The notes under the pieces: generated by a model | What the model was told of the DNA's origin: nothing | Database searches by the model: none | What the model saw: only the letters and a program-made list of their open reading frames with translations | Assembly (NCBI RefSeq): GCF_015751965.1 | Contig: NZ_JADOVH010000001.1 | Location: 496,001 to 560,000, forward strand | Direction of reading: 5' to 3' | DNA: 64,000 bases | Source of the DNA: Frigoribacterium sp. CG_9.8 | GTDB lineage: Bacteria; Actinomycetota; Actinomycetes; Actinomycetales; Microbacteriaceae | In this document: piece after piece, positions 1 to 64,000 of the stretch | Position numbering within the stretch: the stretch's first letter is position 1 | How the letters are laid out: every line of letters starts with the position of its first letter | Program-made: the position numbers and the translations under genes

Positions 1-1698
<1,698 letters not shown>

Positions 1699-1724
1699 AG
1701 TTCGGGCATTCGGTCGCAGCGTAT

Positions 1725-4025
1725 TTAAAACCGGATGAAAGCAGGGATCGCCGCCACGACTAGAGCTCCGGCGATGAGCACTGTGTCGTTCCACCTCCAC
1801 AGTGCGGGCTCCGCCCAGGTGCGGGGATTATTTCCCGCCCTGGCGGTGGAGAACCCGCGCGCGTCCATCGCCACTGACATCCGGCCGGCTGTATAAAGCG
1901 AGTGCACGAGGAGGGCGCCGGTGAGAGCGGCAAACTCTCGTACTCGGGCGCGGGGCGAGCGGGATCCATCGAGTCCCCGAATCCGGCGTGACTGTTGCAG
2001 CTGGCGCCACTGATCGGCGAGGTTCTCGAACTGCTGGAGTGCTGCGGTCGCTGCGACAACGGCCCGCTCTGGCAGCCTGAGGCGCTGCGCCAGATGATCC
2101 CCAAGCGCCGTCGGGTCGATCATGCTGGCCAAGTGGATTCCGGGGAGCACAAAGAACGCGATCCGTACTGCCGCCGTGGCGCCGGTCAGGGGATCCTGCC
2201 CGCGACTCAGGAGCCAGGTGGAAAACCCGACCGAGAGCACGGCCAGGAATCCGGGCACCAGTCGACGCCAGCGGATACTTTTCGGTGAAGCGATGAGCAG
2301 AAAAAATACGGTCCAGGCCGCGAGGCCAACGACACCCTGAATCACGCTGGTGATCGCAAACGATCCGAACATCAGGGCGAAGGATGCGCCGAGCAGGGAT
2401 AGCGGTCCGCTCGAGTCGATGATCCGCTGCCGTGTGGGTGAGGATGTCGCCTCGTCCGGCAGCACGGATTCACCCGGCAGACCTCGGGCATCCGGCTGGG
2501 GGAGGGTGATGATGCGGTCAGCAATAGCTATGAGGAGAGGATCGTGGGTGGTCACCAGAATCGCGGTGCCAGCATCCCGCGCCGCAAGAACGACACCGAC
2601 GACGGCCGCCCAGGACTGCCGGTCCTGGCCGACCGTCGGTTCATCGAGCACGAGAATCGAGGGTCCGTGCGCTACTGCCGTCGCGAGCGCCAGCCTCCGC
2701 ATCTCGCCCCCGGAGAGGAGGTGCGGGTCGGAGTCGCACAGCGGTGCCAGCGACAGCACGGCAAGCAGCCGCTCCACCCGGTTCGAGGTGCCGACAGCCG
2801 AGGGATACAGCAGGCGCTCAGTCAACCGGGCGTCGTCCCGCACGGTTCTCCCGATCACGGTGAGTTCTGCGTTCTGTGGCACCCACCCGATCCGTGCGGC
2901 CAATGCGGGAGCCTGCCACCAGCCCGGTCGCGCCTCGCCCTTCACTTCGAGAGCGGCTGTCACTGTGACCTCTCCGCTCGTCGGTTTCTCGAGTCCCGCG
3001 ACCAGGGAGGCAAGGGTCGACTTGCCAGATCCGCTCGGGCCGACCACGGCGACGACCTCGCCGGCCCGCACGCTCACGTTCGCATCGCGCAGCAGGTGGG
3101 TGGTCAATGGACGCCCCCCGTTGCCCAGACTCACTCTCGCACGGGTCAGGCCGACCTGCCGAGCCGTCACCGCGTCATCCCCATCCGATGACGTATGGCC
3201 GGCGGCGAGAATATTCCCGGAGTCATCAGCGCGAATCGGGGCGCACAGTGCCGGTGGTACGTCGAGAGGTGCCGGGGCCGGGAGACCCGGTATCCAAATG
3301 CCGTCACCCTGCAACAGCTCGGCATGCTGGTCCAGGGTGGAGCGCACCGGGCCGTCCGCGCGGAGTGTTCCGTCCCGTGCAAGCACGATGACCCGATCTA
3401 CGAGCGCAATCCACGGTTCCAACCGATGCTCCACCACAATGACCGTCGCGGAGGAGGCGAGGACCGCGCTGCGGATTGCGGCGCGAACCGCACTGGCCGC
3501 GACCGGGTCGAGCATCGAGGTCGGCTCGTCGAGAAGCACAAGCCCGGGACCCATCACGAGCACCCCGGCGAGAGCGAGACGCTGCGCCTCCCCACCGGAC
3601 AGCTCGGCGACCGGCCGGTCCAGTCCATACGGAAAAGTTACCTGAGCCAAAATCTTGCGGACAGCATCCGCCATGTCTTTCCTCGGAACACCCTCGTTCT
3701 CGAGCCCGAACGCGGCATCGCGGTAGGCGGTACCGGCAACCACCGCATCGGCGGGATCCTGCATCAATAACCCGACGGATGGCTGTGCTTCGGCAGACGC
3801 GGTCAGCGTCACGGTGCCCGCAAGATCGCCCGATTCCGATGACGTCAACACACCGGCGAGAGCGCGCAACAGGGTCGACTTGCCCGATCCGCTCCCACCA
3901 ATCAGGAGAACGTGTTCTCCCGGCTCGATGGTGAAGGAGATGTCGAGGAGGATCGGAGTTTTTCGACCCATCGGGCGCCAGGTCAGGTGATCAACGGCGA
4001 CTCGCACCCCGGGGGTGGGCGTCAC
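1725..4025 (-). CDS. Fused ECF transporter energizing protein: two ATPase domains plus T component (YkoD-YkoC type)
   Basis: The 766-residue protein joins three usually separate ECF parts. ATPase 1 has Walker A GGSGSGKST at 43-51, signature LSGGE near 142 and Walker B LVLLDEP near 163. ATPase 2 has Walker A at about 330-338, LSGGE near 437 and LVLDEP near 458. From about residue 535 a hydrophobic region rich in membrane helices ends with the cytosolic RRIRGLDGSRSPRAR-type coupling stretch of T components. In Bacillus the paired ATPases (YkoD) and the T protein (YkoC) are separate; here they are one chain. It lies 6 bases behind a YkoE-like S component and a TPP riboswitch, so uptake of thiamine or its pyrimidine moiety is likely. 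Confidence 0.92.
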   Translation of the reverse strand: MTPTPGVRVAVDHLTWRPMGRKTPILLDISFTIEPGEHVLLIGGSGSGKSTLLRALAGVLTSSESGDLAGTVTLTASAEAQPSVGLLMQDPADAVVAGTAYRDAAFGLENEGVPRKDMADAVRKILAQVTFPYGLDRPVAELSGGEAQRLALAGVLVMGPGLVLLDEPTSMLDPVAASAVRAAIRSAVLASSATVIVVEHRLEPWIALVDRVIVLARDGTLRADGPVRSTLDQHAELLQGDGIWIPGLPAPAPLDVPPALCAPIRADDSGNILAAGHTSSDGDDAVTARQVGLTRARVSLGNGGRPLTTHLLRDANVSVRAGEVVAVVGPSGSGKSTLASLVAGLEKPTSGEVTVTAALEVKGEARPGWWQAPALAARIGWVPQNAELTVIGRTVRDDARLTERLLYPSAVGTSNRVERLLAVLSLAPLCDSDPHLLSGGEMRRLALATAVAHGPSILVLDEPTVGQDRQSWAAVVGVVLAARDAGTAILVTTHDPLLIAIADRIITLPQPDARGLPGESVLPDEATSSPTRQRIIDSSGPLSLLGASFALMFGSFAITSVIQGVVGLAAWTVFFLLIASPKSIRWRRLVPGFLAVLSVGFSTWLLSRGQDPLTGATAAVRIAFFVLPGIHLASMIDPTALGDHLAQRLRLPERAVVAATAALQQFENLADQWRQLQQSRRIRGLDGSRSPRARVREFAALTGALLVHSLYTAGRMSVAMDARGFSTARAGNNPRTWAEPALWRWNDTVLIAGALVVAAIPAFIRF

Positions 4026-4031
4026 CGGGTG

Positions 4032-4712
4032 TTATTCGGACTGCCGCAGCAGTCGTTCGTGAAATTCCTGCCCCGGGGGGAACGCGTTGAGCGCGCGTGT
4101 GCGGCTCAGGGAGCGCACGATCAGCCAGCCGAGCAGTCCAGCGATCAGTGCACCGGAGACCACGCCGCTTGCCAGGTAGATGAATTTCCAGGCCCAGGAG
4201 TACCCGGCCACGTAGGCCCACCACTCGTATCCGACGATTTCAAGGACTGCCGAGAACGCACCCCCGAGCATTGCGACCGGGATTCCGAAACGACGCCAGA
4301 GGAAGAGTGCAAAAATTATTTCGACCCCGACGCCCTGTAAGAATCCGGATAGCAGCACGGCGGGACCCCATTGGTTACCGAGGAACAGTTCGACGTTCGC
4401 CGCCACCACTTCGGTGAACAGCGCAGCACCGGGACGACGGATGACCAGCGCCCCCACCACTGCCGGCACGATCCACACGCCGAGCGCGAGTTCCCCGAGC
4501 GGTGGAAATCCGGCCGAGAGCAGACTGACACCGGGATATACGAAGGTGTCGAAGCCCCAGAAGATGACCCCGAAGGCCACCGCAAGTACCGCAGCCGTGA
4601 CGAGGTCGACGCCACGCCAGGATCGCAGTCGGCCGGATGCTCGAATTGACGGCACGCTTTTGAACGCGCCTCCACGCCCCGACTTCGCGCGAATCGTTTT
4701 GTTGATGCTCAT
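4032..4712 (-). CDS. ECF transporter S component, YkoE family (thiamine/HMP binding)
   Basis: Predicted membrane protein of 226 residues with about six hydrophobic segments after a basic N-terminal tail. It is the substrate-capture (S) subunit paired with the fused ATPase/T protein that follows after 6 bases. Sequence features such as WGFDTFVYPG and the glycine-rich helices match the YkoE group, which is tied to thiamine or hydroxymethylpyrimidine transport. The ATG at 4712 is chosen because GAGGAA lies 8 bases upstream; the longer frame runs into the riboswitch leader. The TPP riboswitch at 4806-4902 supports the substrate. Exact specificity (thiamine versus HMP) is inference. Confidence 0.88.
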   Translation of the reverse strand: MSINKTIRAKSGRGGAFKSVPSIRASGRLRSWRGVDLVTAAVLAVAFGVIFWGFDTFVYPGVSLLSAGFPPLGELALGVWIVPAVVGALVIRRPGAALFTEVVAANVELFLGNQWGPAVLLSGFLQGVGVEIIFALFLWRRFGIPVAMLGGAFSAVLEIVGYEWWAYVAGYSWAWKFIYLASGVVSGALIAGLLGWLIVRSLSRTRALNAFPPGQEFHERLLRQSE

Positions 4713-4805
4713 TGCGTTGTTTCCTCTCGTGGAATCCGGTGGATACCTCGAGGAAGTGACTTCGCCAAATGTGCCACACGAGCTGCGCATTCAGCAGAGG
4801 TCACT

Positions 4806-4902
4806 TGAGATCCCGACTCCCTTCGCCGGTGCTAACCGGAGCAGGTTCGAGGGTCTGCGGTTTCCCGCACTCTCAGCGCTCGAGGCGCTCCCCTGTCGTA
4901 CT
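4806..4902 (-). promoter_or_regulatory. TPP (THI-box) riboswitch
   Basis: Read on the minus strand this leader contains the THI-box hallmarks in order: GACAGGGGAGCGC, then GCTGAGAGTGCGGG with the CUGAGA core, ACCCTCGAACCTG, and the closing CACCGGCGAAGGGA. These form the P2-P5 arms of the thiamine-pyrophosphate aptamer. It sits about 95 bases upstream of the S-component start. Binding of TPP would be expected to shut down the transporter genes. Whether control is by termination or by hiding the ribosome site cannot be settled by eye. Confidence 0.95.
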
Positions 4903-5050
4903 GGGAAAAGACTACAGCCCAGCCGTCCGTCCAAGACCTTGCCCGAGTTCTCGTTCGGGGTGCAACATGCTTTTAGGCTGGGTCAGCTTCGTGTTCGGGG
5001 TTTCACGCCCAGAACCATGTCACGCACAACGACCGCAAGGAAGAAAATCG

Positions 5051-5602
5051 ATGACTCGCATTCCGACCCACACAGTTGCTAACGCCCCGGAGAAGTCGCA
5101 GGAAATCGCTGCACGATTTGAGAAGCGGATGGGCATGCTGATGAACATCCATGCCGGCATGGCGCACTCGCCGGTCGTGATCGCCGCCTATGAGGGCATC
5201 ACCCAGGCGGTTGGCCGGCTCGGTACGTTCGACGCAAGAACGAAGGAGACGATCGCACTAGCGGTCGGTAACGAGGATGGCTGCGAGTATTGCCAATCTG
5301 CGCACACCATCTCGGCTCAGCGGGCCGGGCTCAGCGAAGAGGAAACTATTGCGATCCGGGCGGATCGAATCGATTTCGACCCGCGACTTGCCACGATGGC
5401 GGCGGTGGCCCGTGAGGCCGCCCGCAACACGGGCACCGTCACTGACGAGGTCTGGCAGGGCGCCCTTGATGCAGGGTGGAGTGAGGCCGAGCTCAGCGAA
5501 GCATTCGCCCATATCGCAGCAAACCTCTTCACCAACTACTTCAATCACTACGCCGGAACCGAACTCGACGTGCCGCGGGCGCCGGCGCTACCGGCGCCGT
5601 AA
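5051..5602 (+). CDS. Carboxymuconolactone decarboxylase/AhpD-family protein
   Basis: A 183-residue all-helical protein of the CMD/AhpD superfamily. The motif GCEYCQSAH (Cys78, Cys81, His85) matches the redox-active CxxC-x3-H of alkylhydroperoxidase D-like proteins, which reduce peroxides or act as dithiol relays; acidic residues preceding it complete the usual proton relay. The ATG at 5051 follows AAGGAAG at a normal distance; a longer open frame upstream covers the riboswitch region and is discounted. It is divergent from the thiamine transporter and separated from the next operon by 218 bases, so it appears monocistronic. The physiological substrate is unknown. Confidence 0.88.
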   Translation: MTRIPTHTVANAPEKSQEIAARFEKRMGMLMNIHAGMAHSPVVIAAYEGITQAVGRLGTFDARTKETIALAVGNEDGCEYCQSAHTISAQRAGLSEEETIAIRADRIDFDPRLATMAAVAREAARNTGTVTDEVWQGALDAGWSEAELSEAFAHIAANLFTNYFNHYAGTELDVPRAPALPAP

Positions 5603-5820
5603 GAGTAAGCATTCAGCGTGCGGGCGCCGGTGTCGACTCGCACAGCAGTGCGAGCCGTGCGCCAGCGGGGACCCGCTCGTGCACGGCGGGATCCCGGTGT
5701 CGTGGCCGGAATCTTAATATGTGAGAAACATAATGGTGGTGCATCTGCAATACATCTGATATATCTATGGGATAGCAGGTATTCCCTGTTAACTTTCTAC
5801 CCAGAAGGAGTGCCCAACCC

Positions 5821-7365
5821 ATGTCCCATGCGCGTTCCGATATCACCGCCGCCGCCCCCCACGGGTTGCAGCGCGGAGTCCTCACAATACCGAACGCCAT
5901 TGCGCTCTCGGTGGCCGCGATGGCACCCGTGCTCGCGGTCGTGCTCAACGCCCCGGCGGCTGCCGCGGCCGCAGGTGCAGCGTTGCCCCTGTCGTTCCTG
6001 ATTGCCTTCATCGCCTGTGCCCTCGTCGGCAACACGGTCGTACAGTTCGCGAAGAAGCTGCCGTCCGCCGGTTCGTTCTACACCTTCAATCGGGCCGGAC
6101 TCGGCCCCGCCGCGGGCTTCTTCACCGGCTGGCTGTTCTGGATCGGTTATGCGATCCTCGCACCCGGCCTGTTCACCGCCTTCGGTGCGTTCGTGCACGA
6201 TTATGTGCTCGCTACTTTTGGCGCCGACGTGCAGTGGTGGATCTTCAGCATGATCGCTATGGCGATCGTCTTCGGCCTCTCCGTGCGCAGCATCAAGGCA
6301 TCGGTCAACGTCGACCTCACCCTGTTGGTCGTCGAGGTGATTATTTTCCTCATCCTCGGTATCGTGGCCATCGCGACGGCGGGGTCGGGTAACAGCCCGA
6401 CCTACTTCCTCACTTCGGTTGCCCCCACCGGCTTTGCCGGCGTCGGGCTCGGCGTCGTCTTCGGAATCCTCTCCTTCATCGGATTCGATGCGGCTGCCAC
6501 CCTCGGGGAAGAAACGAAGAACCCGCGCAAGAGTATCCCGTTCGCCATCACCGGCGCACTCGGTGCCGTTGGGATCTTCTATGTGCTCATGATGTATTCG
6601 CTCGCAGCGGGTTATGGGCTCAACGATCCGGCGAAGATGGACGCGTTTCTGAAAGACCCGAACCCCTTCGTCACCCTGGGTGCCAACGTCACGCCCTGGT
6701 TGCTGCAACCGATCGAGCTCGCGGCGATCGCTGGCATCTTCAGTTGCTTCCTTGCCATTCACAACACCACCGTTCGCGTGATGTTCTCGATGGGGCGCGA
6801 CCAGGTGCTGCCGGCTTCTCTTGGACGCATCCACCAGACCTGGTATTCGCCGATTCGCGCGATCATCGCGCAGTCGATCTTCACCGTGGTGATCGGCATC
6901 GGCGTCGGGATCTGGCTCGGCCCGGGTGCGACCGGCGCCTATGGCTTCACCGGAACAATCGGCACCGTCGCCATCGTGATCGTCTACATCATGAGCAATA
7001 TCGCCCTAGTGAAGTACTTCTGGAAACTCGCCGAGCGCAAACTCGTCACGCACGTGATCGTGCCGATTCTCGGCGTGCTCGCCCTCCTCTACCCGCTCTA
7101 CGCGGTCGCAAACCCGGCGCAGGCCTACCCCTTCAACCTCGTGCCGATCATCGTGCTCCTCTGGATCGGGGCCGGAGTGGTGCTGTACTTCTACTACAAA
7201 GCCAAGTCACCGGAGAAGATTGCCGCACTCGGTTCCTTCATCACCGAAGATGACCTGCCGGAGGGCGAACAGAATGCGGCGCTCTTGGCCGCGCGGGCTC
7301 CGTCGGTGCAGCATCCCACCGTCGCCGAGGAAGCCGCACAGCAACCGGAGACCACAGGAAACTGA
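5821..7365 (+). CDS. APC-superfamily amino acid permease
   Basis: A 514-residue transporter with about twelve hydrophobic helices. The start RGVLTIPNAIALSVAAMAPV matches the unwound first helix of amino acid-polyamine-cation permeases, and GFDAAATLGEETKNPRKSIP is the typical loop after helix 6 of this superfamily. The C-terminus is a hydrophilic cytosolic tail of about 50 residues. It opens a ten-gene co-directional operon; AAGGAG lies upstream of the ATG. The 218-base leader is AT-rich for this genome and holds the palindrome GATATATC near 5758, a plausible spot for the operon's GntR regulator. From context the substrate is likely an acidic amino acid such as methylaspartate, or a glutamyl amide. 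Confidence 0.93.
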   Translation: MSHARSDITAAAPHGLQRGVLTIPNAIALSVAAMAPVLAVVLNAPAAAAAAGAALPLSFLIAFIACALVGNTVVQFAKKLPSAGSFYTFNRAGLGPAAGFFTGWLFWIGYAILAPGLFTAFGAFVHDYVLATFGADVQWWIFSMIAMAIVFGLSVRSIKASVNVDLTLLVVEVIIFLILGIVAIATAGSGNSPTYFLTSVAPTGFAGVGLGVVFGILSFIGFDAAATLGEETKNPRKSIPFAITGALGAVGIFYVLMMYSLAAGYGLNDPAKMDAFLKDPNPFVTLGANVTPWLLQPIELAAIAGIFSCFLAIHNTTVRVMFSMGRDQVLPASLGRIHQTWYSPIRAIIAQSIFTVVIGIGVGIWLGPGATGAYGFTGTIGTVAIVIVYIMSNIALVKYFWKLAERKLVTHVIVPILGVLALLYPLYAVANPAQAYPFNLVPIIVLLWIGAGVVLYFYYKAKSPEKIAALGSFITEDDLPEGEQNAALLAARAPSVQHPTVAEEAAQQPETTGN

Positions 7366-7369
7366 GCCA

Positions 7370-8077
7370 ATGATCAACGTTGACGGCAAGGCCGTCTACA
7401 CCGAGCTCGTCGAACTCGTCGACGCGGCACACACCGCGCTGCTCCTGGTCGATATGCAACGCGACTTTATCGATCCGGACGGACTGTTCGGCGGGCTCGG
7501 AGTCGACCTCACAATGTACGAACGGTCGCGTCCGCGGCTGGCTCACCTGCTTGCCGAGGCGCGCCAGGCGGGGGCTCTTGTTATTCATGTTCAAAATACG
7601 GCCCTGCCAGACCGCATGAGTGACTCGTCCGCGCAAATCCGATTCAACCTGCGCATGCATGAGAATGCACGGCGGGAGGGACCTCCCCTTCGATACACGG
7701 TGCCGGGCACTCCCGGCTACGAGTTCGTTGATGAATTCCGGCCGATCGCAGGCGAACTCGTGGTGAACAAATACCGATCGAGTGCGTTCTGGGGTACGAA
7801 CATGGAGATGCTGCTGCGAAGCAACGGTGTCGAGACGGTCGTGATCGGCGGGTGCACAACGGAGGGATGCGTCGAGTCGACGGCCAGGGACGCGATGTTC
7901 AACGACCATTACGTTGTCATCGCCTCCGACTGTGTGGCCAGCGACGACCCCGCGCAGCACGATGCATCCATGTTGCTCATGCGTCACCGGTTCGACCTGG
8001 CAACGGCGGCGGAGATCGCCGCGGTGTGGGTGCCTTCGACGGGTGCTCGACTAGACGCAGACGAAAGCGAAGAATGA
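7370..8077 (+). CDS. Isochorismatase-like cysteine hydrolase
   Basis: A 235-residue Rossmann-like hydrolase. The family triad is visible: Asp28 in LLLVDMQRDF, Lys134 in VVNKYRSSAF and Cys167 in GCTTEGCVES, preceded by the usual cis-peptide region. Members hydrolyse amides such as N-carbamoyl compounds, nicotinamide or ureidoacrylate, or vinyl ethers. The ATG is 4 bases after the permease stop, and its own stop overlaps the SDR start, so it belongs to the catabolic operon. Amide or carbamoyl hydrolysis before deamination is a reasonable guess; the substrate is not determined by sequence. Confidence 0.92.
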   Translation: MINVDGKAVYTELVELVDAAHTALLLVDMQRDFIDPDGLFGGLGVDLTMYERSRPRLAHLLAEARQAGALVIHVQNTALPDRMSDSSAQIRFNLRMHENARREGPPLRYTVPGTPGYEFVDEFRPIAGELVVNKYRSSAFWGTNMEMLLRSNGVETVVIGGCTTEGCVESTARDAMFNDHYVVIASDCVASDDPAQHDASMLLMRHRFDLATAAEIAAVWVPSTGARLDADESEE

Positions 8078-8823
8078 AGAAACTCGACGGGCGCATCGCA
8101 GTTGTCACCGGTGCGGCATCGGGGATCGGCCGAGGAATCGCCGCCGCCTTCGCGCGGGAGGGTGCCGATATCGTCGTCGCCGACCTGGTGGCCCCGGGTG
8201 ACGCTGCTGACGTTCTGGCAGAAATAGCCGAAGCTGGCACTCGCGGTGTCTTCGTGCGCACGGACGTGAGCGATGAATCAAGCGTGCGCGAGATGGCCAA
8301 GCGCGCGCTCGAGGAATTCGGGCGAGTGGACATCCTGGTTAACAACGCGGGGATCTTCACCGAATCGCTGCTCGAGGACATCTCGGTGGAGGATTGGGAC
8401 CGGGTGGTCAACACGAACCTGCGCGGAACCTTCCTCTGCACGCGCATGCTCATCGGGCAGATGCTCGAGCGTGGTGACGGCAGGATCATCAACATCGCAT
8501 CTCAGCTCGGCCAGATCGGCGGAGTCGCGGTGCCGCACTATGTTGCGAGCAAGGCGGGCATCATCGGCCTGACGAAGGCGCTGGCGCGCGAGGTGGCTGG
8601 CCGCGGCGTTCTGGTCAACGCCATTGCGCCAGGCCCGATCGAAACACCTCTGCTCGATCGGGAAACCGAGCAGTGGCGCAGTGCAAAGCTTGCAGAGTTG
8701 CCAATCAAACGATTTGGCCGGGTCGACGAAGTGACCCCGACCGCTGTGCTTCTTGCCTCGGCAGACGGTTCGTATTACGTGGGTCAGACCCTCGGCCCCA
8801 ATGGTGGAGACGTGATGCTGTAG
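8074..8823 (+). CDS. Short-chain dehydrogenase/reductase
   Basis: Classical SDR of 249 residues. The cofactor loop TGAASGIG is at 12-19, NNAG at 90-93 and the catalytic Ser143-Tyr156-Lys160 set is intact (YVASK). Asp35 after the second strand favours NAD(H) over NADP(H). The start overlaps the preceding stop (ATGA). It lies between the cysteine hydrolase and the glutamine-synthetase-like ligase, so it probably oxidises an alcohol or hydroxyacid intermediate of the same pathway. The substrate cannot be named. Confidence 0.93.
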   Translation: MKKLDGRIAVVTGAASGIGRGIAAAFAREGADIVVADLVAPGDAADVLAEIAEAGTRGVFVRTDVSDESSVREMAKRALEEFGRVDILVNNAGIFTESLLEDISVEDWDRVVNTNLRGTFLCTRMLIGQMLERGDGRIINIASQLGQIGGVAVPHYVASKAGIIGLTKALAREVAGRGVLVNAIAPGPIETPLLDRETEQWRSAKLAELPIKRFGRVDEVTPTAVLLASADGSYYVGQTLGPNGGDVML

Positions 8824-8848
8824 GCGGTCGCCTGCAGCAGAAGGAAGC

Positions 8849-10213
8849 ATGACAGTGAATATTTCTGAAGTAGTCGCCGCCGCCCACGAGGCTGGGGTGA
8901 AGCTCATCCGTTTCGAGTATTGCGACGTGAGTGGCATTGCCCGCACGAAAGCGGTGCACGTGGCGCAGCTCGAGCACAAGCTGCTCGAGGGAGTGAGTCT
9001 CACCCGGGCCCAAATGTCGATCAACCTGCTTGAGCAGATGGTGCCCATCGAGGGTTTCGAACCGGTGGGAGAGATCCGGCTCGTGCCCGACCCGTCGACC
9101 TTCACCGTGCTGCCCTGGGCACCCGGCAGCGCAAGCGTGCTCTGCGACCAGCTCGGGCACGACCGCCTGAACTGGGGCGCGTGTGGCCGCTCCTACCTGA
9201 AGGGAATCATCGAGCGCGCCGCGAATCACGGCATCTCGGTGCAGGCCACGTTCGAGAACGAGTGGTATCTCGCCCGCGAGGTCGAGGGTAAATACCTCCC
9301 GTTCGACCTCCATGATCACGCTCCGGTCTACAGTTCGATCGGGCACGACCTCAACAACGACCTGATGATCGAGACCGTAGATGCTCTCGTCGCGCAGGGC
9401 ATCGTGGTTGAAGCGGCAATCAACGAGTTCGGTGCCGGCCAGCAGGAGATCTCCATCCGGCACTCGAATGCGCTGGCGGCGGCGGATAACCAGATGAAGT
9501 TTCGCGACACCATTCGCGGGGTAGCTCTTCGCCATGGGCTGCTCGCCTCCTTCGCTCCGAAGCCGTATCCCGAGCAGGTCGGAAGTGGTGCGCACCTGCA
9601 CTTCAGCCTGTGGGATCTCGCGGGAACGACGAGTTTGCTCTACGACAAGACCGCGGAAGGTGGCCTGTCGAAGATCGGCCGCCACTTCATCGCCGGGGTT
9701 GCCGAGCACCTGCCCGCGCTGGTCGCACTCACCACGCCGAGCTACAACTCCTATCGTCGGCTGCAGCCGAGTGCCTGGTCTTCGGCGACAACGGCCTGGG
9801 GATTCGACAACAAGGAAGCGGCCCTGCGGGTCTGCTCACCGTTTTTCAAACGCGAGGAGCAGAGCTTCAACATCGAGTTCAAGACCTCTGATGCCAGCGC
9901 GAACCCCTATCTCGCACTCGGCGCCATCATTGCCGCCGGCCTCGACGGCATCGAGCGGGAGTTGGATCCGGGCGAGCCAAGCGAACACGACCCCGCTCAT
10001 CTCTCGGCCGAGGAACTCGCCCGCGGCAAGGTGCGCCCGCTACCCACCTCGATGTCCGCCGGCCTCGACCAGCTCGAAGCGGACGAGTTTCTCGTCGGAA
10101 CCCTTGGCGAGTTCCTCACCCGCTGCTACCTGGGAGTACGGCGGTCAGAGGCTGAGGCCTTCGCGGCCGAAGACCTCGACTTCGAGATCCGTAACCACTT
10201 CTACCGGTTCTGA
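8849..10213 (+). CDS. Glutamine synthetase-like gamma-glutamyl ligase (FluG C-terminal/PuuA type)
   Basis: A 454-residue member of the glutamine synthetase fold. Recognisable parts are an N-terminal beta-grasp region (IRFEYCDVSGIARTKAV), the metal/glutamate segment EFGAGQQEISI, the ATP-site motif GSGAHLHFSLWD, and SYRRLQPSAW followed by WGFDNKEAALRV in place of the RLVPGYEAP loop of true glutamine synthetase. These variations mark the ligase branch with PuuA, GlnA4 and the C-terminal half of fungal FluG, which joins glutamate to amines other than ammonia. It ends 5 bases before an amidohydrolase resembling the N-terminal half of FluG. The likely role is conjugation of an amine substrate; it should not supply the cell's glutamine. 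Confidence 0.9.
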   Translation: MTVNISEVVAAAHEAGVKLIRFEYCDVSGIARTKAVHVAQLEHKLLEGVSLTRAQMSINLLEQMVPIEGFEPVGEIRLVPDPSTFTVLPWAPGSASVLCDQLGHDRLNWGACGRSYLKGIIERAANHGISVQATFENEWYLAREVEGKYLPFDLHDHAPVYSSIGHDLNNDLMIETVDALVAQGIVVEAAINEFGAGQQEISIRHSNALAAADNQMKFRDTIRGVALRHGLLASFAPKPYPEQVGSGAHLHFSLWDLAGTTSLLYDKTAEGGLSKIGRHFIAGVAEHLPALVALTTPSYNSYRRLQPSAWSSATTAWGFDNKEAALRVCSPFFKREEQSFNIEFKTSDASANPYLALGAIIAAGLDGIERELDPGEPSEHDPAHLSAEELARGKVRPLPTSMSAGLDQLEADEFLVGTLGEFLTRCYLGVRRSEAEAFAAEDLDFEIRNHFYRF

Positions 10214-10218
10214 AGATC

Positions 10219-11379
10219 ATGGGCTCCTTCATCGATCTCTCTAACATTCCCGTCATCGACAACCACTGCCATGCCGTCGAAGCAGTGCAGAGTGCCGACC
10301 CGGTGGAATGGCTGAGGCGGTTCACCGAGTCGCCCGATCCCGAGATGGCGAACGACCATGTGCGGCACACCGCGTTCTACCGGCGGCTAATGAGCCGGGC
10401 CGCAGAGTTTTATGGCATCGCCCCTGACCGGGAGGACGAGCTGTTGGCACACCGGGAGAAGCTGGGCGCGGCAGCCATGGTCACAGCGCTGTTCCAGGAT
10501 GCCCGGATCGGCGGCGTCGTAATCGACACCGGGTATCCCGCCCCCGACAAAGCGATGGCACCCGCAGCTCTTGTCGAGGCAAGCGGCGCAGAGTATGTGG
10601 CGCTGATGCGGCTCGAAGTTGAATTCCAGCGGCTCATTACGCTGCACGATGATTTCGGTGACCTGATTTCTGCTGTTGGCGAGCTCGTAACCGACCTTCG
10701 TGCAACGGGCTTCGTCGGCTTCAAGAGTATTGCGGCCTACCGCACGGGGCTGGCGATCGAGCGCTGGGATACCAACGCCGCCCGTGTCGCGTTCGGGCAA
10801 GCCCGTGGCGAAGTCGCCGCGTCCGGACGCGTGCGCCTCGGCTACAAGCCGCTACTCGACACCCTGCTGCACATCGCATTTGAAGCGGCTGCGGCGCAGC
10901 GACTGCCGGTGCAGTTTCATGTGGGCTACGGCGACCCCGACGTCGATATTCGCCAGGCGTCGCCACTTCAGCTGCGAGCCCTGTTTGAAGAACCGGCCTA
11001 CCGTTCGATGCCGATCGTCATGCTGCACGGATGCTGGCCATACTTTCGGGAGGGCGCCTATCTTGCAGCGGTATACGGCAACGCCTACCTCGATGTGTCG
11101 TATTCGATTCCATTTCTCTCGAGGTCCGAGATGACATCGATGACGAGGGCGGCCCTCGGTGCAGCGCCGTTCAGCAAGGTGATGTACAGCTCTGACGCGG
11201 TCGGGATTCCCGAGATGCACTGGATGGGCGCGATCGAGGGCCGACAGGCGATCGGCACAGCGCTTGGCGAGATGGTCGACGCCGGTGAGCTGAACCAGAG
11301 CGAGGCGCGGGATGCCGGCCGGCTGATGCTCAATGCGACGGCCGCCCGACTCTACGGGCTCTCCGAGGCCGCCCGATGA
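10219..11379 (+). CDS. Amidohydrolase family 2 protein, FluG N-terminal-like
   Basis: A 386-residue TIM-barrel metal hydrolase. Metal ligands are visible as HCH (His16, His18) in PVIDNHCHAV, a barrel His in VQFHVGYGD, another in MLHGCWPY, and a late Asp in MYSSDAVGIPEMHW. This arrangement and the overall sequence resemble the amidohydrolase half of FluG-type proteins. It begins 5 bases after the ligase gene, so the two are separate but adjacent halves of a FluG-like system. It may hydrolyse a gamma-glutamyl conjugate or decarboxylate an aromatic or acidic intermediate; the reaction is not proven in any homologue known to me. Confidence 0.85.
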   Translation: MGSFIDLSNIPVIDNHCHAVEAVQSADPVEWLRRFTESPDPEMANDHVRHTAFYRRLMSRAAEFYGIAPDREDELLAHREKLGAAAMVTALFQDARIGGVVIDTGYPAPDKAMAPAALVEASGAEYVALMRLEVEFQRLITLHDDFGDLISAVGELVTDLRATGFVGFKSIAAYRTGLAIERWDTNAARVAFGQARGEVAASGRVRLGYKPLLDTLLHIAFEAAAAQRLPVQFHVGYGDPDVDIRQASPLQLRALFEEPAYRSMPIVMLHGCWPYFREGAYLAAVYGNAYLDVSYSIPFLSRSEMTSMTRAALGAAPFSKVMYSSDAVGIPEMHWMGAIEGRQAIGTALGEMVDAGELNQSEARDAGRLMLNATAARLYGLSEAAR

Positions 11380-11438
11380 GCACCGTTATCGGCGGCGGTT
11401 ACCCGCGCATCTTCCATCACCCGCGAAGGAGCCTCTGA

Positions 11439-12194
11439 ATGTGTCGCCTGCTCGGCTTCGTTTCCCGCCATCCCGTGACCCTCAGCCAACTCCTCGGGGA
11501 TGAGGAACTCGCTGAATTTACCGAACTCGCGTGCAAACACGGCGATGGATGGGGATTCGCCTGGGCAACCTCTACCGGTGTCGAGGTAGCCAAGGCTCCC
11601 GATTCGGCCCGCGACAGCGCTTTGTTTGCAACGGTTGCCGCCCAACAGAAGGCCGATCTCGGACTGCTGCACCTGCGCTGGGCAACCCTCGGCCTCGGTG
11701 TCACTTTAGAGAACACCCACCCGTTCACCGACGGCACTATCGCGTTCGCGCACAACGGTTCGGTGAAGCCCCCGGAGTCGCTCGATGCGCTCATTCCCCG
11801 TGATCTTGCTGCAGAGCGGCGGGGCACAACCGACAGCGAACGGTACTTTCTCGCGATGCTCGGCGCGGCGCGATCCGGGGATCCGGCCACTGCGCTCGAG
11901 CGCATCGCCTCACGTATTTCTGCGGAGTGCGCCTTCAGTAGCGTTAACGCCATGACCGTGACATCCAATCAATTGCAGGTTCTCAACCTGTTCGACCCGG
12001 TGGCCGAAGCCCGAGAAGCCGAGCCGCACTACTACCGAATCGGATATCGGGTCGACTCCGATGCCGTCGTGGTCTCCTCGAGCGGCTGGGGGTCGGGATG
12101 GACGTTCTTGCAGAACGGCGAAATGCTGACCGTCGACCGCGCGACCCTGGGAATCCAGATCCGTCGCGTGGCAGCTGCCCCGGTGGCACCATGA
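11439..12194 (+). CDS. Class II glutamine amidotransferase-like Ntn hydrolase
   Basis: A 251-residue protein with Cys2 directly after the initiator Met, the N-terminal nucleophile of class II glutamine amidotransferases. Further family marks are HGDGWGFAW (residues 35-43), LLHLRWAT and HPFTDGTIAFAHNGSV. It resembles stand-alone YafJ-type proteins and has no synthase domain attached. It could hydrolyse glutamine or a gamma-glutamyl amide to glutamate, which fits the nearby gamma-glutamyl ligase. The start follows GAAGGAG. Its stop overlaps the GntR start (ATGA). An N-methylglutamate synthase role was considered and not supported, as the partner subunits are absent. Confidence 0.88.
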   Translation: MCRLLGFVSRHPVTLSQLLGDEELAEFTELACKHGDGWGFAWATSTGVEVAKAPDSARDSALFATVAAQQKADLGLLHLRWATLGLGVTLENTHPFTDGTIAFAHNGSVKPPESLDALIPRDLAAERRGTTDSERYFLAMLGAARSGDPATALERIASRISAECAFSSVNAMTVTSNQLQVLNLFDPVAEAREAEPHYYRIGYRVDSDAVVVSSSGWGSGWTFLQNGEMLTVDRATLGIQIRRVAAAPVAP

Positions 12195-12844
12195 CACTCG
12201 CCGACACCGGGCTGGATCTGCGCGCCAGCGAAATCGCCTACAACGAATTACTCGGGCGCATTGTCGACCTGCGATTGCCTCCGGGTTCGGTCATCAACGA
12301 GAAGGCGATGGGCGCAGAGCTGGGGATCGGGCGGATGCCGGTGCGTGAGGCCATCGCCCGTCTCGCGACCGGGCGCTTTCTCACCGTGCTCCCGCGCCGG
12401 GGTGCCGTCGTGAGTCCGATCGGCCTGACTGACGTTCTCGACATGTTCGAGGCGAGAGAAGCCATCGAATGTGGAGTGGTCTATATCGTGGCAGAGCGTG
12501 CTACACCGGCCGAGCTCGCGATCCTGCGTGATCTTGTCGCCCGTGCCGACACTGCGCGAGCCGGCACCGATCATGAAACCTATCTGCGCGCCGACCACGC
12601 GGTGCACGCCTATCTCGTGCACATGGTGCACAACGGGTTGCTGCAGGACGCGGCAGACCGCCTGCTTCTGCACAATTTGCGGTTCTGGCACCTGTATTGG
12701 TCGACCCGGCCTCCGCAGGCGTCGACGATGATGTCGCACTCTCGCCTCGTCGAAGCGCTCGAGTCGCATCATCCGGAAGACGCCGCTCGCGCCATGCGTG
12801 ATCACCTGCAGGAATCCCGGGCTCTCGTGCAGGAGGCGTTCTGA
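12191..12844 (+). CDS. GntR-family regulator with FCD effector domain
   Basis: A 217-residue regulator. Residues about 12-75 form a winged helix (YNELLGRIVDLRLPPGS, MPVREAIARL) and the rest is an all-helical FCD domain with metal-ligand type residues (DHAVHAYLV, HSRLVEAL). FCD regulators usually respond to organic acids or amino acids and repress catabolic genes. The gene lies inside the operon, overlapping the amidotransferase stop, and 51 bases before the methylaspartate ammonia-lyase gene. Autoregulation of the operon by 3-methylaspartate, mesaconate or glutamate is the obvious hypothesis. Confidence 0.93.
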   Translation: MTLADTGLDLRASEIAYNELLGRIVDLRLPPGSVINEKAMGAELGIGRMPVREAIARLATGRFLTVLPRRGAVVSPIGLTDVLDMFEAREAIECGVVYIVAERATPAELAILRDLVARADTARAGTDHETYLRADHAVHAYLVHMVHNGLLQDAADRLLLHNLRFWHLYWSTRPPQASTMMSHSRLVEALESHHPEDAARAMRDHLQESRALVQEAF

Positions 12845-12895
12845 GCAGTCGTCTCGACCATTCGTGACCAGGGAAGAAATCGATGAGGAGAGTGC

Positions 12896-14158
12896 ATGAA
12901 GATCACTGAGGTGCTGGCTGTGCCGGTGCGAGCAGGGTTCTTCGCCGACGACCAGGCCGCCATCCTCGCTGGAGCGGTGCGTGCTGGCGCGAGCTATCTC
13001 GGGTCGCCGGTCACGCCCGGTTTTCGGGCCGTACGCCAGCCCGGCGAGGCGGTCTCGGTGATGCTCCTGCTCGATGATGGCCAGGTCGCCTACGGAGATT
13101 GCGCCGCGGTGCAGTACTCGGGCGTCGGTGGCCGGGATGCCGTGTTCGACGCTGCGCAGGCTGCGACGCTGATCCTCGAGCAGGTTGCGCCGCTGTTGCG
13201 CGAGCACCAGCTCACCGATTTTCGGAGCATCGCCGCGCTGATCGACACGCTTCAGGTGCACGGGCATCCGCTGCACAGTGCGATTCGGTACGGCGTGACC
13301 CAGGCGCTCCTGGATGCCGTGGCACGGTCGCGCGGCCTCACGATGGCCGAGGTCGTGCGCGATGAGTACCACACCGGTGCCGAGATCGTCCCGGTGCCCA
13401 TGTTCGTGCAATCGGGTGATGACCGCTACGACAATGTTGACAAAATGATTCTGAAGCGAGCGGATGTCCTGCCCCACGGTCTCGTCAATAATGTCGATAC
13501 CAAGCTCGGTCGCGACGGGCAACTGCTGCGCGATTACGTTCTCTGGGTGCGCGATCGGATCCTCGCGCTGCGCGACGGCACCGACTACGTGCCGGTGCTT
13601 CACATCGACGTCTACGGCACGATCGGCGAAGCGTTCGGCGGTGATACGCACCGCATCGCTGACTATCTGGTGGCCCTTGGCGAAGCGGCAGCCCCGTTCC
13701 GGCTTCGAGTCGAGCACGCGATCGACGCGGGCAGCCGAGATGGCCAGATCGCGGCCTCTGCGGCTCTGCGTCAGGCACTCCGGGTACGCGGTAGCGACGT
13801 GCAGATCGTGGTCGATGAGTGGTGCAACACCCTTGACGACATCCGACTGTTCGTTGCGGCGGGGGCAGCGGACGTCATCCACGTGAAGACACCGGACCTC
13901 GGCGGCGTCAACAACACGATCGAGGCGCTGCTGCTGGTGGCCCGCGGCGGACTCCTTGCCTATTGCGGGGGCACCTGCAACGAAACAGACCGCTCCGCAC
14001 AGGTGAGTGCGAACATCGCAATGGCGTGCTCGGCAAGCCAGGTGCTGGCCAAGCCGGGGATGGGCGTTGATGAGTCGATGATGATCGTCGGCAATGAAAT
14101 GACTCGGGTCGCCGCACTGGTGGCCGCCAGGGCGCGGCGAGGAGAGTCGGTGCGATGA
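12896..14158 (+). CDS. 3-Methylaspartate ammonia-lyase
   Basis: Enolase-superfamily enzyme converting (2S,3S)-3-methylaspartate to mesaconate and ammonia. The 420 residues align without shift to the characterised clostridial enzyme as I remember its numbering: catalytic His194 (VLPHGLVNN) and Lys331 (HVKTPDLGG), magnesium ligands Asp238, Glu273 and Asp307, and substrate contacts Gln172, Thr360 and Cys361 (GGTCNETDRSA) are all present. GGAG lies upstream of the ATG. The stop overlaps the CoA-transferase start (ATGA). The usual upstream enzyme, B12-dependent glutamate mutase, is not in the window, so methylaspartate may be imported or released by the upstream hydrolases. Confidence 0.97.
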   Translation: MKITEVLAVPVRAGFFADDQAAILAGAVRAGASYLGSPVTPGFRAVRQPGEAVSVMLLLDDGQVAYGDCAAVQYSGVGGRDAVFDAAQAATLILEQVAPLLREHQLTDFRSIAALIDTLQVHGHPLHSAIRYGVTQALLDAVARSRGLTMAEVVRDEYHTGAEIVPVPMFVQSGDDRYDNVDKMILKRADVLPHGLVNNVDTKLGRDGQLLRDYVLWVRDRILALRDGTDYVPVLHIDVYGTIGEAFGGDTHRIADYLVALGEAAAPFRLRVEHAIDAGSRDGQIAASAALRQALRVRGSDVQIVVDEWCNTLDDIRLFVAAGAADVIHVKTPDLGGVNNTIEALLLVARGGLLAYCGGTCNETDRSAQVSANIAMACSASQVLAKPGMGVDESMMIVGNEMTRVAALVAARARRGESVR

Positions 14159-15360
14159 AACCTCTCGAAGATCTGCGAATCATCGCCATCGAGCAATACG
14201 GGGCCGGGCCGTTCGGCAGCGTGCACCTTGCCGACCTCGGTGCCGAGGTTATCAAGATCGAGGATCCGGCCTCCGGCGGCGATGTCGGCCGCTACGTTCC
14301 GCCCTTCCAGCAGGGTGAGGACAGCCTGTTCTTCGAGGCGTTCAACCGCAACAAGCGCAGCATCAGCATCAACCTCAACACGGAAGCCGGGCGCACCGTT
14401 TTTCATGACCTGGTGCGGGTGAGCGATGTCGTCTACTCGAACCTGCGCGGTGATGTGCCGGCAAAAATCGGCATCACCTACAACGATCTGCGCCACCTCA
14501 ATCCCGCGATCGTCTGCTGTTCACTGAGCGGATTCGGCATGACCGGGCCGCGCAGCGCCGAACCCGGCTACGACTATGTGCTGCAGGGCATTGCCGGGTG
14601 GATGGACCTCACGGGGGAGCCATCCGGACCGCCCACCAAGTCCGGCCTGTCGCTGGTGGACTATTCCGGTGGGCTCGTCGCGGCCATCTCGATGCTTGCG
14701 GCTGTACACGCTGCCCGGCGCGACGGCATCGGCACGGACTGCGACATCAGCCTGTTCGACACCGCTCTGACGATGCTCACCTACCCGGCGATCTGGGCGT
14801 TGAACGGTGACTTCGTGCCGACTCGAACCCACAACTCCGCGCACCCTTCGCTCGTGCCGTTCCAGGCCTTCGAGGCGAGCGACGGCTGGATCGTCATCGC
14901 CTGCCCGAAGGAGAAATTCTGGAAGCGTCTTGCCGCGACCATCGGACGACCGGAGCTCGGCACAGCTGAGCTCTACGCCACCTTCACCGAGCGTCGCGAA
15001 AATGCCGACACACTCCTGCCGATGCTCGATGCGGTCTTTGCCAGCCGTCCTGCGCTCGACTGGCTGACCGAGCTTCGCGCCGCCGGAGTGCCGTGTGGGC
15101 CAGTGAATACGGTGCAAGAGGCTTTGACGGATGCCCAGACCGAGGCGCGCGAAATGATCGTCGAGACCGAGCATCCGCGGTTCGGTACGGTACGCCAGGT
15201 GCGGAGCGCTGTGCGGGTGGGAGACGCGATGCCGGAGTACCGAAGAGCGCCGCAGCGCAACGAGGATGCGGACTATGTTTTGCGGCAGGTGCTCGGCTAC
15301 GACGCCGATCAGATCGCCGTTTTTGCCGAGATAACCGAACAGCTCGAGGGGGCATCATGA
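14155..15360 (+). CDS. CaiB/BaiF (class III) CoA transferase, probably mesaconate CoA transferase
   Basis: A 401-residue family III CoA transferase. The catalytic aspartate falls at 169 in SGLSLVDYSGG, the same position as in formyl-CoA transferase. Other family stretches are EQYGAGPFGSVHLADLGAEV, NRNKRSISINL and GFGMTGP. Genes on both sides overlap by four bases (methylaspartate ammonia-lyase before, MaoC hydratase after). This order predicts activation of mesaconate to mesaconyl-CoA, as the Mct enzyme does in the haloarchaeal methylaspartate cycle. The CoA donor and the C1 or C4 position of the thioester cannot be read from sequence. Confidence 0.92.
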   Translation: MKPLEDLRIIAIEQYGAGPFGSVHLADLGAEVIKIEDPASGGDVGRYVPPFQQGEDSLFFEAFNRNKRSISINLNTEAGRTVFHDLVRVSDVVYSNLRGDVPAKIGITYNDLRHLNPAIVCCSLSGFGMTGPRSAEPGYDYVLQGIAGWMDLTGEPSGPPTKSGLSLVDYSGGLVAAISMLAAVHAARRDGIGTDCDISLFDTALTMLTYPAIWALNGDFVPTRTHNSAHPSLVPFQAFEASDGWIVIACPKEKFWKRLAATIGRPELGTAELYATFTERRENADTLLPMLDAVFASRPALDWLTELRAAGVPCGPVNTVQEALTDAQTEAREMIVETEHPRFGTVRQVRSAVRVGDAMPEYRRAPQRNEDADYVLRQVLGYDADQIAVFAEITEQLEGAS

Positions 15361-15860
15361 CTGTGCGCGAGGGCTGGAACGGCAGATTCTTCGAGGACTT
15401 CGAGGTTGGTGATGTCTACCAGCACGGACTCGGGCGCACGATCACCCAGGCCGATAACATCTGGTTCACACTGCTCACCCAGAACACCGCGCGCGTGCAC
15501 TTCGACTCCAATTACGCGAAGCAGACCGAGTTCGGCCGTCCACTGGTCAACTCGACGTTCACGCTCGCCCTTGTGACCGGCCAGTCCGTCAACGATGTCT
15601 CCTACAACGTAATGGCGAACCTGTCGTGGAATGACGTTCAGTTGCCGAACCCGCTGTTCGAGGGAGACACCGTCTATTCCTCCAGCGAGGTGATCGCCGT
15701 GCGCGAGTCACGTTCGCGCCCGAATGTCGGCATCGTCACGGTGCGAAGTGTGGGAGTGAACCAGAGCGATGTGCCGGTCATTACGTTCGAACGCACCGTG
15801 ATGGTCTATCGGCGTGGCTTCGGGCCACCGTCGCGGCCCGTGGCATCCCCACCCCAGTAA
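15357..15860 (+). CDS. MaoC-like hydratase, probable mesaconyl-CoA hydratase
   Basis: A 167-residue hot-dog-fold protein of the MaoC group. ITQADNIWFTLLTQNTARVHFD is the hydratase motif region with its His, and KQTEFGRPLVNSTFTLALVTG follows as in mesaconyl-CoA hydratases and beta-methylmalyl-CoA dehydratases. The usual NP before the His is replaced by AR. The ATG overlaps the CoA-transferase stop, which places it in the same route: hydration of mesaconyl-CoA to beta-methylmalyl-CoA or citramalyl-CoA. A CitE-type lyase that would cleave the product is not in the window. This is the last gene of the operon. Confidence 0.9.
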   Translation: MTVREGWNGRFFEDFEVGDVYQHGLGRTITQADNIWFTLLTQNTARVHFDSNYAKQTEFGRPLVNSTFTLALVTGQSVNDVSYNVMANLSWNDVQLPNPLFEGDTVYSSSEVIAVRESRSRPNVGIVTVRSVGVNQSDVPVITFERTVMVYRRGFGPPSRPVASPPQ

Positions 15861-15894
15861 TGTAGCGGCCCCCGTGACGTAGCGGCCCCAGCGG

Positions 15895-16656
15895 TCAGCT
15901 GGGCCAGACGACGGTCAGGCCGCCGTCCACGGTGAGCTTCTGGCCGCTGATGTAACTGGCGGCATCGGAGAGCAGAAACAGGATGGCCTGGGCGATTTCG
16001 TCGGGCTGCCCGACGCGGCCCAGCGGGATTGCTGCCGCCGACTGAACGAGACCGTCCGCGCCCCCCGAGTTGACCGGATCGAGCGATTGTGGCGACTCGA
16101 TGACCCCCGGAAGGATCGCATTGATGCGCAGTTGCTGCGGACCGAGTTCGAGCGCAGCGCTCTTGACCAAACCGATCAGACCCGCCTTTGCGGCCGTGTA
16201 GGGGGTGTGGCCCTTCCAGCCCACGGCGGCGCCCGCGATGGAGGAGACCACCACGATTCCGCTCCCCACCGTGAGGTGAGGGGTGACCGCACGGATCGTG
16301 CGCATCACACCGGTGAGGTCGATGTCGATGATGCGGTTCCAGTCGCTGTCTTCGAGCACAGCCAATGGAGCCCGTTTGAGGATGCCTGCATTCGCAACCG
16401 CACCGTCGAGACGACCGTACCGGGCCAGGGTCTGATCGACCGCGTTAGCCAGCTCATCGGTGTCTTGCACGTTGGCGGCGACGGCGAATGCTGCCCCTCC
16501 CGCATCAACGATCTCGGCCACCACGGCTTCGGCGTCGTAGGGGTCCCCGGCGAAGGTTCCGACGGCGACCGCGTAGCCCGTACTTGCCGCACGCAGCGCC
16601 GTTGCGCGCCCGATCCCACTGGCTGCTCCGGTGATGAACAGTGCGCGTTCCGACAT
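15895..16656 (-). CDS. Short-chain dehydrogenase/reductase
   Basis: A 253-residue classical SDR with TGAASGIG at the start, ANAG, a catalytic serine in VVVSSIAG and YTAAK, and a typical C-terminus ([12 protein letters not shown]). The ATG at 16656 is chosen because it places the cofactor loop about ten residues from the N-terminus; a longer frame adds a low-complexity Ala/Pro/Arg stretch. It lies 86 bases downstream of the XRE-cupin gene on the same strand and converges on the methylaspartate operon. The substrate is unknown. Confidence 0.9.
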
Positions 16657-16742
16657 TGCATTAGCTCCCCGCTGGCGGGCCACGGGTGGGTCCGGTGTCC
16701 CTATTATCCGGCTAACCGCATCGGTCTCAGACCGGCGTATAT

Positions 16743-17345
16743 TCAACCGCGCAGCGCCTGCGGGAGCAGGTCGCGGGGCAGTGGCGGCGCGATCACCCAC
16801 AGCACTTCGGCCGGCGAATTGCCCGGGTTCGACCACTCGTGCAGTAGACGTGCGGAGAAGGTGGTCGACTCGCCTGCCAGCAGTGGTCGGGGTACCGAGT
16901 CGACGATCAGGTCGAGCTGACCCTGCAACACAGTGACAAAAATTGTGGTGGCAGCGAGGGTGTAGGCGCCCGCGGAGCCTCCGCCGGCACGGAGCCGGGT
17001 GCGCATCACCTGAATGAGCTCTTCGTCCCGCGGTGTCAGGAGGTACTCGTCGATGTCGACTCCACCCATCTGGAGGCGCGAGCCCTCGCGCACCACGGTT
17101 TCGTCGGGGTATTCGAACAGAGAGCCGATGTGAATGCCGATGGCCTCACAGATGCGCAGCAGAATCGGCACCGAGACCCGCGAGTGCCCACGCTCGAGCA
17201 GGCTGAGGAATCCCTTGGTCACACCGGTGCGTTCGGCCACCTCGAGGAGGGTCAGTTTGCGCGCCAGTCGCAGTTGGCGAAGCCTCTGGCCGGCCTCGTT
17301 CATGCCGGAGGAGGCATCCGGCGCATCGGAGGGTTCGTGCACCAT
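16743..17345 (-). CDS. XRE-family regulator with C-terminal cupin
   Basis: A 200-residue protein with a lambda-repressor-type helix-turn-helix at about 20-72 ([23 protein letters not shown]) and a cupin barrel at about 115-195 ([23 protein letters not shown]). This architecture is that of PuuR-like and other regulators of amine and amino-acid catabolism. It is divergent from a zinc alcohol dehydrogenase. A perfect palindrome, GTTTAG-N5-CTAAAC at 17413-17429, lies between them and is a good operator candidate. Confidence 0.92.
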
Positions 17346-17412
17346 CCAGCTCCCCGTTCGATTCGCGGCAGATCGTTGACATGGCAGATTCGATCTGACA
17401 CGATTCAGTAAA

Positions 17413-17429
17413 GTTTAGTGATGCTAAAC
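17413..17429. promoter_or_regulatory. Candidate operator, palindrome GTTTAG-N5-CTAAAC
   Basis: Perfect 6-bp inverted repeat with a 5-base spacer in the 179-base gap between the divergent XRE-cupin and alcohol dehydrogenase genes. Symmetry, AT-richness and position suit a homodimeric HTH regulator. The binding protein is inferred. Confidence 0.6.
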
Positions 17430-17524
17430 CCTGCCGTTATCGTCGAAAAGTGGAGTGCCATGATCGTGCCCGCCATTTTGTCACCCGGTGCCTCGCGTGG
17501 TGCGCCACGGAGCGGGGTGCCGCG

Positions 17525-18646
17525 ATGAAAGCCATCGTCTTCGAGACCCCGGGGTCAGCGCCCGTTTTCACCGAGGTCGACCTTGCACCGCCGAGAGCCG
17601 GCGAAGTGGAGGTGACGATCGCCGCCGCCGGGGTGTGCCACTCCGATTTGCACGTGATTTCGGGGGACTGGCAGATCGCGACGCCCGTCGTGCTCGGCCA
17701 CGAGGGCTCTGGCGTCGTCAGCGCGATCGGGCCGGGCGTTACCGACCTCGAGGTCGGTGATCACGTCGTGCTGTCCTGGGTGCCCGCGTGTGGCGTATGC
17801 CGCTACTGCCTCGCCGGCCGACCCGCGCAGTGCGTGCTGGTGGCCGAGGTGGTCGCACCCCTCGGCGTGCTGCACGACGGAACCAGCCGGCTGTCGAAAG
17901 ACGGTCGCACCCTGCACCATTACCTCGGCGTCTCCTCGTTCGCCGAGCGGGTCGTTGTGCCGGTCTCCGGCGCCATCCGCGTGCGCAAAGATGCCCCGCT
18001 CGACCTGCTCGCACTGGTCGGCTGCGCTGTCGCCACGGGGGTCGGGGCAGTGATGAAGACCGCGAATGTGCAGCCGGGTTCCACTGTCGCCGTCATCGGC
18101 TGTGGCGGAGTCGGGCTCAACTGCGTGCAGGGCGCGCGTCTGGCCGGCGCCGCGCGAATAGTCGCCGTCGACATCGAGCCGGAGAAGCTCGAGCTTGCCC
18201 GCCGACTCGGTGCCACGGATGTCATCGACAGCAGCCGAACGGATGCCGTGGCCGCATTGTCAGCGGCGGTACCGGAGGGCCTCGACTACATTTTCGATGC
18301 CATCGGGAAGATCTCCACCACCGAGCAGGCCATCGCCGCCCTCGGACTCGGCGGGGCTGCCGTGATCGTGGGCCTCCCACCCACCGGGCAGCATGCCCGG
18401 TTCGACCCGTTGGCGCTCGCCGAGGCTGACCAGCGCATTCTCGGCTCCAATTACGGCTCCGTTGTGCCGCAGCGGGATATTCCGTGGCTTGTCGACCTCT
18501 ACATGGCGGGCGATCTCGATCTCGAGTCACTCGTCTCTGCCCGCCGACCCCTGTCAGAGGCGCCCCAGGCCCTCGCCGACCTGGCGGCCGGACACGCCCT
18601 TCGCCAATTGCTCGTCAGCACGCCAACCCCTCCAGGGCAGGAGTAG
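17525..18646 (+). CDS. Zinc-dependent alcohol dehydrogenase (MDR superfamily)
   Basis: A 373-residue medium-chain dehydrogenase. Catalytic zinc ligands are Cys38 (GVCHSDLH), His59-Glu60 (GHE); the structural zinc lobe has Cys89, Cys92, Cys95 and Cys103. The NAD loop is CGGVGLN near 190, and VDIEPEK with an acidic residue after beta-2 favours NAD. The ATG at 17525 gives the standard N-terminus MKAIVFETPG; an earlier in-frame GTG at 17450 adds no family sequence. It is probably controlled by the divergent XRE-cupin protein and lies upstream of formaldehyde dehydrogenase. The alcohol substrate is not known. Confidence 0.93.
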   Translation: MKAIVFETPGSAPVFTEVDLAPPRAGEVEVTIAAAGVCHSDLHVISGDWQIATPVVLGHEGSGVVSAIGPGVTDLEVGDHVVLSWVPACGVCRYCLAGRPAQCVLVAEVVAPLGVLHDGTSRLSKDGRTLHHYLGVSSFAERVVVPVSGAIRVRKDAPLDLLALVGCAVATGVGAVMKTANVQPGSTVAVIGCGGVGLNCVQGARLAGAARIVAVDIEPEKLELARRLGATDVIDSSRTDAVAALSAAVPEGLDYIFDAIGKISTTEQAIAALGLGGAAVIVGLPPTGQHARFDPLALAEADQRILGSNYGSVVPQRDIPWLVDLYMAGDLDLESLVSARRPLSEAPQALADLAAGHALRQLLVSTPTPPGQE

Positions 18647-18705
18647 TCATCTCCGCGTCTGACCCACACGACTGATCACCGTACCCACCTGAAGTCAGGG
18701 GAGTG

Positions 18706-18774
18706 GTGAATGGGGAGACGCGCCTGTGCGCACCGGCAGCCGTCTCCGGCACAGTAGGGAAATCCCCTATTCAC
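18706..18774 (+). promoter_or_regulatory. Overlapping inverted repeats upstream of fdhA
   Basis: GTGAATGGGGA at 18706-18716 can pair with TCCCC-T-ATTCAC at 18763-18774 with one bulged T. GGAGACG at 18714-18720 can instead pair with CGTCTCC at 18741-18747, and TAGGG at 18755-18759 with CCCTA at 18765-18769. The pairings share bases and compete. It starts 60 bases after the alcohol dehydrogenase stop and ends 69 bases before fdhA. It may be a terminator without a U tract, or a switching leader. Confidence 0.5.
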
Positions 18775-18842
18775 GAATGAAATCGGCCTCAATAGGCTTT
18801 TGTAGTCAGTGAAATGTTTTTGACGATCGAGGAGGATCTTTC

Positions 18843-20057
18843 ATGGCCGACAACAGGGCAGTCGCATACAAATCACCGGGGATAGTCGAAGTCATCGACG
18901 TCGACTACCCGGAGTTCGAGCTGAAAGACGGACCGGGTGTCAACCCCGATAACGTCGGCCGTAAAGTACCGCACGGGGCAATCATCCGCACGGTCGCTAC
19001 AAACATCTGCGGCTCGGACCAGCACATGGTGCGCGGGCGCACCACCGCTCCGGCAAACCTCGTGCTCGGTCATGAGATCACCGGTGAGGTCGTCGAGGTA
19101 GGGCCGGGCGTCGAGTTCGTGAAGGTCGGGGACATCGTCTCTGTGCCGTTCAACATCTCCTGCGGCCGCTGCAAGAACTGCAAGGAGCGCAAGACGGGCA
19201 TCTGTCTGAACGTGAATCCTGATCGGCCCGGCAGTGCCTACGGCTATGTGGACATGGGCGGATGGGTCGGCGGTCAAGCCGAGTTCGTGCTCGTTCCGTA
19301 TGCGGATTGGAACCTGCTGGTCTTTCCTGACCGCGAGCAGGCGCTCGAGAAGATCATGGACTTGACCATGCTGTCAGACATATTTCCGACCGGATTCCAT
19401 GGCGCATTCTCTGCCGGAGTCGGCGTCGGATCGACGGTCTACGTAGCCGGAGCCGGTCCCGTCGGGCTCGCCGCCGCGACATCCGCAATGCTGCTCGGAG
19501 CGGCTGCAGTCATCGTCGGCGACATGAATGCTGACCGTCTCGCGCAGGCACGGAGTTTCGGATGCGAGACGATCGACCTGTCGTCCGGCGAAATCGCGGC
19601 GCAGATCGAACAGATCCTGGGTGTGCCGGAGGTCGACTGCGGAATCGACGCGGTCGGCTTCGAGGCGAAGGGGCACCACGGCGGGCAGGAGGCACCCGCG
19701 ACGGTGCTCAACTCGCTCATGGACATCACCGCGGCGGGAGGCGCCATGGGCATTCCCGGGCTCTACGTCACCGGTGACCCGGGTGGTGTCGATGAGAGCG
19801 CCAAAAAGGGATCCCTCTCGCTGAGCCTCGGCACCGGCTGGGCAAAGTCGCTGTCATTCACCACCGGACAGACCCCGGTGATGAAGTACAACTACGGCCT
19901 CATGCAGGCGATTTTGCACGACCGGGTGCACATCGCGAAAAATGTGAACGCCAAGGCGATCTCACTAGAGGATGCCCCGCGCGGTTATGCGGAGTTCGAC
20001 GCCGGGGCCGCGACGAAGTACGTGCTGAACCCGAACGGGTATCTGGACGGCAAGTAG
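18843..20057 (+). CDS. fdhA: Glutathione-independent formaldehyde dehydrogenase
   Basis: A 404-residue zinc MDR enzyme of the Pseudomonas putida-type formaldehyde dehydrogenase group, which oxidises formaldehyde with tightly bound NAD and no thiol cofactor. Zinc ligands Cys56 (NICGSDQHMVRG) and His77-Glu78 (GHE), and the structural cysteines 107, 110, 113 and 121, are present. The long insertion typical of this group is seen around DMGGWVGGQAEFVLVPYADWN, and GIDAVGFEAKGHH is characteristic. GAGGAGG sits 8 bases upstream of the ATG. The location beside a catabolic operon suggests that a pathway nearby releases formaldehyde, or general detoxification. Confidence 0.96.
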   Translation: MADNRAVAYKSPGIVEVIDVDYPEFELKDGPGVNPDNVGRKVPHGAIIRTVATNICGSDQHMVRGRTTAPANLVLGHEITGEVVEVGPGVEFVKVGDIVSVPFNISCGRCKNCKERKTGICLNVNPDRPGSAYGYVDMGGWVGGQAEFVLVPYADWNLLVFPDREQALEKIMDLTMLSDIFPTGFHGAFSAGVGVGSTVYVAGAGPVGLAAATSAMLLGAAAVIVGDMNADRLAQARSFGCETIDLSSGEIAAQIEQILGVPEVDCGIDAVGFEAKGHHGGQEAPATVLNSLMDITAAGGAMGIPGLYVTGDPGGVDESAKKGSLSLSLGTGWAKSLSFTTGQTPVMKYNYGLMQAILHDRVHIAKNVNAKAISLEDAPRGYAEFDAGAATKYVLNPNGYLDGK

Positions 20058-20081
20058 CCGACCGGTCCGCTGTTCCTGCTC

Positions 20082-20122
20082 GGGTGGTGGTCGGCCAACA
20101 CGCTGTTGGTCGGCTGCCACCC
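20082..20122. terminator. Stem-loop between convergent fdhA and SDR genes
   Basis: Outer stem GGGTGG (20082-20087) with CCACCC (20117-20122), inner stem GCCAAC with GTTGGT around the loop ACGCT. It lies 25 bases after the fdhA stop and is followed only by a weak T-rich run (GGCTTTCT), so bidirectional termination is likely but not certain. Confidence 0.5.
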
Positions 20123-20223
20123 GGCTTTCTGCCCGCTCGCTGCCAACATCCTGCCGGGAAGTGAACGCACCGCACGGGTCTGGATGCTAACCACTGCGCT
20201 GACTACTGCGCACGTTGGGCTGC

Positions 20224-21012
20224 CTATTGCGCACGTTGTTCGGCAACGCTGTTCCCGCCATCGACCACAATCGACTGGCCGGTGACATACGAAGCACCCG
20301 GGCTGGCCAGCCACGCGACGACGGATGCCACCTCTGCCGCAGTTCCGCTTCGACCCACCGGTGTTCGCAGCCCCTGCTCGTATTCGTCGGGCAGTTGCGA
20401 GCCCGTGGCGATCCACCCGGGTGCGACCGCGTTCGCCGTGATGAGATGCGCGGCCTCGTCAACCGCGAGTGCGCGAGTGAAGCCGACCATTCCCGCCTTA
20501 GCCGAGGCGTAGGCGAGGTCAGCGCGCGACGCCATCACCGGCCCGCTGACGCTGGACACGTTGATGATCCGCCCCCACCTGACGTCGCGCATGCCGGGGA
20601 TCATTGCTCTGGTCAGCAAAAATGCAGTTGTGAGGTTCATGGCGATGGCTCGATTCCACAGGTCGAGGCTCATGGAGATATCGCCGCTGTCCATACCGGC
20701 ATCGCCCACCGAAACCATGCCAGCGTTGTTGACCAGGATGTCGGGAATGAGCTGCGCCTGAGACACAGCAGCGGCCAATGCCGACACCGCCTCCTCGGTC
20801 TCCAGTCGGCTGACGAATCCGAAGGCGTCGACCCCCGCGAGCCGCAATTCGGCAACGCGCTCGAAGACCCGATCGGTCGTCGACGTGACAATCACACGTG
20901 CTCCCAGGCCGCCGAGCTCTGTGGCGGCTGCGAAGCCGATACCGGCCGGGCCACCGGCACCGCTGACGAGGGCGGTATGTCCGGTCAAATCGAATGCGGC
21001 GGGGAGGGTCAC
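20224..21012 (-). CDS. Short-chain dehydrogenase/reductase
   Basis: A 262-residue SDR from the GTG at 21012. The cofactor loop is SGAGGPAGIG, a variant with an extra residue, followed by NNAG, a serine in INVSSVSG and YASAK, and the C-terminus YVTGQSIVVDGG. The start is uncertain: an ATG at 21051 adds 13 residues, and still longer frames translate a 9-bp Pro-Glu-Gln-rich tandem repeat that I regard as intergenic. It lies 106 bases downstream of sufU on the same strand. The substrate is unknown. Confidence 0.85.
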   Translation of the reverse strand: MTLPAAFDLTGHTALVSGAGGPAGIGFAAATELGGLGARVIVTSTTDRVFERVAELRLAGVDAFGFVSRLETEEAVSALAAAVSQAQLIPDILVNNAGMVSVGDAGMDSGDISMSLDLWNRAIAMNLTTAFLLTRAMIPGMRDVRWGRIINVSSVSGPVMASRADLAYASAKAGMVGFTRALAVDEAAHLITANAVAPGWIATGSQLPDEYEQGLRTPVGRSGTAAEVASVVAWLASPGASYVTGQSIVVDGGNSVAEQRAQ

Positions 21013-21069
21013 GCGCTCAGTGTGCCACAGAACATGCCGTGAGCAAGGCATCCGCCCGGGCTGTGCAGG

Positions 21070-21123
21070 TGGCTCGGGCTGTTCGGGTTGTTCCGGCTGT
21101 TCGGGTTGTTCCGGCGGCTCAGG
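21070..21123. repeat. 9/18-bp tandem repeat between sufU and SDR
   Basis: Two perfect 18-bp units (21079-21096, 21097-21114), each made of two diverged 9-mers CTGTTCGGG and TTGTTCCGG, with degraded copies on both sides reaching into the last codons of sufU. If read through in the minus-strand frame the array encodes Pro-Glu-Gln repeats. Confidence 0.8.
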
Positions 21124-21568
21124 CGGCGCCCGCAAGCATGATCGCCTGCTCGCCAGCAACCCAGGCGAGCATCGCGCACTTGACGCGGGCCCCATAGCGC
21201 GACACCCCACCGAGTGCGACCGCATCGCCGAGCAGCTCTTCGTCTGGCTCGATCGTGCCCCGTGACCGCATGGCAATCCGAAAGAGCTCGATGCGTTCCT
21301 GCAGTTCGGCGGTCGTCAGACCGGGCCCGAGGTCGGAGAAAAGCGAAGCCGAAGCCTGGGAGATCGCGCATCCGTGACCCTCCCAGCGGATGGCGCGGAT
21401 GCGATCCGTACCCGGATCGAGATGGAGTTGCAGGGTGATCTCGTCTCCGCAGGTGGGATTGACCTGGTGCGATTCGCCGGCGGCATCCTTCTCAAGGCCT
21501 CGTCCGTGGGGGCGGCGGGACAGGTCGAGGATGACTTCCTGGTACAGAGACTCCATGGCTGAACTCAT
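21119..21568 (-). CDS. sufU: SufU-type iron-sulfur cluster assembly protein
   Basis: A 149-residue IscU/NifU-fold protein of the SufU class. The zinc/persulfide site is complete: Cys40 and Asp42 (NPTCGD), Cys67 (GHGCAIS) and Cys131 (RVKCAMLAW). The insertion between the second and third cysteines typical of SufU over IscU is present. SufU accepts sulfur from the cysteine desulfurase SufS for the SUF machinery. The usual gene neighbours sufS, sufB, sufC and sufD are absent here; instead it lies between beta-galactosidase and an SDR. The ATG at 21568 follows GGTGAG. Confidence 0.93.
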   Translation of the reverse strand: MSSAMESLYQEVILDLSRRPHGRGLEKDAAGESHQVNPTCGDEITLQLHLDPGTDRIRAIRWEGHGCAISQASASLFSDLGPGLTTAELQERIELFRIAMRSRGTIEPDEELLGDAVALGGVSRYGARVKCAMLAWVAGEQAIMLAGAA

Positions 21569-21604
21569 GCGCTCACCGGTGCGACCACCGCGTGGGTGCC
21601 GAGC

Positions 21605-21645
21605 GAGACCGCGCCGCACGAGACCGCGCCGCACGAGACCGCGCG
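21605..21645. repeat. 15-bp tandem repeat upstream of sufU
   Basis: Unit GAGACCGCGCCGCAC is present twice perfectly and a third time in part, ending 37 bases upstream of the sufU ATG. It may influence the sufU leader. It is one of several short arrays in the window whose unit length is a multiple of three. Confidence 0.8.
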
Positions 21646-21806
21646 GGGTCCGTGGTCAGCGGCGCAGGTGTCCGGGAACACTGGCGCGGTGATGGGGGAC
21701 ATGGTGAACGGCCTCAGGTTTCTCTCACTTCAATGCTAACCGCGTGTTCGAGCCGAGGCTAGGCGAGCCGAGTCGATGCGGATTCCGGTGACCCAGCCGC
21801 ACGGGT

Positions 21807-25079
<3,273 letters not shown>

Positions 25080-25196
25080 TCATCGGGCCTGGATTTAGGC
25101 TGTTCGCGTTCTGCTGAGCGCTGGTACCCCTCACTCTCCTGGAGGACTCCCCTGCCGCACACTTCCGTTCCTGAAACGACCGGGCCTTACCTCCCT

Positions 25197-27602
25197 GTGC
25201 CTGACCTCGGTGCGGCGCTCGGGCGCCTCGAACGCTCGGAGGTCATCGACCAGCGTGACGCCGAGCTGTTGTTCGGTGCGCGAGGCGACGAACTCGAGCG
25301 ACTGCTGGCGGTCGCCTCGCGAATGCGCGACGACGGACTCGCCCGATCCGATCGCGCCGGCGTCATCACCTATTCGAAGAAGGTCTTTCTCCCGATCACG
25401 CAACTCTGTCAGGACCGCTGCCACTACTGCATCTTCGTCGACACCCCCGGCGGGCTCGCCAAGCGCAACATCCCGGTATTCATGTCGCCGGAGGAGATTC
25501 TCGAAGTGGCCCGTCAGGGTGCCGCGATGGGCTGCAAAGAAGCGCTCTTCACCCTCGGTGACCGCCCGGAGAACCGGTGGCCGAGTGCACGCAAATGGCT
25601 CGACGACCATCGCTTCGAGTCCACTCTCGACTACATCCGGGCCATGGCAATTCTCGTGCTCGAAGAGACGGGCCTGCTTCCGCATCTCAACCCGGGGGTC
25701 ATGTCGTGGGCGGAGTTGCAACGGCTTCGCCCGGTCGCACCATCGATGGGCATGATGCTCGAGACCACGGCCACCCGCCTCTGGTCTGACAAGGGCGGCG
25801 TGCACTACGGTTCGCCCGACAAGGATCCTGCCATTCGCCTGCAGGTGCTCGAAGACGCCGGCCGCTCGCGAATCCCCTTCACCACCGGTGTGCTGCTCGG
25901 GATCGGCGAAAACGATGCGGAGCGGGCGGACGCGCTGTTCGAGATCCGCCGGTCGCATGAACGTCACGGTCACATCCAGGAGACGATCGTTCAGAACTTC
26001 CGGGCGAAGCCGCGCACGGCCATGCAAAACGAGGCAGACCTCGCACTGCAGGAGTATGTGGCTGCCGTCGCCGTTGCTCGCGTCGTGATGGGCCCGGATG
26101 CCACGATCCAAGCTCCACCGAACCTCACCGATGTGCAGGAGCTCGGCCTTCTGCTTCGGGCGGGAATCGACGACTGGGGAGGGGTGAGCCCACTGACCCC
26201 GGACCATGTCAATCCCGAACGCCCGTGGCCGGAGCTCGAAGCCCTCGCCCGGCTCACCCGCGATGGCGGGTTCGAACTTCGCGAGCGTCTGACGGCACAT
26301 CCCCCCTACATCCGTGACGAGGAAACCTGGCTCGATCCGCGGCTGCGCAGTCAGGTGCATGCCCTGACCGACCCGCATACCTGGCTCGCCCGACAGGATG
26401 CGCCGGTTGCGGGACGCCCGTGGATCGCCGCGGCTCCGAGCCGCGCTGGCACTCTCTCCGACCTGCTCGACGTGGCCGAACTCACCCCCGCCTCCCTCAC
26501 CGACTCCGACTATGTTGCCCTACTTGGGGCGCGCGGCGCCGACCTCGAGCGCCTTGCCACTATCGCTGACGAGCTGCGTCGATCCACCGTCGGTGACGAC
26601 GTCTCCTTCGTGATCAATCGCAATCTCGACCTCTCGCTGTTCGATCCCTCGCGCTCGACTCCGGGATCCCTCGATCTGGCGCTGATTGGTCAGCTCGCCG
26701 ACGAGGCACAGTCGCTGGGTGCGACCGAGATCTGCCTGCAGGGAGCGGTGCCGGATGCTGCGGGCGACGCCCACTTCGACATCATTGCTGCCATCCGCGA
26801 TGCCCAGCCCGAGCTGCACATCCACAGCCTCAGGCCGGTCGAGATCGCCAACGCCGCCGCCCGGCTGGGGGTGAGCATCGGCGAATTCATCACCCGGATG
26901 CGCGCGGCCGGAGCGAACAGTATCCCCGGCACCGGGGCGCGCATCCTCGATGATCGCATTCGTGCCGTACTGAGCGAGAATACCGACCCGCCGGTCAAAT
27001 CCTGGATCGAGGTGATCAGCACCGCGCATTCGCTCGGCCTCGGCACGACCGCAACCATGGTGTACGGCCATATCGAGTCGCCGGCTGAGCAGGTGGCCCA
27101 CCTACGGCTTCTGGCCCGAATGCAGGATGAGACGGGCGGCTTCACGGAGTTCATCCCGATGCCATATATGCCGCTCGAGGCCTCCTCCCGAGTTGCGGCA
27201 CTGGCCGGCCCTAGCCCGAGCCTGCACCAGAGCCGCGCGCTGCACGCGGTCGCCCGGCTGATGCTTACCGGTCGGATCGATCACATCCAGGCGGCCTGGA
27301 CCAAGCTCGGCCTAGCCGGAGCAGAGGCCGTGCTTCGCGGGGGAGCGGACGACCTCGGCGGCCTCCTGCTCGGCGGAACCCTCCAGCGCACCGCCGGTGC
27401 GGAAGCCCATCGCGAACTGTCGCTGATCGACGTGAGGGCGATTGCTGTCGAACTCGGCCGGCCATTGCGCCAGCGCACGACTGACTACGCCACGGTGCGG
27501 TGGATCGCGCCGCGTGAATCGCCCCGCGCCGTTTCGATGCTGTCGCTCGAACACCGCTCCGCGGCCCCGGCGCACGATTCGGCGCTACGGTCGGCACCAT
27601 GA
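25197..27602 (+). CDS. fbiC: FbiC-like FO synthase (CofG-CofH fusion) with degenerate CofH half
   Basis: FbiC makes FO, the deazaflavin core of coenzyme F420, using two radical-SAM halves. The CofG half (to about 380) is intact: FLPITQLCQDRCHYC holds the CX3CX2C cluster motif, and HLNPGVMSWAELQRL and GSPDKDP are typical. The CofH half (about 420-801) aligns throughout (GATEICLQGAVP, TATMVYGHIESP, GGFTEFIPMPYM, RQRTTDY), but where NRNINFTNVC-x3-C-x2-C is expected it reads NRNLDLSLFD with a gap, so no cluster cysteines remain. The frame is continuous. The GTG start lacks a ribosome site; a CTG at 25152, 6 bases after GGAGG, is an alternative. A regular TPP-like or F420 neighbour is absent; ATGA coupling links it to the hydrolase gene. 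Confidence 0.9.
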   Translation: MPDLGAALGRLERSEVIDQRDAELLFGARGDELERLLAVASRMRDDGLARSDRAGVITYSKKVFLPITQLCQDRCHYCIFVDTPGGLAKRNIPVFMSPEEILEVARQGAAMGCKEALFTLGDRPENRWPSARKWLDDHRFESTLDYIRAMAILVLEETGLLPHLNPGVMSWAELQRLRPVAPSMGMMLETTATRLWSDKGGVHYGSPDKDPAIRLQVLEDAGRSRIPFTTGVLLGIGENDAERADALFEIRRSHERHGHIQETIVQNFRAKPRTAMQNEADLALQEYVAAVAVARVVMGPDATIQAPPNLTDVQELGLLLRAGIDDWGGVSPLTPDHVNPERPWPELEALARLTRDGGFELRERLTAHPPYIRDEETWLDPRLRSQVHALTDPHTWLARQDAPVAGRPWIAAAPSRAGTLSDLLDVAELTPASLTDSDYVALLGARGADLERLATIADELRRSTVGDDVSFVINRNLDLSLFDPSRSTPGSLDLALIGQLADEAQSLGATEICLQGAVPDAAGDAHFDIIAAIRDAQPELHIHSLRPVEIANAAARLGVSIGEFITRMRAAGANSIPGTGARILDDRIRAVLSENTDPPVKSWIEVISTAHSLGLGTTATMVYGHIESPAEQVAHLRLLARMQDETGGFTEFIPMPYMPLEASSRVAALAGPSPSLHQSRALHAVARLMLTGRIDHIQAAWTKLGLAGAEAVLRGGADDLGGLLLGGTLQRTAGAEAHRELSLIDVRAIAVELGRPLRQRTTDYATVRWIAPRESPRAVSMLSLEHRSAAPAHDSALRSAP

Positions 27603-28498
27603 GCGCTGCTGCTGCTGCCGTGGCCGCCACTGGTCCGACCGCTCAGACCGTGATTGTCGAGGGTGTTCCTGTGCACTGCACACTGGCGGGCAGCGACCCG
27701 AACGGCAGCGACCCGGTCGTCCTGCTCCCCGGCGTTGGCGGCACCACCGCGAGTGATTTTGAATTCCTGCTTCCGCTGCTCGCCCGCACCCGCCGGGTGC
27801 TGGCCGTCGACTTGTTCTACGGCGCCGCCGAGGCAACGGGTCTCGACGGCCTCCTCGATCAATTGGCGGGGGTGCTGCGCCAGGTGCTCCCCGGCCGCAC
27901 GGTGATCCTCGTCGGATTCTCGGTCGGCGCGACGGTCGCGGCAGCCTTCACTGCACGAAACCCCACAGCCCCAAACCCCACAGCCCCAAACCCCACAGCC
28001 CCAAACCCCACAGCCCCAAACCACTCCGTCGCATCACTGGTTCTGGTGACTCCCGTACCGCGGGCATCGAATCGACACCGGATGCTTGCGGCGCTGCGCT
28101 CGGACATTAGCGTGAACCATCCCGAGGCGCTCCGCAGCCTCGACCTGTTCTCCGCCTACAGCTCGACCTTCCTGCAGCTAAACAGCCCCGAGCCGTTTCT
28201 GCCGGGTGCGAATACCGTCGCCCAGCTTCACCTGTTTGCCACCTGCGACCTGACGGCGGTGCTGCCGCAGATCACCGTTCCCACGCTTGTGGTCGGCTGC
28301 ACCAAGGATGACCTCGCGGGCGTCGAGGCGGCCCGCCTGCTCTTCGCCTCATTGCCGGACGCCCGCTACACCGAGATCGACAGTGGTCACGCGGTGTTCG
28401 TGGAGCGCCCGGCTGAAATACTCGCGATCATTCGCGAATTCGTCTCTCATCCGGTGAGTCATCCTGCCGGCTCCATGCTGGAAGCAGCGCGGCCATGA
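27599..28498 (+). CDS. Alpha/beta-hydrolase fold protein with NPTAP repeat
   Basis: A 299-residue alpha/beta hydrolase. The nucleophile elbow is GFSVG (Ser108), the oxyanion region is LLPGVGG near 43, a late Asp occurs in GCTKDDLAG and the catalytic His in DSGHAVFVERP. Between the nucleophile helix and the next strand, residues 121-140 are four copies of the pentapeptide NPTAP, a likely surface loop expansion. The gene overlaps both neighbours by ATGA junctions. With the Baeyer-Villiger monooxygenase downstream it probably opens the ester or lactone that enzyme makes. Confidence 0.9.
   Translation: MSAAAAAVAATGPTAQTVIVEGVPVHCTLAGSDPNGSDPVVLLPGVGGTTASDFEFLLPLLARTRRVLAVDLFYGAAEATGLDGLLDQLAGVLRQVLPGRTVILVGFSVGATVAAAFTARNPTAPNPTAPNPTAPNPTAPNHSVASLVLVTPVPRASNRHRMLAALRSDISVNHPEALRSLDLFSAYSSTFLQLNSPEPFLPGANTVAQLHLFATCDLTAVLPQITVPTLVVGCTKDDLAGVEAARLLFASLPDARYTEIDSGHAVFVERPAEILAIIREFVSHPVSHPAGSMLEAARP
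27959..28018 (+). repeat. 15-bp tandem repeat, four copies, inside hydrolase gene
   Basis: Unit AACCCCACAGCCCCA occurs four times without mismatch and in frame, encoding NPTAP each time. The perfect identity of the copies implies recent expansion. Confidence 0.95.
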
Positions 28499-29988
28499 TT
28501 GGGCTGCAGCCCGTCGAGGTCGACACCATAATCGTGGGATCGGGGATGGGTGGCCTCGGCATGGGCATCCGGCTGGCGCGCGAGACGGAGCGCTCGTTCC
28601 TCATCCTCGAGCGGGCGCATGACGTCGGCGGCACCTGGCGCGACAACACCTATCCCGGTGTCGCCTGCGATATCCCGTCACACCTGTATTCGTTTTCGTA
28701 CCGCACCAAGAGCGATTGGGGCCAGTTCTACGCGGATGGCGCCCAGATCCATCGTTACCTGCAGGATGCCGCCCGCCAGGAGGGCCTGCTGCCGCACTTG
28801 CGATTCGGCACCGATGTGCGCCAGATGCGTTGGCAGCCCGATGTGGCGCGCTGGCAGCTGGACACCACGACGGGCAGTTACCGCTGCCGGGTGCTCATCA
28901 TCGCCGCAGGTCGGCTATCGGAGCCGCGGATCCCCGAGATCCCCGGGCTCACCGGTTTCGCCGGGCCGGTGTTCCACTCCTCTGCGTGGGATCACAGTGT
29001 GGAGCTCGCCGGCCAGCGCGTCGGCGTGGTCGGCACCGGGGCATCCGCAATTCAGATCGCACCGAATATTGCGCGCGTTGCCGAGTCTGTCGTGCTGTTC
29101 CAGCGCACTGCCGCCTATGTCGTACCCCGGGCGGACCGCACCTATTCCGACGCGGAGATGCGCCTGCTCGCGCAGGTTCCCGGCGAGATTGAACGGCTGC
29201 GGTCCCAACTCTTCTGGGAGGCCGAAGCCGGTTTTGCCAAGCGCGTCGGCCTGCCCGCTGCCGTTGCAGAGTTTCGGGATGTCGCACTCGGACATCTCGC
29301 ATCGCAGGTATCCGACCCCGAGTTGCGCGCCCGGCTGACCCCGAGCTACGAGATCGGATGCAAGCGGGTCGTGCTCTCTGACGAGTTCTACCCCGCACTT
29401 TCGACCGGTGCCGTGGCATTGGAGCCGTCGGCGCTTGACTCCCTGCACAGCCACCGCGCCACGGCGGCAAGTGGCGCTGAATACGAGCTCGACGTGTTGG
29501 TCTTGGCCACTGGATTCCACACGACTCAGCCACCGTTCGCGACCCGGGTATTCGGCCGTGAGGGTATTGCGCTATCGGACCGATGGAGCCGGGGCATGGT
29601 CGCGCACGCCTCGACCACCGTGGCTGGATTCCCCAACCTGTTCGTAATCGACGGACCCAATGCGAGCCTCGGCCACAATTCTGCCGTGCACATGATCGAA
29701 ACCCAGATCGGCTTCATCCTCGGTGCACTTGATCATCTTGAGCTCGTGAATGCCGATGTGCTCGAAGTGGGCAGGGAAGCGGAAGACGCGTGGATGAGCG
29801 AAATCGACCGACGCAGCGCAAGCACGGTCTGGCTTACCGGGGGTTGTTCGAGCTGGTACGTGGATGATCGCAGCGATCGCCTCACGCTGCTCTGGCCCGA
29901 CTTCGCCTTCGCCTTTCGAGACGAAGTCGGCACATTCGACCCCCGGGGGTACCGCGTCAGTCGCGCACCGGTTGCAGTGGCGCACTGA
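28495..29988 (+). CDS. Type I Baeyer-Villiger flavoprotein monooxygenase
   Basis: A 497-residue FAD/NADPH monooxygenase. The FAD loop GSGMGGLGMG is at about 15-24, followed by GGTWRDNTYPGVACDIPSHLYS. The Baeyer-Villiger fingerprint FxGxxxHxxxWD is present as FAGPVFHSSAWD, with the NADPH loop GTGASAIQ shortly after; VLATGFHT closes the nucleotide domain. Such enzymes insert oxygen next to ketones to give esters or lactones. The start overlaps the hydrolase stop (ATGA), so oxygenase, esterase and the FbiC-like protein form one transcript. The ketone substrate is unknown. Confidence 0.94.
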   Translation: MIGLQPVEVDTIIVGSGMGGLGMGIRLARETERSFLILERAHDVGGTWRDNTYPGVACDIPSHLYSFSYRTKSDWGQFYADGAQIHRYLQDAARQEGLLPHLRFGTDVRQMRWQPDVARWQLDTTTGSYRCRVLIIAAGRLSEPRIPEIPGLTGFAGPVFHSSAWDHSVELAGQRVGVVGTGASAIQIAPNIARVAESVVLFQRTAAYVVPRADRTYSDAEMRLLAQVPGEIERLRSQLFWEAEAGFAKRVGLPAAVAEFRDVALGHLASQVSDPELRARLTPSYEIGCKRVVLSDEFYPALSTGAVALEPSALDSLHSHRATAASGAEYELDVLVLATGFHTTQPPFATRVFGREGIALSDRWSRGMVAHASTTVAGFPNLFVIDGPNASLGHNSAVHMIETQIGFILGALDHLELVNADVLEVGREAEDAWMSEIDRRSASTVWLTGGCSSWYVDDRSDRLTLLWPDFAFAFRDEVGTFDPRGYRVSRAPVAVAH

Positions 29989-30024
29989 GACCAACGCGGT
30001 CCCGCGGGGGAGGCGAATCGCGCT

Positions 30025-30465
30025 CTACTCGTCGAGCTGGGCGTCGAGCGTGATCTCCACGCCGGTGAGAGCCTTGCTCACCGGGCATCCGGCTTTGGCC
30101 TCGTTCGCGGCCGTGAGGAAGGTCGCACTGTCGACCCCGGTCACCTCTCCGCGCACGGTGAGATGGATACCGGTCAGGCGGAACCCGCCGGCCGGGTCTG
30201 CGCCGAGAGACACGTCGGCCTTCACGTCAAGGGCTTCGATTGTGCCTCCGGCGGCACCGAGCACCGCGGAGAACTGCATGGCGAAGCACGCGGAGTGAGC
30301 GGCGCCGAGCAGTTCTTCGGGGCTGGTGAAGCCGTTGGCTTCATCGGCGGCCCGTTTCGGGAAGGAGACGTCGTAGGTACCGATGCCGGAGCTGGTGAGC
30401 TCGACCTGGCCGCTGCCGGTTTCGAGGCTGCCGTTCCAGGCGGTGCGTGCGGTGCGAGTTGGCAT
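30025..30465 (-). CDS. osmC: OsmC-family peroxiredoxin
   Basis: A 146-residue hydroperoxide-reducing protein. The reactive cysteine pair is Cys60 (SPEELLGAAHSACFAMQ) and Cys126 (AKAGCPVSKAL), matching OsmC rather than Ohr in the surrounding residues. It lies 56 bases downstream of an OhrR-like MarR regulator on the same strand, the arrangement expected for a peroxide-inducible pair. The ATG at 30465 follows an AAGAGAAA stretch. It converges with the monooxygenase gene. Confidence 0.94.
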   Translation of the reverse strand: MPTRTARTAWNGSLETGSGQVELTSSGIGTYDVSFPKRAADEANGFTSPEELLGAAHSACFAMQFSAVLGAAGGTIEALDVKADVSLGADPAGGFRLTGIHLTVRGEVTGVDSATFLTAANEAKAGCPVSKALTGVEITLDAQLDE

Positions 30466-30521
30466 TGATTTCTCTTTTCTTCTCAAGGTGGGCGGTGTAT
30501 CCGCCCGGTTCGGTGGGAGAG

Positions 30522-30965
30522 CTAGTGGGTGCGAACGTGATCGGCTATCGCAGTGAGCGTTTTCTGCAGGGAACGGATCTGTTCGAGGTCGATTCCGGTG
30601 GCTAGGCAGATCTGCTCGGGGATCGCCGCGGCAGGGCCGCTCAGCGCACTGCCTGCCGCTGTCAGCGAAATCTGCACGCTGCGCTCATCATCGAGACGGC
30701 GCGAGCGAGTAATCAACTCGGCTTTCTCCAGCCGTTGAAGGAGGGGTGAGAGCGTTCCGGAATGCAACTGAAGCCGTGTACCGAGGTCGGACACCGTGAT
30801 GCTTCCGGTCTCCCAGAGCACGAGCAGCACAAGGTACTGCGGGTAAGTGACGCCGAGCGGCGCGAGCAGGTCCCGATAGCTCACGGTGAGGGCCCGCGAT
30901 GCGCTGTAGAGCGCAAAGCAAATCTGCTCATCGAGCCGGGGGGCCGATGTTGTGGTGAGAGCCAT
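30522..30965 (-). CDS. ohrR: OhrR-type MarR regulator
   Basis: A 147-residue winged-helix repressor. Cys16 in LDEQICFALYSASRA is the sensing cysteine of OhrR, whose oxidation by organic peroxides releases DNA. The DNA-binding segment is SGTLSPLLQRLEKAELITRSRR and the wing DDERSVQISLT. A second cysteine near the C-terminus (QICLATG) could allow an intersubunit disulfide. It is upstream of osmC and behind the palindrome GCACAA-N5-TTGTGC. Confidence 0.93.
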   Translation of the reverse strand: MALTTTSAPRLDEQICFALYSASRALTVSYRDLLAPLGVTYPQYLVLLVLWETGSITVSDLGTRLQLHSGTLSPLLQRLEKAELITRSRRLDDERSVQISLTAAGSALSGPAAAIPEQICLATGIDLEQIRSLQKTLTAIADHVRTH

Positions 30966-30987
30966 AGCCCTCACTCTAGTCTGTCGA

Positions 30988-31004
30988 GCACAATCATGTT
31001 GTGC
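30988..31004. promoter_or_regulatory. Candidate OhrR operator, palindrome GCACAA-N5-TTGTGC
   Basis: Perfect 6-bp inverted repeat, 23 bases upstream of the ohrR start. The partly overlapping sequence TGTCGAGCACAATCA (30982-30996) recurs as TGTCGAGTGCGATCA at 31029-31043, giving a second half-conserved site that covers the TetR stop codon. Confidence 0.5.
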
Positions 31005-31040
31005 ACGATGTAGTTGCACTCTCGATTTTGTCGAGTGCGA

Positions 31041-31586
31041 TCAGCCGTTGTTTGGATCGCGGCGTTCGGCGATCATCCGGCGTAGAAACTCGGTCACGTC
31101 GAGTTCTTCACGGAACGAACCGCCAGCCGTTGTCGATTCGTAGTAGAGCCCATCGGCCATCAGCATTGCGGCGCGGGCCAGGATGGGGTCCCCGAGGTCG
31201 TCGCTCAGAAGCTGCCAGTAGCGCTCGCGGATCGCCGAGAACACGTCGCGTGCGCGGGGGATGCTCGCGGCGAGCACGCCCACGGCCAGGGAGGCGCGGT
31301 CGAGGGGGCTGTGGAGATATTCGGCGAGCTCGATGTAGTACGCCGCGGCTCCACCGGGGGAGCCCACCATCCGCTCGTATTCTCCTTCGACGAGCAGTTC
31401 GAGCCGATCGATCAGCGCCGCGTCGAGTGCCCCCCGCGACCCGAAGTGGTAGAGCAGACCACCCTTGGTGAGGCCGGCCCGCTTGGCTACCTCATCGAGA
31501 CTCGAGCCATGACCATTGGTCTCGATCAGAAGTTCCTGGTACGCGGTCAGTACGGTCTCCCGCGCGCTATCGCGGTGCTGGGTCAT
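31041..31586 (-). CDS. TetR-family regulator
   Basis: A 181-residue repressor with an N-terminal helix-turn-helix (SSLDEVAKRAGLTKGGLLYHFGSRGAL at about 28-54) and an all-helical ligand domain. It is divergent from a DHA2-type drug exporter. The 100-base gap carries a 12-bp inverted repeat, so it very probably represses the exporter and itself. It precedes ohrR on the same strand by 75 bases but seems a separate unit. Confidence 0.93.
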   Translation of the reverse strand: MTQHRDSARETVLTAYQELLIETNGHGSSLDEVAKRAGLTKGGLLYHFGSRGALDAALIDRLELLVEGEYERMVGSPGGAAAYYIELAEYLHSPLDRASLAVGVLAASIPRARDVFSAIRERYWQLLSDDLGDPILARAAMLMADGLYYESTTAGGSFREELDVTEFLRRMIAERRDPNNG

Positions 31587-31609
31587 GAATGTTCCTTACG
31601 ATCAGGCAA

Positions 31610-31665
31610 TTTTACTGCACCCCTTGGTATAGTACTGAAGTGTTGTACTAAAAGGTACAGTAAAA
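31610..31665. promoter_or_regulatory. TetR operator region
   Basis: TTTTACTGCACC (31610-31621) and GGTACAGTAAAA (31654-31665) form an inverted repeat with 11 of 12 bases paired. Nested inside is AGTAC-N9-GTACT (31631-31649), and a TATAGT -10 candidate for the exporter gene lies at 31628-31633. The location between the divergent tetR and exporter genes indicates coordinate repression. Confidence 0.65.
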
Positions 31666-31686
31666 TTTTTACCGAACGTGATCGCC

Positions 31687-33246
31687 ATGACTTATCCCGT
31701 ACCCGCTTCGACCGCAACACCGAATAGGGCGAATTCTCGCCAATGGACCGCCCTCGTTCTGCTGATGCTTCCGGTGCTGCTCATCTCGGTGGACAACACC
31801 GTGCTCAGTTTCGCCCTCCCCGAAATCAGCCGAGAACTCCGGCCGAGCGGCACCACGCTGCTCTGGATTGTCGATATCTATCCCCTCGTGCTCGCCGGTC
31901 TGCTCGTGGCGATGGGTACCCTCGGCGACCGCGTTGGCCGCCGACGTCTTCTGCTCATCGGATCCACCGGCTTCGCACTGATTTCCGCTGCTGCTGCCTT
32001 CGCGCCGACCGCCGAGCTTCTCGTGCTCGCGCGCGGGATGATGGGGCTCTTCGGTGCAGCCCTCATGCCCTCGACCCTGTCACTGCTGCGCAGTATCTTC
32101 CTCGACCCACGCCAGCGCACCCTCGCAATCGCCGTCTGGGCAGGCGGGTTCGCCGCCGGATCGAGTCTCGGACCGATTGTCGGTGGCATCCTGCTGCAGC
32201 ACTTTGCCTGGGGATCGGTCTTTCTCCTCGCCGTGCCGATTCTGATTCCCCTCCTGGTATTCGGGCCATGGCTCATCCCCGAATCCCGCGACCCTCAACC
32301 GGGCCGCATCGACTACCCGAGCATTGTGCTTTCCCTCCTTGCGCTTGCTCCCCTCGTGTTCGCGGTCAAGAGCCTCTCCCATGACTCGATCACCGTGGTC
32401 GGGGTGATCGCACTGCTTGTCGGGGCTGTCTCGACGGTCATTTTCGTGCTCCGTCAGAGGCGTATTTCGAATCCCCTTCTCGACCTCGAGCTCTTCGCCC
32501 ACGGCCCCTTCGCCGGCTCTGTTCTCGCCAACTTCCTCTCGGTCTTCAGCCTGGTCGGATTCCTGTTCTTCATCTCCCAGCACCTCCAGCTCGTACTCGG
32601 ACTCGAACCGCTTGCCGCCGGGCTGCTGCTCGTTCCCGGTGCCGTTGTCGGTATTGTCGCCGGTCTCCTCGCCGCGGTCGCGGTGCGCAGACTGGCGCGG
32701 CGCGCAGTGATCATCATCGGGCTCCTCACCACAACCGCGGGTTTCGTCATGATCATCCTGCTGAGAAACGACCTGAGTGCGCTCAGCGTCGCAATCGCCT
32801 TTTCGGTGTTGTCGATTGGTATCTCCACCGCTGAAACGATCTCGAACGACACGATTCTCGGGTCGGTTCCGCCGGAGAAGGCGGGGGCCGCATCCGGAAT
32901 CTCCGAGACGGCATATGAACTCGGGGCTGTGCTCGGAACCGCTGTGCTCGGAGCAATCCTCTCCGCTTTCTATCGCGCCAACGTGGTGGTGCCGATGCTG
33001 CCATCCTCGGCGGATGCTGCCGCTACCGGTGCACGTGAGACCCTCGGTGGCGCAATAGCCCTGTCTGAGACGCTGCCGCGAGCCACGGCGACACCGCTTA
33101 TCGGCTCGGCGCGGGCCGCTTTCGACAGCGGTGTCGGCGCGACATCCGCAATCGCTGTTGTTTTACTGCTCGTCGCGGTGGTGGTGATTCATCGGTCGAT
33201 GCGGCCCGTTCCCGTGCTGCCACGCGAGTCGATTTCCGGCCAGTGA
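31687..33246 (+). CDS. MFS multidrug exporter, DHA2 (EmrB/QacA) family
   Basis: A 519-residue transporter with about fourteen hydrophobic helices. MGTLGDRVGRRRLLLIGS is the cytoplasmic loop motif A, and WAGGFAAGSSLGPIVGGIL the antiporter motif C of drug:proton antiporters. The ATG at 31687 is preferred to a GTG at 31678; neither has a strong ribosome site. The regulator is the divergent TetR protein. The exported compound is unknown. Confidence 0.93.
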   Translation: MTYPVPASTATPNRANSRQWTALVLLMLPVLLISVDNTVLSFALPEISRELRPSGTTLLWIVDIYPLVLAGLLVAMGTLGDRVGRRRLLLIGSTGFALISAAAAFAPTAELLVLARGMMGLFGAALMPSTLSLLRSIFLDPRQRTLAIAVWAGGFAAGSSLGPIVGGILLQHFAWGSVFLLAVPILIPLLVFGPWLIPESRDPQPGRIDYPSIVLSLLALAPLVFAVKSLSHDSITVVGVIALLVGAVSTVIFVLRQRRISNPLLDLELFAHGPFAGSVLANFLSVFSLVGFLFFISQHLQLVLGLEPLAAGLLLVPGAVVGIVAGLLAAVAVRRLARRAVIIIGLLTTTAGFVMIILLRNDLSALSVAIAFSVLSIGISTAETISNDTILGSVPPEKAGAASGISETAYELGAVLGTAVLGAILSAFYRANVVVPMLPSSADAAATGARETLGGAIALSETLPRATATPLIGSARAAFDSGVGATSAIAVVLLLVAVVVIHRSMRPVPVLPRESISGQ

Positions 33247-33350
33247 CCGCGCCGATAGTAGGATTTTGCGAATTGGCGTAGATGACTTCCATACAACGCC
33301 GCATTCCCACCTGTCGAACTGGCGAGGCGTCTCACTGGCGTGGCGTCGAA

Positions 33351-34376
33351 ATGGATGCCATGCGCTCACCGCACGAGGATCGCCCCTCGATTACGCGCAA
33401 AGATGTGGCGCTGCATGCGGGAGTAAGCACCGCTGTGGTGAGTTACGTCGTCAACGAGGGACCCCGCAACGTGGCTCCGGCGACCCGCGCCCGCGTGCTC
33501 GAGTCGATCAGCAGTCTGGGCTATCGACCGAACGCAGCGGCCCGCGCCCTCAAACTCGGGGTCAGCGAGCTCGTCGGACTGGTGCTCTCCGACAACGCGA
33601 ACCCCTACTTCGCGGAGTTCTCCCGAGCGATCGAGAAAGCGGCGACCGACGAAGGACTGTCGGTGATCTTCACCAACTCTGCCCTGGTGCAGGGCCAGGA
33701 ACACATGCAGGTGCAGAAGCTCGTCTCGCGGCAGGTCGATGGACTTCTGCTTGCCAGCACGGAGGACGACCCGAACCTCACGAGCGCGAAGGAAGCCAAC
33801 GTGCGGGTCGTCATGCTCGACCGATCCGAGCCGCTGCGGGGATTCTCCAGTGTCGGAGTGAACTTTCGTGAGGCATCACGGATTGCAGTGGAACACCTGA
33901 TCTGGCACGGGCACCGCAACATCGGGCTGGTCTCTGGTTCGCCGGGAGGACTGACCACGTCGGCACGCGAGCAGGGCTGGGCGGATGCACTACGGGCGGC
34001 CGGTCTGCCCCTCGGCCCCATCGTGCGCGGCGAATGGGGGCGCAACGGTGGATACCAGTCCGGCCTGGAACTGCTCGCCGATCCCCACCGTCCGACCGCG
34101 GTTTACGCGATTTCCGACCTTCAGGCGATCGGTCTTCTTCGCGCTCTGCATGAGGCGCATATCGACATTCCGCAGTCCATGGCTGTCGTCTCCTTCGACG
34201 GCTCGTCGGAGTCGGAATACAGCTGGCCACCGCTCACGGTGATGCGCCAGCCGGTTGACGAGATGGCTCGCGCCGCGATTGCCGCTCTCGGTCGGCCGGC
34301 CGACGCGACGCCGGAGCATCGATCGTTTACTGCCGAGTTCATTGTGCGTCAATCCTGTGGCTGCCTGCCGATCTAG
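33351..34376 (+). CDS. LacI-family transcriptional regulator
   Basis: A 341-residue repressor with the LacI helix-turn-helix and hinge (ITRKDVALHAGVSTAVVSYVVN, VAPATRARVLESISSLGYRPNAAARALK) and a periplasmic-binding-protein-like sugar domain ending in SCGCLP. The start is uncertain: ATG codons at 33351 and 33360 both precede the HTH; earlier ones add unrelated residues. It lies 216 bases upstream of a sugar ABC transporter and alpha-galactosidase operon, its probable target. Confidence 0.93.
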   Translation: MDAMRSPHEDRPSITRKDVALHAGVSTAVVSYVVNEGPRNVAPATRARVLESISSLGYRPNAAARALKLGVSELVGLVLSDNANPYFAEFSRAIEKAATDEGLSVIFTNSALVQGQEHMQVQKLVSRQVDGLLLASTEDDPNLTSAKEANVRVVMLDRSEPLRGFSSVGVNFREASRIAVEHLIWHGHRNIGLVSGSPGGLTTSAREQGWADALRAAGLPLGPIVRGEWGRNGGYQSGLELLADPHRPTAVYAISDLQAIGLLRALHEAHIDIPQSMAVVSFDGSSESEYSWPPLTVMRQPVDEMARAAIAALGRPADATPEHRSFTAEFIVRQSCGCLPI

Positions 34377-34440
34377 CGGCCGGCAACATCTCGAACAACA
34401 TCACGAAATGATGGCGTTTTGCGTGTCAGATCTACTCCAG

Positions 34441-34469
34441 TAGACGCGCAGCGGCGACCGGCGTATAGT
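34441..34469 (+). promoter_or_regulatory. Candidate promoter of the sugar ABC operon
   Basis: TAGACG (34441-34446, 4 of 6 bases of TTGACA) and TATAGT (34464-34469) are separated by 17 bases. It lies 124 bases before the solute-binding protein start. Confidence 0.4.
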
Positions 34470-34513
34470 GAACCCACCGGCAGCTTCCTCACGTGCACTA
34501 TTTCCTCGTTCCT

Positions 34514-34529
34514 GGTCAGATGCATGACC
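34514..34529. promoter_or_regulatory. Candidate LacI-type operator GGTCA-N6-TGACC
   Basis: Perfect 5-bp inverted repeat placed 44 bases downstream of the candidate -10 box, where a bound repressor would block elongation into the transporter operon. The link to the adjacent LacI protein is inferred. Confidence 0.4.
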
Positions 34530-34592
34530 CGAGGGCCGGTTCGTACCTGTCCTGACATTCACAGCACTGCACATTACAAAGGAGTAATACCG

Positions 34593-35897
34593 ATGACCTC
34601 AGAAAAGTTGGGCGCTCTCGCACAGATCGGCAACAGCAATCTCAATCGGCGGGCTCTGCTTTCCGGTGGAATGGGCGTAGCAGCCATCAGCATGCTGGCC
34701 GCCTGCAGCCCGGGTGGCAGCACCCCGGCGAGTGGCTCCAAAACCACGACATTCGGATCCGGTTCCTCGGATGACGTTCCGAAGCGGGCGTATGCGGCCG
34801 TTGTCGAGGCGTTCCAGAAGAAGTCCGGCGACACGGTCAAGACCAACACCGTTGCGCACAACGACTTCCAGAACAACATCAACACCTACCTGCAGGGCAG
34901 CCCGGATGACTCGTTCACCTGGTTCGCCGGCTACCGCATGCGCTACTACGCCGGTAAGGGCCTCGCGGCTCCGATCGACGACGTGTGGGACAAGATCGGT
35001 GACAACTTCAGCGAAGGCCTTGCGAAGGCATCCACCGGTGACGATGGCAAGAAGTACTTCGTGCCGAACTACAACTACCCCTGGGGCTTCTTCTACCGCA
35101 AGAGCGTCTGGGCGGCAAAGGGCTACACCGTGCCGACCAAGTTCGACGACTTGATCACCCTCTCCAAGCAGATGCAGGCCGATGGACTTGTGCCAATCGC
35201 GTTCGCTGACAAAGACGGCTGGCCCGCGATGGGCACGTTCGACTACATCAACATGCGCACGAACGGCTACAAGTTCCACATGGACCTGACGGCGCACAAG
35301 GAATCCTGGGACCAGAAGAAGGTCAAGGACGTCTTCGACAACTGGAAGCAGCTTCTGCCCTACCAGTCGCCGAACGCCCTCGGCCTCACCTGGCAGGAAG
35401 CGGCCCAGCTGCTCGGCGAAGGCAAGGCGGGCATGTACCTGCTCGGCTCCTTCGTGACCCAGCAGTTCACCGATGCTGCAGTGCTCGCTGACATCGACTT
35501 CTTCCCGTTCCCGGAGATCGCGATGGAGGGCATGACGGCGGTCGAGGCCCCGATCGACGGATTGATGCTCTCGAAGAAGGGCGGAACCAACGCGGCCGCG
35601 AAGGCGTTCCTGTCGTTCCTCGGTACCCCGGCCGGCCAAGAGGCCTACTTCTCGGTCGACAAGTCGAACCTCATGACGGCAAAGGGCGCCGACACCTCCG
35701 GATACAACGAGTTCAACAAGAAGCTCGCGGATGTTATCGGCAACGCCAAGTCGATCAGCCAGTTCTTCGACCGGGATGCGCTTCCGGCCATGGCGAACAA
35801 CGTCATGATCCCCGCGCTCCAGGGCTTCCTGAAGGACGGCACGATCGATACGGCAAACCTCGAGGCGCAGGCAAAAGCGCTGTACGCCGCCCAGTAA
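34593..35897 (+). CDS. Sugar ABC transporter substrate-binding lipoprotein
   Basis: A 434-residue exported protein. The N-terminus has a twin-arginine pair (NRRALLSGG), a hydrophobic core and a lipobox LAAC with Cys38, so it is a membrane-anchored lipoprotein, possibly Tat-exported. The mature part is a family 1-type solute-binding protein (FVPNYNYPWGFFYRKSVW, GKAGMYLLGSF). AAAGGAG lies upstream of the ATG. Two permeases and an alpha-galactosidase follow, so alpha-galactosides such as raffinose or melibiose are likely cargo. Confidence 0.95.
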   Translation: MTSEKLGALAQIGNSNLNRRALLSGGMGVAAISMLAACSPGGSTPASGSKTTTFGSGSSDDVPKRAYAAVVEAFQKKSGDTVKTNTVAHNDFQNNINTYLQGSPDDSFTWFAGYRMRYYAGKGLAAPIDDVWDKIGDNFSEGLAKASTGDDGKKYFVPNYNYPWGFFYRKSVWAAKGYTVPTKFDDLITLSKQMQADGLVPIAFADKDGWPAMGTFDYINMRTNGYKFHMDLTAHKESWDQKKVKDVFDNWKQLLPYQSPNALGLTWQEAAQLLGEGKAGMYLLGSFVTQQFTDAAVLADIDFFPFPEIAMEGMTAVEAPIDGLMLSKKGGTNAAAKAFLSFLGTPAGQEAYFSVDKSNLMTAKGADTSGYNEFNKKLADVIGNAKSISQFFDRDALPAMANNVMIPALQGFLKDGTIDTANLEAQAKALYAAQ

Positions 35898-35908
35898 GAG
35901 AAAGCATC

Positions 35909-36862
35909 ATGGCCGACACCACACTCGGCGCATCGGCACCGGCCAGGGGAGTCACCTCTCCTGGCCGGCTCCGCCGCCGCTACAGCATGCTCACCCGCCG
36001 CGACAAGATCGTGCTCGGGGTAATGGTGGCAATCCCCACCCTGATCGAGATGGTGCTGATCTGGATTCCCACTGTGCTGTCGGTCATCCTGTCGTTTGTG
36101 CGCTGGAATGGCCTCGCCCTTTCCGACATCCGCGCGAATGGCGTCGCCAACTACACCTACGTCTTCCGGGATTACCCCGACTTCTGGCCTGCACTGCAGC
36201 ACAACGTGCTCTGGCTGGTGTTCCTGGCCGTGATCGCCACGCCGATCGGACTGTTGCTCGCGATCCTGCTTGACCAGAACATCCGCGGCACGCGCATCTA
36301 CCAGAGCATCTTCTTCGCACCGGTGATGCTCTCGCTTGTGCTGATCGGCGTGATCTGGCAGCTGTTCTACTCGCAGAACAACGGACTGCTGAACTTTCTT
36401 CTCGGCACCTCCGGCACCCCCCAGGCAATCGACTGGTTTGGCAATTCGAATGTCAACATCTGGGCAGCTCTGGTTGCGGCCACCTGGCGGCACGCCGGCT
36501 ACGTGATGATCCTCTACCTGGCCGGCCTCAAGGGCGTGGATCCGTCCCTCCGCGAAGCGGCATCACTCGATGGCGCAAATGCGATGCAGACCTTCTTCCG
36601 AGTGGTCTTCCCGGTTATGCGACCGATCAATATCGTCATCGTCGTGATCACGATCATCGAGTCACTTCGTGCGTTCGACATCGTCTACATCATCAACCGC
36701 GGCACGAACGGCCTCGAGCTCATCAGCGTGCTGGTAATCAAGTTCCTCGTCGGTGAGGGGCAGGTGATCGGCGTCGGTTCGGCCCTCGCTGTGATCCTGC
36801 TGGTCGTCTCGCTTGTGCCGATCGTCGCCTACCTCAGTCGAACCTTCAAGAAGGACGCCTAA
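35909..36862 (+). CDS. Sugar ABC transporter permease (MalF-like)
   Basis: A 317-residue inner-membrane protein with about six helices. The cytoplasmic coupling loop EAASLDGANAMQTFFRVVFP is the EAA motif that contacts the ATPase. It begins 11 bases after the binding-protein gene, and its stop overlaps the next permease start by one base. No ATPase gene is in the operon; a shared MsiK-type ATPase encoded elsewhere is expected. Confidence 0.95.
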   Translation: MADTTLGASAPARGVTSPGRLRRRYSMLTRRDKIVLGVMVAIPTLIEMVLIWIPTVLSVILSFVRWNGLALSDIRANGVANYTYVFRDYPDFWPALQHNVLWLVFLAVIATPIGLLLAILLDQNIRGTRIYQSIFFAPVMLSLVLIGVIWQLFYSQNNGLLNFLLGTSGTPQAIDWFGNSNVNIWAALVAATWRHAGYVMILYLAGLKGVDPSLREAASLDGANAMQTFFRVVFPVMRPINIVIVVITIIESLRAFDIVYIINRGTNGLELISVLVIKFLVGEGQVIGVGSALAVILLVVSLVPIVAYLSRTFKKDA

Positions 36863-37803
36863 TGTCTGAAGTCACCACGCGGAAGCCTCCGGCTCCCGCT
36901 CGATCAGGACCACCGGCCAGTGGATCGGCAACACGTTCCAAGCCCGGCTCGATCACGCGGCCGCGGTACGGCATCCACCTGTTCCTCATCATCATGTCGA
37001 TCATGTGGCTGATTCCCACGGGATGGGCGCTCTTCACGGCGCTGAGGCCGAAAGCGGACACGGATAAATACGGCTACTTCAATTTCAGTGGGTCGTTTAA
37101 TTTCGACAACTTCGTCACCGCCTGGAACCAGGGTGGGTTCGCCACTCTCTTCACCAACTCCGCGATCCTCGTGGTGCCCACAGTGCTGCTCACCCTGCTG
37201 TTCGCCTCGATGATGGCGTTTGCCGTGAGCCGATTCACCTGGAAATTCAATATCACCCTGCTCATCATGTTCACGGCCGGCAATCTGCTGCCCCCGCAGG
37301 TACTCGCCGCTCCCCTGTTCGAGATGTTCAAGCACTTCGAACTGCCCTACAGCATCAGCGACTCGGGCAACCTTCTCAATACTTATTTCGCGGTCATCGC
37401 GGTGAACACCGCGTTTCAGATCGGATTCTGCACCTTTGTGCTCTCCAACTACATGAAGGCCCTGCCTCCGGATCTGACCGAGGCTGCATTCGTCGATGGT
37501 GCGGGCATCTGGCGCCAATACTGGTCGATCATCATGCCGCTCACGCGGCCGGCGCTTGCGGCGCTCGGCACTCTCGAGGTCATCTTCATCTACAACGACT
37601 ACTTCTGGCCGCTGCTCTTTATCCAGAGCGCTGACAAGCTACCGGTGACCACCGGGCTCAACAACCTCCAGGGCCAATTCCTCTCCAACTACAACCTGCT
37701 CGCAGCCGGGGCGATCATCACGGTCATCCCCACACTGATCATCTACCTGGCACTTCAACGCCAATTCGTCGCCGGGCTCACGCTCGGGGCAAGCAAGGGA
37801 TAA
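36862..37803 (+). CDS. Sugar ABC transporter permease (MalG-like)
   Basis: A 313-residue permease with about six helices and a basic, proline-rich N-terminal tail of about 40 residues. The EAA loop reads TEAAFVDGAGIWRQYWSIIMP. It pairs with the upstream MalF-like protein to form the channel. The C-terminus QRQFVAGLTLGASKG is typical. It is followed after 47 bases by the alpha-galactosidase gene. Confidence 0.95.
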   Translation: MSEVTTRKPPAPARSGPPASGSATRSKPGSITRPRYGIHLFLIIMSIMWLIPTGWALFTALRPKADTDKYGYFNFSGSFNFDNFVTAWNQGGFATLFTNSAILVVPTVLLTLLFASMMAFAVSRFTWKFNITLLIMFTAGNLLPPQVLAAPLFEMFKHFELPYSISDSGNLLNTYFAVIAVNTAFQIGFCTFVLSNYMKALPPDLTEAAFVDGAGIWRQYWSIIMPLTRPALAALGTLEVIFIYNDYFWPLLFIQSADKLPVTTGLNNLQGQFLSNYNLLAAGAIITVIPTLIIYLALQRQFVAGLTLGASKG

Positions 37804-37850
37804 CGAATGCTCGCACTCTCGCCCCGACTCACTTCCGGCGGAGCTACCGC

Positions 37851-39983
37851 GTGAGCGGCTCGGTCAATCTGCGCGGGATCGTCAATCTGCGCGCCGGGGG
37901 CTCAGCCTTCGTGCTTGATCTCTCCGGTGTGGCACCCGTCATCGTGCACTGGGGTGCCGACCTCGGTGAGCTGCTTCCCGCCTCTTTTCCGGTGAGTCCG
38001 GTTGCGCACTCCGCGCTCGACCAGCCGTCCGCTCAGGAGTTGGTGCCGCAGGCATCGAGCGGATGGCGCGGCCGCCCCGCCCTCGAAGGTCACCGTCCCG
38101 GAGGGCGAGCCTTCTCTGCCGCACTGGTAACCACCGGCTCACGCGCTCTTGCACCCGATGGCCACGAGGTCACTCTGAGCGATGACTCTGCCGGCCTCGC
38201 GCTCACGGTCGAGATCCACCTCGGAGAAGAGGGGATGCTGCGCATTCGTAGCACCGTGCAGAATCTGGGCCACGACGACTACGCCCTGCAGTCGCTCAGC
38301 ACCACCCTGCCGACCGGCCTCGGGGCGGCGGAGATCCTCGACCTGACCGGCCGCTGGTGCCGAGAGCAGCATCCGCAGCGCCAGTCGGTTCGCCAGGGCA
38401 CCTGGCTGCGGGAGTACCGTCACGGTCGCACCGGCCACGACTCGTCGCTGTTCACCGCGGTGGGCACCGCCGGTTTCGGCAACCGTTCCGGCTCGGTCTG
38501 GGCCACGCACTTCGGCTTCAGCGGCAACAGGGTTACTTCAGTGGAGAAGACCCCGAGCGGACCGGCCCTCATCGGCAACGCCGAGCTGCTTGGCAACGGC
38601 GAGATCGTGCTCGGCGCGGGGGAGTCATACGAAACGCCGTGGGCCTACGCATCCTTCTCCGCCCGCGGACTTGACGGTGTTACCGATACCTTCCACCGCT
38701 GGTTGCGGTCGCGACCACAGCATCCCGTAAGCGTTCGCCCCGTGGTACTCAACACCTGGGAAGCGGTGTATTTCGATCACTCCCTCGACGGACTTATCGA
38801 GCTCGCGGATCGCGCAGAACTCCTCGGTGTCGAACGGTTCGTGCTCGATGACGGCTGGTTCCGGCACCGCCGTAATGACCAGGCTGGCCTCGGTGACTGG
38901 TACGTAGACGAGGGTGTCTGGCCCGATGGCCTCACCCCACTGATCGACGCGGTACGTGCCAGGGGAATGGAGTTCGGCCTGTGGGTCGAACCCGAGATGG
39001 TGAACGAGGACTCCGATGTGATCCGTGCTCACCCCGACTGGATCAGCGGTGCCGGTCTCGGCCGTACCCCTGTTCAGTGGCGGCACCAGCAGGTGCTCGA
39101 CCTGGCGAATCCGGATGCCTTCGCTTACATCTTTGACCGCCTCGACGCCCTGCTCACTGAGAATGCGATCTCCTACCTGAAGTGGGACCAGAATCGCGAC
39201 CTCACCGAGATGGGGCACGGCGGAGTCCCCTCCGCCCATAAACAGACTCTCGCTGCCTACCGGCTGATCGACGATCTGCGACGCGCGCATCCCGAGGTGG
39301 AGATCGAGAGCTGCTCCTCCGGCGGCGCGCGGGTTGACCTCGGCATCCTCGAGCGCACTGACCGGGTGTGGGCATCCGACTGCAATGACGCCCTCGAGCG
39401 GCAGACGATCCAGCGTTGGACCGAGGCCATTCTTCCTCCGGAACTCGTGGGGACCCATGTGGGCCCGACCACCTCCCATACAACGGCCCGCATTCACTCC
39501 CTGTCGTTTCGGGCGATCACTGCCATGTTCGGCCACTTCGGTATCGAATGGGATGTACGCACCCTCGACGAATCGGAGCTGTCGGAGCTCAGTGAGGCGG
39601 TCGTTCTCTACAAGAAACATCGCGCACTGATCCACTCCGGAGTCACTGTGCACGCCGACATCGTGGACCCCGCATATCTGTTGAGCGGTTCCGTCGCTCA
39701 GGATGGCAGCGAAGCGCTGTATTCGTTTGTCAGCGTGGCCACGTCCTTCGACGAGACGCCGGGCCGGATGGGATTCCCCGGCCTGAATCCGGACACCAGC
39801 TACGACGTGCATGTGGTTTTTCCCACAGCGAGCTCCCCCTACAGCGATCGAGGCAGTGCCGGTTGGATCCCCGGTGGATTCAGCGCGACCGGGCGGTTTT
39901 TGGCCGAGGTGGGGCTTCCGATGCCGATCCTCCATCCGGAGCATGGCGTGCTGATTCACCTGGTCGAGACCGCTGGCGCCTAG
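37851..39983 (+). CDS. Alpha-galactosidase, GH36 family
   Basis: A 710-residue glycoside hydrolase releasing terminal alpha-galactose from raffinose-type sugars in the cytoplasm. The N-terminal beta-supersandwich, the (beta/alpha)8 barrel and a C-terminal sheet domain are recognisable. The nucleophile is Asp446 (YLKWDQNRD) and the acid/base is Asp510 (WASDCNDALERQ); FVLDDGWFRHR and GLWVEPEMVNEDSD are GH36 motifs. No signal peptide is present. The GTG start gives a sensible N-terminus. Final gene of the LacI-controlled operon. Confidence 0.96.
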   Translation: MSGSVNLRGIVNLRAGGSAFVLDLSGVAPVIVHWGADLGELLPASFPVSPVAHSALDQPSAQELVPQASSGWRGRPALEGHRPGGRAFSAALVTTGSRALAPDGHEVTLSDDSAGLALTVEIHLGEEGMLRIRSTVQNLGHDDYALQSLSTTLPTGLGAAEILDLTGRWCREQHPQRQSVRQGTWLREYRHGRTGHDSSLFTAVGTAGFGNRSGSVWATHFGFSGNRVTSVEKTPSGPALIGNAELLGNGEIVLGAGESYETPWAYASFSARGLDGVTDTFHRWLRSRPQHPVSVRPVVLNTWEAVYFDHSLDGLIELADRAELLGVERFVLDDGWFRHRRNDQAGLGDWYVDEGVWPDGLTPLIDAVRARGMEFGLWVEPEMVNEDSDVIRAHPDWISGAGLGRTPVQWRHQQVLDLANPDAFAYIFDRLDALLTENAISYLKWDQNRDLTEMGHGGVPSAHKQTLAAYRLIDDLRRAHPEVEIESCSSGGARVDLGILERTDRVWASDCNDALERQTIQRWTEAILPPELVGTHVGPTTSHTTARIHSLSFRAITAMFGHFGIEWDVRTLDESELSELSEAVVLYKKHRALIHSGVTVHADIVDPAYLLSGSVAQDGSEALYSFVSVATSFDETPGRMGFPGLNPDTSYDVHVVFPTASSPYSDRGSAGWIPGGFSATGRFLAEVGLPMPILHPEHGVLIHLVETAGA

Positions 39984-40078
39984 CCGAGTCTTCGGGCCAT
40001 CGAGTTCGACTGATCTCATCGGTCAGGGCTGCGAAACGCGCTTCGACCACGGTCCACGCGCAGTCCAGCGGGTTCGGA

Positions 40079-43000
40079 TCAGATGAGGTCGTCCGTGAGA
40101 TGGTTTGGAGTGCCGAAACGGTGTGCCGTGATGCTCACCGCCTGCTCGCGCAGGAACGGGAGCAGTTCGATGCGGCCAGCCGGTGTCACCGTGCCACTGT
40201 AGATCGCGACATCCGGACGTCCGCCGACCGCTTTCGCGAGGGCGACCGGGTCTCCGCCGATGAGGCGGATCCGGGTGGGGGGCGACGCGGACATGCGGGC
40301 ATGCCAGGTGGCGTCATCTTCGACCACAACCGACAACTCGCGCAGCGCGTCACTTGCGACGGCGCTGGAGATACTGAGATCGGATGCTGCGAGAAGACCC
40401 GCACCGACGACTCGAAGCAGCTCGGAGACGGCCGCGCCCTCGGAGAGCCGGATGGTCACCGGTACGGGAAGGTAGCGGAATACGTTGCGTTCGGCGGTGA
40501 GGGCAGAAACATCGTCGGCCCGACCGAAGGTGCTCTGCATCGCCGCCGCATCGCTGCCGAATGCGCCGGAGAGTGACTCATCCGCCGCACGAAGTGCCTT
40601 CACTCCGGCGTGGGTGATCGCGGTGCCAGGCGCTGAGTGGTGTGCGGGCACCCATGAGCCGAGCCCGACCAGATAGTTCGGCCCGCCTGCCTTGGTGCCA
40701 GTGCCCACCGATGACTTCTTCCAGCCACCGAACGGCTGGCGTTGCACTACGGCTCCGGTGATGCCGCGGTTGACGTAGAGGTTTCCGGCCTGCACAGTGT
40801 CGAGCCAGAGCCCGATCTCGGCGGAGTCAAGGGAATGGATGCCCGCGGTCAACCCGAAGTCGGTCGCGTTCTGCAGTGCGATGGCTTCCTCGAGCGTCGC
40901 CGCCGTCATCACGCCGAGCACCGGCCCGAAGTATTCGGTCTGGTGGAACGCCGACTCGCGACGAACTCCGGTGCGCACCCCCGGCGACCAGAGCTGTCCG
41001 TCGCGGTCGAGTTTTCTCGGGCTCAGCATCCAGGATTCGCCTTCACCGAGAGTCGTGAGGCCGGTCAGCAGTTTGCCATGGGCCGGCTCGATGAGCGGAC
41101 CCATCTGGGTCGCCGCATCCGTGGGGTAGCCCACCTTCAGCGACGCGACTGCATCCCGAAGCTGGTTGCTGAACCGGGCCGAGTCGGCGACCGAACCGAC
41201 CAGGATCACCAGGGACGCCGCCGAACACTTCTGTCCGGCGTGCCCGAATGCTGACGACACGACATCCTTCACGGCGAGGTCGAGATCAGCGCTCGGTGTG
41301 ACGATGATTGCGTTCTTGCCGCTTGTCTCGGCGAGCAGCGGCAAATCGGCGCGGAACGAGCGAAACAACTCCGCGGTCTCGTAGCCGCCGGTAAGGATCA
41401 CCCGGTCGACTGCGGGGTGGGAGATCAGGTGCGTGCCGAGGTCGCGCTCGCTCAATTGCACGAGTTGCAGAACGTCGCGCGGCACACCGCCCTCCCACAG
41501 GGCGTCCGCCAGGACGGCGCCACAGCGGGCCGAGAGCGCGGCTGGCTTGAGGATCACGGCACTTCCGGCTGCGAGCGCCGCCAGAGTAGAGCCCGCGGGA
41601 ATCGCGACGGGGAAGTTCCACGGCGGGGTGACGACAGTGAGTTTCGAGGGCACAAAGGACGCGCCGTCGACAGTCTCGAGGCTACGAGCGAGTTCGGCGT
41701 AGTAGTGCGCGAAGTCGATTGCCTCGCTCACCTCCGTATCACCCTGGTCGATGGTCTTTCCGGCTTCGCTCGCCATCACCTCGAGCAGTTCGGCGCGGTG
41801 AGCACTCAGCGCCTCACCGGCGCGATGCAGGATCGCGGCGCGCTCCGCTGCCGGCCGCGCACCCCAACTCGCACCGGCGGCGGTTGCCGCCGCAATCGTA
41901 CGGTCGAGGGAGTTCGAATCGGAGATCACCGAGGATGCCACCGCTGCGACACCGAGAGTCGACCCCGCGACGCGGCCGATGATGTTCGCGCTCCAGGCGC
42001 GGTTGGCCGGGAGTGAGGGGTCGGTATCGACGGTGTTCACGAACCGGTTGGTCGGTGCCAGGTCGGCGTCAGAACAATCCCGGTTGCGGTCCTGGGTGCG
42101 GCGGGGCAGCGGGATGCCGCGGTCGAGGTTCGCGAGCGAGGCGAGGAATCGCGCCTTCTCCCGCTCGAACAGCGCCTCGTTGGTGGAGAGCTCGAAGACC
42201 GCAGACATGAAGTTGTCCTGGCTCGCACCCTCCTCCAGGCGGCGGATCAGGTAGGCGATCGCGACGTCGAATTCCTTCGGGTGCACCACCGGTGTGTAGA
42301 GCAGCAGGCCGCCGACATCCTTCTTCACCGCTTCCGCCTGGCCGGTCGCCATGCCGAGCAGCATTTCGAACTCGATGCCGTGTTGCACGCCGCGCGTGCC
42401 GGCGAGGAGCCAGGCGTAGGCGACATCGAAGAGGTTGTGACCTGCGACACCGAGGTGAACCGCATCGATGCGATCCGGCCGCAGGGCATAGTCGAGAATG
42501 CGCTTGTAGTTGGTATCGGTGTCTTGCTTGGTCGACCAGGTGGCAAGGGGCCAGCCGCGCACGGACGACTCGACCTGCTCCATCGGCAAATTGGCACCCT
42601 TCACGAGACGCACCTTGATGCGGGAGCCACCGGCGGCGCGGCGAGCGGTGGCCCAGTCGGTCAGGGTCACCATTGCCGACATCGCATCGGGCAGGTAGGC
42701 CTGCAGCACAATGCCGGCCTCGAGTTTCGCGAAGCGCGGTTGATCGAGAATTCGGGTAAAGACGGCGACGGTGAGGTCGAGATCTTTGTACTCCTCCATA
42801 TCGAGGTTGATGAACTTGGGTGGCGTCGAGGTGGCCGCGCGCTCAAACAGCGGTGCGAGGCTCGCGACGACGTGCTCGACATCCGCTTCGAACGCCCATG
42901 GTGAGTGCGGAGCGACGGTCGACGACACCTTGATCGACACGTAGTCGACGTCGTCCCGTGCGAGCAGTTCGTGGGTGCCTTCGAGGCGACGGGCAGCTTC

Positions 43001-43486
43001 CCGCTCGCCGAGTACCGCTTCGCCGAGCAGGTTGACGTTGAGCTTTGCACCGTGAGATCGAAGGGAGCCGATTGCGGTGCCGAATCGTTTCGGTGTGGCA
43101 TCCACGATGAGATGTCCGACCATGCCGCGCAATACCCGGCGGGCGATCGGCACAACGATGCCGGGCAGCAGCGGGGCGAACACGCCGCCGAGACGCACGG
43201 CTGCTCGCAGGTAGCCCGGCAGGAATGCGGGCACGCGCGGCGCGAGCCCGGCTAGGTTGCGGGCCGCGACAGTCAGATCTTCCGGGCGGATGACACCGTC
43301 GACGAAGCCGACCGTGAAGTCGAGCCCTTTGGGGTCTTTCAGCACTCCGGCGAGGCGCTGGGCGGAGGCATTCACCGGTGCCTTGGCACCCTCCTCGAGC
43401 CAATGGCGCACGAGAGCGACGGTGCGCTCGGCCAGCTCGGGGGAGAGGGCGTCATCGAGAGACGTCGTGGTTGCGGTGTCAGACAC
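40079..43486 (-). CDS. putA: Bifunctional proline dehydrogenase / glutamate-semialdehyde dehydrogenase
   Basis: A 1135-residue PutA-type enzyme oxidising proline to glutamate. Residues about 90-460 are the FAD-dependent proline dehydrogenase barrel (RIKVRLVKGANLPMEQ, EFEMLLGMATGQ). Residues about 520-1010 are the aldehyde dehydrogenase, with Glu in LAETSGKNAIIV and the catalytic Cys in GHAGQKCSAASL. The last about 130 residues resemble the C-terminal domain of long PutA proteins. No DNA-binding ribbon-helix-helix is present at the N-terminus, so regulation probably falls to the divergent LysR protein. Confidence 0.96.
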   Translation of the reverse strand: MSDTATTTSLDDALSPELAERTVALVRHWLEEGAKAPVNASAQRLAGVLKDPKGLDFTVGFVDGVIRPEDLTVAARNLAGLAPRVPAFLPGYLRAAVRLGGVFAPLLPGIVVPIARRVLRGMVGHLIVDATPKRFGTAIGSLRSHGAKLNVNLLGEAVLGEREAARRLEGTHELLARDDVDYVSIKVSSTVAPHSPWAFEADVEHVVASLAPLFERAATSTPPKFINLDMEEYKDLDLTVAVFTRILDQPRFAKLEAGIVLQAYLPDAMSAMVTLTDWATARRAAGGSRIKVRLVKGANLPMEQVESSVRGWPLATWSTKQDTDTNYKRILDYALRPDRIDAVHLGVAGHNLFDVAYAWLLAGTRGVQHGIEFEMLLGMATGQAEAVKKDVGGLLLYTPVVHPKEFDVAIAYLIRRLEEGASQDNFMSAVFELSTNEALFEREKARFLASLANLDRGIPLPRRTQDRNRDCSDADLAPTNRFVNTVDTDPSLPANRAWSANIIGRVAGSTLGVAAVASSVISDSNSLDRTIAAATAAGASWGARPAAERAAILHRAGEALSAHRAELLEVMASEAGKTIDQGDTEVSEAIDFAHYYAELARSLETVDGASFVPSKLTVVTPPWNFPVAIPAGSTLAALAAGSAVILKPAALSARCGAVLADALWEGGVPRDVLQLVQLSERDLGTHLISHPAVDRVILTGGYETAELFRSFRADLPLLAETSGKNAIIVTPSADLDLAVKDVVSSAFGHAGQKCSAASLVILVGSVADSARFSNQLRDAVASLKVGYPTDAATQMGPLIEPAHGKLLTGLTTLGEGESWMLSPRKLDRDGQLWSPGVRTGVRRESAFHQTEYFGPVLGVMTAATLEEAIALQNATDFGLTAGIHSLDSAEIGLWLDTVQAGNLYVNRGITGAVVQRQPFGGWKKSSVGTGTKAGGPNYLVGLGSWVPAHHSAPGTAITHAGVKALRAADESLSGAFGSDAAAMQSTFGRADDVSALTAERNVFRYLPVPVTIRLSEGAAVSELLRVVGAGLLAASDLSISSAVASDALRELSVVVEDDATWHARMSASPPTRIRLIGGDPVALAKAVGGRPDVAIYSGTVTPAGRIELLPFLREQAVSITAHRFGTPNHLTDDLI

Positions 43487-43562
43487 GGGAATCCTTTCGC
43501 GGCATTCTGCTCTTAGTATCGATGGCCCATCCGGTTAGGTAAAGCGACTGTTACTGATGAGT

Positions 43563-43585
43563 ATCATTAAGCAGAACTTATTGAT
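43563..43585. promoter_or_regulatory. LysR-type operator in the putA/lysR gap
   Basis: A 23-bp imperfect palindrome, ATCA-n-TAAG-n5-CTTA-n-TGAT, with eight of ten positions paired. It lies 11 bases before the chosen lysR ATG and 77 bases from the putA start, suiting joint control and autoregulation. Its presence argues against the earlier ATG at 43557 being the real lysR start. Confidence 0.6.
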
Positions 43586-43595
43586 GGGGGACCCG

Positions 43596-44498
43596 ATGCT
43601 CGATGTGCGGCGGCTCCGTCTGCTGAGCGAACTCCACATTCGTGGCACCCTCGCGGGTGTGGCTGAGGCGCTGAATTTCAGCCCCTCTGCGGTGTCCCAG
43701 CAGCTCAGCCAACTCGAGAAGGATGTCGGTGTCGAGCTGCTGAGAACGTCGGGTCGTCGGGTCGTGCTCACGCCACAGGCTGAGATCCTCGTCAGTCACA
43801 CCGTGGAGGTGCTGCGTACTCTCGAGCGCGCCGAAGCCGAACTCGCCTCCTCGCTCACGACGATCACCGGTACGGTTCGACTGGCGGTGTTCCAGTCAGC
43901 AGCCCTCGCCCTGATGCCCGACGCGCTCTCGATCATGGAGAGCGAATACCCCGAGGTGCGGGTGGAGATGGTGCAACGCGAGCCGGAGACCGCGCTGCGG
44001 GAGACCTGGGCGCGTGACTTTGACCTCGTGATTGCCGAGCAGTATCCGGGGCACGCAGCCCCGCGCCATCCAGAGCTGGATCGGCGCACGCTCACGACCG
44101 ACACGATCCGTCTTGCAACGCCACCGGTCGGCCACGGGCGCGCGCATCCCGCCGCTATCTCAGAGGCATCAGATGCCGCGTGGGTGATGGAACCGCGCGG
44201 CACCGCCTCCCGGCACTGGGCCGAGCAGGCCTGCCGCCGCGCCGGGTTCGAGCCCGACGTGCGATTCGAGACGGCGGATCTCCAGTCCCATATCCGTCTC
44301 GTCGAATCGGGCAACGCCGTCGCACTGCTGCCCGACCTGGTTTGGATCGGGCGGGGCACCACGGCGCGCCTGGTGCTGCTGCCGGAGCATCCGCAGCGCA
44401 CGATCTTCACCTCGGTGCGCGAGGCGTCGAGCACCAGGCCGGCGATCGTCGCCGTGCGCGAGGTTCTCGATCGCGCGGTGCGACTTGTCGCTGCCTAA
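43596..44498 (+). CDS. LysR-family regulator
   Basis: A 300-residue regulator with an N-terminal winged HTH (LHIRGTLAGVAEALNFSPSAVSQQLSQLE) and a type 2 periplasmic-binding-like effector domain. The ATG at 43596 is preferred since GGGGGA precedes it and the conventional start MLDVRRLRLLSEL results. It is divergent from putA and so is the likely regulator of proline use. Its stop codon overlaps the first unit of a 12-bp tandem array. Confidence 0.93.
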   Translation: MLDVRRLRLLSELHIRGTLAGVAEALNFSPSAVSQQLSQLEKDVGVELLRTSGRRVVLTPQAEILVSHTVEVLRTLERAEAELASSLTTITGTVRLAVFQSAALALMPDALSIMESEYPEVRVEMVQREPETALRETWARDFDLVIAEQYPGHAAPRHPELDRRTLTTDTIRLATPPVGHGRAHPAAISEASDAAWVMEPRGTASRHWAEQACRRAGFEPDVRFETADLQSHIRLVESGNAVALLPDLVWIGRGTTARLVLLPEHPQRTIFTSVREASSTRPAIVAVREVLDRAVRLVAA

Positions 44499-44592
44499 CC
44501 GACTGCCCAACCGACTGCCTAGCCGACTGAGCAGCCGACTGAGCAGCCGACTGCCCAACCGACTGCCCAACCGACTGCCCAGCCGACTGCCC
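44497..44592. repeat. 12-bp tandem repeat, eight copies
   Basis: Consensus AACCGACTGCCC, eight units with slight drift (AGCCGACTGAGC in units 3 and 4). It begins at the lysR stop codon and ends 25 bases before the stop of the convergent GMC gene. No spacer sequences, so it is not a CRISPR. No gene is seen within it. Confidence 0.95.
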
Positions 44593-44617
44593 AATGATCG
44601 GCGAACCGCGTGCCGAT

Positions 44618-46243
44618 TCAGCCGACAGATGCAGCGGCAGGCGCTCCCAGTTGTGCTGACTGCAATAACAGGTCCGCGGCTTTCTCGCCGATCACCATCG
44701 ACGGCGCCTGGGTGTGCCCGCGAATGATGTCGGGCATCACCGACGCGTCGGCCACTCGAAGGCCAAGCACTCCGCGCACCCGCAGCTGCTCGTCGACGAC
44801 GGATGCCGCATCCGTGCCCATGCGGGCGGTGCCAACGGGGTGGTAGATCGTGTGGGCTGCCGTCTCGAGGGCAACGGCGTCTCGCTCGACCCGTCCGAGC
44901 GAGTCGGCGCCCTCCGGAGCGAGAAAGTGCGGCCCCGTCGTTGCCTGCAGCGCCGGGGCCTGGAGGATGTCCTCGCAGATACCGAGCCCCGCCATCAGCC
45001 GGGCGCGGTCGCTACCACCGGAATCGCTCAGGTAGCGGGGATCGATGACGGGTGCCGCGAGCGGATCGGCTGACGCGAGTGTGACCGTTCCGGTGCTCTC
45101 GGGCTTCAGCAGGATGGCACCAATCGTGATCCCGTGAGCCGGTGCGGGAACGAGGCCCTCCCCGATGAACGCGACCGGCGCGAAGATGATCTCGATGTCG
45201 GGCAGTTCCAGCGACGGATCCGAGCGCACAAAACCATAGGCTTCCGCAACATTCGAGGTGAGCATTCCGCGTCCGCGGGCCAGGAACTTCACTAGCTCGG
45301 GTACCTTTTTCGCAGTGAAAAGCGTGTCGCCTGGGGTCTCGACGATGAGTCCGGACAGCAGGTGATCGCGCATGTTTTCGCCCACCTCGGGCGAATCAAC
45401 GAGCACCGGGATGCCGTGCCTCTCCAGTTGTGCCCTCGGGCCGATGCCCGACAGCATCAGGAGCTGCGGGGTATTCACGGCCCCGCCGCACAGCACGACC
45501 TCCCGCCGCGCCGTCGCCTGTGTCGTCACCCCGTCGAGCACGTATTCCACACCGGTGGCGCGGCTGCCGTCGAACAGCACCCGGGTAGCCTGGGCGTTCG
45601 TTCGCACGGTGAGATTGGCGCGTGTTTTCGCGGGTACGAGGTAGCCGTCGGCGCTGGAGAATCGCTTGCCTTTCTTCTGGCTCACCATGGTCTGGCTGAA
45701 TCCGTCGGGCAGGGCGGTGTTCGGCGCGACGACCGAGTAGCCAGCCTGCACCACCGCTTTCAGAAAGGTCGCGGTGTGCGATCGCGGACTGCGCTGGTGC
45801 TCGATGCTGATGGCACCTCCGGAGCCCTGATCCGGATCGGTGTTGCCCTCCACTCGCTCCACGCTGCGAAAGTACGGAAGCAGTGCTGAATACGACCAGG
45901 TCGGCCCTGCTGTCTTTGCCCAGTGGTCATAGTCGGCCGCAAAACCGCGCACCCACATCATGGCGTTGATCGACGATGACCCGCCGAGCATCTTGCCCCT
46001 CGGCCAGTAGATCGTGCGATCGGCAAGTTGTGGCTGCGGCGTTGTGTCGTAGTTCCAGTCCAGTTCTGAGCGGAACAGCGCCGAGAAGGCGGCTGGGATG
46101 TGCACCTCGGCCTTCTTATCAACGGCACCGGCCTCGAGAAGCAGCACCGTGTGGGAGCCGTCTTCGGTGAGCTTGGCCGCCAGTGCTGCTCCGGATGCCC
46201 CGGCCCCGACCACGACGTAGTCGAAAGGGTCTCTCATGGTCAT
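44618..46243 (-). CDS. GMC-family FAD alcohol oxidoreductase (choline dehydrogenase-like)
   Basis: A 541-residue glucose-methanol-choline oxidoreductase. The FAD loop GAGASGAALAAKL is near residue 13, the GMC signature WPRGKMLGGSSSINAMMWVRG at about 80-100, a second signature GAVNTPQLLMLSGIGP near 255, and catalytic His in HTIYHPVGTARMG near 475. It oxidises primary alcohols to aldehydes, passing electrons to the respiratory chain or oxygen. Its start overlaps the stop of the acyl-CoA ligase by four bases, and an aldehyde dehydrogenase lies upstream, which outlines alcohol to aldehyde to acid to acyl-CoA. Confidence 0.94.
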   Translation of the reverse strand: MTMRDPFDYVVVGAGASGAALAAKLTEDGSHTVLLLEAGAVDKKAEVHIPAAFSALFRSELDWNYDTTPQPQLADRTIYWPRGKMLGGSSSINAMMWVRGFAADYDHWAKTAGPTWSYSALLPYFRSVERVEGNTDPDQGSGGAISIEHQRSPRSHTATFLKAVVQAGYSVVAPNTALPDGFSQTMVSQKKGKRFSSADGYLVPAKTRANLTVRTNAQATRVLFDGSRATGVEYVLDGVTTQATARREVVLCGGAVNTPQLLMLSGIGPRAQLERHGIPVLVDSPEVGENMRDHLLSGLIVETPGDTLFTAKKVPELVKFLARGRGMLTSNVAEAYGFVRSDPSLELPDIEIIFAPVAFIGEGLVPAPAHGITIGAILLKPESTGTVTLASADPLAAPVIDPRYLSDSGGSDRARLMAGLGICEDILQAPALQATTGPHFLAPEGADSLGRVERDAVALETAAHTIYHPVGTARMGTDAASVVDEQLRVRGVLGLRVADASVMPDIIRGHTQAPSMVIGEKAADLLLQSAQLGAPAAASVG

Positions 46244-47829
46244 GCCGGTACCTCCAGGCTCCGGAGGTCTTTGCGCAGTATCTTGCCCGAGGACGACTTG
46301 GGGATGGTGTCGATGAATGCCACCTGGCGAACCTTCTTGTGCGGTGCCACATGTTCGGCCACGAACGACATGACCTCCTCCGCTGTGATCTCGGCTCCCG
46401 ACTGCACCACGACGAACGCCTTCGGCACCTCCTCGCCGTCGGCATCGTGGGCGCCGACCACCGCGGCATCCGCAATGCTCGAATGCGTAAGAAGCAGGGC
46501 TTCGAGTTCGGCCGGAGCCACCTGGTAGCCCTTGTATTTGATGAGCTCTTTCAGGCGATCAACGATTGACACCATGCCATCCGAACTCACCGTGGCGATA
46601 TCGCCGGTGTGCAGGAACCCCTCCTCATCGATGGTGGCCCGAGTGGCCTCATCGTTGTTGAGATAGCCGCGCATGATGTTCGGGCCGCGACAGAGTAGTT
46701 CGCCGGGCGCGCTGGTGCCCTCGGCCGGCATCTCGATATCCTCGCCGGTCGCGGTGTCGATGAGCCTGCACTCGATGTTGGGCAGGGTGATGCCGACCGA
46801 TCCGAGTGGGATGTCATCGCGGTTCGCCGGAATGCTATGCGACACCGGGCTCATCTCACTCATACCGAAGCCCTGGCGCACTCGGCATCCGATGCGATCG
46901 GCGACGGCTCGGCCGAGCGTGCCGTCGAACGGTGCTGCGCCGGAGACGATGAACTCCATGCTCGACAGGTCGTACGAGTCGATGAGCGGATGCTTCGCCA
47001 GCGCGACCGCGATCGGGGGAGCGATGAACGCCCAGTTGATCCGGAAGTCCTGGATGATGCGCAAAAATTCTGCCAGGTCGAACCGTGGCATCGTCACCAG
47101 TCGCGCTCGAGTGCGGAACGCCATATTCAGCAGCACGGTCATGCCGTAGATGTGGAAGAACGGCAGCACCGCGAGTACGCGGGAATCGGCATCCGCTCCG
47201 AGCAGCGGCAGGGACTGCGCAACATTCGCCACCAGGTTGCGGTGGGTGAGGATCACGCCTTTCGGACGGCCGGTCGTGCCAGAGGAGTAAGGCAGCACCG
47301 CGACGTGCTCGGCGGGATCGAATCGCACGTCCGGTGCGAGGTGGTTCTCGGCGAGCAAATCGCGAAGGGACAGATGGCCTTCGGCACCGTCGAGCACGAC
47401 TATCCGGTCATCCGCTATCCCGGCCCGGGTTGCCGCATCTTTCGCCGCGCCGAGCAGAGGCGACACTGTGAAGAGAAAGATCGCTTGTGAATCGATGAGC
47501 TGGGTACTGATCTCCTCCCCGGTGTACAGCCCATTCACCGTCGTCGCGGTGGCCCCCGACCGCAGGATGCCGTGGAAGACCGGCGCGAACGCCGGCACGT
47601 TGGGTGAATGCAGCGCCACGACATCCCCCAGCCCGATGCCGCGGGCCGCGAGTGCGCCCGCTACGAGGTTGGTCTGCCCGATCAGCTGGCCGTACGTGGT
47701 CTCGGCACCGGATGCGCCATCCACGATCGCAATGCGGTCGAGATCACCTGCATCGATGTCGCCGAACAGGAAGTCATAGACGCTGAGGTCGGGGATTTCG
47801 ACATCGGGCAGGGGTCCTCTAAAAACCAC
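46240..47829 (-). CDS. AMP-forming acyl-CoA ligase (4-coumarate:CoA ligase-like)
   Basis: A 529-residue ANL-superfamily ligase. The P-loop is YSSGTTGRPKGV near 185, GFGMSEMSPVSH is the adenine motif, and LHTGDIATVSSDG, DRLKELIKYKGYQVAP and the C-terminal lysine in PKSSSGKILRKDL are intact. It converts a carboxylic acid, perhaps aromatic or terpenoid, to its CoA thioester. It is translationally coupled to the GMC gene downstream and separated by 61 bases from the aldehyde dehydrogenase upstream. Confidence 0.94.
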   Translation of the reverse strand: MVFRGPLPDVEIPDLSVYDFLFGDIDAGDLDRIAIVDGASGAETTYGQLIGQTNLVAGALAARGIGLGDVVALHSPNVPAFAPVFHGILRSGATATTVNGLYTGEEISTQLIDSQAIFLFTVSPLLGAAKDAATRAGIADDRIVVLDGAEGHLSLRDLLAENHLAPDVRFDPAEHVAVLPYSSGTTGRPKGVILTHRNLVANVAQSLPLLGADADSRVLAVLPFFHIYGMTVLLNMAFRTRARLVTMPRFDLAEFLRIIQDFRINWAFIAPPIAVALAKHPLIDSYDLSSMEFIVSGAAPFDGTLGRAVADRIGCRVRQGFGMSEMSPVSHSIPANRDDIPLGSVGITLPNIECRLIDTATGEDIEMPAEGTSAPGELLCRGPNIMRGYLNNDEATRATIDEEGFLHTGDIATVSSDGMVSIVDRLKELIKYKGYQVAPAELEALLLTHSSIADAAVVGAHDADGEEVPKAFVVVQSGAEITAEEVMSFVAEHVAPHKKVRQVAFIDTIPKSSSGKILRKDLRSLEVPA

Positions 47830-47890
47830 GTGAATCTCCTTTGATTGTGTGGTGAATGGTGCAGATACCGGTGCAAGAAACCGACCGGGG

Positions 47891-49681
47891 TCAGGCGCGG
47901 AACGCGGAGATGAAGATCGCAGGCATCTTGAACCACGAGGGAGCCGCGGCGAATTCTGCGAGCAACCGACCCGTTTTCTTGGCGCTGCGGGCGGTCACGA
48001 ACCACGGTGGTTTCGGGAACAGCGCAAACTCACCGTGCAGCGCCGACCGGGGGAAGGGGCGGAATGGGCCGCGTGCGATGGTCTTCTCGGTGTCGGCCAA
48101 AAGCAGTGAATTGTGCACGACCCCGATGCCACTTTGCACATGATCGAGAGTGTGCCCGGGGAAGGCACCCCAGGGAGCGCCCGGTGTGAGAAAACCGAGG
48201 GCGGTCCAGGTGTTGACGGCGATGGTGCCGTAGTCGAGCCGTGCCAGGGCATTCTCGAATCCGGTGCCGAGCTGCGTGATCGTGCTCGGCAGGCCGAGGA
48301 TGTTGGCACCGAGTGTGCCGACGAAGTCGCGGTTCACTGTCTCGACGGCCGTGTCGAGGAACGCCTGGCCGGTGCCCGGCAACTCGATCACGCCAAGCAC
48401 GGGGGAGAAGTACTCGGTGGTCAGCAGCGTAGCCGCGTCGTCGTCGGCATGGATGTCGACGAGTAGCCGGCCGCCGCTCGCTCCGAATTTTTCGGCACCG
48501 GGGTAGGAGGAGCGAGCCTGACCGACCCTCTCGTCGCTGCCCGGATACCACGGAGCGCGGTCGGGGGTGCGGGCGAGGGCACTGCGCAGCTCGGCGAGGA
48601 AAGCCTCGCGCTGTGGCCACTGCGCACTGAGAACCACGATCTGGCCGGCGATGCAGTTGTAACCGCCGTTGTGCAGGCGCTGCGTGACGACATGCTCGGC
48701 TTGGTACCTCAGGTCGGCCTTCGACCACGCTCCCGGGAGCACGATGATTGGAGCGACGCCACCGAGTTCGCTGGTGATTGGCTTCGTGAGCAGCGGAGTA
48801 CCAGCGGCCTTGCGAGAGGCGGCACCTGCGCCGGTACCCCAGACGATCACGTCATGGGTGACCGCGCTGCCGGTGATATGCACGTGGGAGATGCCGGGAT
48901 GGTTGACGAGATAGCCGCCGACGTCCCCGGCGCCGGTCACGATGCGCAGCAGGCCGAGGTCGATGAGCGGCTTGAACGCGGCGGTGTATGGCGCGAGCAT
49001 CCGGTTCATCACCGGATTGAGTTTGAGCAGTGCCACCCGGTTGTGCGCGACGAGTTCGTACAGGACATCGAGCGGGGGGATGGAGGTGATGTTACCGGCG
49101 CCGAGTACGAGCCCGACTCCATCGGTTTCGGTCGGAGTGCGGGCACCGAGACCAGCGGATGCCCGAACGGTGCTCTCGGTCGTGCCCGGCTTCATCCACA
49201 CCTCGGCGCTGAAGCCGTGCAGCAGGAGCGCTTCGTAGGGGTTTGCGGGCAGCACCGGCACACTCACGCGGCCTCCGGGAGCACTGCCGAGCTTCGTGTC
49301 TGCAAGGGGGCTTTTTCCCGAGGCGATGGCGCCGAGGGTGTGCTGGAGCGCGAGGAGGGAAGACAGTACGACGTACGGACCGGAGATCCACTCCTCTCCG
49401 ACATAGGCGGAGTCTGGATCAAGGTTCTTGGCGCGTACGGCGGCGTCCACCCACTCATCGGCGGTGGCGGCAACGGCGGCGTGCACCGATCCAAGAAGTG
49501 TGATGCGGGCCGGGATCGTCATCTTCGCCCAGCGTGACTCACCCGCAGAAAGCGACGCGATCGCCGCATCGAGATCGGCGCGAATCGCGACGTCTAGCGA
49601 TGCTCGGCTTGCAGTGACATCGCTCGGAACGATGTCGGCTGGAACGGCCGCGACGGGCACGGTCGGGTCTGTGGTGGTCAT
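47891..49681 (-). CDS. Divergent aldehyde dehydrogenase family protein
   Basis: A 596-residue member of the aldehyde dehydrogenase superfamily, about 100 residues longer than usual. The catalytic Cys is in GGYNCIAGQIVVL and the general base Glu in SELGGVAPIIV; the cofactor region reads GVGLVLGAGNITSIPPLDVLYEL instead of the usual PWNFP type, so it is divergent. The ATG at 49681 follows AGGAGA. It sits between thiolase and acyl-CoA ligase genes in a minus-strand catabolic cluster and probably oxidises the aldehyde made by the GMC enzyme. Confidence 0.88.
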   Translation of the reverse strand: MTTTDPTVPVAAVPADIVPSDVTASRASLDVAIRADLDAAIASLSAGESRWAKMTIPARITLLGSVHAAVAATADEWVDAAVRAKNLDPDSAYVGEEWISGPYVVLSSLLALQHTLGAIASGKSPLADTKLGSAPGGRVSVPVLPANPYEALLLHGFSAEVWMKPGTTESTVRASAGLGARTPTETDGVGLVLGAGNITSIPPLDVLYELVAHNRVALLKLNPVMNRMLAPYTAAFKPLIDLGLLRIVTGAGDVGGYLVNHPGISHVHITGSAVTHDVIVWGTGAGAASRKAAGTPLLTKPITSELGGVAPIIVLPGAWSKADLRYQAEHVVTQRLHNGGYNCIAGQIVVLSAQWPQREAFLAELRSALARTPDRAPWYPGSDERVGQARSSYPGAEKFGASGGRLLVDIHADDDAATLLTTEYFSPVLGVIELPGTGQAFLDTAVETVNRDFVGTLGANILGLPSTITQLGTGFENALARLDYGTIAVNTWTALGFLTPGAPWGAFPGHTLDHVQSGIGVVHNSLLLADTEKTIARGPFRPFPRSALHGEFALFPKPPWFVTARSAKKTGRLLAEFAAAPSWFKMPAIFISAFRA

Positions 49682-49851
49682 CAATCTCCTGTGATCGCTG
49701 CCGTGCTGGTCACCGGCGCCGCCGAAACGACCACGCCTGTCCAATGGCTTTCAGTATCGCCCACCGCGGTGCCGAAGGCGATAGGCGAAAGCCGACTGTT
49801 CGCTGAATTATATGCAGCACTTCGCGCGGTGCGGCCCGGTGGCCTTCGGGG

Positions 49852-51021
49852 TTAAAGGCGCTCGATGATTGTGGCGTTCGCCATGCCACCGCCCTCGCAC
49901 ATCACCTGCAGGCCGTAGCGCCCACCGGTGGCTTCGAGGTGGTTGACCATCGTGGCTAATAGGCGTGCGCCGGATGCCCCGAGCGCGTGCCCGAGGGCGA
50001 TGGCGCCACCGCGCGGGTTGAGCTTGGCGGCATCCGCTCCGGTCTCGGCAAGCCAGGCCAGCGGCACCGGCGCGAAGGCCTCGTTCACTTCGAAGGCGTC
50101 GATGTCATCGATCGTGAGTCCGGCCTTCGCGAGCACCTTCGCCGTGGCCGGGATGACACCGGTGAGCATGAAAAGGGGGTCGCTGCCGGTCACGGCGAAG
50201 CTGTGGAATCGCGCACGGGGCTTGAGCCCGAGTTCGGCGGCCTTCGACTCGCTCATGATCAGGGTTGCGGCTGCTGCATCGGTCAGCGGCGAGGAGTTAC
50301 CCGGGGTGATCTGCCATCCGATCTCCGGAAAACGCTCGGCGAATCGCTCGGTGTAGAAGGCTGGCTTGAGTGTGGACAGTCCTTCGCCGGTCGTGGTCGC
50401 GCGCACCGTCTCGTCTGTGGATACATCCCCGATGGGGATGATTTCGTTGGCGAAGAGACCCGCAGCGGTCGCCTCGGCGGCGAGCTGGTGCGAACGGGCC
50501 GAGAAGTCGTCCAGCTGCGCGCGTGAAAAGCCCCACTTGGCTGTGATGAGCTCTGCCGAGATTCCCTGGCCGACGAGTCCGTCGGGATAGCGCGCGGCCA
50601 CTTGCTCGCCGTAGATGTCTTCGCCCATGATCGAGTAGCCGATCGGGTTGCTGCTCATCGACTCCACTCCGCAGGCGATGGCGATGTCGTAATTGCCGGT
50701 CATGATGCCTTGGGCTGCGAAGACGGCTGCCTGCTGGCTCGACCCGCACTGGCGGTCGATTGTCACGGCGGGTACATGGTCGGGGAAGCCGGCGCCGAGC
50801 ACGGCGTTGCGTGTGACGTTGTAGGTCTGCTTGCCGGCCTGCCCGACGCATCCGCCAATGACGTCGTCGACGATTGCCGGGTCTACACCGTTGCGCTCAA
50901 CGAGGGCGCGCAGGGTAGTGGCGAGAAGATCGACCGGATGCACTCCACTGAGCGAGCCGCCCGGCTTGCCACGACCCGACGGGGTGCGGATGACATCGAC
51001 GATCACTGCGGAGCTGTTCAT
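49852..51021 (-). CDS. Acetyl-CoA acyltransferase (thiolase)
   Basis: A 389-residue thiolase of the FadA/AtoB type. The nucleophile is Cys92 (IDRQCGSSQQA), with NEAFAPVPLAW, GGAIALGHALGASGAR carrying the His and the second cysteine in MCEGGGMANA. It cleaves 3-ketoacyl-CoA in beta-oxidation. As the first gene of the minus-strand cluster that encodes aldehyde dehydrogenase, ligase and GMC oxidoreductase, it should complete the breakdown of the activated acid, though hydratase and hydroxyacyl-CoA dehydrogenase are not nearby. Confidence 0.94.
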   Translation of the reverse strand: MNSSAVIVDVIRTPSGRGKPGGSLSGVHPVDLLATTLRALVERNGVDPAIVDDVIGGCVGQAGKQTYNVTRNAVLGAGFPDHVPAVTIDRQCGSSQQAAVFAAQGIMTGNYDIAIACGVESMSSNPIGYSIMGEDIYGEQVAARYPDGLVGQGISAELITAKWGFSRAQLDDFSARSHQLAAEATAAGLFANEIIPIGDVSTDETVRATTTGEGLSTLKPAFYTERFAERFPEIGWQITPGNSSPLTDAAAATLIMSESKAAELGLKPRARFHSFAVTGSDPLFMLTGVIPATAKVLAKAGLTIDDIDAFEVNEAFAPVPLAWLAETGADAAKLNPRGGAIALGHALGASGARLLATMVNHLEATGGRYGLQVMCEGGGMANATIIERL

Positions 51022-51120
51022 GGTGGACTTCCTTGTCTAGAGTCCTTCCAGCTTAGGCACGTGTGGGTGCGTGGGTCGGTGTGGATGCGTGGGTGCTCAG
51101 CGGCCGGACCGTGCGCCCGT

Positions 51121-51175
51121 TTGTCAGCCATGCGTCAATTCGTTCGACCGCATGGCTGATAAGAAGGCGCATGGT
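51121..51175. repeat. Hairpin repeat, left copy
   Basis: Contains an 11-bp perfect inverted repeat (TCAGCCATGCG at 51124-51134, CGCATGGCTGA at 51149-51159). About 55 bases resemble 52400-52455, including shared TTCGACCGCA and GGCGCATGGT blocks. The pair brackets the AbiEi/DUF559-like gene. Confidence 0.7.
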
Positions 51176-51318
51176 CCCCGTATCGTCTCCTCATCGTGCT
51201 CGGATGGCACAGCAGCTGACGGCGCATCTGCTCCCTCACCATCCGTGATTGGCTGCCCGGGTGCACAGAAGAGCGTCGCGGAGTCCGCCAGCAGCGCCGA
51301 GTACGGCACTGTCAGCGG

Positions 51319-52362
51319 ATGCAACCAACCGTTTCCCACCTGATGAATCCCTTCCACCTGATGGATCACATCTACCTGACTCGGCAACTGACCACTCCGG
51401 GAGAGCGATACTCATTCTTTGCATCGGTGTCGCGAGGCGAATTGATCGCCATGTTCAGAGGTGTCTACATTCGGGCACCGCTCTGGAATGCCATGAGTTT
51501 GGACCAGAGATATCGGGCCCGCGTGACGGCCGCGTCGCTTGTCGTCCCGCCCGACACCGTGTTCTCGCACTACTCCGCCGCTGCACTGTGGCGCCTACCC
51601 CTCGTTGGCCACTGGCCGGTCAAAGTGCACGCCCTGGTGCCGCGCGCTGCTGGTGGCCGCTCGACGAGCATGCTTGAGCGACACACGCTCGGACTCCCTC
51701 GCGAATCAGCCGTGATTGATCAGCTCGCTGTTACGACGCTCGCACGCACCGTGGCGGATTTGGCGGCGTGCACTCCTTTCGCGACTGGCGTCGCCGTGGC
51801 AGATGCCGCACTGCGCAGAACTGTGAATCCTCTGGTGTCAGCGCGTGCTCTGGCGTCAGTGCCTGCTCTGGTGTCAGCGCATGCTTTGGCGTCAGTGCCT
51901 GCTTTGGCGTCAGTGCCTCCGACATCGGTAGTCCGAGACGATCTGCTTCGTCAAGTCGATGAGATGGCGTTAACACACGGCGGTGCGAAGGCTAGGCGAA
52001 CGATCGAGTTCGCCGATGCGAGGGCTGATCGGCCGGGTGAGTCGGTGAGTCGCGCAAACATGGCATGTTCCGGAATCTCGATGCCGCAATTGCAGGTTGC
52101 CCTGGCCGGGGCGAGTGGTCGGGTGTACATCGTCGACTTCTGGTGGCCGGAATTCAACATGATTGGCGAGTTCGACGGCAACGTGAAGTACACCGACCCG
52201 GAATTCTTGCGCGGGCGGACCCCAGAGCAGGTGGTGATCGATGAAAAGCGCCGCGAGGATGATCTTCGGTCCGCGGGCCATGGAATGACCCGGTGGCACT
52301 GGCAGATCGCCAATTCACCGAATCGGCTGCGGGCGCATCTCATTGCGGCGGGCATCCGCTAG
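51319..52362 (+). CDS. AbiEi antitoxin-like/DUF559-type protein with internal repeat
   Basis: A 347-residue protein of a family common in actinobacteria but without proven role. Residues about 25-130 resemble the AbiEi antitoxin winged-helix and linker (ISRGELIAMFRGVYIR, FSHYSAAALWRLPL). Residues about 265-345 look like a Vsr/DUF559 PD-(D/E)XK-type fold: VDFWWPEFNMIGEFDG, EKRREDDLRSAGHGMTRW. Residues about 172-201 are an Ala-Leu-Val-Ser repeat encoded by an 18-bp array. The start could also be the ATG at 51346. Single gene between two hairpin repeats; lower local GC bias and codon use are not obviously foreign. Function could be nucleic-acid cleavage or defence; unproven. Confidence 0.75.
   Translation: MQPTVSHLMNPFHLMDHIYLTRQLTTPGERYSFFASVSRGELIAMFRGVYIRAPLWNAMSLDQRYRARVTAASLVVPPDTVFSHYSAAALWRLPLVGHWPVKVHALVPRAAGGRSTSMLERHTLGLPRESAVIDQLAVTTLARTVADLAACTPFATGVAVADAALRRTVNPLVSARALASVPALVSAHALASVPALASVPPTSVVRDDLLRQVDEMALTHGGAKARRTIEFADARADRPGESVSRANMACSGISMPQLQVALAGASGRVYIVDFWWPEFNMIGEFDGNVKYTDPEFLRGRTPEQVVIDEKRREDDLRSAGHGMTRWHWQIANSPNRLRAHLIAAGIR
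51832..51921 (+). repeat. 18-bp tandem repeat, five copies, in the AbiEi-like gene
   Basis: Unit close to CTGGCGTCAGTGCCTGCT, alternating between two variant forms, in frame. It lengthens the linker between the N-terminal and nuclease-like domains. Confidence 0.9.
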
Positions 52363-52399
52363 TCATCTACTGGGTGTCGATTCATAGACCCCGCGGCGA

Positions 52400-52455
52400 T
52401 TCGTCAGCACTGCGCCCCCTCATTCGACCGCAAGGCTAACGAATAGGCGCATGGT
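52400..52455. repeat. Hairpin repeat, right copy
   Basis: TTCGTCAGCACTGCG (52400-52414) pairs with CGCAAGGCTAACGAA (52429-52443) at 12 of 15 positions. It aligns with the left copy at 51121-51175 in the same orientation, with matching blocks TTCGACCGCA and GGCGCATGGT. Confidence 0.65.
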
Positions 52456-52603
52456 GCCGCGCGGTGAGTACCCGGCTGCACGCGACATAATCGGGAAGGA
52501 TTCCATGTCGCTAACGTTGAATCTGTTGTAACCCACACCTATCGACGTGCAGGCAACTGCCGATCCGAAAAAACGTCTGGCACAGAAAAGGAAGCCCACT
52601 CCC

Positions 52604-53542
52604 ATGCCGCAACGCATCTACAACGACATCACCGAGATCTACGGAAACACCCCGCTGGTGCGACTCAACAGGGTCGCGGAGGGTCTCGGCGCAACGGTGC
52701 TCGCGAAGCTGGAGTTCTACAATCCCTCCTCGACAGTGAAGGACCGCCTCGCGGTGGCCATCGTCGATGCGGCAGAGGCCTCTGGCGAGCTGATGCCCGG
52801 CGGCACGATTGTGGAGAGCACCAGTGGCAACACGGGTATTGCACTCGCAATGGTTGGCGCGGCTCGCGGCTACCGGGTGATCCTCACGATGCCGGACTCC
52901 ATGAGCACTGAGCGCCGGATCGTCCTGCGTGCGTACGGCGCCGAACTCGTTCTCACCCCGGGGCCCGGTGGAATGCAAGCTGCGGTTGATCGCGCAGCTG
53001 AAATCGTGGCGAGCACCCCCGGTGCCGTGTATGCCAAGCAATTTGCCAACGCCGCGAACCCGGCCATCCACCGCGCCACCACCGGACCTGAGATCTGGAA
53101 TGACACCGAGGGTGCCGTGGATATCTTCGTCGCGGGCATCGGCACGGGGGGCACGATCACCGGAACGGGCAGCTACCTCAAGGAGCAGAAGCCCGGCCTC
53201 GTTGTGGTCGGTGTCGAGCCGGCTGAGTCACCGATCCTCAACGGTGGAGCACCTGGCCCGCACAAGATCCAGGGCATCGGGGCAAACTTCGTGCCGGATG
53301 TTCTCGATCGCGAGGTGTACGACGAGATCATCGATATCAACATCACCCAGTCTGTGTCGATGGCGCGCCGCCTTGCGTCAGAGGAAGGTATCCTCGCCGG
53401 CATCTCCTCCGGTGCAAGCGTTCAGGCCGCTCTCGACGTTGCTGCACGACCGGAGAACGCAGGTAAGACGATCGTCGTGATCGTTGCGAGCTTCGGCGAG
53501 CGGTACCTGTCGACGATCCTGTACGAAGATCTCGCGGGCTGA
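52604..53542 (+). CDS. cysK: Cysteine synthase A
   Basis: A 312-residue PLP enzyme making cysteine from O-acetylserine and sulfide. The PLP lysine is Lys46 ([11 protein letters not shown]), followed by the substrate loop [11 protein letters not shown] and the phosphate loop [12 protein letters not shown]; a serine in ISSGAS contacts the pyridine nitrogen. AAAAGGAAG precedes the ATG at 52604. It ends 4 bases before cysE, forming the cysteine synthesis operon. Confidence 0.96.
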
Positions 53543-53546
53543 CCCA

Positions 53547-54110
53547 ATGCCTTTTCGAGGCATTCGCGAAGACATCCGGATGGCGCGGAAGAACGATCCC
53601 GCCGCTCGATCGAACGCAGAGGTGTTTCTGGCGTACTCCGGAGTCCACGCGGTGTGGGGCTATCGGGTTGCGCACCGTTTGTGGAACTGGCACTTCTTTC
53701 TCGCAGCCCGTCTCCACTCGCAACTCGTTCGCGCGCTGACCGGAGTCGAGATTCACCCGGCCGCAATCATCGGGCGTCGACTCTTCATCGACCACGGCAT
53801 GGGCGTGGTGATCGGTGAGACCGCGGTGGTCGGGAACGATGTCGTGCTGTATCACGGTGTCACCCTCGGCGGCACGAGCTCGGTGCGGGAGCGCCGGCAT
53901 CCGACCATCGGTGACCGTGTCACGGTTGGTGCCGGCGCCAGCGTGCTCGGCCCGGTCAGCATCGGCCACGACTCAATCGTGGGTGCGAATGCCGTCGTGG
54001 TGCGGGACGCCCCGCCCAACTCCGTGCTCACCGGAATTCCGGCACGTGTGCGGCCGCGCACCGCGTCATCCGTTGCCGAGACTTTCACCGACCCGGCGAT
54101 TTACATCTGA
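53547..54110 (+). CDS. cysE: Serine O-acetyltransferase
   Basis: A 187-residue short-type CysE that makes O-acetylserine. The left-handed beta-helix hexapeptide repeats run from about 65 to 160 ([39 protein letters not shown]), with active-site His in the FIDHG and YHGV segments. The C-terminus ends in Ile (DPAIYI), the residue that docks into the cysteine synthase active site. The gene starts 4 bases after cysK. Confidence 0.96.
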
Positions 54111-54149
54111 GGCTTGTGGCTGGAGAACCGGGCCACGGGCCGAGCCGGG

Positions 54150-54788
54150 CTACAGTTCCAGCGTGTCTCCCGGCTCCAGTGCCACGAATTCGCCGCCGCC
54201 CTGCTCCACAGCCCATTTGAGACGCGTCGCGCCCAACCCCTTGCCAGCTGTTGACAGCACCATTTCGTGGGTGGCGAATGCGCGTCGCGGTCGCACGGCG
54301 AGCACGAAATCAATCGCCTCGCCGATCTTGAGCCATGGCGCACCGACGGGCGCAGCGAGGGTATCAACTGTGACGCCGGCCGGCACGGTAAAAGAGTCAC
54401 CGGGGTAATACAGCGAGTCGTTGACCAGCACCCCCACGTTGTCCACGGTCGGGATCGAGGAGTGGATCACGGCATGCTTCTCGCCGAAGAATCGAAGTGC
54501 AAAGGGTTCAGCGTCGATCGCGTCGCCATCCTTCACCACGGTGATATCAAAGTCGGTTGCCGCAATCGCGACACCCTCTGGACCGTAGAACTGCACGCCG
54601 GGATTGATCTCGAGGATGCGGGTGAGTTGGTCTGCGGTCCAGTGGTCACCGTGCTCGTGGGTGATCACTACGGCGACGACACCGTTGAGGCCGACGAGGG
54701 CGGTGGTGAACATTCCCGGATCGATGACGAGCAGCTTGCCCGCGGATTCGAGGATGAGACAGGCATGTTCTTGCTTCGTAATGCGCAT
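54150..54788 (-). CDS. Metallo-beta-lactamase-fold metal-dependent hydrolase (UlaG/UPF0173-like)
   Basis: A 212-residue hydrolase with the metal motif THEHGDHW (HxHxDH) at about 43-50, then GEKHAVIHS and FATHEMVL carrying further ligand histidines, and DSLYYPGDSF the bridging Asp. The ATG at 54788 begins the conserved MRITKQEHACLIL; a longer frame upstream is unrelated. It converges on cysE. The substrate is not known. Confidence 0.9.
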   Translation of the reverse strand: MRITKQEHACLILESAGKLLVIDPGMFTTALVGLNGVVAVVITHEHGDHWTADQLTRILEINPGVQFYGPEGVAIAATDFDITVVKDGDAIDAEPFALRFFGEKHAVIHSSIPTVDNVGVLVNDSLYYPGDSFTVPAGVTVDTLAAPVGAPWLKIGEAIDFVLAVRPRRAFATHEMVLSTAGKGLGATRLKWAVEQGGGEFVALEPGDTLEL

Positions 54789-54894
54789 TTTTCCGACTGT
54801 ACTCCGACGAGTGAGCCGCGGTAGTGTCACGAACGGTATCCGACATACTGGGCTGATGACGACACCGGTGCCGCCCTCGTGACCTCGTGATCTC

Positions 54895-55797
54895 GTGACC
54901 GCGTTGCATGTCGTGGTCGCTATCAATCCGTCCGCCTCATTCGGCAAGGGACGCGCAGTCGGACCGGCCGTCGTGCAGGCGCTTCGCGGTGCCGGCCATC
55001 GGGTGACGGCCCTCAGCGAGCCGACCTTTGCCGACCTGTATCGGGAAGCTGACAAAGCGATCGCCCTCAATCCGGATGCGCTCGTGGTCGTGGGAGGGGA
55101 CGGCATGGTGAGCCTCGGCACCAACCTCGTCGCCGGTACTTCTCTGCCGCTGGGAATCGTGCCGTCGGGCACCGGCAACGATGTTGCCCGCGGCCTGCAT
55201 ATCCCGATTGGGAATACGGATGCCGCGATCGATCTGCTGCTCGCCGCGATGACCCGAGAGCCGCGGGTTATCGATGCCGCGATCATCCGTCGTGCGGGGG
55301 CACCAGATCGTTGGTATGCAGGCGTGCTTTCCGCCGGTTTCGACGCGCGCGTGAACGAGCGTGCCAACCGGTGGCGCTGGCCCCGCGGCAAGAGCCGCTA
55401 CAACTTGGCCCTCCTGTGCGAACTCGCGACCCTCACGCCCACGCCCTACCGTCTCGTGCTCGACGGGGTCGAGTGGAATACAGCGGGCACCCTGGTGTCG
55501 ATCGCCAACAACACCTCGTTCGGCGCGGGAATGCTGATCACCCCAGACGCACTCCTCGACGATGGGTTTCTCGATGTATTCGTGGTGCAGCCGTTATCTC
55601 GCACCGCCTTCCTTGTCATCTTCCCGCGAGTGTTTTCTGGCACGCATGTGACGGATCCGCGGGTCTCGATTCGTCGGGCAAAGCACGTAACAATTGAGGC
55701 GGATGGCGTGGTCGCCTACGCAGACGGGGAACGGGTCGGCCCGCTGCCGGTCGAGGTCGAAATCGTGCCGGGAGCCCTGCGGATCCTCGCGCCCTGA
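54895..55797 (+). CDS. Diacylglycerol kinase-family lipid kinase
   Basis: A 300-residue DagK/YegS-type kinase. VVVGGDGMVS holds the GGDG ATP motif at about 66-69 and IVPSGTGNDVARGL the substrate-binding motif near 90-103; a C-terminal beta-sandwich follows (TIEADGVVAYADGERVGPLP). It phosphorylates diacylglycerol or related lipids at the membrane. The GTG start at 54895 lies in a short CTCGTGAC triplicate. It ends 69 bases before tRNA-Glu. Confidence 0.92.
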   Translation: MTALHVVVAINPSASFGKGRAVGPAVVQALRGAGHRVTALSEPTFADLYREADKAIALNPDALVVVGGDGMVSLGTNLVAGTSLPLGIVPSGTGNDVARGLHIPIGNTDAAIDLLLAAMTREPRVIDAAIIRRAGAPDRWYAGVLSAGFDARVNERANRWRWPRGKSRYNLALLCELATLTPTPYRLVLDGVEWNTAGTLVSIANNTSFGAGMLITPDALLDDGFLDVFVVQPLSRTAFLVIFPRVFSGTHVTDPRVSIRRAKHVTIEADGVVAYADGERVGPLPVEVEIVPGALRILAP

Positions 55798-55865
55798 CCC
55801 GTGTGGGCGCACCGTTTTGGTGCGCCTCGCCCGCGTGTGGCATACTCGGGGAGTTGTCCACTTGC

Positions 55866-55941
55866 GGCCCCATCGTATAGCGGCCTAGTACGCTGCCCTC
55901 TCACGGCGGTAACACCGGTTCGAATCCGGTTGGGGTCACCA
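55866..55941 (+). tRNA. tRNA-Glu (CTC)
   Basis: Full cloverleaf: acceptor GGCCCCA with TGGGGTC, anticodon loop CTCTCAC with anticodon CTC between CTGCC and GGCGG, and T-arm CCGGTTCGAATCCGG. The 3' CCA is encoded at 55939-55941. A terminator follows directly. tRNA genes are common integration sites, and a recombinase remnant lies 1.5 kb downstream. Confidence 0.97.
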
Positions 55942-55943
55942 CT

Positions 55944-55998
55944 GGCCCGGATGCCAATACAGCGTTTCCGTAACGCGTATCGGAGTCCGGGCCTTTTT
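55944..55998 (+). terminator. Rho-independent terminator of tRNA-Glu
   Basis: GGCCCGGA (55944-55951) pairs with TCCGGGCC (55986-55993), followed by TTTTT (55994-55998). The 34-base loop contains a second small inverted repeat around CGTTTCCGTAACG. Confidence 0.85.
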
Positions 55999-56083
55999 CG
56001 TTCAGGCCTCCGGAGCTCTCGAAAACGGCCAGTCGCAAAAATATGGCACCAGTCGAAACTTCACGCAGTCGCATACTGAAGGC

Positions 56084-56732
56084 ATGCGGGAATTGACGTT
56101 GGTTCAGCGTCTGGGTTCCGCGGTTGGCTCACTCTTCACGCGATGAACTCATCCTTGTAACCCACTACCTCCCCGGGGAACTCGTCGAGAGGACTGACGC
56201 TGAACTGGATCCCGAGACTTATCGTCAGGCGGGATGCCGGCTGAAACAACTTCTCGTTCCCGGACCTCTCTCCGAGGACTACATCCAACGGATCGTCACA
56301 GACGCCAGGCTGTCGATTTCGCGGGCTCGCCCACTGGTGCCCGAAGTGCAGCTCTCGGGACTCGAGGCGCGGCTTGTTCCCGTCTCGATCCGCCCAGTGG
56401 CGCTTTCCTTTACTCACGGTGACTATCAGCCGCGCAACTGGCTCGTGAACGACGGTCAACTGCGAGTGATTGATTTCGGCCGCGCGGACCAGCGCCATTG
56501 GACCAGCGAGCTTGTCAGACTGGCCAACCAACAGTTCGCAGGGCGCCCGCATCTTGAATGCGCGTTCTTGGAAGGCCTCGATCGACCAATGACCGCGCAG
56601 GATTGTGAGATCTACCGTCTGGAGTGCATTCAGCAAGCTCTTGGAACGGTGGTCTGGGCGAACAGCATCAGCGATTCGGCCTTTGAAGAGCACGGGCGGA
56701 GGATGGTCCGCGCGGTGCTCACCGATGGGTGA
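56084..56732 (+). pseudogene. Aminoglycoside phosphotransferase-like gene, frameshifted and 5'-truncated
   Basis: From 56124 the frame encodes the C-terminal lobe of an APH/choline-kinase-like protein: YLPGELVE, catalytic THGDYQPRNW (HGDxxxxN) and VIDFGRA (metal Asp). The N-terminal kinase lobe with the ATP lysine is missing. Residues MRELTLVQRLGSAVGSLFTR in the frame from 56084 read smoothly into DELILVTHYLPG only after a one-base shift near 56145, so a frameshift separates the parts. No in-frame ribosome site is seen. Degenerate copy in a decayed region. Confidence 0.7.
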
Positions 56733-56799
56733 CTGCGCGCCGCCCGAATCACCACCCTGGTCAATTCGAGATGGGTCGATGACGCCGATCGAGGGAAAA

Positions 56800-56817
56800 G
56801 TTATACCGGGTTATACT
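56800..56817 (+). promoter_or_regulatory. Leaderless promoter and operator of the mazEF-like pair
   Basis: Direct repeat GTTATAC at 56800-56806 and 56810-56816 overlaps a -10 box TATACT (56812-56817) that ends exactly 6 bases before the antitoxin ATG. Transcription should begin at or next to the ATG. No -35 box is evident. The repeat suits autorepression by a ribbon-helix-helix antitoxin. Confidence 0.6.
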
Positions 56818-56823
56818 TTGGGA

Positions 56824-57069
56824 ATGAAGACGGCAATCTCCCTCCCCGACGAGACTTTCGATCGCGCATCTCGCCGAGCAAAGGAACTCGGGATGAGCCG
56901 CTCGGAGTTCTTCGCCCGCGCGGCGGTCAACTACCTGGATGAGCTGGACGCCAAGTCACTGACCGCGCAGATGGACGTGGCGCTCGACCTCATCGGGAAG
57001 ACGGATGAATCAACTGAGCTCGCCGTCAGCGCCGGACGCCGAGTGCTCGGCGCTACCGACGAATGGTGA
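56824..57069 (+). CDS. Antitoxin, ribbon-helix-helix, MazE-like
   Basis: An 81-residue protein. MKTAISLPDETFDRASRRAKELGMSRSEFFARA is a clear ribbon-helix-helix DNA-binding domain, followed by a mostly acidic tail expected to mask the toxin. The gene overlaps the MazF-like toxin gene by 7 bases. It has no 5' leader: a TATACT -10 box ends 6 bases before the ATG. It should neutralise the toxin and repress the operon through the GTTATAC repeats. Confidence 0.92.
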   Translation: MKTAISLPDETFDRASRRAKELGMSRSEFFARAAVNYLDELDAKSLTAQMDVALDLIGKTDESTELAVSAGRRVLGATDEW

Positions 57070-57407
57070 TCTTGCAAGGCGGCATCTACTGGGCGGACCT
57101 GGGCGCATCGGATGGCAGCCGCCCGGCGAAGCGTCGCCCAGTGCTCGTCATCCAATCTGACTCGTTCAATGACAGCCGACTGGCGACGGTGCTGGCGGCC
57201 GTGGTCACTTCGAACACGGCGCTCGCGACAATGCCGGGGAACGTGTTCCTTCCGTCCGCGGTCTCTGGTCTTCCGCGCGACTCGGTCGTCAATGTCACGG
57301 CAGTCGTCATACTGAATAAGTCGGATCTCGACGAGAAGTGTGGCCAGATTTCAGATGGAATTCTTGACCGGGTGAATGACGGTCTCCGCTTAGTTTTCGA
57401 GCTCTAG
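57063..57407 (+). CDS. MazF/PemK-family toxin endoribonuclease
   Basis: A 114-residue MazF-fold protein. GGIYWADLG and the RPVLVIQSDSFN segment form the conserved first strands with the catalytic Arg, and SVVNVTAVVILNKSDL holds the second catalytic region. MazF enzymes cleave mRNA at short motifs. The start codon overlaps the antitoxin gene. It appears complete and functional, unlike surrounding genes in the decayed patch. Confidence 0.93.
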   Translation: MVILQGGIYWADLGASDGSRPAKRRPVLVIQSDSFNDSRLATVLAAVVTSNTALATMPGNVFLPSAVSGLPRDSVVNVTAVVILNKSDLDEKCGQISDGILDRVNDGLRLVFEL

Positions 57408-57419
57408 CCGGGGGCATTG

Positions 57420-57650
57420 CTAGGTACCCAGAGGCTTTACGTGCGACTTGAGCCTGGTCTCATTGAGCGTCGCCGCCACGTCGACCAGATCGTCATCGAA
57501 ATAGTCCGCGCAAGTGTGGAGTGTCATCGCGGCGGTGTGGCGTATCTCGTGGGGCGTGATCCTGTCGAGTCCGATCTCGGGAGCAGCGGGGTCGAACCAG
57601 CCCTTGCGAAAGGGGAGCAGGGGAGAAACGGGTGCAGGGCTTGGGGCAGG
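57420..57650 (-). pseudogene. Tyrosine recombinase (integrase) remnant with internal deletion
   Basis: The minus frame encodes FRKGWFDPAAPEIGLDR, ITPHEIRHTAAMTLHT and CADYFDDDLVDVAATLN, then ends at a stop (57420-57422). These match the C-terminal catalytic part of actinobacterial phage-type integrases, with the HxxR/RH motif. Compared with the family, about 24 residues between RHTAA and MTL (carrying the helix and the GH motif LGH) are missing, fusing the two sides in frame; everything upstream of 57650 is lost (stop at 57651-57653). The catalytic Tyr is replaced in context CADYF but cannot work alone. It is debris of an element possibly integrated at tRNA-Glu. Confidence 0.75.
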
Positions 57651-57947
57651 TCAGGCTGAGAGTAGAGGTTTGATCTGGTTGAGTTGCTCGTGATGCTTGG
57701 TGACGGCGACATCGAGGTCGTACCGGCTCTGGAGGTTCATCCAAAAGCGATCGGATGTGCCGAAAGCGCGAGATAGTCGTAGTGCGGTATCCGGGGAAAT
57801 TGCGCGTTTGCCGTGGACGATCTCGTTGATGCGTCGAGCGGGCACGGAGATGGCCTGGGCGAGCCTGTACTGGGTGATACCCATCGGGGTGAGGAAATCT
57901 TCGAGAAGAATCTCTCCGGGGTGGATCGGGTCGTGTGCAGTAGTCAT
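57651..57947 (-). CDS. higA: HigA-type XRE antitoxin
   Basis: A 98-residue antitoxin: HPGEILLEDFLTPMGITQYRLAQAISVPARRINEIVHGKRAISPDTALRLSRAFG is the HigA/VapI helix-turn-helix, and WMNLQSRYDLDVA is conserved in the family. GGAGAAAGG precedes the ATG at 57947. It follows the toxin gene by 19 bases, giving the higB-higA order in which the toxin is first. Autorepression through the palindrome at 58259-58273 is likely. Confidence 0.95.
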   Translation of the reverse strand: MTTAHDPIHPGEILLEDFLTPMGITQYRLAQAISVPARRINEIVHGKRAISPDTALRLSRAFGTSDRFWMNLQSRYDLDVAVTKHHEQLNQIKPLLSA

Positions 57948-57966
57948 CCTTTCTCCTTTCTCCTCT

Positions 57967-58248
57967 CTAGTGGTAGTCAGTGATCTCGACGTCGGCGGGT
58001 CCGGCCGGTGTCCAGGTGAAGCAGATGCGCCACTGATCGTTGATGCGGATACTGTGCTGTCCCTTTCGGTCACTGTGGAGCGGTTCGAGGCGATTGCCGG
58101 GCGGGATTCGCAGGTCATTGAGAGTCTCGGCGGCGTCCAGCATCAACAATTTGCGGTTCGCAATTCGCTGAAGGTCGGAGCCAAACTTGCGAACACGTGA
58201 TCGTTGCCAGACGAGCTCGGACTCTTTGTCCGCGAATGACTGGATCAC
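57967..58248 (-). CDS. higB: HigB-type toxin (RelE superfamily)
   Basis: A 93-residue ribosome-dependent mRNA interferase. VIQSFADKESELVWQ, IPPGNRLEPLHSDRKGQHSIRINDQWRICFTW and VEITDYH are the hallmark segments. The GTG at 58248 is selected as start: it yields the family N-terminus, whereas the frame open to 58293 runs through the promoter and operator. The -10 box TATGCT ends 6 bases before the GTG, so the mRNA should be leaderless. Confidence 0.9.
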   Translation of the reverse strand: MIQSFADKESELVWQRSRVRKFGSDLQRIANRKLLMLDAAETLNDLRIPPGNRLEPLHSDRKGQHSIRINDQWRICFTWTPAGPADVEITDYH

Positions 58249-58254
58249 CGGTAG

Positions 58255-58283
58255 AGCATAACGCATTGCGTTACTAATGTCGA
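58255..58283 (-). promoter_or_regulatory. higBA promoter with embedded palindromic operator
   Basis: Minus-strand -35 TCGACA (58283-58278), 17-base spacer, -10 TATGCT (58260-58255), then 6 bases to the GTG. The perfect palindrome TAACGCA-T-TGCGTTA (58259-58273) fills most of the spacer and touches the -10, an ideal repressor site for HigA. Confidence 0.75.
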
Positions 58284-58357
58284 GCGTCATCATGATTCGC
58301 CAGGCCGATATCTCCCGGCCACACCTGCGATTCGGGCAACAACAGACCCCTACGACT

Positions 58358-58843
58358 TCACTCCGGGCAACTCATCTGCAGCGCGGCCCCCCGCAGCCAC
58401 GGGTTGGTGTCGGTCGCCCAGCGAGCGAGGGCTATGTTCGCGCGGGCTCGACCCGGAGCATCCAGTCCCCCGACGAGCGGGCTGATCACCTCCCTGATGA
58501 GGGGATCGGCGAGCGCGGGTGTGCGCGCGTCGCGCAGGAATCTCTCGAGGCGGGTGAGGTCGGAATTGTCGAGCAGGCGCACGTGGGTTTGCAGCAGCAC
58601 GATCGCGGCCAACCGGCGCTCGAAGACGGGTGGGTGCCACAGCTCCGAGCTCAGGGCGGTGATTTCGTCGTGCCCGAGGCCGGGATACCGCTGGGCCACA
58701 TTCCGGATTGTGCCGCGCACCGCGCCAACGGATGCCCCGTAGAACTGCAGGTTGGTGCCGATGCCCAACCCATCGGCACGAGCGCGCTGCCAGGTGGATT
58801 CGAGCTGGAGGGCGGCATCCACGAAGGCGCCCGCGTCACTCAT
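58358..58843 (-). pseudogene. AlkD-like DNA alkylation repair protein, 3'-truncated
   Basis: A 161-residue open frame matching the N-terminal two-thirds of AlkD-type HEAT-repeat glycosylases (FYGASVGAVRGTIRNVAQRYPGLGHDEITALSSELW, PVFERRLAAIVLLQ, DLTRLERFLRDART, DTNPWLRGAALQM). Family members run to about 230 residues and continue after the WLRRAAL helix; here CPE and a stop come directly. The end falls at the edge of the toxin-antitoxin patch, so an insertion or deletion boundary is likely. It may still fold, but activity is doubtful. Confidence 0.7.
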
Positions 58844-58847
58844 TCGA

Positions 58848-59018
58848 CTATTCCAGCGGCTGCGCGATCTCCCAGATGTGACCGCCCGGGTCTCGGAAAC
58901 TCGCCGTGCGGATGCCCCACTCGCGGTCCATCGGACCGTTCAGCAGTTCGACCCTCGTCGCGGCAAGATCGTCGACGAACAGGGTGATGGCGCTGATCGA
59001 TCCGGGCCACACGGCCAT
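58848..59018 (-). pseudogene. Glyoxalase/VOC protein with internal deletion
   Basis: 56 codons: SISAITLFVDDLAATR is the N-terminal strand and helix of a vicinal-oxygen-chelate protein, and VELLNGPMDREWGIRTASFRDPGGHIWEIAQPL is its C-terminal strand region with the metal Glu. About 70 residues expected between DLAATR and VELLNGP are missing, joined in frame. Neither half alone makes a metal site. It lies 4 bases from the AlkD-like start codon. Confidence 0.75.
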
Positions 59019-59172
59019 ACGTTCTCCTCGGTTCCGTTGCTAGTCAAGTTAAGCCGACCCCGACGACAAAACCGCCCAACCGCCATAACATGAGGATATG
59101 TACTCACAGGCTGCGATAATTTCTCTCCCATCGATATCGTGGTGACAGAGCGCACCGGGCCGACCGGCCTCG

Positions 59173-60528
59173 TTGATTTCTCCGAAATGCTCGCCCGCGG
59201 TCAGGCGGATGCCGCGGGCCGCGATCCGCGATCCGGCCATCCTGGCGCGGGTCCGTCGTCGTCGCCTCCGCCGCCGCGTCGCTGGGCTCGTCGTTTTGCT
59301 GATGATCGTCGCGGCGGTCGGTACCTACCTGCCGGTCACCCTCCTCGCGCCGCTCGGCACGGCGGCGCTGACCTCGACCACACCGTCCGTGACTGCGCCT
59401 GGCGCGGTGGCACTCACTCTTCCGAGCACCGGGGAGTCCGCTGTGAGCGTCACCGGAGCCGAGGTGTTCGCCGGCACGGTCGGCACTAACGGCATCCTTG
59501 CCGCAAGTGGTGGCGCTGGCCCGCTGCCGATTGCGAGCATCAGCAAGCTGATCACCGCTCTCGTCGTGCTCGAGGCCAAACCACTGACGGGCACAGAGCC
59601 CGGGCCGACCCTCACCTTCAGCAAGGCCGACCACGACCTCTACGACCAGTACTACGTGCTCGGCGCCTCGGTTGTGGCGATGAAGACCGGCAGCACGCTT
59701 TCGGAGCATGACGCACTCGCCCTGATGCTGGTGGCATCCGCCTGCAATTACGCGGATGCGGTGAGCACCTGGGCGTTTGGATCTCGCGCTCGCTACCTCG
59801 GTGCAGTGAAGACCTACCTCGCCGCGCACGAACTGAGCGGAACGACCATCGAAGAACCTACGGGAATCAGCGCCAGAAACGGGAGTACACCGGCGGACCT
59901 GATCGCAATCGGAAAGCTCGCAATGGCCAATCCGGTGGTTGCATAGATCGTGGGCTCGCCACGCATCACGGTGCCCGGAGTCGGGCAGGTGTCGAACAAC
60001 AACATCAGCCTCGGATCCGACGGGATAAAAGGTATCAAGACCGGCACTCTCGACACGGCCGGCTCGTGTCTGCTGTTCTCCGCCACAGTCGATGTCGGCT
60101 TGCCCCAGCCAATCACAATCATCGGGGTGATCCTGGGGGGAGACAGCCGTGAAACGGTAAACCGGGCCGCACAGAAGATGATCCAGAGCATCAAGTCCGG
60201 CTTTCATGTCGTGCAGCTCGTGGGGGCCGGCACGGCCGTCGGGCGCTACTCCACGCCCTGGAAAAACGGTGCACGCGTCGTGACCGCGAGCGGGGCAAGC
60301 GCGCTGACCTGGTCGGACGCTGCGGTCACCCCGACGATGACGATCAGGCCTCTCACGATCACGGCCGGCACGGAGGCGTCTAAAGGATCCACCGTTGGCA
60401 GCCTCGTCTTCACGGTCAATGGGGCCGCCACGACGGTACCCCTGGTACTTGATGAGACGATTTCGGGACCGGATGGATGGTGGCGACTCACCCACCCCGA
60501 GGTGTTACTGAACGCGGGACAAAACTAA
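59173..60528 (+). pseudogene. D-alanyl-D-alanine carboxypeptidase interrupted by an amber codon
   Basis: Two collinear frames, 59173-59946 and 59950-60528, encode one serine D,D-carboxypeptidase of actinobacterial type, with an N-terminal membrane anchor (VAGLVVLLMIVAAVG), catalytic SISK and the KTG motif (GIKTGTLDTAG) in the second piece. TAG at 59944-59946 splits ANPVVA from IVGSPRI. The second active-site motif reads SAC in VASACNYAD where the family has SAN, so catalysis would be impaired even with readthrough. The N-terminal start is uncertain (TTG at 59173; ATG at 59209). Confidence 0.85.
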
Positions 60529-60598
60529 AACCGCGCCTGAAATTGCACCCTAAACAGCACCCGAAATTGCAGTGCAACCGCGACCCGGGGCATTACAC

Positions 60599-61885
60599 CT
60601 AGAGCCGCGCGAGCCGCTCGATGTCCTCAAGGAACTCCGCAGCCACCTGCGGTGACACCGTCGTGCGAGTGGAACGAATCGCCGAGATGTAGTCACTGGT
60701 GCTCGGCCCGCCCGGGGTGGTTTCGTCCGCTCCGGTGAACAGCGCCCGCTCGAGTGCCTCCTGCGACGCCCGGCGCGCGGCATACTCCACATCGGCGGGA
60801 GAGAAACCGGCGCTCGCGGCAACCAGCGCTTTGAGGTCGACAAGGCCGTTGACTGACGCCGGGATGTAACGCTCCCAGATGGCGAGTCTGGCCGCGACAT
60901 CCGGCAGCCCGATCGGCACCACGTAGTCGAAGCGACCGTGACGGAGGAACGCCGAATCGAGTGCGCGGATGAAATTCGTAGCGCAGACGAGCAGTCGCCC
61001 CGGCTGCTCTCGGAAGGCGGGGATGATCTTTAGCAGCTCGTTGGTCACCCCCTGCAGCGCCGACGGCGGCTCTCCTCCGCGCTGGGCGGCGATCTCCTCT
61101 ACCTCGTCGATGAACACGACCGCATGTTCGAGCTCGGAGATTTTCAGGAAAGTCTCGCGCAGGGCGCCAGCCAAGCCCTTCGGGTCGGCGGCGAGGCGAG
61201 AGGGGAAGACCTCCACGAACGGCCATTCGAGGCGCGAGGCAATCGCCTTCGCGAAGGTGGTCTTGCCGGTTCCGGGCGGACCAAACAGCACGACAGCTTT
61301 GGGCGGCACTACGCCGTACTGCTCGGCCATATCGGGTTTGGCGAGCGGCATCACGAGGCGGCGTTCGAGCAGCTCCTTTTCCCGCTGCATTCCACCGACG
61401 CTCTCCCAGAGATCGCGGGGCAGGATTCGTCCACCGAGCTCGCTGAGCGAGCGCAGCTCTTCTCGCTGCACCGGGATGTGGCGCTCGAAGTAGCGCAAAT
61501 TCTGCTTGAGCTCGAAGCCGCGGTCGTGGAAGGCAACCACCCGGCTCGCGGTCTCGGGCAGCAGCGCAGACAGCTTTACCAGCCCGTGCGGTGCCATTCG
61601 GTTTTCGAGGGCGGCGAGAAGCGCAGATCCGATGCCCTGGCCCTGCCACAGATGGGTGGTGGTGAGAAACACAATCCAGCCCTGCGCATGAGCGGCGCGG
61701 CCGACAGCGGCACCGATGACCTCATCACCGTGCATCGCGACGACAGCGTGGTCTTTTTGGCAGGAGGCGAGCACTTCAGAGAGGCTGTAGATCGGCTCGG
61801 TCGACGAGGCTGTCACCTCTTCCCACAGGTGCAGGATGCCATCGAGATCGTCGGAATGAAAGTCTCTAATGCGCCAACCGGTCAT
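60599..61885 (-). CDS. GNAT acetyltransferase-AAA+ ATPase fusion
   Basis: A 428-residue two-domain protein. Residues about 1-140 are a GNAT acyltransferase fold (WQGQGIGSALLAALENR is the acetyl-CoA loop). Residues about 160-428 are an AAA+ module of the FtsH/katanin type: Walker A FGPPGTGKTTFAKA, Walker B HAVVFIDEVEEIA, arginine-finger region FLRHGRFDYVVPIGLPD and the small helical lid SAGFSPADVEYAARRA. The GNAT part could sense or modify a substrate that the ATPase remodels. I know no characterised member with this pairing; no protease domain is attached. It converges on the carboxypeptidase pseudogene. Confidence 0.88.
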   Translation of the reverse strand: MTGWRIRDFHSDDLDGILHLWEEVTASSTEPIYSLSEVLASCQKDHAVVAMHGDEVIGAAVGRAAHAQGWIVFLTTTHLWQGQGIGSALLAALENRMAPHGLVKLSALLPETASRVVAFHDRGFELKQNLRYFERHIPVQREELRSLSELGGRILPRDLWESVGGMQREKELLERRLVMPLAKPDMAEQYGVVPPKAVVLFGPPGTGKTTFAKAIASRLEWPFVEVFPSRLAADPKGLAGALRETFLKISELEHAVVFIDEVEEIAAQRGGEPPSALQGVTNELLKIIPAFREQPGRLLVCATNFIRALDSAFLRHGRFDYVVPIGLPDVAARLAIWERYIPASVNGLVDLKALVAASAGFSPADVEYAARRASQEALERALFTGADETTPGGPSTSDYISAIRSTRTTVSPQVAAEFLEDIERLARL

Positions 61886-61987
61886 TGTGCTCCCTCGCGT
61901 GCATGACGTGTGGGCATAAACCTAGGGCACGGTTCTGAGTATTGGTGCCGCACTATCGAAACCGACACGGCACCGCGCTCAGCCCGC

Positions 61988-62617
61988 CTACCTCGATGTC
62001 GCGGTGGTATCGAGGGAGCCAAACTCAGCGTCGCTCTCAGAGGCTGGATCGGATGCCTGCTCGGCGGATTGGGCCTCCACTGGCGCGGGTTCACCGGTCG
62101 TATTCGATGGGTATTCGAGACTCAGTTCGATGAGCATCGGGCGATCACGCGTTGCAGTAAAACCAGCACAGTCGCTCATCACGGCGCCGTTTCGGTAGAC
62201 CGCCCCGCTTCGATAGGTCGCGACCGTGAGGGTGCGGTTCGAGTGGGCGCCCTGATAGAGCTTCTGAGTCGCAGCAGAATCGGCGAGCCGGAGCTCCGCG
62301 AGGGTGAACCCCTGTTTCGCTGCGATCTCCATCACCCGGTCGGGAAGAGTGACGGACCGGGGTACGGCAAAAACTGCCTTGTACCAGGGCGACGTGTTGT
62401 CCGGACCGTAGCCTGGATCACCCTGGTCGCAGGCGAGCCTCGCGCCGGAAGCGCGCAGGTCATCCGCCATCGATCGAAAACCGGTCTCGGCGAGGTTTTC
62501 GTGGAGCAGTCCGACCGAACGTGCTGCAACGAACGCAGTGCTCCCCAGCACCAGCAGCGTGACGACGCTGACGATGACGAGTTGGCTTCGACGGCGCAGT
62601 GGCATGAGGGTCATCAT
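61988..62617 (-). CDS. Membrane-anchored protein of unknown function
   Basis: A 209-residue protein with a basic start (MPLRRR), one transmembrane helix (LVIVSVVTLLVLGSTAFVAA), an extracytoplasmic region with two cysteines (LACDQG, SDCAGF) that could form a disulfide, and an acidic disordered tail (EAQSAEQASDPASESDAEF). AGGAAG lies 5 bases before the ATG at 62617. I do not recognise a family. It lies between the GNAT-AAA gene and the S9 peptidase on the same strand, with gaps of 102 and 63 bases. Confidence 0.75.
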   Translation of the reverse strand: MMTLMPLRRRSQLVIVSVVTLLVLGSTAFVAARSVGLLHENLAETGFRSMADDLRASGARLACDQGDPGYGPDNTSPWYKAVFAVPRSVTLPDRVMEIAAKQGFTLAELRLADSAATQKLYQGAHSNRTLTVATYRSGAVYRNGAVMSDCAGFTATRDRPMLIELSLEYPSNTTGEPAPVEAQSAEQASDPASESDAEFGSLDTTATSR

Positions 62618-62680
62618 AGGATCTTCCTGAGGAAGAATCGTGATCACCGCGCCGCTGCCGACGCCGATATTCTGGGCGGG

Positions 62681-64000
62681 TCAGCCCAGCAGCTTCGGGC
62701 GCACCCAGTGCGTGCCATTCACATGCTGGTCGAGGAAGGCGAAGACGGTCTCGTACCAGAGCACCGCATGCTGAGGCTTCAGCACCCAGTGATTCTCGTC
62801 GGGGAACAGAAGAAACTTGTGCGGGGTCGAGCCATCGGTCGCGGCATGGTGCTCGGCGAGTTCGGACCAGAGCCGAAGGCTCTCGCCGACCGGTACCCGG
62901 TAGTCGTTGTCGCCATGAATAACCAGCATCGGCGTCACGATGTCACGCACGCTGTGGTGCGGTGAACTGTCGGTCATGCCCTGTGGGGAGAAGATGCTCT
63001 GCCAGTACCAGGAGTTGTCCGTTGTGCCGTTGAACTGGTCGAGCGCCCACAGGCTGGCATGGCTGACAATCGCACGGAAACGGTCGGTGTGGCCGGCCAC
63101 CCAGTTCGCCATGTAGCCGCCGAACGAGCCCCCGAGGGCCGCGGTGCGGGTGGCGTCGATGTCGGCGCGAGCTTCCGTGGCATCCGTAATCGCCATCAGG
63201 TCGGTGAATGGCTTGGCTCCCCAGGCATCCCAGCCCCGGGCGATGAAGTCGAGGCCGTACCCGGTAGACAGGGCGGGGTCGGGCAGCAGAACCGCGTATC
63301 CGCGCGAGACGGCGAGAAGAGGATTCCAGCGCCAGCTCCACGCGTTCCAACTGTTGAGTGGGCCGCCGTGGATCCAGAGCAGGAGTGGGGCCGGATGCTG
63401 CGGCGATGCGCCATCCGGAAGCAGCAGCCATCCGCGCACCCGTGTGCCATCCTCGGCCACGGTCGTGACCTCGGTGATCGATCCCGGCACTTCGGGAGTC
63501 TTGGCTGGCGTCGCAAGCGGGGTGACGGCTCCCGATCGGGAGATGCGCACCGGATGCGGCGGCAACACCCAGGATGACCGAAGCGCCACGAGGTCCCCGC
63601 TTGCGAGGTCGACCGCGACTTCGCTGTAGCCGAAATCGTCCGTGGTGAGCTGGCTCGGGGCTCCGCCGTGCAGAGGAATGCGAAAGACCGGACCTCGCCC
63701 GTCGTGGTCGGCGGTCACGATGAGGGACTCGTCGTCGGCGTCAAAGATGAGGCTGGACGGCCAGCGATCCCAGCCCGCGGCGATGCGGCGCGCATTACTG
63801 CCGTCGATGTTGGCGACCCAGAGTTCCTGATCGGCGGGACCGTCCGGGGTGCTGAAATCAGCGCGCACGAAAGCGATCCGTGCACCATCCCGGCTCACCG
63901 CGGGTACTTCGAAGTCCACCCGTTCCTCATCGAAGAGGGTCGTTTTGGTACCGGTCTCGATATCGATCGACACGATGACGAAGCGACCGGACCGCTGCTC
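62681..64000 (-). CDS. S9-family prolyl oligopeptidase-like peptidase, N-terminus outside window
   Basis: The frame is open to the window edge; 439 codons are visible. The first part is beta-propeller repeats (SRDGARIAFVRAD, SLIFDADDESLIVTADHDG). The alpha/beta-hydrolase domain follows with the oxyanion segment LLLWIHGGP, nucleophile GGSFGGYMANW, Asp in VIHGDNDYRVP and His in FPDENHWVL. It matches acylaminoacyl-peptidase or dipeptidyl peptidase-like S9C enzymes, usually about 650 residues, so about 200 residues lie beyond base 64000. Confidence 0.93.
   Translation of the reverse strand, partial: EQRSGRFVIVSIDIETGTKTTLFDEERVDFEVPAVSRDGARIAFVRADFSTPDGPADQELWVANIDGSNARRIAAGWDRWPSSLIFDADDESLIVTADHDGRGPVFRIPLHGGAPSQLTTDDFGYSEVAVDLASGDLVALRSSWVLPPHPVRISRSGAVTPLATPAKTPEVPGSITEVTTVAEDGTRVRGWLLLPDGASPQHPAPLLLWIHGGPLNSWNAWSWRWNPLLAVSRGYAVLLPDPALSTGYGLDFIARGWDAWGAKPFTDLMAITDATEARADIDATRTAALGGSFGGYMANWVAGHTDRFRAIVSHASLWALDQFNGTTDNSWYWQSIFSPQGMTDSSPHHSVRDIVTPMLVIHGDNDYRVPVGESLRLWSELAEHHAATDGSTPHKFLLFPDENHWVLKPQHAVLWYETVFAFLDQHVNGTHWVRPKLLG

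Follow-up and report, generated by a model that had tools for sequence, protein, structure and literature searches.

A gene for a predicted AbiEi-nuclease protein lies between palindromes of its own dialect across the Microbacteriaceae

The stretch of DNA analyzed here (the window, 64 kb) belongs to a 2.85-Mb genome of the family Microbacteriaceae, referred to as G000, and contains a single gene that is flanked on either side by a related palindrome. The question raised by this locus is what the palindromes are to the gene. An earlier note on the window had described two 55-base elements, each able to fold, around one gene with AbiEi-like and DUF559-like regions, and had proposed either a small mobile cassette or a nuclease that has recognition or regulatory sites of its own. 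Two same-orientation elements that have blocks TTCGACCGCA and GGCGCATGGT in common are indeed present with a single gene between them, but the true repeat unit is longer than 55 bases (Table 1).

Table 1. Features of the palindrome-bracketed locus (positions in the window)
Feature	Positions	Strand	Description
HP1, upstream palindrome	51107..51176	+	70-bp imperfect dyad; two ~30-bp arms, ~10-nt centre
HP2, downstream palindrome	52387..52456	+	70-bp dyad of the same dialect as HP1, degenerate
AbiEi-nuclease gene	51319..52362	+	encodes 347 aa; predicted AbiEi winged helix and Vsr/EDxHD-type (PD-(D/E)XK-like) nuclease domain
AbiEi-like N-terminal part	51358..51828	+	residues ~14-170; based on PADLOC, Pfam and Foldseek
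Vsr/homing-endonuclease-like C-terminal domain	51931..52359	+	residues ~205-347; based on Foldseek and conserved motif

HP1 ends 142 bp before the ATG of the window gene, HP2 starts 24 nt past its stop codon, and the two are 72% identical. A 33-base pattern derived from both has only these two matches in the 64-kb window and none in 100 dinucleotide shuffles, and a covariance model scores HP1 at 80.4 bits and HP2 at 61.5 bits within their own genome. Of the proposed folding of each element, only that of HP1 holds well, as HP1 is a near-perfect palindrome (z of -8.7 against shuffles, plus strand) and HP2 is decayed (z of -2.3 on the plus strand and -1.5 on the minus strand). Terminator prediction (stem plus U-tract) made no call at HP1 and none at either element on the strand of the gene; the sole terminator-like call, a weak one with a 5-bp stem, overlaps HP2 on the minus strand. 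A search for an Rfam family to which the palindrome might belong returned only weak microRNA-family matches far below threshold. Additionally, a short direct repeat, GTGTGGGTGCGTGGGT / GTGTGGATGCGTGGGT, is located just outside of HP1 at window positions 51061-51094, where homology with the corresponding site of the closed genome G003 stops.

The neighbors of the window gene are a thiolase gene on the minus strand (49852-51021) and cysK on the plus strand (from 52604); there is no partner open reading frame between them and no adjoining AbiEii (DUF1814) toxin gene. The window protein is predicted to combine an AbiEi-antitoxin winged helix with a nuclease domain of the Vsr/homing-endonuclease-like type, as judged from profile matches and from an AlphaFold model (pLDDT 82, pTM 0.80). 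The AbiEi-like character proposed earlier is borne out by PADLOC AbiEi models that match residues 32-174 (E 3.6e-12) and by Foldseek, which pairs the N-terminal part with the AbiEi antitoxin of Streptococcus agalactiae (6y8q, probability 1.00). A Pfam search of the window protein matched no domain, while AbiEi_4 was found in 9 of 16 family members. The DUF559-like label fared less evenly, as the Pfam model PF04480 (DUF559) matches neither the window protein nor the 16 family members, but the C-terminal fold matches Vsr (1vsr, probability 0.97) and the homing endonuclease I-Bth0305I (3r3p, probability 0.96, TMt 0.67). The Foldseek E-values are weak (1.3e-3 to 0.4 overall, and 0.2-0.4 for 1vsr and 3r3p); we retain both assignments since they agree with the sequence, namely with the PADLOC models and with invariant motifs. 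The conserved C-terminal motif reads VDFWWPxFxxIGEFDGxxKY...EKxREDxLR, and residues D273, E284, D286, G287, K290, E309, K310 and R312 are invariant among the sampled family. Motifs E-x-D-G-x-x-K and E-K-x-R are typical of the Vsr/DUF559-like nuclease class. The linker between the two domains contains a coding minisatellite (window 51827-51918; 18-bp unit, ~5 copies) that adds ~27 residues (SARALASVPALV...); it is missing from aligned relatives and the region is disordered in the AlphaFold model.

Genes related to the window gene are present in 188 of 300 Microbacteriaceae genomes (E <= 1e-25). Within the genus, the presence and absence of gene and palindrome correlate in a manner that is suggestive but dependent on the score cut-off; because of this dependence and the family-wide occurrence of the gene, the correlation was dropped in favor of a test of gene flanks. 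Approximately 90 related genes were fetched in two sets. The first was taken from genomes that had high scores or in which palindromes were already known, and the second comprised 40 loci (L339-L378) picked by protein score alone. Similarity between upstream and downstream flanks exceeds a score of 24 in 75 of 85 AbiEi-nuclease genes versus 0 of 80 cysK controls (88% versus 0%), with 35 of the 40 loci picked by protein score alone also above this value; about 10 of the 85 genes have no detectable flank pair. The median flank alignment score is 42 within a gene versus 14 between mismatched genes, the window pair being among the weaker ones with a score of 32. Copies on the two sides of a gene differ little (for example at L353 and L362) while those of different genes differ greatly. 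The flanking repeat usually consists of the palindrome only, ~58-72 bp long (unit ~66 bp), with a few genes having longer arrays, and in the median geometry 95 bp separate the upstream copy from the start codon and 5 bp the stop codon from the downstream copy. Long palindromes are concentrated in these flanks, with a first count of 84 in 52 kb of gene flanks versus 5 in the other 270 kb of those loci, and a matched comparison with cysK controls giving 81 in 49 kb versus 5 in 46 kb. In the named cysK loci, a set that reaches to more distant Actinomycetes, their background is higher (89 in 785 kb). The arrangement palindrome-gene-palindrome is a widespread unit across Microbacteriaceae, and the window locus is one instance of it. 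One member of the family, at G018:C1:428697-429641 (L306, the reductase-carboxylase locus described below), has an internal TAG and may be broken.

The sequence of the palindrome is specific to the gene that it flanks, and we refer to each such sequence as a dialect. Three paralogs are carried by G000, each with its own flanking dialect and each dialect with further copies elsewhere in the genome. One paralog (L113) is located between genes for a pyridine-nucleotide reductase and a biotin carboxylase (the reductase-carboxylase locus) and another (L114) beside the IMP dehydrogenase gene; 555 kb of sequence contain at least one further copy of the L113 dialect and at least five of the L114 dialect, with zero matches for a reversed-query control in the same 555 kb. 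Among the strongest palindromes of an unselected 400-kb stretch, several also prove to be of the L113 and L114 dialects. Loose palindromes, those away from any such gene, best match the flanks of the resident gene in G001, G002, G034, G049, G100, G136 and G179 and in one of two cases in G125, and do not best match an own-genome flank in G006, G009, G011, G018, G053, G087 and G095. One loose palindrome of G018 agrees with the dialect that belongs to the gene of its sister genome G100. Flanks of matching dialect and the match of loose copies to the resident gene in most genomes tested give strong support to the link between gene and hairpins suggested in the earlier note. Close proteins have similar dialects and distant proteins dissimilar ones, although the closest pairs also have neighboring genes in common, which inflates their scores. 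Dialect tracks the C-terminal half of the protein (partial r 0.18) better than the AbiEi half (0.07, p 0.05), so either domain could be the one that reads the site.

A search for further copies showed that the window-dialect palindrome is a dispersed family, with 16 sites of 70 bp each in G000 as found with a covariance model built from 32 copies. These 32 copies align without gaps, and their column conservation is strongly uneven. Most copies are located just 3' of genes (24 of 32 at most 60 nt from a stop codon), and 15 of 32 fall between convergent genes versus the 22% that window gaps of at least 70 bp would predict, a difference for which the p value of 0.002 is generous as orthologous copies were counted separately; for G000 alone the figure is 6 of 15 (p 0.09). 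At sites that are orthologous with G005 and G006 the element is 76-93% identical versus 13-76% in the surrounding intergenic DNA. G003 lacks the palindrome in all eight of the orthologous regions examined, where gene ends orthologous to palindrome-bearing ones have no such palindrome. Two pairs of copies are ~1.1-1.3 kb apart, the window pair and a pair at G000:C1:484421-485567 (L101, 3922-3991 and 4997-5066) that is ~1.1 kb apart and brackets genes for a PadR regulator and a HAAS-domain protein; the second copy of the latter pair is missing from the matching site in a G006-like sequence (L138). We also note an unrelated 70-bp palindrome with a 29-bp stem (AGCGGGTCGAGCTTGTCGAGACC...) near the end of a DAHP synthase gene in G007 (L290, 149-218), a place where G000 has a palindrome of its own. 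Some contigs of the G005 assembly are 99.7-99.9% identical to G006 amid 84-91% identity elsewhere (L136, L138, L140 versus L126, L128, L131), which indicates that one MAG is probably cross-contaminated.

The two arms of the palindrome vary INDEPENDENTLY, with 79.6% paired cells versus 79.4% in shuffles. There is no excess of compensatory changes between the arms (covariation score of 0.127 versus 0.131 in shuffles), and each arm follows a half-site consensus, GCATGGCTGACRAACGGGCGCRTGGTC. Because arm-to-arm covariation is absent, we rejected a hairpin that is selected as RNA or as a cruciform. A dyad of DNA half-sites that a protein reads on the duplex appears to fit better than either a selected hairpin or a terminator, given that the arms vary independently with each following the half-site consensus. 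Decay from a copied palindrome would equally yield missing covariation, but would not alone yield the uneven column conservation.

As for the history of the window locus, AbiEi-nuclease genes at two other positions are maintained across species, and at one of these across genera as well, with dialects that differ. This argues against frequent transposition. The window gene is sister to the reductase-carboxylase-locus genes of G009 and G011 (support 98/94), while the reductase-carboxylase-locus gene of G000 itself groups with those of G005 and G006. Since its closest relatives are located elsewhere, the window gene is probably a displaced or transferred copy. In G003 the thiolase gene adjoins cysK with neither gene nor palindromes between them, so the locus is not fixed in all relatives. 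This empty site retains an 11-mer, GGACCGTGCGC, that is equal to the outer end of HP1, and this match together with the diverged intergenic sequence is compatible with insertion and deletion alike. Neither target duplications nor precise empty junctions, as expected of a MITE or insertion sequence, were found, the junctions compared (the G003 empty site and one polymorphic copy) being too diverged. We rejected G003 as a clean outgroup as G000, G003 and G005 are about equally distant. A phage or plasmid origin was likewise rejected, as there was no phage match and the three "plasmid" matches look like misfiled chromosomal contigs.

Our preferred reading, which we hold to be somewhat better than evenly supported, is that the protein recognizes its own palindromes and probably cuts them, as part of a system that resembles REPIN-RAYT but employs an unrelated nuclease. 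The ~58-72 bp dyads on both sides of a gene would be its recognition sites, with a dialect specific to each gene lineage, thus giving each gene a specific candidate DNA target. AbiEi proteins bind pairs of 23-bp inverted repeats that are 3 or 13 bp apart (PMC7319586), and as this geometry is close to that of the dyads described here, each dyad may be recognized by a pair of protein molecules. The protein would bind the half-sites as duplex DNA, which is suggested by the independent variation of the arms and by conservation at orthologous sites above that of the surrounding intergenic DNA. The nuclease domain would then nick or cut at the palindrome, whereupon repair or recombination would place copies of palindromes, or on occasion of an entire unit, at new intergenic sites. 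Units would mostly be inherited vertically and stay at their loci, and now and then one would be displaced, of which the window copy between thiolase and cysK is a putative example. Since the dialects of paralogs differ within one cell, specificity is directly testable by swaps of proteins and sites.

The main rival to a nuclease that recognizes these sites is an autoregulator with a small regulon, an explanation to which we give a modest but real chance. The protein would be an AbiEi-type autorepressor with HP1 as its operator and HP2 as an insulator or terminator, the loose copies would constitute the regulon, the nuclease would be inactive or accessory, and nothing would be mobile. Precedent exists in that AbiEi and Rv2827c autoregulate via inverted repeats in their promoters (PMC7319586; PMC3985639), and the conservation of palindrome sites at orthologous positions, the fixed loci of the genes and the location of most copies just 3' of genes, often between convergent ones, all agree with regulation. 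However, an operator would not predict a near-identical copy directly past the stop codon, the loose copies are mostly at gene 3' ends rather than at promoters, and the sampled family shows no variation in the catalytic-type motif of its nuclease domain. Alternatively, another enzyme may make and spread the palindromes, with the gene a passenger captured between two copies by recombination. Loose copies do outnumber those that flank genes, and G005 and G006, both incomplete MAGs, keep window-dialect copies at conserved sites with no detected ortholog of the window gene. Nonetheless we regard a passenger as improbable, as three paralogs in one genome have three dialects of their own, dialect tracks the protein, genes of this family are bracketed and cysK genes are not, and a Y1/HUH transposase (PF01797) is absent from all 13 genomes of the genus by a search that was positive in 5 of 14 control genomes. 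That the palindromes are ordinary dispersed bidirectional terminators that flank the gene by chance is very hard to credit despite their positions at 3' ends and between convergent genes and the strong folding of HP1, given the lack of any U-tract call on the strand of the gene, the single weak minus-strand call, the missing compensatory changes, the orthologous G003 gene ends that do without such a palindrome and the gene-specific dialects.

The occurrence of such units extends beyond the Microbacteriaceae genomes. Both palindromes surround the gene of a Salinibacterium MAG (JADGNA010000011.1, L255), and homologs in Tsukamurella and Collinsella have matching repeats on both sides, which in Tsukamurella are direct repeats and not long palindromes. 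In Collinsella aerofaciens (NZ_OY725717.1; L381, 1436-1615 and 2884-2939) the homolog is located between inverted repeats with TGTTACAGATCGAGAC arms. A small sample taken with no control set (L382-L391) shows short classical DUF559 genes next to short palindromes that are often of the CCCTCTCCC...GGGAGAGGG kind; such neighbors were observed in Azospirillum, Sphingomonas, Deinococcus, Sinorhizobium, Shinella, Novosphingobium and Neisseria, and the palindrome of an E. coli example is unrelated. We treat an extension of the repeat partnership to short DUF559 proteins as a lead. It is conceivable, though we would not yet wager on it, that orphan bacterial palindromic repeats have their missing partner enzymes among the Vsr/DUF559-fold nucleases at large, in either AbiEi-fused or short DUF559 form. 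The AbiEi-fused form would then tentatively pair with ~70-bp dyads in Actinomycetota, and the short form with CTCTCCC-type or similar repeats in Proteobacteria and Deinococci. If true, this would define a second, non-HUH class of nuclease-repeat systems and provide an enzyme candidate for CGTC-type REPs. Among papers that mention DUF559 in the open literature searched, no title or opening line of an abstract concerns palindromes, and reports there on AbiEi together with palindromes or repeats are operator studies only.

The significance of these units lies in the tie that they provide between dispersed palindromes, which mostly go ignored, and very common annotated genes that as a rule lack an explanation ("AbiEi family antitoxin domain-containing protein" and "endonuclease domain-containing protein"). 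With some reservation we consider the system to be new in kind, as it resembles REPIN-RAYT by architecture but is built from unrelated components and we found no description of it in the open literature searched; individual facts could already be described outside of that literature. Should the protein cut or copy the palindrome, this would be a REP-like system without a Y1 transposase, with a bearing on how short palindromic repeats originate and persist.

Four known systems come closest to the unit. The AbiE type IV toxin-antitoxin systems (AbiEi, Rv2827c) share the family and fold of the N-terminal part, and AbiEi binds inverted-repeat pairs near its gene (PMC7319586), but here thiolase and cysK take the place of the AbiEii nucleotidyltransferase partner, a predicted nuclease domain follows the winged helix, and the sites are found on both sides of the gene and genome-wide. 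The C-terminal fold and the E-x-D-G-x-x-K...E-K-x-R-E/N-D motif are shared with Vsr, the EDxHD homing endonuclease I-Bth0305I and DUF559 proteins, from which the present protein differs by its location outside of an intron or intein, its AbiEi fusion, its bracketing palindromes and its lack of a Pfam DUF559 match. CGTC-tagged REPs, short palindromes found at the 3' ends of genes, have a YGTC motif, 8-9 bp stems and an unpaired tag, and are reported from five phyla, Actinomycetota not among them, reportedly without a dedicated transposase (PMC3733652). Location at gene 3' ends is common to both, and the G001 dialect, GTTTGTCATCCCCGCG, resembles this class, but the unit described here consists of one ~70-bp dyad in which the tag lies within the paired part. 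REPIN-RAYT systems consist of a single-copy, mostly vertically inherited gene with its own flanking palindromes and loose intergenic copies, with dialects that differ between genes and species (PMC3116915). The likeness is that here also the gene is flanked by its own palindromes and that loose intergenic copies of the same dialect occur. Identity with RAYT was rejected on the absence of PF01797 from the genus, an AbiEi winged helix and Vsr-fold nuclease standing where RAYT has a Y1/HUH transposase. Additionally, copies number tens at most rather than hundreds, and the compensatory arm changes reported as common in REPINs are absent. Consequently, the architecture is that of REPIN-RAYT while the components are unrelated.
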